From Scatophagus argus (taxonomy: Eukaryota > Chordata > Actinopteri > Scatophagidae), in contig NC_058506.1 in NCBI RefSeq assembly GCF_020382885.2, positions 9,092,318-9,156,317 on the forward strand: a stretch of 64,000 nt of DNA, written 5' to 3'. How positions within the stretch are numbered: position 1 is the first letter of the stretch; each line of letters starts with the position of its first letter. The position numbers were made by a program, and so were the translations under genes. The notes under the pieces are model-generated. The model was given only the letters and a program-made list of their open reading frames with translations. It ran no database searches and was not told the origin of the DNA. This document shows positions 1-64,000 of the stretch, one piece after another.

Positions 1-2053
1 CTAAAGGACAAAAAATTAGTTTAGTTAAAGGGTGGCGCAGAAGATTTACCCATAAATGCATCATGAGTTTTGAAAAGCTTGAATTCATCCACTGAATTCA
101 CACTGATTCACATCATCAGGAGCTGCCTAAAAACTCATTCGCCTAAGACAAGGCCTTCCCAAACTAGATGACTAACTGAGGCAGGCATGTTGTCAGACTG
201 TGCAGTTCCACATATTACAGCTTGTGTAAGCTACAACATGAGATGCTAAAACGTTCATAACTGGGTAGATTGGTGAAGAAAAAGTGATAAAAATGAGTCA
301 ACATTTATTTGCTATTTGTTACAGCACTTTGCAGTCCTGAATATCAGTAGCTTTTGTTAAAATTTTCCACTTTTACTGTAGTTTTACTTCTTTGTGACCT
401 TTACTAATCAGTAAATTATACAGCTTAAATGCCTCTAAATACCTTAAAATGTATTTGCATGTCAGGGCACAGCAAGGGGTTTCCACCACAAACTAACATT
501 GATCATATTCACATGTTAAAGCAATAGTGTTGAAATAGTTTGAGCTCAGATGATGCAAGCCATAAATGGATAAACACACTCATTAAAGGTCATTAGTCCA
601 CTTTGTGTTTCCATTCCTCTAGAAAGCAATTAGGCACTACTGTTTTGCCACAGGTGAGACCTCTTTGGACAGCACCTTGAGAATAGAGACAACGAACAGT
701 AAAAGCTAAACAGTATTGCTTTCCCTTTGGAGAACACTGATGTAACACTGATGAAACTGTGCGTCAGGTGCTCTTGACCTTTGAGTCAAAGAAAATCACA
801 ACAGTAATTTGTTCAGCTGAACTTGATGCTGTGACAAGCTTCAGTTCCATCACTCACAATTGACATGTCAGCTCTATTCATCGGAAAACCATCAGCTTCT
901 TGTCTAACAATATGCAAAGGTGTCGAAAAACATCAATAATCACGAGCAGGACAGAGGTGCTGCTTTCTATTAATTTTCTACGAACAGAAGCAAATCTTCC
1001 ATGAGGAGTGCACTGGGGTGACGCCTTTCCCCCACCCGTGTTTGAGTGTGATGGGTCCCTTAAAAGAGATAGCATCCAACCCCTGGCTAAAGCCTGGCTA
1101 TGTCAGCAGTTGTTCCCCACTTCCTTGAGATGCTAAGAGGTAACAGACAAAAGTCAAGGCAAGTAAACTTCCTCGACAGGGTGCAGCATATAGTCTAAGT
1201 GCCACTGATTGCCGTTTCCAAAGAAAGGCTGCATGTCCTCCCTGAACCCCTGGGTGCTGGGAGTTGGAGCTCTGTGCTTACATCAGCACATTTGGTTTAA
1301 CATGTTAACACAAATAGAAATTAAGCTCAGATCAACTACACAAGGGCAACCATTTATTGTCCATCACAGTCCCAGTTGAAGGACTGTGGTTTCCATTAAC
1401 TTTCATGTGTTTGTTTTCCCCTTTCTTCCGTGTTTTTTTCTGCCTGGAGGAGAGTGATTTGATTTGGCAATGACTCAATGAGAAAATGACACACTAGGCC
1501 AGATTTTTCATCTGCTGAAGGAGATCAAACTGATTATCAGTTATTCAAACTACACCTACAAACTAAAATATGATCTTGATTTATTCTTTCTTGGTAGGAT
1601 TAACATGAATTTACTATTTATATTGAATATTGTATTTAAAAGCTAATTCTGTTTACAAAATTCTTCCCCATAAGTGTATGCTCCTCTGCAGAAATAAGTG
1701 CACTTGTGACAGTTAATGAGAAAATGCTTTCTCTGACACTAAACGTCAAAACAGCTGGCCTCTGTGCTTATGTCGTCGGTCTAAGGATGTGCATGAGTTT
1801 TAAATCAGCTGAAAAACAAGTACTTTCTTGGTAACGCTTGTCTCATGACAACACATCGTCACAAGTTGAGCACAGTGATGTAGGTTTCGTGAATGTGATT
1901 AAGAAAAGCATGTTCTCTTCAGGATGCTTATAATTCCATTATACCACTATGACCACTATGCTGCTTCATATTATCCTCACTCCTCCCCTCTGACCAAAAT
2001 ACAAACTCACCCAGCCAAATCCTCAATCTGGAGCACCAGTAACAGACGCAGGA
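1..2053. other. Left flank, no gene recognised
   Basis: AT-rich sequence with short spurious reading frames only. No convincing spliced exon, known repeat or RNA gene was recognised. The last 150 bases or so should hold the promoter and 5' UTR of the defensin gene, but no clear TATA box was identified. Confidence 0.5.
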
Positions 2054-2484
2054 ATGGCTTGTTATCGTGTGGTTATTTTGGCACTCTTGGTTGTCCTACT
2101 ACTTCATGGTAAGTTGTGTTAAAATCTACTCTCTACATGTTTTTGCATTTCAAATCTGCACATTTTTCCTCTTCCAGGGAATATAGATGAGTCATTTCAT
2201 GACTAATTGTTTTTGCATTAAACATAAAGCTAAAATATCCATCCCATTGTTACAGTAGTAGAGAATGAGGCTGCATCCTTTCCTTGGTCTTGCCCCAGTC
2301 TGAGTGGAGTGTGTAGAAAGGTTTGCCTCCCAACAGAGCTGTTCTTTGGACCTCTGGGCTGCGGAAAAGGATTCCAGTAAGTTTTGATGCAACATGTCAA
2401 TAAATTATGTACATTTATTTGTTAAATAAATGAAATACAGTCTCTTGTTTTTTTCCTAGGTGCTGCGTGTCTCATTTTCTATGA
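2054..2484 (+). CDS. defb1: Beta-defensin precursor (teleost defb1-like), 3 exons, 66 aa
   Basis: Coding exons are 2054-2108, 2256-2376 and 2460-2484; all introns are GT-AG and the phases (1, then 2) join without a break. Residues 1 to about 20 form a hydrophobic signal peptide, followed by a short acidic pro-piece (VENEA). The mature part, starting near residue 25, has six cysteines at 31, 38, 42, 54, 60 and 61, spaced C-x6-C-x3-C-x11-C-x5-CC, with the landmarks GVCRKVC and GPLGCGKGF and the ending CCVSHFL. This matches the teleost beta-defensin fold and its usual length of about 63-67 aa and three-exon structure. Family members are secreted cationic antimicrobial peptides of skin, gill and immune tissue. 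The exons are too short for simple ORF calling. The start is the only ATG leading straight into the signal peptide. The paralogue number is inferred from recall, not alignment. Confidence 0.93.
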
Positions 2485-5450
2485 GAACTGAATGCCACAG
2501 AGATAGGAATGCTTGTCGAGTCCATCCATGCTCCAAGCCTTGCCAAAGATGACACAGACAGAAGACACTGTTGTGGAGAAACATATTTGGCTTTTCATTT
2601 TGATGTAACATGGTGAACTTGGAATGTTAAATTAACCTCTTGTAGTTTTTTGTGATGAATTTAATGCAGCAGAAATGACTGAGGTGGAGTAAAAAATAAG
2701 TTAAACTTCCTTGTTTGTTTATATTTTGTGTAACTGAAATCTTCTACTCGGTTGAAAGTCTTCATACATTTTATTTTGCACACACCAAATTGCACACATT
2801 GTTGGGCATCTTTTCTCAGAATTGCTCTTATTAAATTTGCTGCATGTTTTTATTGGAGGAAGAACACAAGGGTGCTGCACTTTAGGATGTACAATGAAAA
2901 ATAAGTGGAGAGCCAGAGCTGGCTGCATTACAATCCACTGACACACACATTACAGTCCATGCTGTGTAAAAGGACCAAGATTTGGTCCTCTTGATTCACC
3001 ATCAGTTCATAATTTTACATCCTTTATCCAAAGATGATTTCAGTTCAGAGTGCAATCTAAATTTCACCTTGAAATCCACTTATTTTCTATTGTACAAGCT
3101 TCAGAGACAAAAATCACACTGAACTACCTGAAATAATGGAAAGGTGTCTGTAATTAAATCATATAATGTGAAGAAAATGATATGGATTTTACTTGTCTGC
3201 TCTAGAGCTGTATGCATTATTGGCACATGACACAGGGTAGACAGTCCTTACTATATGTAGGTTGTTATAAATCTCATATAAGTGGCAGTTTAGGGTCAAC
3301 GGGTTTTGATGAGCAAACTGAGCGCTCTCTAACATGCTGTATGTCATCAAGGCTTTCAGCAAAGGCTTGTTCACCAGTATTAACTGAATTCTAGACTAAG
3401 TGAGTGACTGAGTAAAGACACACAGCAAAATTCAAGTTAATTTTCCAGAATTAAGCAAAAGTGTTAAGAGTTTAAATGGCACTGTTAAAAGTTGATTTCA
3501 CTCAAAATTGGTGAAACAGTGCAGAGTTTGAAACCCTAACCCTAACCCATCCTCATGGATTTTTATCTCTAGCGTTACAGAGAGTTCATATTTTAACACT
3601 GGATCTGAGTTATATTAGTAACACTTTAGGAAGTGTTAAATTAATTCTGCAAAGTTTGGGACAAAATAAACACCAGCATAGCATTAGAACTGACTCTCTC
3701 TGTGTTGATTTAGCACTAAAAAATTTACTGTGCAACTATACAAAAGGAGAGGCCAGCTTGACATGTCATTATTTTTTACCCCATATTACCCATTTGAGCT
3801 CCATTTGAACAACAAAGCAATAAAAAGAGACATGTACATACAGCTTCAGTGGAAGCTGAGAGATATTTAAAGACCAGTGTACACCCGTGACTAGGAGAGC
3901 GCTGTATAAGTACGGTCCATATACACTACTGTGACTGCATTTCAAAAGGGTCAATAAGAGATTTTGATGAAAGCAACCCTAACCATCTGTGTGAGCTGTG
4001 TGTCATCATGTTAAAGATGGCTGAGTTTTATAAATTAACATTACATTTTTTTTTGGTTTACATAATGCATACATAATTATGCAATGAATCTGCATACATT
4101 CATATTCATAATATAAACCGCACTATGGTATACAACAAGAATAGTGGAGATCTCCAGCTTAAGATCTTCTAATCCTTCTTTGGATTTGTTAGGCAGTGTG
4201 CACCATATATTGCTGCATGCTGGCAAATTAATTTTTCGACATCAAATCCAGGTGTTACATTAGTCATTCATTATATTTACATCATCACTGATGCATAATT
4301 TAGTGGTATGATTATGTATTGAGTCTACAGCCACCTCAAATAAAGTTATTACACTGGAGCCCCCAAGGACAAGTGGCTCCTTGCATTTTGGGAACCGGAA
4401 AACTGTGTGATTTGGCCTAACCTGTTAACCCAAATACTCAGCTGGCAGTACATGCTGACAAACCAGGTGGATTATAGCACATTGTTCTTCGTTGTACTGT
4501 ACACTTTAATGCAACAAATTCACAATTCTTCCAATAAAGCACACAAAGAATATAATAATATGGATTGAGACCAGCAGGCAGAAGGTAGTGCAACACTTTG
4601 AAGAGGCTTTCACTCAGCTCTAATGTATGTCTTTAAGACCCAATGTCATAGGGCCTACATTAGGAGTAGTGATAATCTAATGCACACACTGATGCCCCCA
4701 AGTGGTGAAACCATTGACACTGGCAGCAGAGGGATTACTCCACAGGGTGCCTGACTCAAGAGAGGTCACTGTGTGGTAGCATCACAGAAAAACAAAATTT
4801 AGCATCAGCATCCTCAGCTTCTGTTTATTTACTCAGAAATGCAGAAACATTATGGGGAAATTTATAACACAGTTTTAGATTTCCTACGAAAAGCTTATCC
4901 AGTGAAGAATGTTTCATAGTCTGTTGACTAGTGTGTCACTTCAGATGCCAACTGAGGCCACAACTCACAGCTCAGCGTTTATTTATTTGGACTGCAGTTT
5001 GTTCGTTGTTCATTTGTTGAACTAAGACTAAGTAATGACAGACTAATAGACGATGAAAACACTGTGTGTGACAGTGTTTTCATTTCCTACCACTAGAGGG
5101 CAATGTTGAAGAAGTTATGGCCTGGTGACTGAAGACCTTTTCAAGCAACAGGCCAGTCTTTAAAGCAAATGCCAGAAGAACAGGAAGTTCATTCATGTGA
5201 CCCGTGGGTGGTGTGAAACCAGTCTGTGTCTGTTTCTATGAAATACAACCTGAAATCAGTGTGAAATCTCTCCTTCAAACATACTTCGTGTTATCAGTCT
5301 ATAGGATGTTTACAGGCTTTTAAAAGTTCGTTTGTGTTCATCAGACTTGCGATTTCAAATTTAGTTTAAAAAAATGACCAATATGTACATGGTTTATTGA
5401 GGAGAGCACTCTGTTCAGTGTTGTTTGCACAGCTGGTCGCTGGTGGCGCT
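2485..5450. other. Defensin 3' UTR and intergenic DNA
   Basis: The first few hundred bases are probably defensin 3' UTR. The rest is AT-rich with no recognised gene. It holds a short run of two CCCTAA units near 3533 and, near 5053-5102, a hairpin next to a CTCF-like motif (listed separately). Confidence 0.4.
5053..5102 (+). promoter_or_regulatory. Perfect 12-bp hairpin followed by CTCF-like motif
   Basis: Arms 5053-5064 and 5072-5083 are exact reverse complements around a 7-nt loop. Immediately after, 5090-5102 reads CCACTAGAGGGCA, which fits the CTCF core consensus. It lies between the defensin gene and rnf167. Binding is inference from motif only. Confidence 0.3.
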
Positions 5451-5699
5451 GTGGGTCAAGATGCTGGTGAGTCAATTTGACATAACAACAGGAAGAAGAC
5501 CTTGGGAGCAAGAAGCAATAACAAACAAACCTAGCACCAAGCTAAGGTAACTTTGGGGAAACGATCTTACAGGAACAGTGTCTCCTTTTCTGTGGTTAAA
5601 TAATTGGTTTATACTGTAGTAACCGTGTATCATACGATGTACACGGACTACAAAGAAGACATCTAGTAATCTATCACAGAGACGACGTAACGTAACTGG
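5451..5699 (+). promoter_or_regulatory. rnf167: Possible rnf167 promoter and non-coding first exon
   Basis: A donor-like site (CTG followed by GTAAGTAAC) follows position 5699, about 1.55 kb upstream of the rnf167 start codon. The following bases contain GCTAAC-type repeats. This is the best candidate for a 5' UTR exon, but the transcription start and exon limits cannot be fixed from sequence. Confidence 0.25.
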
Positions 5700-7249
5700 T
5701 AAGTAACATTAACGCCTGCTAACAGTAGCCAAACGTCAGCTAACGTTAATCCTTTTTGTTTTTGTCGTTTTGTGGTGGAATTAAAGGATTGTCAAGAAAG
5801 TATTAGGGCGTTGTAAAAGAAAGCTTAATCGTTTCACACAATGAGGCGAGGAAACTCAATTGGGAAAACGTAAGATTACAACCTTAATGATGCCAGTATT
5901 AGCAGCATACTAAGATACGTACCTAACTACACTCAATAACATTGATTTACCCCGATGACTTTTGACATGGTGTTATCTTTCACATGAAACTGTAACAACA
6001 AGTAATGGTAGTCCAGAGAATTACAGCACTTTAATTTACCTTACTTAACCAATTAATCGGAGTAACGATAGGCTAACTAATGTTTCTACGGACGTGATGA
6101 GGAAACAGTATTAGCCAGCAGGATAACAGGTTTAGCATTGCGACAGCAGCAGATTGTTTCTCCGATAACTTTCTTTAGGCAACTTCAACGACAAATGGTG
6201 TCACGTGGGTTGAACGTACTTGTTTAATGTTGGCAGTACAATGGGTTAATCGATAACTGCTGCCATAAAGTCGTAGCTTAATAACACAGGGCACGTGAAT
6301 GCGTCTTTTCACCGTCTGTTGTGTTAACATCTTGACCAGTAGCACAAATAACCCGAGCATTGTGCTTATTTTACTTTGTCCTAATACAGCTGCCTTCTTA
6401 AACCTGATTATCTGTACATAAATAAGTTTGTTACGTGTACACAAGAACAACAGTGTTGACTAGACCTGAGGCCAAGAGGTTTCTGGGCTATATTTGTTGC
6501 AACTTAAGACCCTCGAAATGTGTGTTGATCATGCTTTACAACATTTAAAATTATATGGACGTATGTGGAAGCTGCGTCTGTTCCGATCCAACCCCTGAGA
6601 TCCGTTCATATGGAAAACTAATAATGCTGAATTACTGAACAATGCTATTAACATTATTGATTTCAGTTACCCACATTTATGTTGCCTGGCTTTGTAAACA
6701 GAATAGCCAATAAGACTGTGGTCAGGGGTTGTAGTAAAAACCTATAAGGAGATTCAGTGGTATGTGAATAGAATTAGAAAATCACAGTCATGATGGATTG
6801 AATCTTAAAAATGCTATGGATTTGGAAGTTGTTTTCATTCTGAACAAGAACGATGGCTGCAAATCACTTGTTTTTGCAAAACATTTTGCCGCAAACCAGC
6901 AGTCAGTAAAGGGCATTTAGTGTTTTACGTGTTCCTTTGTTGGTAAAAACTTGCCTTTAGAGGACATTGTCACAGTCCTTATCACAAGTACTTGGTTTAG
7001 GTTTTCCCTCCCAGTCATCACAATAGAGTACATGTCAGGGTTTGCTGGCAAGCCAGTTTAAAGGTCCTCGTTTGCATGTTCGTGTGCACATTTACAGAGT
7101 TTTACTACCTGAATCGTCTGTTTGTATTAGTATGCTAACTCCAGGCTGTACTGAGACTACAAGATTGGCTTCAGCTTGAGACTTGAAGCCATCAACTGAC
7201 TGCTGTCATATGTTTTTTCACAGTTTAGTGCAACTGTGAGCAACCAGCG

Positions 7250-9872
7250 ATGGTTCCTGCTGGCGTGTGGTGCGTTGGAGCTCGATGGAGTGTCCTTATA
7301 GTGTTTTTCTGCAGTGTACTGGTTCCCTCACCCACACATGCCTATATCTATGCTGTAAGTAATCTTGGAGCTTTAGCTCATGGACTTTGATAATATTTAG
7401 ATATAAATAAGATTCTTCAGATTCTCCTGTAGAGGTTATGTCAGTACTTATTTATGTATTGTTTTCACAGCATTATAGCAATGTGACCTCCATGTTCTTT
7501 GAGGACCTGCCTGCCTTGTTTGGTGCCCCACTTCCTAAAGATGGAGTAATGGTGAGAGAGTTTTTGAGAATGGAGAACATAAAGCATTAAAAAAAAAACA
7601 AAGTCATGGTGTGTTATAATGAGTTTTTTTTTTTCATTTATGTGAAAGGGGGTGTTGGTGGTGTCCCGTCCGCTAAATGGCTGTACAACAATAGACCCTC
7701 CTCCTCCATTGCCACCATTTTACGATGCCAACACCACCAAATTCATTGCCCTCATCAGGCGTTATGATTGCAATTTTGATGTTAAGGTCAGTAATGTTTG
7801 AGTGTCATTAAATATGTTGTGGTGTCTAAGCAAACTGGTCTGATATGAGGAACTGTTTTGTTTGGGTTTTTTTTCCAGGTCTTGAATGCACAGCGGGCTG
7901 GATTCAGTGCTGCAATTGTTCACAACATGTATTCAGACACTCTGCTCAATATGAACTACAGCAATGGTGATTCTACTTTATAAAATGTACACATTATTAA
8001 ACCTAACACATGCCTGTAATCTTACTCAAATACCTAACATTTTAATCTTGTTGTTTTGTTTTTACTTTACTCTTCAGAGACCATTGCAGAAGAGATTGAG
8101 ATCCCCTCTGTATTCACCAGCTACTACGCCTCTGAAGTTTTCAGGAATTTAATAATCCCAGAACAAGGGTAACATTTCAGCATTTTTGTAAACTAATTCA
8201 TGAATTTTTCAAACTCAACAATAAACCAACCTTTAACAGTGACTGGTAGATTTGCACAAACCAATAAATTTGACCTCTTTTAGAGCTGGTGCTTATGGTA
8301 ATTTGCATTGCTTCCTTCCTTGGCCTGCAGGGCTTACGTGATCCTCAAGCCAGAGTTTGCTTTTCCACTCTCATATTACCTTATTCCCTTCACTGGAGTA
8401 ATTGGCATGATCATTATTGTGATGTGCGTCATCTTGGTAAGTATGCATGCAATTTGATGCCTCCTTGGGTGTTTATTCAGTATCTAGCACGTGCTTGAAT
8501 GTTTTTTTTTTTAAGTTCACAGCTGTTAGTTTTGAAAGGGAAATTATGCCATCATTTTCATAAAACATTGTAATGTATTTATTCTTTCATCCAGATTCCA
8601 GTTATTGACTAGTTGCACTGTAGGTAGCAGAAGCAAGCCTTGAGTATGCCTCTTTGTATTGCCAAAGAGTGACCTAATGATCCTGAAAATCTGTTTTCCA
8701 AATCAGTCGTTTCTTACTTACTGTGAGCAGCGGGTTCATACATGAACAAAAACAAAGTCATGCATGCATGTTGGGTATCAGAGTAATTTTCATGCTGTCC
8801 TTAACAAAACATCCTTTTGTATTGTCCAGATTATACGCTGTGTTCAGTACAGAAAGAGGATGAGGAAAAATCGTCTGTCTAAGGAACAACTGAAGAAGAT
8901 TCCAACCCACAGGTTCCGTAAAGGTAAAAGCTGTTCCTGTCATACTTTGCGTTCAAGAATATTTAAAGAATATCAATCATAAATAATATTTGTCTTATTT
9001 GTGTGATTTAAGGTGGTACCTTTTTGTTTCAGGGGATGACTATGATGTGTGTGCAATCTGTCTGGATGAGTATGAAGAGGGAGACAAGCTGCGAGTTTTG
9101 CCTTGTTCACATGGTAAATATTTTATAAATTGTAGTTGTGAAATTTGTTTGTTATGGTACTTTGGGAAATTATCTGAACTGATCCACATAATGTGCATAT
9201 TTACATCACAATAAGCTATTTTATTATGTGAACACAAAGTACCTAAATGCACCCAGCTTGCAAGTATCAGTACCTATACAGTACCAGTTTTTAAAAGTAC
9301 AGCGTTGTACTGCAAGGGAGCAAATGTTCATACAGCGAAATTGTCCTTTTTTCCTCCAAATTTTAAAAAGGCCCATTCCTGATGTGCTGCAGTGTATTTT
9401 ATCTACGTTAGAAACAGAAAGCCTCTAAATTCTTCTTTACTGCTTACCAGCCTACCACTGCAAGTGTGTAGACCCGTGGCTCACACAGACCAAGAAGACG
9501 TGTCCTGTGTGCAAGCAGCGCGTCACTCGGAACAACCCAGAGCACTCCGAGTCTGATTCAGACGAGGAAAATGGAGGACGTGGGGAGGACGGAGGGACAG
9601 AGGGTGAAGCAGACTCAGAGCGCACGCCTCTGCTGCGGCCCTCCAACCCGGCGTCTCCCTTGGGGAGCCCGGGAGTCTATTCAGCCACCACCACCACTAC
9701 TGCCCAGTGCCTGGCCTCCCCTGCACGCTGCGACTCGCCCATCCTCGACTATGAAGACTACCACTCCCCCCAGGAGGATACGGACTCAGAAAGCGATGAT
9801 GCAGGAGAGGACACGCACCCCACCGATGACGACACTGCTCTTCTCATTCGTAGGAATACGGTGGAGATCTGA
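7250..9872 (+). CDS. rnf167: RNF167-like PA-TM-RING E3 ubiquitin ligase, 9 exons, 401 aa
   Basis: Exons: 7250-7354, 7471-7551, 7649-7786, 7879-7966, 8078-8168, 8331-8436, 8830-8923, 9033-9113, 9451-9872; all GT-AG and in phase. Residues 1 to about 32 are a signal peptide, about 40-165 a luminal protease-associated domain, and about 184-206 a membrane segment preceded by the family signature YYLIPFTG. From about 241 comes a RING-H2 finger opening [19 protein letters not shown] and closing CPVC. The acidic Ser/Asp-rich tail carries [10 protein letters not shown]. The family acts in endosomes and lysosomes, recruiting E2 enzymes to ubiquitinate membrane-trafficking and receptor substrates. DLPALFG, the IPFTG membrane segment and [10 protein letters not shown] favour RNF167 over RNF13, although the tail also resembles RNF13. 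The length is somewhat greater than human RNF167. Confidence 0.92.
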
Positions 9873-12039
9873 TGACTGGAACTTAGCTGCAATGAGATCA
9901 GTTAGTTTTATCTAAAAAATAGAAGAAAAAAAAAAAGGTCTTTGTGTCATCAGGTGTACTGATATCACACTGTATTTTAAAATAGCTTCAGATCCATGGT
10001 TAGGAGGTCTACTTGTTGGTGTCAAAGCACAAGCAGCACTGGCATTGATGGGTTTTACCAAAACACAGAGTGTCAACCCACTTCTATACAGTACACACTT
10101 TCACTCCAGTTCTCTTGTGTTTGTCTGTAGACCTTCGCTTTTAATGCATGTTGTAATTCATAATTTTAAGACGCCACATGACCTAACCACTATTGCTGCA
10201 CACAGAGAATGGTCTAAATGTCTCGTTAATCTAATGTGCTGTAAGAGTAAGAGTGTGATTCTAGTGGATGAAGCCTGTGTTGCTAAGCAGAACTCTGTGC
10301 TCACACTTAAAGTCGATCTTCTAGGTTCTCTGTGTAAGATTAGTGCAATCTGAAGACTCTCTTTTGTCTTAATCACATATTTTTTAAATATCTGACAGTC
10401 CTTTTCCCCAATTTTGTATCCTAACAAGGATGTGCAAGTGGAAGGTAAAAATTTGTCTTCATTTTATTTTATTTTTTTAATCCCCCTTTAGCTGTCACAT
10501 TTTTTTAAAGTTCTTTGAAATGGCGCATTATTTTCAGATTCTACAGTAAGATATGCGAATACAGAATTCTGAAGGTGATATACGTTTCTGCTGCTTTTAC
10601 ATTGTTATAGATAATACTGTGTGGTCACTTTAAGGTTTTTCTTTTTCTTTTTTTTTTTTTTTTTACTTTCACTTTTATCCAGTTTGTCAAGATGAACAAA
10701 CTCAGGTTTATAGCATCAAATTAAAAGCCAGTTGGTGTTGTAAATGAATAACATAATTATAATTAATGGGATTTGCTCTTAAAAAATAGTTTTGAATCAG
10801 ATCCTCGAATATTTAATGGAAGTTTTTCCATTTTTATACACAACACATGTTGAATTGTGGGACCCTGGAGGTGTTTTTAGGGGGAAAAAAGCATTGCCTT
10901 ACATTGGCCTTGATGTATATGTGTATGTTAAATTAAATGTTTGGAGATTTAAAAGACATGTTTTCCTGATGTCTAGCTGTAGTTAATACTGCTGGCTAGA
11001 GAGCAGTGATCTTACTTGGACTAAAAATGCATTTGTTTTTCTATGTCAGTAAGGACAAGAAAGCTTGTGTTTCCACATGTTATGTGCTCATGCTGATATG
11101 GATATCCAGCTTCCACGTTGGATTTGCATCCTTTGCTCAGCGGCTGTAACAGATATGGTTTGTTTCTCTTTCTTGGGTGGGGTCCACACTGTTGACTTAT
11201 ATAAAGAGCAGTAAAAATAGAAACCTTAAAATGCTGTGTTTACCTTAATATGATATAAATTCACAACTGGAATTTATCTTGCAGGGTGTGGAACTGAATT
11301 TGCTGTCCTCTATCATAGAAATGAGTTGTTTAACACGTTCTACTGTATAACTTCAATTTGAAACCTAATTTATATTTATACTGCATCAGATCGGGGACCA
11401 AGCGTATCCCTCCCAAACACCACAGCTGCAGAGCAAACATGCATAAAAATTCTTTGTCTGAGGATTTTTTTTTTTTCACTAAGTTGCATTTTCATGTTGG
11501 AGTGATAAAGAGGGGAATCAGTGAGATCAATACATTCTGTCTTACGTTAGACTGATAGTTTGATTGGGACTTGTTGGCAGTAGTCTGTATTATAAAATAG
11601 AACAGCTGCTTTCCTATTTATGGTATGCTTCAAATGATTTTTGTACTGTAATCTTTTTCTCTATATGTCTCAATTCTGGAGATTAACTGAAACAAATGGA
11701 AAAATATAATCCCCAAATTATTAATTTTTCCTTTTTCTTTTAGAATGTGCCTAGTTTATCACATTTAATTAATAAATGTACAGTGTCAAGTATAATTTCC
11801 CTGTATAAAGAAGGTTTGATCATCATTGGGATGTCTAAACACAGTCTGTGGAAAGCTGCACCTAATGTGTGATTTGTGGAAGATTAAATGAGTTTGAAAT
11901 GGGACTGTGGTGGCACTTTTTATTTAAATGGCCCATTTAAGTTAATAAAAAGCAAATAGTTTTAAAGCACATATGTTAGCCTATATCATGTTTCTTTAGT
12001 TTGATAATTTGATTGAGAATGTACATTTGTTTGAATAAA
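9873..12039 (+). other. rnf167: rnf167 3' UTR
   Basis: AT-rich sequence without coding signal follows the stop codon. AATAAA hexamers occur at 11771-11776, 11944-11949 and 12034-12039, so the 3' UTR may run 1.9-2.2 kb with alternative ends. Which signal is used cannot be told from sequence. Confidence 0.55.
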
Positions 12040-13035
12040 TCCTTAAGGCTGGATGTGCTTCAGCTTTATGTTTCATCATCTGGGCACAGTGGACAGAAGG
12101 AAGACATTTCTCCTTTGGGTGTTTGAACAGAATCCAGGAATGACTTTATTGATCCCGTGGTGAAACTGGAAGGTGAGTATAGCTGCGGTGAAAGAGCTGC
12201 AGGACAGGACGTCTGCTGGCACCAGGTGTTTTCTGACAGTATGAGCTGATGAGGGCAGTGGCTCCGTTGTTTGAACAGAGAGAAGGATTTATTTTAAGGT
12301 TTCAGATGTAACCTCACTGTCTTCTTCACTCTCTGCCCCCAGTGTGCTGAGCCATAACAAGTTATAGGTAGTTTCATGAATAATGATGAAAGGACCACAC
12401 TTCCTTGAAAACATGGCAAACCTAAGAAAAGGATCTGGTAATTAATACATGGTCTTTGATCTGATTGATGTGAGCTTCACAGCAACTAATTAACCTGGAG
12501 CAAGGACACCCTACACTGTGAGCTTATGTATTATGAACACTATGAGCTGTTTTGCTATCCGACCTTTGGCTGTGATGATGGCTCATTAAGACTTCCGGCA
12601 CTTAATGAAAATCCTTCTTAACAAGCTTCGTGTCTTTACAATTTCTCCATTTCATGTACCTTTAATCACATCACCCACAGCTTGGAAGAAAAGACACATT
12701 CTTATTTGAGTTGAATGAACCTTTTAAAACTAACCGGATAGGGTGTACCTGTACTTAGTTTAGCCATTGGCAGGATTATGGCATGTGTGGGAGTATTGTA
12801 GGCTGATATGTCTCTCTAAGTTTGTTCCATACAAGCTGAGAAATGAATATAGTGGCACTGAGGCATATGTACATGAGTTGTGACGTGACGTAACATAAAT
12901 GAGTCCCTAAAGCAAAAGAATCTGTAAAGGGTTATTCCTCAAAAGGAACCTCGAGCCTTTGGTGGTGCTGCATTTTAAAACATTAGAAATACTTGAACTT
13001 TCTCTGGGTACTGACCGATGCAGCTGTAAGAAAGG
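12040..13035. other. Intergenic, upstream of orphan secretory gene
   Basis: No coding exon recognised. Near 12150-12172 is a short stretch resembling the TTTATTGATCCC tail found in teleost retroelements. The last part should include the promoter and 5' UTR of the gene at 13036; no clear core promoter element was identified. Confidence 0.35.
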
Positions 13036-13901
13036 ATGCCTGGGTCACTGCTGTCAAACTCCTCTGTGCAGAGATCACCGTTCTTGCTATTGTTGACTGT
13101 ATCTGTATTTGTGCTGCTGGATTCAAGAGAAATTCGCCAAGACCACATTGAGGTAAGGTAGAGATTTTTAGGTTTTTAAAAGATATCTATTAGTTTATTT
13201 ATTGTTCCCTGAATTTCACCAATGAAAATTTGGTCTTAATAGTTTTTTAAATGTACCATAACAACAAATTATATTTTGACTTGTATTTTTCATTTTAATT
13301 TTTCTAACAAATATTTGAAATAGTAGTGAAACTATAGTCCAAAGATAATATCTAGTTTTAAGAGAACTTTAATCAGCATTGGAATAACCGGCATTCATTT
13401 CATAACCAGATTCAGTTCATTCTTTTCCCTTAATAGAAATCAGTATACAGTATTTCATCATCATTTGATGAATTACTTAATAAACTTTGTTTATTTGGCA
13501 CCTTTCATATAGGGTAGAGTAAAGTGTTTTACAGCAGTAAACTGTACAAAGTAAAAGTTTTCAGTTTTGTTTTCATTACTTTGTCAAGCATAGTCCTAAA
13601 ACGCATCCTAATAACACAGTGGAAAATCGAGTGGAAATAATATTTGTTTACACGTTCATAGGGTTTTCTGGATAGTTCCTACCCATCACACCTCATCTCC
13701 AGTCATTTGGGAGCCAATGCTGGACCTGAGGGAGACTTTGCATTTGAATCCAGGGGTGGCCCTTCCTTCCCACAAGTGGAATCTGCATTTATCATGGAGG
13801 ATGAAACACAGACTACTCAAGTGTGGCCGCGTGTAATCCTAGATTATATGAGGCAGCAGTTGAGGTTCAGAGGAAGAACAAAGAAAGGCACAAAAAAATG
13901 A
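13036..13901 (+). CDS. Unrecognised secretory-type protein with basic C-terminal tail, 2 exons, 118 aa
   Basis: Exon 1 is 13036-13152 (39 codons, donor GTAAGG) and exon 2 is 13662-13901 (acceptor after TTCATAG); the junction is phase 0 and open. Residues 16-28 are a strongly hydrophobic core, giving a signal peptide or, less likely, a signal anchor. The middle is Gly/Ser/Pro-rich, with an acidic patch MEDE near residue 93. The last 26 residues start VWPRVILDYMRQQLRF and contain five Arg, four Lys and one Asp. There are no cysteines and no clear dibasic site before the tail. An AATAAA lies at 13934-13939, about 30 nt after the stop, supporting a real transcript. I do not recognise the family. 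A host-defence peptide precursor, a peptide hormone or a lineage-specific secreted protein are all possible; none is shown. Confidence 0.6.
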
Positions 13902-13933
13902 CATGGTTTGAGTTTATTGGATATTGAAAGCAA

Positions 13934-13939
13934 AATAAA
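13934..13939 (+). terminator. Poly(A) signal of the orphan secretory gene
   Basis: AATAAA lies about 30 nt past the stop codon at 13901, in an AT-rich context consistent with a short 3' UTR. Confidence 0.5.
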
Positions 13940-16099
13940 ATATAGTTTAATCTATTAAAATATTAGTGGAATATTGAAGACTGTGCCTGTGAGTTTTTGT
14001 TAGACTTGTTCCACAATACCACCTATCCACTATTCATATGTAATTATAAGGATATCAGTGCTATTAACAAGGAGTTCGAGGTAGCCTGACCCTAAACCAG
14101 TTGCTGTATATAAAACGCTATAATATAGAACCTCTTGGTAGATATTTTTACGGTAACGTTAAGTGAAATAGTTAAAAGCCCAGTCAAACACACCAGGTGT
14201 TTTGTGAGCAAACATAATTTTTCTAATTTAGTCCACCTTCAGCAACATAAATGTCATACTTGAAAGCACTACTAAATCAAATATCAATATATTTATTGTT
14301 TTATTCATCGTTGTTTTTTCTTTTTGGTGAAACAGTCTCTTGAAGGACAGGTTAATTTTTTTTTCAAAGTCTGTCTCACGCATACAGTACATGTTTACAT
14401 TGTGAAAAGAGTTATTATTTGCTGTAATAATTTTGTCCATACTGGCCTTGAAGAGATTCTTCTCCAACGTGGTTCGTGTAAAGGTGTGGGACAACAGGCT
14501 TCAGCAGTGTGGATAAGACAAACCAAGTGTTTATCTTATAAAGTTACAGTCTTTTGAGTAGGCTACAAGTTCTTGTTTTCTGTTGCTTATCCTCAACTGC
14601 TGCCCCAGCTCAGCACAGAAACACTGTTTGAGGAAATACAAAAAGCTATTTTCATACTCTGGAAAATGTTCTCTTGATTCATCTAAGTCAGTGTGATGAA
14701 GCCTCATATTATCTTCAAATAAACATCAGGATATATTTTTCACAGAATGAACACTGTGGATTTTGTCTCTGGTCACCTACATTGAAATTGCTTTAAAAGG
14801 GATCACTTTGGGCTGAGTATGAACCAAAAATATCTCCCTTAATGTCAGCATGCATGTTTAAAGACTTAAAAAATTGCCAGCCTATCCTCTAAAAATGGAT
14901 GTGCAAAAAATGGAAATATTCACATTGAAAAGTCCTTTTCAAAGATCTAATTCTGGCTTGTTGCTTCTATTGTTGCTGCCAGTGGAGCGAATTCTACAGA
15001 CTGTTGCAAGATGTTTGCCTATAATGAGATTGAGTGTGAAGTTGGCACAATTAACTTTACATTTAAATACACGTTACACATTACTGTAACGTCAACATCT
15101 TAAACCCAAAACCCATGATGTGTAACAAAATATTGATCACACTCACAACATTTTATCTTAAATTGCAGTAGAGATATAAAAAGCCTTCAAAAGTAGCAAC
15201 AATGTCCAAATGAATTTGGAGAAATTAAAATGAAAATTACTGATAAAATTCTGATGCGCACTTCATGCCAGTTGGTGGCAGTAACTCCTCGTTTGATGTT
15301 TGGCTACTGTCGCAAAAAAAATCAAGAAGAAAACAAGGAACCAGAAGAAGTAGAAGAAGTCGAGGACCATCCCTGCTGAGAATACATAAGGTATCAATAT
15401 ATTCGGTTATGTTGTACTGTATCGATGGTAGTTAAGCTGTCAAGAGAACGATTATTCTGATGTAGAAAACGAATGGTCTCTCAACATAAGACGGACCGGA
15501 ATGTTACATTTCTTGTTAGCTAACGTAGCCTGTTAGCTAACACCAGCAGCCTCGCTAACATTAGCTAAGTAACGTACATTTATTACATGCGTTATTATTC
15601 CATTTACTTAAACTAGAGAAGAAACTCTGTTACCCCTCATTATGCTGCGGTTTTTAAAAATTCCAAATCTTTTGGTTATTTGAGCGTCCTACGACTCCTC
15701 TAACTGCTGTGCAAGACAAAGACCTAATTTACTAGCTAGCCGTTTCTCTAGCATCTCATTATCTTAGTATCCTCATCTTGTAGCTACTGTTCCTTTCCGT
15801 ATTACTCCACGAGCGTGTGAATTATAAAATCCAGGAGCACAAACTTTCTCTTAAAGTTATATTTGAGTTTGCGTCACAAATCGCTAGCAAGTGACGTCTT
15901 CATCTTGTTAACACGCTTACTTGGCTACATGCAGTCTCATTGTAATCCTGCTATGCCAGGAAATGAGCAAGTTTAGCCTCACCATGTAAGTTAGCATATT
16001 TTTTTATCCTTTTTTTTTTTAACAACGATTGTTCTCTCAGTGATGGCTTCTGGCACATAGCACATCGTGACTTAATTTTGCTTTTCTCTCTGCTTGAAG
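13940..16099. other. Intergenic DNA and srrt 5' UTR region
   Basis: From 13940 to about 15250 the sequence is AT-rich with no recognised gene. From about 15290 a purine-rich AAGAAG run appears, with a donor-like site after about 15390 (ACATAAG then GTATCA), a possible srrt 5' UTR exon. Between 15516 and 15575 there are repeated TTAGCTAAC / GCTAACATTAGC motifs. Positions are approximate and transcription was not demonstrated. Confidence 0.3.
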
Positions 16100-19000
16100 A
16101 TGGGAGACAGCGATGATGAATACGATCGCAGGAGAAGGGACAAATTCAGGCGTGAGAGAAGTGACTATGACCGTTCAAGAGAGAGAGAAGACAGACGCAG
16201 AGATGACTGGAACGACAGGTGAGAAGCAGAGACGTGGGGAAACTCAGAGGCCTAAACTAACTAAATGATTTGCAGGTTAAACTCTGTGTTTATTTCCTAT
16301 TAAATGTTTCCTGAAATCAATCTCCCAGGGAGTGGGACAGGGGGAGGGAACGGCGTAGCCGCGGAGAATACCGGGATTATGACAGAGGTCGCAGGGAAAG
16401 ATTCACCCCTCCAAGGCACGACATGAGTCCCCAGCAGAAACGCATGAGAAGAGATTGGTGAGATTAGCAACAACACTAATGTACGGTCTGTGCACCCGGT
16501 GTCTGCTGCTGCCTAAACTCTTTCATCTGTCACTGACAGGGATGACCATGGTGGAGACCCTTATCGTGGAGGATATGACTTGGGTTATGGTGGTGGAGGG
16601 GGGCCCAGCTATGGCCCACCACAGCACTGGGGCCATCCTGACTTGCATTTAATGCAACCTCATCATGGCATCCCCATTCAGGCAAGGTGAGAAAAGGAGT
16701 CACGGTGGATTGAGCCTGAGTTTTGAAGTTAAATGTTGTATTAAGAATTCCACATTAGCTTTTTAATTGTTCTCAAAACTATTAGAAATAAAAATCTGCT
16801 AGTTTTGCTGGCCTGTCCAAACCTCCATCCAACTTGTTTCTCTTCCTTTAGGCTTGGCAACATCCATGACATGGATTTGGGACCACCCCCTCCCATAATG
16901 AAGAGCTTTAAAGAGTTCCTGCTGTCCTTGGATGATTCTGTGGATGAGACTGAGGCTGTCAAACGCTATAATGAGTACAAGATCGACTTCCGCCGACAGC
17001 AGATGCAGGAATTCTTCTTGGCCCATAAAGATGAAGAGTGGTACGATCTCAGTTGTTATAGTCCTTTAATCTGTGATTGTCATCACCGCATCTTTAAAGT
17101 TCCTCACCTTTGGCTTATAGATTTAATTGCTGTTTTGATAATGCTTAGTATTATATTGTAATAATATTAGATTATACTCTGTCTTAAGCCTTTTAATGTG
17201 CTTCAGGTACTTAGTGGAACAAGGTCCACAATCAGTTTGTTACTAATGACTTTTGAAAAAGGAAGAAAATCAACCCAAACTCAACCTTAGTGCACATATT
17301 ATTGTTTTGTTTGACTATAAATGTGCTGTAGGAGTTTGGACAGGGTTCCTCAGGTGTTACTAAAACGTATGTCTGATAATGTGACTGAACAGGTCAGACA
17401 TTATTAAGTGTACACATAGAACTACAACAACCCTACTTTCTTCATTAAGTTCTGCAGTCAAAAGTAAAGGCAATTGTCTCCAAATTCTATTCACAGTCAT
17501 CCTCATTCTTTGGGTGGATTTTCTTTCTCTTATTTGGCAACTGAACCTTTCCAATATTCACAGTTGTATAATGCCTGTTAATGCTTGTTACACTTGTTTC
17601 ACAGGTATCATGCAAAATTGTTCTGTTCTGACATAACCAGTCCTTTCCCCCTTCAATCCCACTACTTCGTTGACAGCGTGTTTTGAAGATGAGAAAAAGT
17701 GGAACTCATCAGCAGGAATCGGTCTTAGACAGCAAGGGCATGCACTGCGCACAATGCAGTTGCTCTTAGACACACAGTATGAGGGAACTTAGATAGACAG
17801 TCAAGCAGTGTTCCGCACGTGGAGATTTTTTTTTTCTTGTTTTATGCTTTTTCTACACTATTTTCTTTTTATGTTCGGATCAAATCGAATCCCAAAACCG
17901 AATTTGTGTGTATACAGACACACCAATGTGAAGTGGAGCGCATTTTCACAGAAGAGACCCCTTCTCTGTATTTATTTGTTAATAAACTGGCAGAACAAAA
18001 GGTAACTGTAGTCTACTCAATGATCAACATTTTTGATGTGAAATTCTGAATATGTGAATGCTTAATTTTATAATCTCGTTATTGTGTTTTCTCTTATTTT
18101 TTGGTGAGTTCATCTCAAACTCAAATAATGTGCAGTAATTAGCTACACTAATCACAAGGTCACGACACACATACACTGAAAATCCAAACACAAGAAGTAG
18201 GTTATACAAAACACAGAAATCACAGTCTGAATTATGGTAGTCTGACAACACACTTAAATTCCACTGAATGAATTTAGAATTTTTAACTTTTCCCAATAAA
18301 CAACTCAAACATCTGGATTAAAAATGTCTTATGTGTTGAAAATATGTTAAAAAGAAATTGTAATATGCAAATCATAATTCTCAGTGACATTGTGTGACAC
18401 ACCACAGTGTCAATATAGATATATAATATGCCTTTGTTCTCTAACTTTTGCCTCCCATTCATCCCAACCCCCGCCATTCCCTCCCAACTATTTTGTGGAC
18501 CCCAACTCTGAAAACAGGTTCAGGTCCAAGTATCATCCAGATGAGGCTAGCCGACTTAAGGCAGAGGCCCAGGGCGCACTGCACAACCGTCTGAATGTCT
18601 TCATGTTTCTGATGGAGAATGGCTGGTTTGATAATGTCTCCTTGGACATTGAACAGACCCCAGCCATCATCAAGGTTCTGGATGCAGGTGAGACTTCAGA
18701 ATAATTTAAAGATTAATGGTGATATTTGGAGTTATTGTTGTTTTTGTCTGCGTTGCATTTCTGTTATCCTTTTAAAAAAAATAACAGAATAATGAATACT
18801 GGATAGTACCTAAAGACATGGTTGTCAGCTGTAGAATGTTGAACAGTATTTCACCTTGCTCGCCCTCAGCTGTGATAAAGATGGAGGGAGGGACAGATCA
18901 TGATCTTCGCATCTTGGACCTCCCATCAGAAGAAGAGGAAGAAAGGGAGAAGTCTGTGTCTCTTTCAGGGGGTGCTGAACCCCCGAAGAGAGAAGACCTC

Positions 19001-22000
19001 AAAGCCTTGGATGGTGACCGCAAACTTTCATTGGAGAAGGACAAAAATGAAAAGGTATGCTTTGTTCTCTGTCAGTGTTTGGCAGGCAGTAGAGATGTCA
19101 CGGTGCTGTGTTGATGACAGTAAACTGTGCCACAGGAGGCGAGTGACTTTGCCAGCTTAGATAGAGCTGCTGCAGCTGAAGGGGAGGCTGTGAAAGATGA
19201 GGCAGAGAAAGAAGCCGCCAAAGAAGAGAAGATGCCTGAGCCCAAGAAGGTAAGTGTTGCTTCCATTATTGAAATTATTTGCTAACAGTGATCCAAATTT
19301 CCCTCACTGTTCTCATTTTTATTTATCAGCCGAGAAGAAAGAGGAAGCGCAGCGGAGACAGCGATGATGAAGGCAGCGCCTCTGAGAGTGACTCTGATTC
19401 TGATTCAGACTCCAATTCCAACTGCTCTGATAAACCTCTGAAGAAGGAAGAGGTGGGAGATAAGGATGAGGAGGAAGATGAGGGTGAAGGTGACGAATAA
19501 AATTCATAAAGCCAGAGTTTGATTTTCACACAGACTATATCGTGTCTTTGCTGCCAGTATTCGTAATTCAAAGAGTTGTTCTCACCACTTTGTCTCTTGG
19601 AATTCAGAAGAGGAGAAACCAAAGGAGAATGCTGAAGAGGACAAGAAAGAAGAAAAGAAGCCTAAAGATGACTCTCCCAGACCACGGCCCCTCCACAGGA
19701 CTTTCTCTCTCTTCATGAGGAGCATCGCTCCCACCATTTCCAAGGCTGAGATTATTGCTGTGAGTTGAAAATAGGTGGCAATGTGGCCCAAGAGACTTAA
19801 GCTCCCTGAAGGCACAGAGTAACTTGTGTCTTTGTTGAAACTAAACGTGCTCATCTGTTTTTCTCTCTCAGCTTTGCCGGCGTTTTCCTGGCTTTCTGCG
19901 TGTTTGCTTGTCTGACCCCCACCCAGAACGCAGGTTGGTTTAAAAAAAAAAAAAAGAGAACATGCACTCTGTTCATTTCTTACTCTGATGTCTGTTGGAC
20001 TCACATTGTGTGAAGCAAAACACTACACACAATTACACAGTTGTGTTTAAACAAACCCTGTGCTGCTGCAGGTTTTTTCGACGTTGCTGGGTGACGTTTG
20101 ACCGTAGTGTCAACATCAAAGAAGTTTGCTGGAACCTTCAGAATATTCGAGTAAGTGTGCCAGTCTTAGCTGTTGATGCTCCTGTTTACAAGTTATAATA
20201 TGCAGCATAGAATGTGTTTCAGAGCCACAAATGTGTTTATTGTCATTATGATGCTTAACATAACTTACAGTAGGTTATCTGTTCATTTATTATTTCTGTG
20301 TTGCCTATTTTTGGCAGTGAATTACTGATATTTGATATACGTAAAGCAAAACATGTTGCTGGGACATTATTTCATCTTTTATGATTCAAGCCTGAACACT
20401 AATGTAGGCTGCATTTCTGTTCCCCCTCTTTCATTTTATTGCATCATGTTGAATTGACCTTTTTTGCCAGTGAATCAATGCTGCAGTGAAAGCTGCTGTA
20501 TTTAACTAAATCTTAGCTCATCTCAACATGTTGCACTTAAGGGACTCTTGGTTAGTCCTTTGCACATATCTTTATTGCTTGTGTAATCTCCTAAATAGCA
20601 CTTGAGGCTGTTTAAAACCCTATTTGACTCTCTACAGCTGCGAGACTGTGAGCTGGCACCAGGGGTGAACAGGGACCTTGCCCGGAGGGTGCGTAATGTT
20701 AACGGCATCACTCAGCACAAGCAGGTGCTCCGCAATGACATCAAGCTGGCTGCCAAGCTCATTCATGCCTTGGACGAGAAGGGAGACCTGTGGGCTAACA
20801 AGTTCCAGGAAGAGGGGCAGAGCACAGAGGTATAGTCCTGAACTGTCAACTTCATGGATTTGCATACGTGTGGATTGTTCTGATGTGTACTTGTATTCAT
20901 TTATGTGTGGTTTCTGATTTTAAAAGTTGCCAGCTCAGAACCCCATCTTGAAGAATATCACAGATTACCTGATAGAGGAGGTGAGTGCTGAGGAGGAGGA
21001 GCTCTTGGGCTCCGGGAGTGGGATGGATCCTGAGGAGAGTGCCAAGGAGGGAAACCCTGCAGAGATGACTGTGGAGAAGGATGACAAACTCGCCAAGGTT
21101 TGACTTTTGCAGTTATGAGTATAAATGCAGCGTAATTACCTATACAAACAATGCATTATATATCCTTTTATATTTGTTGTATTTTCTGTCATTCAGACAG
21201 CTGACTGAAACCAGCTAGTTAGTTAGCTACTTGGTACATAAAGATAATAATAATATTTTTACATCCAGTCTAAAGTTCCTTCCCCTTGCTCCAGGTTTTG
21301 GATCGTCTCATCTTGTATCTACGTATCGTGCACTCAATTGACTACTACAACACCTGTGAATACCCCAGTGAGGATGAAATGCCTAATCGCTGTGGCATGA
21401 TCCATGTACGTGGACCCATCCCTCCCAACCGCATCACACATGGCGAAGGTCAGTGCGTGTCCCTTATTTGTTTTTTTAACATGGAGGAGTCAGTATGTGG
21501 ATTGTGTAACAGTAACTTGTGTGCTGGAGTTGGAAAAACACTCTTATAACTCTTTGCTAGTTAAACATTAGCTGTGTTTAAACTAAAGTTTTCAGTTTTT
21601 GCCTGCAGGCTCTCAGACGAATTTGCTGCAGTTTCAGAACAACTTAAACATCAAATTTTGCACATTTTAGATGTTTGTATGTTACACTTGCACATGTAAT
21701 GAGGTACTGGCAGCTTGATAAAAATGGACCTTAGTTTAATGTATCAGAAACACATCTTCACATCTGTCTCATTTGTCTGGTAACTTTAAAGTGCAACAAT
21801 GGCAGAAGATGATGGAGGAGAAGCTGAGTCCCTTGTTTAGTTTAAAAGAAATCCTGTCTGAAGAAGAGGCAGCCAAGATGGGCCGCAAAGATCCTGAGGA
21901 TGAGGTTGAGAAGTTTGTCTCTGCCAACACTCAAGAGCTTGGAAAGGACAAATGGCTCTGCCCGCTAAGTGGCAAGAAGTTTAAAGTGAGTGCGTTTTTT

Positions 22001-23046
22001 TTTTTTTAAGTATTCAAAACTGTGCAACACATTAAGATGTTTCTGATTTTTGACTAAAAGTCTTTGGGACCTCTTGATGATTTCTTGGTTGTAGTGACAA
22101 TATGTACATTACCTCTAAAACATTTCGACATTTACTGTTTTGTTGCTTGATTATAATGCAACACCTTCTGCATTTCAATTTAATTTCAAGGGCCCGGAGT
22201 TTGTGCGGAAGCACATCCTGAACAAACATGGGGACAAAATTGAAGAAGTGAAAAAGGAAGTGGCGTTTTTTAACAATTTCCTGATGGATGCCAAGAGGCC
22301 GTCACTGCCAGAGATGAAGCTTCCTCCTCTTCCAGGGCCAGGTCAAGGTAGGTACAACATTCCTATCAACCCAGATGCTTATAATGGGAGGATTTTAGTT
22401 CTTCAGCAAGGACTGACTAAATAAATGGATCAGTACACTGAAGCTTTAGTAATGAAATCATATTTTGCCCATTATGCCATTTTTTTTAATTTTATTTTTA
22501 TTTTTTTTTGTTTGTTTGTTCCTACAGGTTTGCTTTCTCCCACCATGCCATTTCCTCCTCAAGGTCCTCAGGGTCCAATGGGCTTCGGACAGCCTCGTCC
22601 ACCGCTGATGGGCTATGGTGGTGTGTTCTCTGACCTTACTTTTATGTGCGCTGATGAATGAAAATGTGTTTGTCAGTCAGACTGCTGCTTTTCCACTGAG
22701 TTTGACTCCTTTCCAACAGGTGCACCGCCTTACCCACCAAACCAATACGGAGGAGGCCGAGGCAACTATGACAACTTCCGCGGGCAAGGGGGCTACCTGG
22801 GGAAGCCGCGCAACATCAGGTGAGAGAGCTGTGCGAGCTTTATTTTGATACAAGCTTTTTCGTTTTGTTTTTTTTTGCAATAGGACAATTGTGAACCTTT
22901 TTTCAATAACCCCTTCTGTTCTTTCCTGTTTTTTTTTTTTTTTTTCTCCTTGCACCCTCAACCATCTCAGAATGTCACGGGGTGATCCACGCAACATCAT
23001 TGAATATCGTGACCTGGATGCACCAGATGATATGGACTTCTTTTAG
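16100..23046 (+). CDS. srrt: Serrate RNA effector molecule (ARS2), 19 coding exons, 880 aa
   Basis: Exons: 16100-16218, 16329-16457, 16540-16686, 16852-17040, 18518-18687, 18870-19054, 19136-19249, 19330-19489, 19608-19759, 19872-19933, 20072-20150, 20638-20829, 20927-21097, 21295-21448, 21792-21985, 22191-22347, 22528-22620, 22720-22819, 22971-23046. All are in phase; human SRRT is about 876 aa. The start [15 protein letters not shown] is the family start. Then come an Arg/Asp-rich N-terminus, the conserved block ending AHKDEEW, an acidic Ser/Glu-rich linker, an RRM-like block ([12 protein letters not shown]), NGITQHK, a C2H2-like finger (CPLSGKKF then HILNKH) and the acidic end [12 protein letters not shown]2 is nuclear; its C-terminus contacts the cap-binding complex and it routes capped transcripts to miRNA processing, 3' end formation or decay. 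The donor of exon 4 (GTACGA) is weak, but its phase is supported by the protein. Confidence 0.96.
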
Positions 23047-23191
23047 AAGGTTGACTCGGTCCTTTCGGTGTTCATGCTTCACCAGTGTTGTGTTCTGCTT
23101 GCTTTCTGCAATAGGTTAGATGAATTCTTTACCTAATATTTTTTTGTAATTATTATGCAATTAGAACAAACTTCTGATGAACTGCCTCCTC

Positions 23192-23197
23192 AATAAA
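23192..23197 (+). terminator. srrt: srrt poly(A) signal
   Basis: AATAAA lies about 146 nt after the srrt stop codon, giving a short 3' UTR. It lies about 520 bp from the stop codon of the convergent mogat3 gene. Confidence 0.7.
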
Positions 23198-23713
23198 GTT
23201 GATCTAACTGCATTTGTAATTTTTCAGTGATTTATTAAATGAAATCAGATTGTCTGACTTAAAGCTGATCAGAGAAACGGATACAGGAAAACAGTCGGTC
23301 AGACTTCAGAAGTTAAGATTCTGATGAAGAAATCCATCCCATCTTCCTTCTGGTGGAGAAATTGATGCAGACAGTTGCCCTCTGCTGGGTAAACTTTTGA
23401 ATTGCACTTGCATGTATCCTACTTCGAAATGGGAAATTCAGAAGCCCTCCAGTGAAAAAATATGCATTTATTTTTTTTTTGTATTTATTATTTGACTTGT
23501 TCTGCCTTTTCATCACACATCTTTAGATGGCCTCCGGGTGTAATCACATTAAAATGGGTTCATGACAAATATATTCATGCTGAGTGTTTTCGCTGCTTTG
23601 TGAACACAGCATTCTCACAAAGCGGGCGTCGGCTTTCACAGCATCCATGTTAAATAATGAAAACACCTACAGGGACGAAGCCCTGTTAACAGTTCATATA
23701 GAAGAGAAATGTC
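23198..23713. other. Convergent srrt / mogat3 intergenic gap
   Basis: Contains the end of the srrt 3' UTR and, on the minus strand, the mogat3 3' UTR. No separate gene is seen. The short gap means the two 3' UTRs could overlap if either poly(A) site is bypassed. Confidence 0.5.
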
Positions 23714-26481
23714 TTAAATGATCCGAAGCTTTTGACTTTCACTAAGTCCACAGCTGACCTTGTGTTCATGGAATAACTTGCACAGGCCTTCCATGTAAAG
23801 TCTATGATAGTGGTCCACCTGCTCCTCGGTAGGTGTGGCACACTTTGGCACTGAGATTGGACTTCCCACTGGAAGAAGCAGGGTATTAGAATAATGGCGA
23901 TGGCACAATGCACAAAGTTTGTCTTATACACAGAATAAATAAGTACTCACCAACTGTTGTGATTGGACTCCTGTAGGGTATGAATGCCAGGTGCCCACCA
24001 ACAAATAGACAAGGGGCGAAACCTACAATCTTTTTGAACAAGTCCTGTAACCTCCGACCCAGACTTCCATCTGAGAAAATCACCTGCTGAAAGAGTTCAT
24101 TCTCCCCAAATGAGTAAACAGGCACCAGATCAGCCCTGTGGAGGATCACCGGAGGTTATTTCATGTAATGGGCTGCTGGCCACATGTGAGTACATCGATA
24201 CCTTCTGTTAACTGTTATTTTTCATTTTTTTAAGTGTTCTCACCCAAACTCCAAAGCCATCCTGACAAATCCCTTCCTCTGCTTCACGACCACCGTGTCG
24301 ACTCCAGGAGAGGATGCCAGAGACTCAGCAGCGCCCCCAATCACAATCACAACTGCATTACCCTTGCCACTCTTAAAAAGGAGGTGAGCGAGGCTTGGTT
24401 TACTGACTGGACAAAGACCTGATCAGGCAGTAACAACAGTTCAGTTCAACTGATGGAGACCGTGCTGTTATTTAAAGGCAGAACAGTAAGGTTCATGTTA
24501 GATAAGGTGGATGACAATAGTCTCAGTCACAGAGTAAAGATACCTGCACTCATGATGTAATCCCTAAAGAGTGGTATCCTGAAAAGCCCTGCCAGTATTG
24601 CCAGGGTGGGTCGCAGGCCAGGAAACACCTCAGTGAAGCCACAGCTCTCTGTGCTGAAGCAGGCGAAGGCTCCCAGACTCATGATGCCATGTGGATGACA
24701 ACCCAAGATGTAATTCTTGTTTGGATTCAGCTCGGCTGTCTTAACCAACTGAGAAAGTGGAAACGAGGATTAGGTCGTTGACCATAAAACCAAATCCACA
24801 GAAATTGCATAATCATTGCACTTCATTTCGCTAGGAGAACTGATGGACGTGGGCGGATTAAAAGGCCTCCAAAATAAAATGCTCATTACAAAGATATTTG
24901 TCTCCACAGATAATAACAAAGAGATGACAGCGTATGTTGCTCTAAATCCTGTATATGCCTTTCAGCGTTCATGGTGACTTTACAGGTGGTGGCTGTGGAA
25001 CTTTGTGCTGGTAGCTAATCTGGATGGTCATTTTCCTCTCTGCTTGTATTTACACAAGTTAATGACATTGATAAGGTAAAACAAATATATGTATTTAACT
25101 GATTTTATGTCAGTAAAAGATTACCAGTTATCACGTTTTGTTTTATTTACACAGCATCCGAGTGGTTGATTACAGGTTTTTTATGCTTGATTGATTGAAA
25201 AAAAGAACCCGTAAGGATTTATTCACATTTTAACATTTCAATCTCAAGCATGAATATTCCATAAAGGTTGAAAAGATTTGAGGAGGATGTAACAGTTTAT
25301 CTGTCACTGTCCAGTCACCTTAAAGATTAAGATTAAGATTAAGATTAAAGTGACATATTTTGTCATTGGAGGGAACTCACTCCAACGAAATTTGTTCTCT
25401 GCATTTAACCCACCCAAGTGACGTGCACACACACACAGCAAACCCGGGGCAGTGGGCGACCGCGTGCAGCGCCCGGGGAGCAAATCACCATCACATCAAT
25501 GCTTTCCAACCAAATTTAAATCAGATGAGGAGAAGAACATCCAATCAGGTGCAGGTGTTAAAAAATACAAAGTTAAACTTACTTTGATTGGAAAATAATC
25601 TCTGAAGTGCTCCCACATCCTCCACTTCCTTACAAATGTTGTCCTCCGGCCCCCTGATGGAGACATTAGAAATCTAAGATGAGTATGAACCAGTTTCATA
25701 CTACATACTAACATGCCTATAGTTTGTTGTTGTACTGCACTGTTATATACTATATATTTATATACTGTATATTTACTGTGCAACAAAATAAACATGGGCT
25801 GTGTCCCAGCTTCATACTGCACGATTAATTCTTAGGTTTTGTGTATGCATTGTGTTCATGCAGAAAAGTGACAAAAATCACAGTCAGTACATACAACCAT
25901 AAACTTTTGAATGTGCTGTTAATGGGGACTATTTTGAGTAAACTTCTCTACTCCTTCAGTGTGAACACACTCCAGAAGGTGCTCACAGATATCAGAACTG
26001 TGACACAGCGTATGTGGAGGTCTCTTCCATTTACATGGACACAGAATGATTTTCTTTACCTCTTTCAGGGGTTTGCCAGTCCGTCACCAGCCATATGAAG
26101 TATAGAGTGGGAAGAGGCCACAGCGAGGTAAACATAAGGTACACCATCAAGATGATACAAGCCAATCCTGAAGGTGGATGTGTGTTGTGCCATGTTGGGC
26201 AAAACAAGAGTCCATATATATGGGGGTACAAGAGATGTCTTAATTTAGCTCAGAGTTTAAAGAATGCACAGCTGTTTTACACATACAGTGAAAAGACTGT
26301 GAAGTGAGCTAATGCAATTTTAACAAACATTATAATTTGACATTGCATACAACAACATTTCATACAAATTCGTGAAGGTTAAGTGTAGCAGAATCTTACC
26401 TAAGAAGAGAAAGCTTAGCACCCATTGCAGAACACTTACTACCTCTAAAAACTCCTTCCTCTGGCTTTTCTCTTGAGTCAT
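23714..26481 (-). CDS. mogat3: Monoacylglycerol/diacylglycerol O-acyltransferase, DGAT2 family (mogat3-like), 7 exons, 326 aa
   Basis: Exons in transcript order: 26481-26400, 26167-26060, 25653-25583, 24748-24544, 24418-24244, 24135-23951, 23868-23714; all GT-AG and in phase. An N-terminal hydrophobic region ([11 protein letters not shown], then a second segment ending YFIWLVTDW) anchors it in the ER membrane. The catalytic HPHG motif is at residues 105-108. The family block [12 protein letters not shown] plus [10 protein letters not shown] follows, and PITTV precedes the C-terminal [13 protein letters not shown]. The enzyme esterifies monoacylglycerol or diacylglycerol with acyl-CoA for triacylglycerol synthesis. 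The fifth exon starts at 24418 rather than at the nearby AG at 24407-24408, because only that restores the family string GLCPVSK. Within the family, HEHKVSCG favours MOGAT3 over MOGAT2 or DGAT2; substrate preference is not visible from sequence. Confidence 0.9.
25318..25500. repeat. Teleost interspersed repeat with GATTAA tail, in a mogat3 intron
   Basis: Begins with about four and a half tandem GATTAA units (25321-25347), followed by the motifs AACGAAATTTGTTCTCTGCA, CATTTAACCCA, a short CA run, GGCAGTGGGCGACC and GCGCCCGGGGAGCA. These are familiar from abundant teleost repeats and resemble the 3' end of a LINE-derived element on the minus strand. Identification is from recall; class uncertain. 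Confidence 0.6.
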
Positions 26482-27723
26482 TCTTGCAACCTGGAGGCCA
26501 TACCATTAACTTTTAGCAACTCATAACATTTCAGACTGTACTTTCATTCAAAAAAGGTCATGAGCTCATAAGTTAGATCCTTAATGGCTGTGGACAAAAA
26601 GTCCTTTATCTGAAATAATGATATTTATAATAGATGTTTTTAAAATAGAGATCAGATCCCATCAGTAATCAGCACTTCAGCTTGTGATCTTAATCTTCCT
26701 TTAGGGAAGTCATAGACTTGAAAGCTTGCAAGGCATGCAGCAGCCTGATGAATTGACTTACTTGTGAACAAGCTGACAGGAAAACCAAGGCAGGAAGATC
26801 TTTAATCTGCACACAAATACAAGTTATCCCCCAAGCTTGTAGACCGCAAGACACCTTTGGCTAAAAGTCAATAAAAAGAACATAAACAAATGTTTATAGT
26901 TATATTGCAAAGCACAAATCATAATAATTTACCTTATTAAGGTTTATTCCAAAGTTGATTTCAGTGTATGTAGTGTCACCAGCTCAGCAAAAGCACAAAA
27001 TGCAGCATGCACTTTGACCAGATCACGGAAAGCTGCTGATAACAAATCCACTCCCCCGATACTTTGACGTTCCAGCATGACATGACAAAGTTTTATAGTT
27101 GGATCATTTCTGTACTGGATCTGTGGAGTGTCCTCTACAGGACATGCAACGGTGTCATGATCGTATGATGATATGTGTGATGTGTCTCTCGTCCTTCTGG
27201 TCCCACGGTTCAGCTTCTACTCTTCAGCTTTAAGGGAACAGGGACGTCACAGACACGGAGATGTTATTTTCCTCTGAAATGTAATACGCGACAAACAGAC
27301 TTCCTTTTTTATCTCCTTTCGTGTTTCACACACTTTCCTGTTTTTCCTGTTTATCACGTTTTAACTGATGTAATACGCACTAGTTTGAGAACAGGCCTGA
27401 CAGAATAGAGTCAGTGTTATTATTTACACCTGGGCTTGCTTTGATAAGTCAAAATGCCTGCCATTTAAAAGGCTTATTTCTGTAAAGGTCCTGCACAGGT
27501 GTTTTCAGTTTCCCTGGCTGATTATCCTTCCAATTAGGTTCAGTTTTAGTGGAGCCTTTGCTGGGAGTCGCTGTGATGTCACCAACCACCAAACCAATAA
27601 GAATGGTAACAGTGTGAGTTGTCCCGCCTTAACAGGTGCAACAAAGCAAACAGCAGGGTGAGGGAGCTGTCAGTCAACTGCAGTTTGTACACACCCACAC
27701 AGCCCTGGAGTGAGGTCTAATCA
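26482..27723. other. mogat3 upstream region
   Basis: Should contain the promoter and 5' UTR of the minus-strand mogat3 gene. Short upstream ATGs lie just before the chosen start but in other frames. No clear TATA box or non-coding exon was fixed, and no other gene is seen. Confidence 0.35.
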
Positions 27724-27976
27724 GGTCCAGTGTGTAGGATTTAGACACAGATATTGAATATTATGGTAATATTATGGTGCTTACCTTAGCATAAGCTACA
27801 GAGAGAGCGAGTCTTCTTTCACAGAGACCACCATATTGCACTGCTATATTTCTACAGTAGCCCAGAGCGAACAAACCAAACCCTGGCTGTGGAGAACTCC
27901 ACCGGCATTTCTAAATTGTGGGGCGGGATAATGAATTTGTAACCACAACATGTCACTAAGTCCTACACACTGGACC
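27724..27976. mobile_element. Short non-autonomous TIR element (MITE), 253 bp
   Basis: The left end starts GGTCCAGTGTGTAGGATTTA, and the right end is its reverse complement at 19 of 20 positions. There is no open transposase frame inside. The internal text (CTACAGTAGCCCAGAGCG) is familiar from an abundant teleost MITE family. No clean target-site duplication was identified. Confidence 0.75.
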
Positions 27977-28307
27977 CCAAAGTGAAAGCACCTGTTTGGG
28001 TAGATTTTGGGTGTGTTGGGGATTCCTTGCTGTCAAAGCCTCATGGGAGATCATTTGCTGGATGCTAACCAAAAGGACTCCACTGAGATAATGAGGCTAG
28101 TATTGCATTGCTGGATTGTAACAATGTATGGCCTGCAATGATAAATATTGATCGTTAACAATAAACATCCTGCTATAGTATGGTGTATAAAGGATAAACC
28201 TGTACATTAGTTAGAGTTATAAGATATTTTTTTTCTTAGTTCCTCTTCTCACTAGGTGAGATATTTGACCTCTAACTGCTGCAGACACCACTGCAATAAG
28301 GGGATTT

Positions 28308-28740
28308 ATACACTATATGGACAAAAGTATTTGAACACAGCTTTTTATTGTTGAGCTCAGGTGTGGCATTGGGCTGTTTTTCAGGGGTTGTGCTCGGCCC
28401 CTGACTTCCAGTGAAGGGAAATCTTAATGCTTCAGCATACCAAGACATACCAAGTTTGGGGAAGACCCTTTTCTATTCCAGCATGACTGAGCCCCAGTTC
28501 ACAAAGCAAAGCTCCATAAAGACATGGCTGGATGAGTTTGGTGTGGAAGAACTTGACTGGCCCACACAGAGTCCTGACCTCAACCCCACCCAACACCTTT
28601 GGGATGAACTGGAACAGAGACTGAGGGTCAGACCTTTTGGTCCAACATCAGTGTCTGACCTCACAAATGCTCTATTGCATGAATGGTCAAACAATCCCTC
28701 AGGTTAGGTGTCCCAATACTTTTGTTCACATTAAGTATGT
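28308..28740 (+). mobile_element. Internally deleted Tc1/mariner-like transposon remnant
   Basis: The left end contains ACTATATGGACAAAAGTATT at a TA dinucleotide; the right end near 28712-28740 reads AATACTTTTGTTCACATT, a decayed inverted copy. Between them, 28411-28707 stays open and encodes the C-terminal part of a Tc1-type DDE transposase, recognised by DWPTQSPDLNP, LWDELEQRLR and SVSDLTNALLHEW. A full element is over 1 kb, so most of the 5' transposase and part of the 3' end are missing. It cannot be autonomous. Confidence 0.85.
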
Positions 28741-29386
28741 GCAAATTCAGTTATCTGCTCTGAATTGCTTTGACCAGCCCCTGTAATACTGTGGACTTCA
28801 GCTGTCACACTCTGACCTCGCTGCACAGCTCTGTTTGTGGCAGTGACAGTCCAAAGATTCGTCTGATAATCATCTACATGATTAGAGTCGTGTGCTCAAC
28901 TCTCTCAGATGTCCACAGGTATAGCTACAATCTCCCATAGACTTTAGGGGGCGTGTCAGCCTCACAAAGGCCATGTGTTGGCTAGCTGGTCATGTGACCC
29001 CCCCCCCAAAGAAACACTACATTTGAAGTGTAGCTCCAATTTTCCACACCTATAAATAAGAACAGAAAGTACATAATGTAAGACGCTTTTCTTTTCTTCC
29101 CTAACTTTCTCAGTCAGATTTGATTTTATTTCTTCCCCTTGGCAGTTATTGAAATATCTGGTTATCCAGATACAGTCCAAACAAAATGTCATACTAATAT
29201 TCCTATGACGGCTTAGCCTACTTTATGTCTGTGGTACTCATGGGTTTATTTCGAGAGCATTTTATACTTAATAGTATTTTATCCCCTCTTAAATCACTAG
29301 GCCTATAACACTCCTATAATGTTCTCATAGCCTATGACTTTGTTTTCGTCTGTCCTGGTGTTCTTGTTCTCAGATAAGAAAAAACA

Positions 29387-29387
<1 letters not shown>
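28741..29387. other. Intergenic DNA upstream of nyap1
   Basis: No gene or clear repeat was recognised. It contains a nine-base C run near 28999 and ends at the microsatellite at 29388. Confidence 0.4.

Positions 29388-29448
<61 letters not shown>
29388..29448. repeat. Compound (TA)n-(GA)n microsatellite
   Basis: About 19 TA units are followed directly by about 11 GA units, just upstream of the proposed nyap1 first exon. Confidence 0.95.
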
Positions 29449-29449
<1 letters not shown>

Positions 29450-29559
29450 TCTCGGTTTATCAAAGTTGAAAAATGAATAAATAAATAAATCCTCCCGTCA
29501 CTTTATCAAGAATCCATCCGCACATTTAATGAGTTTGCTGCTGAATCTTCTGCTAAATG

Positions 29560-30272
29560 TGAGCAGGGAAGGGAAATTTCATTTCGGTCCACTGATAACA
29601 GCAAACAGATAACAGCCTCTCGTCGCAGCTGGACTCCAAAGCCACCTCGGATGCTTTTTCTAAAAACAACCGCTGGTCTGCTCTCAGGAAGTACTGTATG
29701 AATATTAATATGGATGCAAACACACGGTGAGGATGCCCAGCGCGTGAACCAGCACGGCGCGCTGATATCTGCGCATTTTCTGTTGACGTTTTTTTTTTTT
29801 TTTCTTTCCCTCCTCTTCATGTCTGAACTGAAAGCATGTTTCCTTTGCGGAGGTCGTCTCGGAGGCTTTCTTAAAACAGTCGAGGATGGCGTTTCACCTG
29901 AGTCTTTGCGGAGGAGCATTTTGTAACGTCGCATTGAATTGCATCAAGGTTTTCCATCAGCTCTCACACCGGCCGGGCTACACCGAGCCTCGGTAGTACA
30001 GTGCGCTGTTTATCAAAAAAACATGGAAGACCTTTCACGTCAAGAAAAGGCGTCATCCCGGTGATATACGCCTGAATAACTGATTTTTCTTTTCCACGTC
30101 AATTGACACATCTGGGAAAGCATTTTTGCCCCTTCCCTCCAGTCTACCAAGACAGCTGTGTCATCAACAACCGGCGTGGTGTTGTTGTTGTTGTCTGATT
30201 TTTACGAGTCTGGGCAACTGGATATCGGCACAGTCTGCCTCTGCGCCAGCCATAGGCTGCCCGGTTTCTAAG
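29560..30272 (+). promoter_or_regulatory. nyap1: Probable nyap1 promoter and non-coding exon 1
   Basis: CpG content rises sharply compared with the flanks. A strong donor (TTTCTAAG then GTAGGTTT) follows position 30272, with no good upstream reading frame, fitting a 5' UTR exon spliced to the acceptor at 46604. The nearest downstream plus-strand gene with a missing first exon is nyap1. Transcription start and linkage are inference. Confidence 0.4.
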
Positions 30273-30849
30273 GTAGGTTTCACACCTTCATTAATATTAG
30301 CTGTGTTTTGCTCCATAAATCACCGCATCCGTTGCTTACGTCTCCTAGCCTATATAAGCAGCTGTCACAGTCAAAATGCACTGTCTGCCTAATTAGCAGC
30401 AGAAAATATGATGCTGTATTGCGGAGGAGACGTTGGGCCTGATGGTATTTATACGCGTAAATTTCAAGAAATGCAAGGCTGACAGCGAGCCGCCGTGTGT
30501 TCACAAACCAAATTATTCAACCTTGATGCCTCACAGCCCATGACGGTGAATATAAGGCCTCTATTTCAACCCCAAAACACAAAAGAGATGTAAAGATATT
30601 GCAGGACCGAAGCGCGCTGTAACCCACAGCCCGTGTTTAAGTTCAGTCGTGACAAGACCTTATGAATATTTCACCAAAAAACAAGCCTCCATCAGCTGAC
30701 TGGTGATGCTGGAGCATGCACGGCGTTATTAATCAAATACCTACACCACAGCAGAGTCAGTGTTACGAGCCTGGCTCTGCAAGGCCAAGGTGGAAAACAT
30801 CTGCATGTTTACGGATCATAAGAGTATAGCAGTGGTTGTGCGTGGATGC

Positions 30850-30873
30850 GTGTGTGTGTGTGTGTGTGTGTGT
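30850..30873. repeat. (GT)n microsatellite
   Basis: About 12 GT units in the proposed nyap1 intron 1. A second shorter GT tract lies near 31003-31024. Confidence 0.9.
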
Positions 30874-33164
30874 GAATGGGCGGTAGTTACTCTGATTGTG
30901 AATACACTGCTGATGTGTGTGTTTGTGCGCAGCCAGGTGAGGATGTGTTGGCGCGTCTTTGAGGTGCGGGAGAGGCAGGCGTCTGGATGAGGGGAGCCAG
31001 TTCGTGTGTGTGTGTATGTGTGTGTTTATCAAGGAAAACCCATCGCTTGATACCCAATAAAATGCCGCAGTATCCCACCTTAGATGCCTCTCAAGACGAT
31101 CCAAAAGGGTCGAGGGCTTGTGAATTCAACGTGTAATTAAGCTTAGTCAACACTGTTTTTGTCCCTCTTTTTCCCCCCGGGTGTGACAGCCACTGAAGAC
31201 GAGCATCACTCACACTCAGAGATTTCTTTTTCACCTCTCCACCACATGCTCATATAGCAATTTGAATGAACAGTAGTTATTTATCAGGCTGCTAAAATGA
31301 AAACGTTTGATACAGTTGTTTCTTTATCCGGCTTTAGTTTCTTGGAAGCATCAGGGCTGTTTGACTTGAGAGGAAATGTTCTGTCAATACTGAGTGGACA
31401 TTTTATTTGGACAGAATCAGTCATGTCAGTTAGTATAGGCTGTCTGTTACAAAACAAATGCAACACATCACCAACTACAAATCCTCCTGGATATTAGAGA
31501 TATTTCTATTAGGATATAGAGGTCTTATTATAAAATAAAACTAATTAGCAGCTTGTCACGCTTGACCTTGGAGCTGAATATGACAAAAAAAAAAAAATGT
31601 TCTTGTGCTTGGCTTTAAGTTTTGCTTATGGGCAACAGATACAGATAAACAGGATCTGATGTGTTCCCGTGTCTTGTGCTGTTTGGTTTATGTTGGTACA
31701 GACAGAGGCGAGCAGGGATGGGTTAGAGCAGCTGTGACTTTGGGGTCAGTGAGTGCAGGCTGCGAGCCACACATACTGTGCAGCGTGTCTTGAATGCAGA
31801 AGAAAACCAGGGCTCACACAAGCTGTCGCAAACCGCCGTCGCTCACCTGGTGAGCCCAAGTTCGGACCAGAAATGTGATTAAATCTGGAAACAGAGACTC
31901 TGTGTAGCAGCAAGGAAACAAATGGGATATGCTTTATTGTAAACCTTTAGTCCTTGAGGATTTGTCCTGCTTAATCAGAAGGTAGAGCTTTTAAAATGTA
32001 TGAAAACAACCACAGATTTTGGTTAATGAAATTGGGTAGAGCATGTGGTTGTGATATTGATGATGGGAAGGATAAAAAATGACCAGTGTTTTCAGTAAAG
32101 GAAAAATCATTCTGACCATATTGGAGTTTTTCTCCAGGAAGTGGATGATTCAGTCACTCTGACCGGCAGTGTACATCATGTCTGTTTCCAAAAAGGATGA
32201 GAAATTCAGTTTGGAGGATTGAATACACAAATATACTGAGAGGGCAAGTGAAGGCCCACACAGGGCTGGAGAGGAGAGGAACTGATGGATGTGCGACAGA
32301 CGTGGCAGATGCTGACATTTTAAGCCCATTTCTCTAGTCGAGTGGATACCCCTGTCTGGATGAGCAGTAATGGATTTTTTTTTCCTATAGATTCCTGGAG
32401 CATCCAAACAGGTTGTTCCTCTAGAGTTTGAGCAGCAGCAGGTCAATAGGTTGGTTAAAGTAATATAAATAGCTACTACTGGCCAGTAGTGAAGGTATTT
32501 CTAAATCAATACCTCTGTGGACACGTTTAGCTGGCTCTGCTGTACATTGTTTTGTTTTGTTTTTTCTAAAGGGAGAGCATGTGTTTCTCCCATCTGTGGT
32601 TTCACCATCTTGATTCTCTCACTCTTTTGTCAGAGAGAGATGGAATCAGAAAGGATGGAAGAAGACTGTTTCTACTGCAACACGTGAGCATGACTGTGAG
32701 TGACTGCCATCAGCTGGAAAATTAAGGATTTATAAGCATGGCTTCTGCCTTTGTGGATATTTAGTTTACATCTGGTGCGTGATCATCACAGTAAAGATAT
32801 TTCATATCGTTTGGCCTAAGGAATAAGATGCTTTGTTTACTATGAGCAGAAAAGATAAGCTGAGAGGCAGTTAGTTTGTCCCTTGAGGTTTTTGATAGGA
32901 TCTTGCCACAGTTTTGTCTCCCACCACTCTGCTTTGCTTTCCTCTGTATTTTTTTGGAAAAGTGTAAAGGTGATTGAACAGTTCAGGGAGCTGAAAGGAC
33001 TAGTCGATTTATCGATTTGTTGATTGACAGAAAAATAATCAGCGACTGTTTTGTTGAATAGTGAAAAGCACCACACTCTCATGTTCCAGATCCTCAAATG
33101 GGAGGATGTTGCTTCTCTTAACTAACTTACATCAGACAAGACAAGACATTTTAAGCTGCCACTT

Positions 33165-33420
33165 TCATTCCTTCAGGTTGGCGATACCCATGGCTGGAGG
33201 CATTATGTTATGAGTTTCATCTGTCTGCCTCATTTTTGTGAACACCTTGAGGAAGTTTCTTCAGTTTGGTACAAATGTCCACTTGGACTCAAGGTTGAAC
33301 CGGCTACAATTTGCCAGTCAAAAGTCAATGTGACCTCATGAAACTTGGCTATAACTCAAGAATTCATGGCCAAAAACAAAACAAACAAACAAAAAAAAAC
33401 TTTTCCCAGAGCTGATGGTT
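33165..33420. repeat. Teleost non-autonomous repeat fragment
   Basis: Motifs such as CACTTGGACTCAAGGTTGAA, GTCAATGTGACCTCATGAAA and GGCTATAACTCAAGAATTCA belong to a very common teleost repeat. A related stretch (CAGCATAACTCGAGAACA) continues near 33613-33720. Class not determined. Confidence 0.55.
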
Positions 33421-33899
33421 GTATTTTAAACCTCAGTTGACTTCATTAGCAAGTTATAACGTTAAACATTTTGGGTGTTTCCACAAACAAAACTGCTTTT
33501 TTTAATTGAAAAATGTAAGACCTCCTCTTGGGTGAGCAGCCTCAATCCCCCCCTTACCAAATATGTGCACCTAAGTCTTCCACAAACCTAGAGAAAATCC
33601 TGCATTATTTGACAGCATAACTCGAGAACAGAAGAGCAGATTGTGAACATATTTCATATTTGGTCAGATACTAAATTGGTGACACTAATCTTGGGCGTGC
33701 ACCTTGAAGTTGTGCTCATTGGGTAGATCTTCTGTGCTGCTGGGTTGAGGGTGTGCGTAAAGCATCCATGTTTAGAATTTCGTAGCTTAATGTTTTTCAT
33801 TCTTAATGTTTCATCACAATCTGATTTAAAGGCCAAGGATGTGAACACATATAAGGAATTTGACTGTTTTTTGTCTCTCTCTTGCACATTAATAGACAT

Positions 33900-34007
33900 A
33901 CAGCAGTGGTCCACCACAAACTCTCTGGTCCTGCTGATGTTGAGCTTCAGGTGATTGTTGTTGCACCATGTGATGAAGCTCTCTGTCAGTCCCCTGTACT
34001 GCTCTGT
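33900..34007 (-). pseudogene. LINE reverse-transcriptase fragment
   Basis: Read on the minus strand this gives an open stretch with YRGLTESFITWCNNNHLKLN followed by ISRTREFVVD. This is the conserved late reverse-transcriptase segment of teleost LINEs (the W-C-x-x-N-x-L-x-L-N-x-x-K/R-T-x-E block). Only about 36 codons remain. Confidence 0.75.
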
Positions 34008-34654
34008 TAAAACAGTCTAAGTGAAGACAGCATGTTCTCACAGGGAATTATTGACTGGAATTATTCATGTCAAAACTTCCGTTCTGCCAAAAAAATATAC
34101 TTACTATCTTTTATTAATTTTCTTCTTCTCTACATACATGGGTGTGGACAGACATGGATATAACCTGCAACTTGACAGTGGATGGAGGCATGCAACCGCA
34201 AGGTCGTAATTCTAGTTTCTCTGTTTATTGATATTTCATGGACCAGATGATTAATTGATTAATTAAAGATAACCTGGCTGGCTTGTGTTTAAAAATCTGA
34301 GCTGGTATCAGTATAACTTCAGTCAGACTAATGATAGTGGGTCAGTTTACATCAGTGATGCCATAGGAAGCTGTCAAGATGGCACTGTGACTTTGAGTAA
34401 AGTTTGTATTTTTCTTCTTGCTGTGTGAAGAAGCTGGTTGATATCCTGGAATTGCATGGAGGTGTTGGTTGAATATTGTGGCATATTTTTTTTTAAAGCA
34501 GCAAGCTGGTTAATGAATTGATACAGTGGCAGACATCTTTGGGGTGGGGCATTTTGTTTGTTTTATTTTGCGACTAAATTTTCTTGTAAACAAAAGCTGA
34601 TTTCTGTTTTTGTTTCAAAGAACTAAGAATATTGCACTCAAAGTAGAAAAGGAA

Positions 34655-34685
34655 TAATCATGCAGTTTAAAAAACTGCATGATTA
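34655..34685. repeat. Perfect 14-bp inverted repeat (hairpin)
   Basis: Arms TAATCATGCAGTTT and its exact complement flank a 3-nt spacer. No gene context is apparent. Confidence 0.7.
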
Positions 34686-35119
34686 GGCGCATCCTGATTT
34701 AGACACCGCCATCCTGATCAACGTCTTGCTTCCAGTTGTTATTGGTGACATCAGTCTGACATCATCAGGGTTGTTTTTTCCCCAGAAAGCCACAGATAAC
34801 ATCATACAATTGTTTTCAATGTCTGAGAAACCGTGGAAATGTAATCCTAAAGCCTCTGCTACTGATGTAGGTCAAATTGATTACATTAACTAAACTGTGT
34901 TTTTTGGTATTGTCCTGTATTTGTATGTTGGTGCTGTATATTCACATGATTTCTTCATTATGATTTGTTGTGGAATCCAGTTACTCGCAATTTCAAATGA
35001 ACATTGTATCCCCAGTTCCCATCAGCTCCAGCATTAAATCCTGTGTTCCTTCATATCAAATCAACTGTTTTATGCACTCGAGTCAGTCAGAGCGTTAAGT
35101 TATAAATAGGGCTTAAGGT

Positions 35120-35300
35120 GTAACGGTTCTCTCTGGTGGCTCATTGATTAAAGGGCATGCCATTTACCAGCAATGTCCTGGGTACAAAAGCTGCCATGGA
35201 CATTGTTAGATGTCACCCCCTCTTTGTCTTCTGTCTTTCCTGGCTCTTTACTCATACACTGTCCAGGAAAGAGAAGGAGAAAAAGAACTGAATCTCATTA
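35120..35300 (+). mobile_element. Decayed tRNA-derived SINE
   Basis: GGTGGCTCATTGATTAAAGG, then CCATTTACCAGCAATGTCCT, GGGTACAAAAGC and TGTCACCCCCTCTTTGTC match, with many changes, a common teleost tRNA-derived SINE with its A and B boxes. Limits are approximate. Confidence 0.5.
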
Positions 35301-37873
35301 GACTTTTTCAGCTGTGTCTCCCACTCTAAATCCCCCCTCTCTAAATAGATATCATAAAGGCATACAGATTACCCACTCTCCTGTGGAAATGGGTATCCTT
35401 TCTTTGTCTCATAGCTTCCTATTTTTTTTATGTGCTGCACTGGATGCAGGGGCTGAAGAAAAAAAAATCACAGCAAAATTTAAATGGACTGATATCCCCT
35501 GCACCCACTGAGGGAAGACGAGGAAATTATTTTGCTCTACAAATGACTACTGACTTCTTCAAGCTTTATTTGGGAGCTCTTTCTATGGCCATGTTGGTGG
35601 ATGTTATTGGTGGTGCTGCATACTTAAAAAGGTCTTACATGCGTGTCCCTCACGACCTCAAATGAACCAGTCAAAGAGTCAAATTTCAAATTAAAAGCTC
35701 CATTTAAACAATGTCTTCCTGGACTGTAAGCATCTTACAGCATCCAGTCTTCACTGCAGTGTGTAGTCAAGAGTAATGATGTGTGGTAATGATTTCCTTG
35801 AGGCAACTCATCTTTGTTCATTTCCCTTTTGTTTTCTTCTCATTAAACCTTTCAAAACCATTTGCATGGTACCATGCAACTTAAATAAAGTTAGGAGCCA
35901 ACAGTTACTGCTCTCTTGTTGGCACAGAGGTCCCACTCTCAAGCCATGTTAATCACCACTTACTTATCTGTATCTTTGTTGTATGTCCCATGTGGACAAA
36001 CGTACAATTTAGGACAGAAAGCAAATATGTTTACATATGTTCATGTACCATTTATGTTTTTCTTTTTCTCGAGGAGGCTGTGGCAGTGTCATTTCAGCAC
36101 CATGATGTGAACACAGTAATTTGCAAGATCTGATTAGAGGACCATATTGTAGCTCTGTTTTGAATTATACATGTTTAGGCATGCATAAATGGACCAAAAT
36201 GGTCCAGAATATTGTGTTAATGTCCCATTTCTCATTAAGGTGCAGCATTTATGCCAAAGACCTTGAGAAGACCTTGAAATGATTTGCTAAATCATTAGGA
36301 GGTCGTAACATGTTATTTATCTGGGCAGCTGTGTAAAAGTATCTTATGTTCCACAAACACTGTTGCCCTAACATGTCACTGTGTCATCTGGGTCTGAAAG
36401 TGATGTGGAGCACAGTGGTTGTAGAAGTATCCTGCAGTGATAATTCATTGTCAGCGAAATTCCTAAAGGTCACGGTAAACCAGCAAAGACTCGGGGTTCA
36501 GCAACAGTGTGTGAAACAGGTAAGTGTACACACTGACTTCAGAAATGCACATCTGAATGCGGGGTAACTTAAGCATGTGTTGTAAATGTCAGTGCAATAT
36601 TCATTTGTACTGATAAGAATTGCAGCTGCTGCTGGATGACAGACCACATTTTATTCACTGACTCGATAAAATTGAAAAATACTGGAGGTTTAAAAAGCAC
36701 AAAGACTCACATTTGTGGGATTTCTGAGGCCAAATCTAAAGCAGCTCATCCAGATCAGGAGGTGATGTTAAAGTTTTTATAGAATCCTCTCTAGGCCTGT
36801 GTATCAAATTTCTGTTTAGTATTTATTTTAATTTGGTGTTTTAAAAAAAATTATTAGGCTTGTAATACCTGTCAATAGTGGCTAAATTATGTTGAAAATC
36901 TGACTGAAGCGCTTCATCTGACATCTTTGTGCTCAATTACTGGCAAATTAACAAGGCTGTCATAAAGCAATGTGCAGAGAACAAGGCATTGGTTCATCAG
37001 AAACAATTACACGGCTGCAGCCAATACAGCAGAGGTGAGGCTGTATGAGTGTTACAGTCTCGTCTCTGGATTTGAGCCACTTGGGCCAAGGCAAATCTCG
37101 GCACAGACCACTCATAATCATCCAGTTGAAGTCGGTGATTATTTTGCATCTGCTACTTTGGCCACTTGTGCACCCAGCCACAGGAGTACAATATAAGAAA
37201 ACAGTGCCTGAATCAGACACCCTGCAGCGTGTTGCCTGCTATCACCTGCCATTTGCCATAGTTAGTGCCTTTTCATTTCATAAGTGCCAGTGCAGTGAAC
37301 AGCAGGAATCACAGGAATAGGAATCGTTTAAGTGAGACCCTGAGCTGAAAGCCTGCCAATCACTCCTGTAAAGCCAATGAACCTTTACATTGTACCACTT
37401 CTCTTGCTTGAGCTTACTGTACAGACCCTTGAAATGCTCTTAGACATGTCTGACTTACTGATTTTCACCCCCTTTTGAAGGTTCCTGATAAAAAAAAAAA
37501 CGAAACAAAACAAAGCAAAACAAAAAAACTTCAGAAGTAGAAGCATTTATGCTTCACCAGCAATTTGCTTTGTCATGTAAACTCTTTATTTTCTCAAACG
37601 CATGCATTTTTTTTTTCACTATCAAAATATCTTCTCGCTGTCATGCTGTTGAACACTGTGGGGAGCAAGTGGCCGGGCCATAAGAGACATGTTTTGTATG
37701 TAGTGAGGTGAATGAGTGGGAGAGCTGTGTGTGTGGGCATGTGCATGTGTGTGCTTATCCTACGCAACCTACACTATGACTCGCTCATCGAGGGATTTTG
37801 AGCAGAAGGAGTAGGATGATTCAAATGTTGGAAGACCACTTGTGGCCTACCTGACTTTGCCAATCACACCAAC

Positions 37874-37924
37874 GCTGCTGCCGCCGCTGCTGCCGCCGCT
37901 GCTGCCGCCGCTGCTGCCGCCGCT
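37874..37924. repeat. 12-bp GC-rich minisatellite (CTGCTGCCGCCG)
   Basis: About four perfect copies of CTGCTGCCGCCG in an otherwise AT-rich intron. Confidence 0.95.
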
Positions 37925-38042
37925 CCATTTCTCAACTTGAGAAATGCAGCTCAGCAAGTGCAGTGGCAGGTTTATTATAATAATATCAGTTTGGGACAAC
38001 TCTGCTGTTTTCTTGTATGTGTTTGGATTAACCTCTTTTTGA

Positions 38043-38412
38043 CATGCACGGTGGTGCAGTGGTTAGCACTGTTGCCTCATAGCAAGAGGGTTCCAGGTTC
38101 GAATCCCAGTCTGGGCCCTTCTATGTGGAGTTTGCATGTTCTCCCTGTGCCTGCGTGGGTTTTCTCCAGGTACTCCAGCTTCCTCCCACAACACCAAAAA
38201 CATGCACGTTAGGTTAATTGGCTACTCTAAATTGCTCCTAGGTGTGAATGTGAGAGTGTGTGGTTGTTTGTCTTTATGTGTTGGCCCTGCGATTGACTGG
38301 CGACCAGTCCAGGGTGTACCCTGCCTTTCGCCCGTAGTCAGCTGGGATAGGCTCCAGCTCCCCCGCGACCCTGACGGATAAGCGGTATAGAAAATGGATG
38401 GATGGATGGATG
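38043..38412 (+). mobile_element. Full-length tRNA-derived teleost SINE
   Basis: Starts GCACGGTGGTGCAGTGGTTA, has a B box GGTTCGAATCC at 38096-38106, then GGAGTTTGCATGTTCTCCCT, GGTTAATTGGC, TTGGCCCTGCGATTGACTGG, CAGCTGGGATAGGCTCCAGC and a terminal GGAT tandem tail. This is the standard order of a very abundant fish SINE and looks almost complete. The tRNA-like head is promoter sequence, not a functional tRNA. Confidence 0.9.
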
Positions 38413-39389
38413 ACATAATTTGTGAATTCGAGTCTGCTTGTCCCTTTTTCACTCTTCACTCTTCGCAGCAGAAGAGGCTTTCCAAGGCAGTTTTACCAGT
38501 TCTAGAAAAATAGGAGTCAAGCCCACCACAAGCTGTTGTGAGGCAAATCATAATCTAATTTACAGTGATGTTCAGCTGATCCCTGTGCTGCTTTGGGCTA
38601 GTCAGCTTTGCTTAATTGTCCCTGAATAGTTTATGAGGTTTGTTATATTGGGGCAGAGACAGCCTACACTGCTGCCGGCTATGATGTTTTTAGCTTTTTT
38701 TTTTTTTTTTTTAATTTTTCAGGTCAATTAAATAAATCAAAGCTGTGGAATCAGTAGTCAGTTAGGACATATAGTTAAGTCTGTACCATTAAAAAGATTC
38801 TACTTTGGTTCAGCCAGAGTTGACTTGGCTCAGAGGTCATACATGTTGCCTACAGTCTGTGTCGGGCTTTGTCAAAGCAGATAAGACATTTCTCACCTCC
38901 ATAAGAGGTAAGAACATCATGAACTGGGTAAAGATTTAAACACGCTGTCCTACGTACCTACCTTCGCTTCTGTCAGACAGTCTGCATTTTTAAGGATCAG
39001 ATTTTTTAATAAATATGCGAGAAAACAAAAAATATTTCAGACTCAACAAACAATATTGCAGGGTAATCCACATCTAAAATAAGTCCGATCTCGGTTAGAG
39101 AGGGATGCTGGCTCAGTGAAGCGTGTGCAGCTGCAGAGTGGAGCTGTTCCCCTTGTGCACGAGCGCGAGCATGGAGGGTTTTTTTCAATTCTCACTCTTT
39201 CCCCTGCAGCGCTTCACCTCACAGTCTGAGCTTCAGCAGCCGAATACAAAGAGCAAACAAAACAGAGACTTTGTCTTTGTGTATGATGTTTTTTTTTTAA
39301 TTTTTGTAATGTGATGGACAAGAGAGTTTACTTATGTGCACTGCTGAATATTAAGCCTGTGAATATTCTCATTCATCCAGGTCATGGTT

Positions 39390-39579
39390 ATCTCAAGGAA
39401 ATTCAATCGAATGCAACTGGACTTAGTTATTTGTCTTTGAAGACGTTTCACCTCTCATCCAAGAGGCTTCATCAGTTCATGCTCGCTTGACTAGGCTGGG
39501 ACTAGTCGACTAGTCCCAGCCTAGTCTTCAAAGACAAATAACTAAGTCCAGTTGCATTCGATTGAATTTCCTTGAGATA
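39390..39579. repeat. Nested palindrome of about 190 bp
   Basis: Outer arms of about 54 bp (39390-39443 and 39523-39579) are near-perfect reverse complements. Inside, 39489-39526 is a perfect 38-bp palindrome centred on CTAGTCGACTAG. The 45 bases between the left outer arm and the inner palindrome have no partner and include CACCTCTCATCCAAGAGGCT, a motif common in teleost repeats. Confidence 0.9.
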
Positions 39580-40678
39580 CTGCTGAATATTGTCTCTGGA
39601 ATGAGGAAACCCTTCAGAAAAAATGTGGAATTGTGATCACACAGCATTTTTAGACCTTCTCATCATACTACATCTAATCACACTTCTCATACTGCACACA
39701 TTCTAAGCATCCCAGCTCACGGCTTCATTTCTTCCCCTCGTCTCTCTCCACGTGTCATTCGCAGGGCAAAGCCTGCCCTGGGTGCTTGTTTTGTTCCCGA
39801 TATGAAGTGCTATTTCCACAACATTTTGAACCCGACACAGGATGTAAACAACGTAGACTGAATGAAAATGTGTCTTATGAGGGCCTCTTGATCTGTAAGT
39901 CCGCTAAGTGTTCATGTATGCTAAGTGCAGTAGGTCACCTTGGTTACTGCAGATTCCAGCAAAAGATGATGAAGGCAAGGGCGAACTGGGGTGGGAAATG
40001 GAGACTGGAAGGTCACTCACTGGTTGTCTCTGTTTTTTTTTTTTTGTTTTTTTTTAATTTCATTGACAAGAGAGCTAATGATAAGTGTTGCATTATTTTA
40101 TTTTTTATTTACCTGGAAGCAGGTCAAATTCTTTAACTGCAGCTTTTCACATTTTGAACTGTTCACGATCCACCCATTGTGTGAATGTTTGCTCACACGC
40201 TGAATAAGAGGCTGTTGTCGTAGGTTCATTTGTTGGCAGAATAGTTGAGAAACATTGTTGAGAAAAAACATCGAGCATCTCTGCCAGTTTGCTGAGGCTC
40301 AAGCATGTGCCCTGGCAGCACAGGGTGAAGGGGAACCGGGAAGGCTTTTTTGTAGGTTATTTTTGGTTACAGTCCATGAAAAATTTACCAGTCATTCAGT
40401 TTGAACAACACTAAGGAGGAGAATCCAAAGTGTGTGAAGTGTCTTGTGGATGTAAAGCTATTAAGTGAGTGTGTTAGATTATTGTTGTTCTTTTTTGTGT
40501 TATCTTGTTAAACGACGATGACACATATTCCATGTGTCCACACTTATAAAATACTGTTATTATTTCTTTTATGTTCAAAACATCATAAAAAAGGTCAAGA
40601 CAAGAATTCTGCAAAATTCCTCTACGCCTCTCATGTGCCTTCCATCCCTGGCCTGGAGTGATACATCATCCTCTACAT

Positions 40679-40704
40679 CTTCCTCCTCCTCCTCCTCCTC
40701 CTCC
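40679..40704. repeat. (TCC)n trinucleotide run
   Basis: Eight or so TCC units inside the proposed nyap1 intron 1. Confidence 0.85.
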
Positions 40705-41919
40705 TGTCCATTCTCATCAGCCACAGGCATTTTACTGCACAATGCAATATTGTAGAGCTTTCAGCACACAACAGCCGTATGTGAAGAGAAGCTGGGGCCT
40801 GCTCTAGCAGCAAAAAGCTGTGTATAACCCAAAGGTGGAAGTCATGGTTTCTGGTTTAGTGATGCACAATGAGGAAATTATTTGAATAATCTTCTTTTCC
40901 CCTTACCAGACATACTTGAAAATACATATTAATTAGGCTCAATGTGAAAGAAAAAAAATCTGCTCCAAGGTGTTTTTTCCCCTCTATATTTTAAATACAC
41001 ATAATGCTTTTGAGTCTGGAGCTTCTAAGGAGATTCAAATATCCAGCATATACACAATTTTAGGAGAGCAGGCGAGAGTGAAGTAAACAAGACACAAGTG
41101 GGAAACTCCCATAGAAACAGCTACAAACAGATGACAGGTCAAACTAGCAGTGGCATCTGTCTGGTTGAATGGGTTGTCAAGCACAGTACGGTGTGGTGTG
41201 GACTTTATTTCAGGTGAATGTTTCAGTGTTAAGGAGGCGTATATCCATGTTGTTTCTTTAGCTTTAGCTAGTCTATCAAAGCCCATGAAACAATGGTTGT
41301 TGCTTAAAATGGCTTTTGGAATTGGAATTGTATGTGGGAAAGATAAGGTCAGGTCAAGTCAATGACAATTTTTCCTCTCTCCCAACTCAGTTCTCAGGAT
41401 GGACATAAACGTCAAATACAGTATTTGGAGAATAATGCATGGTAAGAAAAGGGGAGATTCAAACAATGAACCCGTTCATTAATTATAATTTCTTTTCTAT
41501 TGCTGTTGATTTTCTGTAACACTGACAGAGGCAGCATATGTCCTTTAAGAGCTGTAGGTCGAGGCATGCGTCATGACACCACTGACAACAGGTGAAGTGA
41601 TGATGAACATCTTATACTGGACCAGTTCTGTAAAAATGTTAATGGTTAATGGTGTGATACAGCATAAATTATGAGAATGACTAAACATTTCAGGTAGAAT
41701 CTCTTAGTGCAAGTTGGGCTTCAGTGGACAAAGACTGGAAATGGGGGAAACAGAATGATGCTGTCTAACAGGTAAAAAAATCCACCTGCCAGCACGTCTA
41801 AAGCTCATCTCCACGCCACCACAGCTCACCACTTAAGGTTTTGTATGCTTACAACAACATATTAATTAGTGACTTGCAGGAGGGCTGGTGGGTGACTTTG
41901 TTGCTTTACTGTGCCAGGC

Positions 41920-42080
41920 TAGCTGTTTCCCTCTGTTTCCAGTCTTTGTGCTAAGCTAAGCTAACAGTCTGCTGGCTGGAGGTTTATATTCACTGTACGA
42001 ATATGAGAGTGGCGTCAATCTTTCCGTCCTATGATTGGCAAGAAAATGTATTTAACATAATATCAAAGTATTGTTTTGAA
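41920..42080. repeat. Teleost interspersed repeat
   Basis: GCTAGCTGTTTCCCTCTGTT, then CAGTCTTTGTGCTAAGCTAA and ATATGAGAGTGGCGTCAATC correspond to a very common teleost repeat. Ends are approximate and class is not determined. Confidence 0.6.
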
Positions 42081-43432
42081 GATGTAATTCAGTCACATTG
42101 TGTGTAAATCTTGACATTTTTCATGTTCCCTCTGCAGCTCAAAAAATTAATTAAGAGTGAGTTATCAGTGATATTAACAACCATGCTATGAAGATCCATA
42201 AACACTGGACTCAAACTGAGAGATTAACAACAAATTAAATGTGCATTTGGATGTGAGAAAGGAGATTTCATGCAGATGTTCAGTAGAAGGCCGTAACAAG
42301 GAATTAAGTGAACCCTCTGTGGGTCTTAATTTTCAGCACTGGTCAGCGTTTATCTTCTGAAAGCTGGTTTTGCTTGCCAACCGTTTTACGGTGCTGAAAT
42401 GGCATATTTTATCACATCACACAAGTCCCTCCTCTTGAGGTATGTAGCCATCTCATGCAGACAATCGAACATGGGTTGACCCGTAAGAAGCACCGAGCCA
42501 TTTATCTGTCTCATGGACCTAGTCTGGCACACGAGCAAGTCTGACCACAAACACGTGAGCAGATCGCTGAGTATGACCAGTTCCTTTAGAGGAGCCAGGT
42601 GTGACTTCTCCGGTTTTAGTATTCCAGTCTTAGTATTATCAGCTGATGCAGACACTCTCCAAGCTCCCATTGATATTTGTTTAATTTCAGCGCCCTCTTT
42701 TTGACTGTGATGAAATGATACTAGACTACAAACTTCTACACCTGATTTTCACACTTGATATTGGGCTTTCTATATCCCGACTTGTAGGTGAAATGAGAGG
42801 AGGGATTCAACTAACAGAGATGAGAATTCACATCAGGCTTGAAAGCATTTAAAAGCATTCACTAAAAAAAAAATCACTTTATTTTTCTGAGTGTATTGGT
42901 CAGATTTCCCATTTTGGATGCAGTATATGGCTAAGCAGCAGCCTGTGTATCGCCTACAGAGTGAGCGGTATGCCCTGAATGTTAGCAGCAAACAGATGCT
43001 ATCTCCATTTAAGATACACAAGATATATTGAGGATCAGGTTCACGTATGACGAGGCTGACGTCCTGCTTTGTGCATATTCAGGAGCTAAGGAAGAGATGC
43101 ATGGCTGACAGTGTTGCTAGGAGACCACACACAGCGACTAGTGTGAGAGGCTTGATTTCACCTCCCTCCCCCATTCTTGTAGTCTGGCTGCCTTTCACTG
43201 TTTTTCTATCCTCCTCGCACTTGCCTCCATTTGCTTATTCCCTCCACTCTTAGATTCCCTTCCTCAATGTTCCCTTCCATCACTCTGTCTCCATTTTTCC
43301 ATCTAATCGTATTTATCTTCAGCCCGGTTGATCCCTCGGTGACTCCCCATTTATTGGCTTCCCCCATTTTTCACTGTGCCCCCCACCCTCCTGTCTCCCT
43401 CCTGCTGCCTCAATCTCGCCTCTTCTCTAGCT

Positions 43433-43455
43433 GTGTGTGTGTGTGTGTGCGCGCG
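43433..43455. repeat. (GT)n-(GC)n run
   Basis: About nine GT units grading into GCGCGC. Confidence 0.85.
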
Positions 43456-45579
43456 TCTCAAGCTGCTCATTCTTCTCCTGAACGTTTCTCTCCGTCCTCT
43501 TGCACTGCTTCCTCTTTCTCATCCTCTCTCCCTGTTTGTTTTTCTGGCTGAAACGCATCTCTGCGTCTGGCTGTAGTGCGGTGACTGTTGTGCACCATGT
43601 GGCTGCAGGGTCAAGTTATGATACTGTACAGCGGTGGGCAGTAATGTGCTGTGGTCACAGTAGAGGAGAAGCAGAATGAACTCAAGCATATGTACAGTAT
43701 CTTATCTTATGTACAAGACTAATAACATGTCAATATAAATATTCAAAATCCTACTGATTACTTTCTATACATTCTGTTACATACTAAGTTGCAAAGTTTA
43801 ATTGTGCTTATTTGCTGACTTATGTAGCCTTGAAGGGATGAGAATCTGAACATCCTGTTATGTATGACAGTATGTCAGGGTGAGTACTGGCTGTGCAGAA
43901 GAAAGAAGGTGGTGTGTGTATAACGGACAGGACGTACTGCCTGCCCTCTCAGTCTGATTGCTTCTATTCAAGCAGCTTTGCTGAGGCAAATATGTCTTTG
44001 GTTTTTCTGTAATCAAAGAAAGAAGGCAGATTAGTATTTACATTTTTTTTTCACAATTTTCGTCCATGTCTGCAAAACACAAAGGGAAATACACTTCAAA
44101 TTAATTAGCTTTGTATTTTGAATATGTCTCTTAGAAATATTGCTCCTGTGTCATGGCCAGACCAGTGCTGTGATGTGTTCCTCCACTCTGCAGCAGCACT
44201 GCCTCACTCACAGTGAGGTGCAGCAACACCACAGGACCACTTGCCGAGGTGGAGGCTGAATGGCAGTGGGCTGCAGCACAAAGTGTTCCAGAAGTGTTAA
44301 ATAAGTGGCAGTGAAAAACTATTTTATTCAGAGAAAAGTGAGCCCTATGACCACATGATATTTCACCCATAACTTTGCCCTTTTTTACACCGATGGTGAT
44401 AGTTATTTGCATTTCCAAATTTTCTTTTGATCATGATCTAAATTCCCTGTCATCAGTAACCCACACACCAATCAGCTGCTGAGCATTTGCAATTCACACT
44501 CTGTGCGCATGTGTGTGTTTAGCATGTATGGCAGATTTGAATATGTGTGTGATCTGTTTGCTTATGTGCATGAGTGAGTAGACTGCAGCGCTGCATGCAG
44601 ATCCAGCTCCATGAATCATGGTGCCATCTGCCTCCTGGTTCTAATGAGAAGAATTCAAGCGACTCCTGACCCCACAGATGCCTCTCAAACAACTTGCTAA
44701 ATGCACTGAATATTTATTTGGGACTTAAAGTTTGATCAGAGCCAACCGATATGAGTATGCTGCATGTTTTGTGTCGCCCTGTAAAAATGATGCTTGCAGC
44801 CCAGTTTGACTGGACAAACCTGCCTGCAGATGTAACAGGAAGGTCTCCTGGTTCTTTTACTCGGCTAATTGCACACCGACCCACAGCATGTAATGCGGCA
44901 ATTGCAGGGCTGCCTGCTCAGCTGCCAGATCCTAGAAACCCAAATCAAAGCTCCAGTTAACAAAAGCCCAGCCTACAGTCGCAGCTCCCTAACCTAATTA
45001 ACATTGAGTCAGCAAGCATGGCAGCAGCAGCGGTCGAGGTTGTGGTCAGAGCTGTGGGATACAAGAATAGCAGTAGCCACGCTGACACACTGGATGACAC
45101 ACTGGGCCGTGACAAAAGAATCACACACAGCACCACAGCTCAACACGCCGCCTGGTCCAGGTGACCATGCCTGATGCTCCCACTGTGGCTGTTTTGTCTT
45201 TATAGCGAGATATGGTTGACTTATTGTTCTAACAATAAGGCTGATGTGCAGTTGGTGGTAAATGTGGTTTAAATGCTCCTGAATATGTTCAGAATTAGGA
45301 GAGCTGTTACAACTGCTGGAGTATGGAAATGTCATGTATTTTTTATGCCCCTTTTTATGCTGCTTGCATCTTTAGTCAAGGAGTATAGAAGCATAATTCA
45401 GAGCTCATTAAACTGGATTCACGTGCAGTTTCATCTTAACAGAAAGAAAGTGTCAAGCAGAGAACGTAATTAGTTTTAGAATATTTCGCTTTTTCTTTGT
45501 CTTTGCTGCTTTGTGAGACAGAAGATCTGGCATTATAGGACATTCAAATTACAAACGATCAGTGCTGTAAAAACCTGGT

Positions 45580-45835
45580 TAATGTAACTGAACACATTTG
45601 CCCAAGTACTGTGTGTACTGTGTTGTACTTGTACTTTTCTTGAGTCTTTTTTTCAAGCTACTTTTACTTCATTACATTGACATATTAAGAGTTTTACAGA
45701 CAGAATATATATACTTATACTAATTATACTTAAAATGTTATTTAAATTAAAGTATGTAACAGTATTTTTACAGAGCTGTATTAGTATTTTTATTTAAATA
45801 AATGATCTGAATACTTCCTCCACCACTGTTGCAAA
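45580..45835. repeat. Teleost interspersed repeat (partial)
   Basis: Runs from TTTGCCCAAGTACTGTGTGT through TACTTGTACTTTTCTTGAGT to the characteristic end AATGATCTGAATACTTCCTC CACCACTG. It matches the layout of an abundant teleost repeat rich in GTACTTTTACT. The interior is shortened. Confidence 0.6.
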
Positions 45836-46664
45836 CACAAACTTATCTCAGTGCATGTCATACGAAGCGACTGATTCAGTTTTATTCAACTCAAAACAAA
45901 CTGATGCCAGAAGCACCAATGATAAAGCTTGTATGTCCACCAATAAAAACACGCAAGCTTTGTTTCTATTTATGATGGAAAAACACTGGAAACATGCATC
46001 AGCTGACAGCTGCACTTTTCTTAGCCAATTGTGTTGCACACTCAAATTCTCCAATGTGAACACACAGTTGGGCCCTCAGTTATCTGCCTCACAACAAGCC
46101 TGGCTTCTCATGGGGAGAGCGTGAGCAGGAAGCTGTGCATGCGCTACATATGACAAACCACATTACTGTCTGGCTAGCAGACAAGCTTAGCTAGGCCATC
46201 CCGGGGCCTGCAGCCAGAGTTGCTCTGCAGCTGAGTTACCATGCTTACTCAAATATTCATAACTGGATAATGAAAATATAAATAGTTTTTATGTGATACG
46301 CTAGAGGTTGGGGTAAACAAAACTGCAATCTCCATCATCATGCATCACTGTGTCTCTGCTGTGAAGGCTGCCAGTTGGAGTAATGGGCAGGATTGTCCGC
46401 TATGACACAGTGAGCATGATAAGCAATGACTCCCGTAAAGTTCTGCCAGTAATTTGGGTTTGATTATTTGGGTTTCATGGCGCGTCGCCACATCACAAAG
46501 TAATCACTGTCAATCTTGTCAGCTGCAAGTAGGTTGAGAAGCTGTTAAACATGTTTTTTAATGATTAATGAGCTCAAACATTGCCCTTGTTTCTTCTCGT
46601 TTAGGTGAGTTGGAGGAGGCTGCCTGTGACATACGTACCCTTCTCCCGAGTCTTCTTCTATACC

Positions 46665-58984
<12,320 letters not shown>

Positions 58985-61227
58985 GGTGGAAAGACAGGCC
59001 GGCAAGTACAACACAGAAGACAGACTAATTACACAGAGGAGTTGGAGATGCTTGGACAATTAATAAGAGATGGCAGTAAAATGGGTTTAGTGGAGAGAAA
59101 TTTGCTCTTATTGTGTGATGAACAGATCTGAGAGCAGCAAGGAAAGTTGCTGGAGACTTTGTACTTGTTTGGGGTGCGTGGGGACAAAAAAGCTTGAAGC
59201 AAGAGGTGAAGAAAATAAAGTGTTACAATCAGACAAAATGAATCTCTTACCCATGTGACTTGTACTTGCTCTGTACTATGTCCTTTTTGATGTGTTCTAA
59301 TTGCCAATGATTTTTTGCCACAAAACACCAGTATTACTGCTACAAAATGAAGACACCAACTTAACAATAATAGGTTTTCTGAGATTGGTGTTGCCAAATT
59401 TCTTCCTGACTACTTGAGACATAAAGGAAATATGTATTTTCTCCAACACACAGTTGTCCAACATGCATAGAAACTACTCTGTGGGTGAGAAAAGGCAAGA
59501 CTCATTGATAAGTTATTGAAGTGTTTCTTGAAATCGTGAATGCATATGAGATGTCTTGGTATCAATAGATTGTCATTGTGGATGCAAATTATCATCACTG
59601 CAGAGTGAAAGCTACCTACTGTATCTGTTTGCATATTTGTAATGTAAATCTATTTACTTTCTCAACGTTTCTGCAATTTTATAGCAATATGCTCCCGATT
59701 CTGGAGCAACATAATTAAAACTTGTGTCAACTAGCCTAACATACATATCTAAGACTTGAATAAGTCATATTTACTGTGTCATTCTCTGCATGTCACAATA
59801 GACATACAGTGTTGTAAAAGAATACGTGTAGAGATGATCATGTCTGACTTTTATATCCAGCAGATCTTCACTATAACATGTGGTCATTTAAAAAGATGAA
59901 TATATTGCTTGGGGTATTGTTAGAAACGGTGGTGTGACAGATAGCACATGCTGTGCAGTCCAGCCTAATACAGATACAGATCAATGGTACAAAAACTTCA
60001 TCGCTCATGCTTATCCACAGTTGCACATGTAGTGATTGTTCCATCACACAGAAAAACAAGCACTGACACCCATCAACACAGACTGTACAATATGGTGCAA
60101 CTGATAAGACTGTGAGTATTGATCACCTCAAACAGAATGCTGGAACAATCTGCACAAAACATGGTATTCGCTTAGGAGAAATTTAACCCTAATGTACTGT
60201 AAATAGATATGTACAACTGTATTGAAAAATGTAGCAATTATTTCCATTTTCATACTTGTAATCAATACATATTATGTAGCATATACTGTATAAACATAAC
60301 TTTGTTCACTTGTTTTTTCTAAAAGAATTAAGTACTTTATCTGCTGCAGCCAGTCCATGCATTACTTATAGTTCTACTAATAAAATAGTAAGCCCTCTGG
60401 AGAAAGGCACAGCCCAACAGTTGTTTATTTAAATTTATGCAAAACTCCCTTTAAGCTGTGTTATTGTTTTATTTATGCCTTTTTTTCTACATTCATTTTT
60501 ATTTGTGTACAGATTTCAACAGCTCGCTGTCTTGACATTTTGAATACTTTGCTGCTATCTTGAACTACTGGTGTTGTTCATTCAACTACATGGTGTTACC
60601 ATGAGAAACATTATCAATATAGTGGTTATTGTTGCATATTTGTTTTATTTCTGAAAGACACGTGAAATGAAGTTTGTACCTTGAAGAGTGAGCCCTTCTG
60701 TAATAGTATTAAGGCACTTGAATGTCTCTTGGTTGTTGTTGTTTTATGATAGTTAGCACCAAGCTGTACAGTACAGTACACCCAGTGAAAAGAAGACCTA
60801 TACCTAAATGTTGGAGAGCCACTGCTTGGCCTTTTGTTTTAGTTCCACCCGCTCGTGTTTGATGGTCGAGGTTTTTTCCGAGCTTACTGAGTCCATTTTC
60901 AAACAAACACAGATCAGGGTGAAGGAAATGGGCAAGTGCAATGCATGCAGAGATTCCTTACACTGAAAATGTTCTAACGATACTGACTATTGTGCCCAAT
61001 TGAATTTCAGAGACCAAGTAATCTACTTACTAAGATTCCTTTTCACAGACTGATATGGAACCCTAGATATCATTTCCAAAATAGTTTACAGAAGCTGTTG
61101 GTTTTGTGTGTCTTCTAAAACAGTGGCCATTATATGAGTGCCATACTATATTGATATGGTAAGATACGGTGTACCTTGGAAATCACTGTAGTGCTATATT
61201 TGCATTGATATTGTCATTAAAAATAAA
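58985..61227 (+). other. nyap1: nyap1 3' UTR (probable)
   Basis: AT-rich sequence follows the nyap1 stop codon without coding signal. An AATAAA at 61222-61227 is a plausible end, giving about 2.2 kb; earlier variant signals exist near 60380. No other gene is seen. Confidence 0.45.
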
Positions 61228-61900
61228 TTTTATATAATGAACTTTACACAAGAAACAGAACCGCTGCATGTTTATGCCTCATGTCGTTTTACAGTGGAGT
61301 TTGGTGGAGAAGTGGACATGATGTTCCCACTGCGCCTTTTGCAGCAGGTGTTGCAACGCCCTCAGTGTCCATGTGAGGGCGCTACCGGCCCTGTACTGCT
61401 GCTGGTGCTGCTGCTGCTATGAATCTGAGCACAATATTACAGTCACTGCTTTGACAGTGCACACATTAACAATCGTGCACTTAAATCTATTTGATTTTAA
61501 CAAGCCTACTTTATACCCTACAACTGGTGTTACCTGCAGCTTTCTACAGTATATGCAACCAATGCTAAAATGTGTTGCGGGATAGATGAAGCACGTTTCT
61601 CTCTCAGTTTACCTATCATTTGTATATAAATATATAGTTATTTACATTATTACATTATTAACTAAGGAGTTTATGTAGAAAGGAAACTCTGACAGGCTCC
61701 TGTGCCATCTAACCACTAACAAACAACATAAAAAATATGACAGAAAAATAACCTTCCTGCTATACTATGAATGGGATGTTGATTTAAAGATAGACAGGTC
61801 GAATTAAACACAGCAATGGGGACTACTATTTCTCACTAAAAACGGACACTTCAGAGCCCTTTAGGAACATCGGAAGCATATTAGATTTCTTTGAAAACGT
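61228..61900. other. Intergenic gap nyap1 to atp1b2
   Basis: No gene recognised. Contains a short CTG-rich stretch near 61395-61420. Confidence 0.4.
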
Positions 61901-62358
61901 GACGATACGCACCTCGGGGCCAATAAAAGGATGCCCTCAGCCGGCACACGATTTGCTCTAAGGCTTGTCTTTCACGGGTCAGGCCCGCGAGAAGGGAGGA
62001 TGCGGCGCAGATGATTGGCCAAGCGGGAGGAGGGGGAAGGAGCAGCTCTGCCGGAGAGTGAAGTTGGAGAGGGAAGGGGGTGGGGGTGCATGTAGAGAGA
62101 GGCGGGGGGACTGCTTTACCGCAGTATCACTGGATTTCTGCACCACTCATCAAAACTCTGCGGCATGCAGACAAGAGCTGGGGGGGAGGGTTACAGTTAC
62201 TAGGTCTGTGCTGGGTGTAGGATCGCTACCTCTTACTGTCACCATCCATCCTGCAGTTATTAGATAGGCTACAGTGGTGTTCAAACTTTAATTTCTCTTC
62301 ATTTGTCCGTCTGTTAACCTTTAACTGGCTCTCCTCTCACCGTAGCCACAAAGGTACA

Positions 62359-62405
<47 letters not shown>

Positions 62406-62476
62406 TGTTTCAACCCGGCGTGTGTTGCTTTCGGGCGCGTTCATTAGAGGCTTGGGCTCCAAACTTGTATGACAAA
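61901..62476 (+). promoter_or_regulatory. atp1b2: atp1b2 promoter and 5' UTR region
   Basis: The sequence becomes GC- and CpG-rich (61970-62110), with a CCAAT box in reverse (GATTGGCCAA) near 62012 and a TATA-like AATAAAAGG near 61922. A 40-base (TC)n tract at 62361-62400 lies in the probable 5' UTR about 75 bp before the start codon. Confidence 0.45.
62361..62400. repeat. (TC)n microsatellite
   Basis: About 20 TC units, probably transcribed in the atp1b2 5' UTR. Confidence 0.95.
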
Positions 62477-62567
62477 ATGGCAAAGGATGGAGAAAAAGGC
62501 GAGTGGAGGGAATTTATATGGAACCCGAGGACGAGGGAGTTTCTGGGTAGGACGGCGAGCAGCTGGG
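62477..62567 (+). CDS. atp1b2: Na,K-ATPase beta subunit, first coding exon (partial gene)
   Basis: The exon encodes about 30 residues: an acidic/basic start MAKDGEKGEWREF then IWNPRTREFLGRTASSW, followed by a strong donor GTAAGT (phase 1). The W-x-x-F-x-W-N block and the F-L/M-G-R-T-x-x-S-W block are the cytoplasmic N-terminus of Na,K-ATPase beta subunits, and the exon ends where the family's first exon ends, just before the membrane segment. WNPRT favours ATP1B2 over ATP1B1 (WNSEKKEF) and ATP1B3 (YNPTTGEF). The beta subunit is a type II glycoprotein needed for folding and surface delivery of the catalytic alpha subunit. Remaining exons are not in the window or not recognisable in it. Confidence 0.85.
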
Positions 62568-64000
62568 GTAAGTACTGACCATCTACAGCAATGCAGCAAA
62601 CACGGTCCCTGGGCTCTGTAACAGGTCGCTGTCAGAACCTTTCCTAAAGGTTCAACGTGGTGTTTCTGGAGAGGACTCCATCCGAAATGATACTAATCTT
62701 AGCCTGAAAAAAGCTGATTCTGAGATGCCCACTACAGTCTGGTGCTGAAATGTGAATGCGGCACCGTTCCTGTGGAAGCCGGCGAAAAAAAAATTATTTA
62801 TTAATTTATGGCTCTGCTTTCCCTGCGCAATGCGCTCAACATAAGGGTGGAGGCATATGCTCTTATTTTACATTTGAATTAGCCAGAGTACTGCAGCATT
62901 GCTGAAACAGGTTCCGCTCTGTTTCAAAGTGCATATCATCAGCTCATCTCTGTGGTCCATCCTTTGCCTAGTCTCTTTAATTAGCTGAAGCCTGTATTCT
63001 GCTGCAGAGAGGACTTTTTTAAGGGAGATGGGCTGATGAAGTTAAATAGAAATAGGTTTGTATGCCTGCAGCTTTATCTAATGAGCGTTCACCGTGATGT
63101 CATTCATTTTCAGGCATTTTTTTTCACCCTGGAGATTTTGAGGGAAGATCCAAACCCAGCCTCTGTGTAACATGGCAGTATTGCCATGCACCTTTCCCCT
63201 TTCTGCCACTCATCCAGCGTGTAACTATTTCAAAGATTCATGCAATGATAGGACACATATGGCTCTGTTCTAATGACATTGGAGCGCTTTAATCTGGGTA
63301 AAGCCGAGGGCCAAATGCTATTTGTATCGCCCCCAACCTGGCCCCTCCCAGTGAGTGTAACTCAGTGAGGGATTTAATCCTAATCTAATGACTTCATTGG
63401 CTGATGGGGAAGGTATCAATTCACCTAGGATCCAGCAAAGTAAATCACTTTCAGGAACTTGGATTATTTTTGGTCTTTTCACCAGGAACATGAGCTCAGT
63501 GGCTCAGAGTGTTAGTGGCTGTAATAATGCTGAAAATGATGTTACTTGCAGCAGTATTCTGGTGATTGTGTTACATGAATGGATGTTGTACTGTTAGTGC
63601 AGAGCCGGGAGTTACTGAATGTAGCTTCCTTTGCTAGAATCCTCCTGCAGTGTATGACTTAATCCAGATCAGTGTGTCCCAGGTGCTTTAAGGTCTGGTG
63701 CCCTTTTTAAGCTGGGCTCTCTAAAGCTTGTTAATTAGGCTATTTCTGTGGTTTGTCACTACATGTAGGTCTGCTAAACTTGGCATTTCACCTTAGCACT
63801 TTCTCACTCCTAGTGATGCATACGCTGTATGTACTGTGCCTCCACTTCTACAGGCTTGTTTTACAGGCTTTATTGACAATACATCCATCCATCCATTTTT
63901 ATATTATCTCAACGTGCACTAAGAAAACACCCTAGTCTGGTTCCTAGTCTCTTTAAAAAGCAAATTTGTACGCTTATAATCATGCAGTATAATGTACATT
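62568..64000 (+). other. atp1b2: atp1b2 intron 1 (continues past window)
   Basis: No second exon (membrane-segment coding) was recognised before the window ends. No repeat or gene was identified here. Confidence 0.6.

Follow-up and report, generated by a model that had tools for sequence, protein, structure and literature searches.

A candidate two-exon gene for a small secreted polypeptide without cysteine, located between an rnf167-like gene and srrt in Scatophagus argus

The window, by which we mean the whole 64,000-nucleotide stretch of Scatophagus argus DNA that was analysed, contains a complete spliced reading frame with a start codon, a GT-AG intron, a stop codon and a poly(A) signal. 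We found that this architecture exceeds chance, and the frame is probably a genuine single-copy gene whose two coding exons specify a small secreted polypeptide without cysteine, perhaps fast-evolving or lineage-restricted. All coordinates below are positions in the window.

Overall structure of the gene model

The initial annotation had proposed a two-exon model with a hydrophobic leader, a phase-0 splice, a 79-codon second exon and a nearby AATAAA, all of which were confirmed by translation and a signal scan. The features of the model are as follows:

12173..12178, + strand: near-perfect donor-like site GGAAG/GTGAGT, score 8.16, 3' of the RING-finger gene and 5' of the candidate
13036..13152, + strand: exon 1, coding part, by translation; ATG with A at -3, leader PFLLLLTVSVFVLL, end ...DHIE
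13153..13661, + strand: proposed intron of 509 bases, GT-AG, 27% GC; strong donor, moderate acceptor
13662..13901, + strand: exon 2, 47% GC; 79 codons and a stop, with an acidic middle and a basic tail
13934..13939, + strand: AATAAA poly(A) signal, 32 bases 3' of the stop

An in-frame TAA at 13027-13029 lies just 5' of the exon 1 ATG, and the phase-0 join of the two exons yields 39 + 79 = 118 residues, with the stop codon at 13899-13901. Using manually entered splice-site matrices, the donor GAG/GTAAGG scored 6.6 and the acceptor TTTACACGTTCATAG/G scored 2.8; a branchpoint-like TCCTAATAA is located ~50 bases 5' of this acceptor in the proposed intron. Among the acceptors with scores of at least 0 up to position 15390, the one at 13662 gave the longest second exon (79 residues); the runners-up gave 73 and 68. 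Additionally, a GT-rich stretch was present ~45-70 bases 3' of the AATAAA at 13934. The donor at 12173 could, speculatively, mark the 3' end of an untranslated first exon of the candidate gene; no good acceptor for it was found at 12940-13035, where the best one, with exon start at 12946, was weak and scored 0.58.

We also observed a Met-less 61-codon frame at 12911-13096 on the + strand, which overlaps exon 1 out of frame, has the cysteine-rich run CSCKKGCLGHCCQTPLCRDHRSCYC at its end and is probably due to chance.

Genomic context

The candidate is located between a RING-finger gene, whose last AATAAA is at 12034 and which we take to be rnf167-like after the name given by the initial annotation, and the srrt coding start, placed by eye at ~16100. 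The Pfam search of the window revealed RING-finger exons, SERRATE/Ars2 exons (srrt) and a DAGAT-type acyltransferase exon; together with the defensin and NYAP exons described below, these genes are consistent with a teleost. A defensin gene had been reported 11 kb from the candidate, and we did find a beta-defensin gene there:

about 2054-2484, + strand: beta-defensin gene, apparently complete, with signal exon MACYRVVILALLVVLLLH, a core exon ...SFPWSCPSLSGVCRKVCLPTELFFGPLGCGKGFQ and CCVSHFL as its last exon; joins by eye

The core exon showed Defensin_beta_2 likeness with an E-value of 0.0082, which is below the curated cut-off. The RING-finger exons separate the beta-defensin gene from the candidate, and its closeness is no evidence of kinship.

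Comparison of the architecture with chance expectation

The likeliest alternative is that the GC-richer block flanked by the rnf167-like gene and srrt holds an accidental open frame or encodes a non-coding RNA, and that the leader, splice and poly(A) signals coincide by chance; we regard it as rather unlikely. Two-exon secretory models were scanned for in 528 kb of real strand, comprising 20 random loci and the window, and the candidate's own loci (L001-L003) were left out of the control sets. Under strict cut-offs, which were set on the candidate itself, no model appeared in 24 resamples of 528 kb, and the real 528 kb yielded the candidate only. Under relaxed cut-offs, 20 models were obtained over the 24 resamples, and this rate of 0.83 per 528 kb is about equal to that of real DNA, where the candidate was the single model; this equality favours the chance reading. 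When the demand for a poly(A) signal was dropped at the relaxed cut-offs, real DNA gave 17 models vs 6.3 in the resamples, as real genes would cause.

Because the strict cut-offs derive from the candidate, the models were also ranked by a combined score. Among 864 null models obtained in 40 resamples, only 2 reached the candidate, which corresponds to ~0.012 per 128 kb of strand and argues against an accidental origin. The candidate ranked third among 44 real models. The top model starts in the frame MACYRVVILALLVVLLLH, with a good donor, ~150 bases 5' of the defensin core exon; it looks like the defensin signal exon and its donor, wrongly joined; as it starts in an apparent defensin signal exon, the scan does find real leader exons, which provides a positive control. 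The second-ranked model lies on the strand opposite to long open frames of locus L014 that, as judged by eye, presumably resemble von Willebrand-type repeats. Since other architectures would also have been acceptable to a reader, we estimate the chance of such a find at some percent per window.

GC edges near the predicted exon boundaries

The two exons have GC contents of 46% and 47%, compared with 27% for the intron and 35% for the downstream sequence as far as 15390. A frame-blind GC segmentation over 12700-14500 was compared with the gene model. With six segments, edges were found at 13158, 13650 and 13893, compared with the predicted 13152, 13661 and 13901, that is, 6, 11 and 8 bases off the donor, the acceptor and the stop, respectively; with seven segments, the edges were at 13164, 13650 and 13893. 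A division into four or five segments moved the right edge to 13833 or 13872, which is 68 or 29 bases short of the stop; the three-segment partition missed exon 2, and the start of exon 1 was marked by no GC edge at any segment number tried. The closeness of these edges to the splice sites and the stop speaks against a chance open frame, although stop-free frames favour GC-rich blocks and the edges are therefore partly confounded. The GC contrast of exon 2 was equalled or topped by 11 others among 629 open frames, some of which are real exons, in a pool that also took in 20 ion-channel loci.

Codon usage and composition

Coding potential was scored with a training set of 14110 codons, which is biased because most of them come from the 20 ion-channel loci. 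The synonymous and amino-acid scores and the frame comparison used the 20 random loci and the window, and the pool for the Markov score also included the 20 ion-channel loci; the pools termed mostly non-coding still contain some real exons. Of 503 mostly non-coding frames, 5.2% had an amino-acid composition as protein-like as that of exon 2; this protein-like composition, which lacks cysteine, counts against the chance reading. In synonymous choice, exon 2 was matched by 52.7% of the same frames, and 5.4% of 166 coding windows scored as low; when both scores were summed, 21.3% of the 503 frames matched it. Exon 1 was matched by 27.4% of 3361 frames in amino acids and by 33.4% in synonymous choice, and its amino-acid composition is unremarkable. 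The known coding frames in the window (rnf167-like, four from srrt and NYAP) scored 0.012 to 0.23, above the values of -0.108 and -0.079 for the candidate. The synonymous codon choice of the candidate is not coding-like, as a chance frame would predict.

The Markov score lay between the classes, with 21.6% of 675 mostly non-coding frames matching exon 2 and 8.9% of 313 coding windows being as low. When stop codons were left out, the proposed frame was the best of the three on codons in both exon 2 (-0.008 vs -0.169 and -0.136) and exon 1 (-0.063 vs -0.313 and -0.132), which is a further point against accident; when stop codons were counted, both alternative frames of exon 2 had scored higher. 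As a whole, the coding scores are mixed and do not decide.

Search for related sequences

The initial annotation recognised no family, in agreement with our searches of Pfam and PDB. Pfam revealed no family for the 118-residue protein or for exon 2 at E-values up to 10, and PDB sequences gave chance-level matches only, with E-values of 1.9 for the whole protein and 1.1 for residues 31-118; the tail as a query matched three sequences, two of which were Arc repressor, at E-values of 0.91-1.1, also at chance level. Rfam at gathering scores and a tRNA search were empty across the window. In its own genome (570.7 Mb, 48 contigs), searched as DNA and as protein, the candidate matched only itself among the best candidates scored, and the 996 bases upstream of it also occur once. 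With exon 2 as a query, prokaryote and viral contigs gave 64 and 10 pattern matches, respectively, none of which was a relative; a fish gene could hardly be expected in these collections. By sequence comparison, the candidate may be called an orphan only with respect to Pfam, PDB, its own genome, and the prokaryote and viral contigs, and the lack of a relative in these collections is what a chance frame would also give.

The candidate resembles a general kind of vertebrate gene, the taxon-restricted genes for small secreted proteins, in that it is short, has few exons and a leader, and is without a recognised domain or a paralog in its own genome; this comparison was made from the genome of the candidate alone. 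Lineage restriction of the gene is possible. Short genes without a known domain are easily missed by annotation.

In the passages of the literature on the rnf167/srrt neighbourhood in teleosts, fish and zebrafish, nothing concerned the candidate gene, and no mention of three peptide strings of the candidate was found. Among the best 20 of 48 matches listed for teleost-specific or orphan small secreted genes, none appeared relevant. One paper mentions Srrt close to the Zan-like locus of reptiles, in passages from which the candidate gene is absent (PMC9275260).

Charge distribution and processing sites of the predicted protein

The predicted leader is hydrophobic, with a maximum of 3.06 over 12 residues on the Kyte-Doolittle scale, which was used here in place of a dedicated signal-peptide program. 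A cysteine-free product with a basic tail (net charge of about +8 over the last 26 residues) and an acidic patch upstream had been proposed, and the residue count bore this out: residues 31-92 carry -8, the last 26 residues carry +8, and the 118 residues include no cysteine. Under a non-coding composition, zero cysteines in 118 residues have a probability of 0.0034, a value for a feature that was picked after it had been seen. RxxR occurs once, as REIR at residues 31-34 directly after the leader, and dibasic pairs are limited to KK at 113 and 117. Within the 118-residue product, neither a dibasic nor an RxxR site was found between the acidic and the basic parts, nor was an amidation-type Gly followed by two basic residues found anywhere. 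Such a distribution of sites argues against a classical prohormone or antimicrobial precursor.

The initial annotation had likened the product to a cationic defence-peptide precursor, in which proteolysis of an acidic pro-part would free a basic C-terminal antimicrobial peptide. Cathelicidins and piscidins are cationic host-defence peptides whose precursors have a leader, an acidic stretch and a basic C-terminus, and the candidate shares all three, with the same order of charges after the leader; a beta-defensin is also encoded 11 kb away. In contrast to cathelicidins and piscidins, the candidate has no Pfam match and no site of the kinds above at which its two parts would be divided, although other proteases are conceivable. 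The tail can form an amphipathic helix, with a helical moment of 0.557 over 18 residues, but this value does not stand out from shuffled sequence: when the last 30 residues were shuffled 5000 times, 10.9% of the shuffles reached it. The teleost-type beta-defensin of the same window is, as predicted for the candidate, secreted, and is encoded on the same strand; its gene lies beyond the RING-finger exons, and it has a Cys-rich core, whereas the candidate has no cysteine and thus lacks the six-cysteine core. We consider the reading as a defence-peptide precursor highly improbable.

A peptide-hormone or neuropeptide precursor, which had been called equally open, deserves just as little credence: a leader exon followed by a phase-0 second exon would suit it, a non-coding first exon might end at the strong donor 12173 and cleavage at the minimal REIR would leave an N-terminal Gln, but apart from the two KK pairs the other classical processing and amidation sites are lacking and no hormone family was matched in Pfam at E-values up to 10.

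Proposed mode of action

For the preferred reading, a genuine small secreted polypeptide, the following course would be consistent with the predicted protein. The leader would be removed in the ER near residue 30, and the released protein would have ~88 residues and a net charge of 0, or would begin at residue 35 if the REIR site were used. The acidic middle (-8) might mask the basic tail (+8) until an anionic partner is met, which may be a glycosaminoglycan, a membrane or an acidic receptor surface. We favour a protein that would act whole, with its basic tail available for anionic partners. A bolder proposal, which we hold to be distinctly doubtful, is that the candidate, with its locus between rnf167 and srrt, represents the first member of a so far undescribed family of teleost secreted factors that lack cysteine and have segregated charges, and in which the acidic middle would quiet a basic C-terminal effector segment. 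If transcribed and conserved, the candidate would add one more unrecognised secreted protein of fish, as a candidate ligand or defence factor; at present, it is a testable gene model and not a functional discovery.

Other features of the window

A DDE_3 match with an E-value of 0.00047, below the curated cut-off, was present at 28405-28704 on the + strand, and this region is likely a remnant of a DDE-type transposase. Additionally, a large exon at 54822-56786 on the + strand belongs to a NYAP-type phosphoinositide-3-kinase adaptor gene (NYAP_N, E-value of 1.5e-52).
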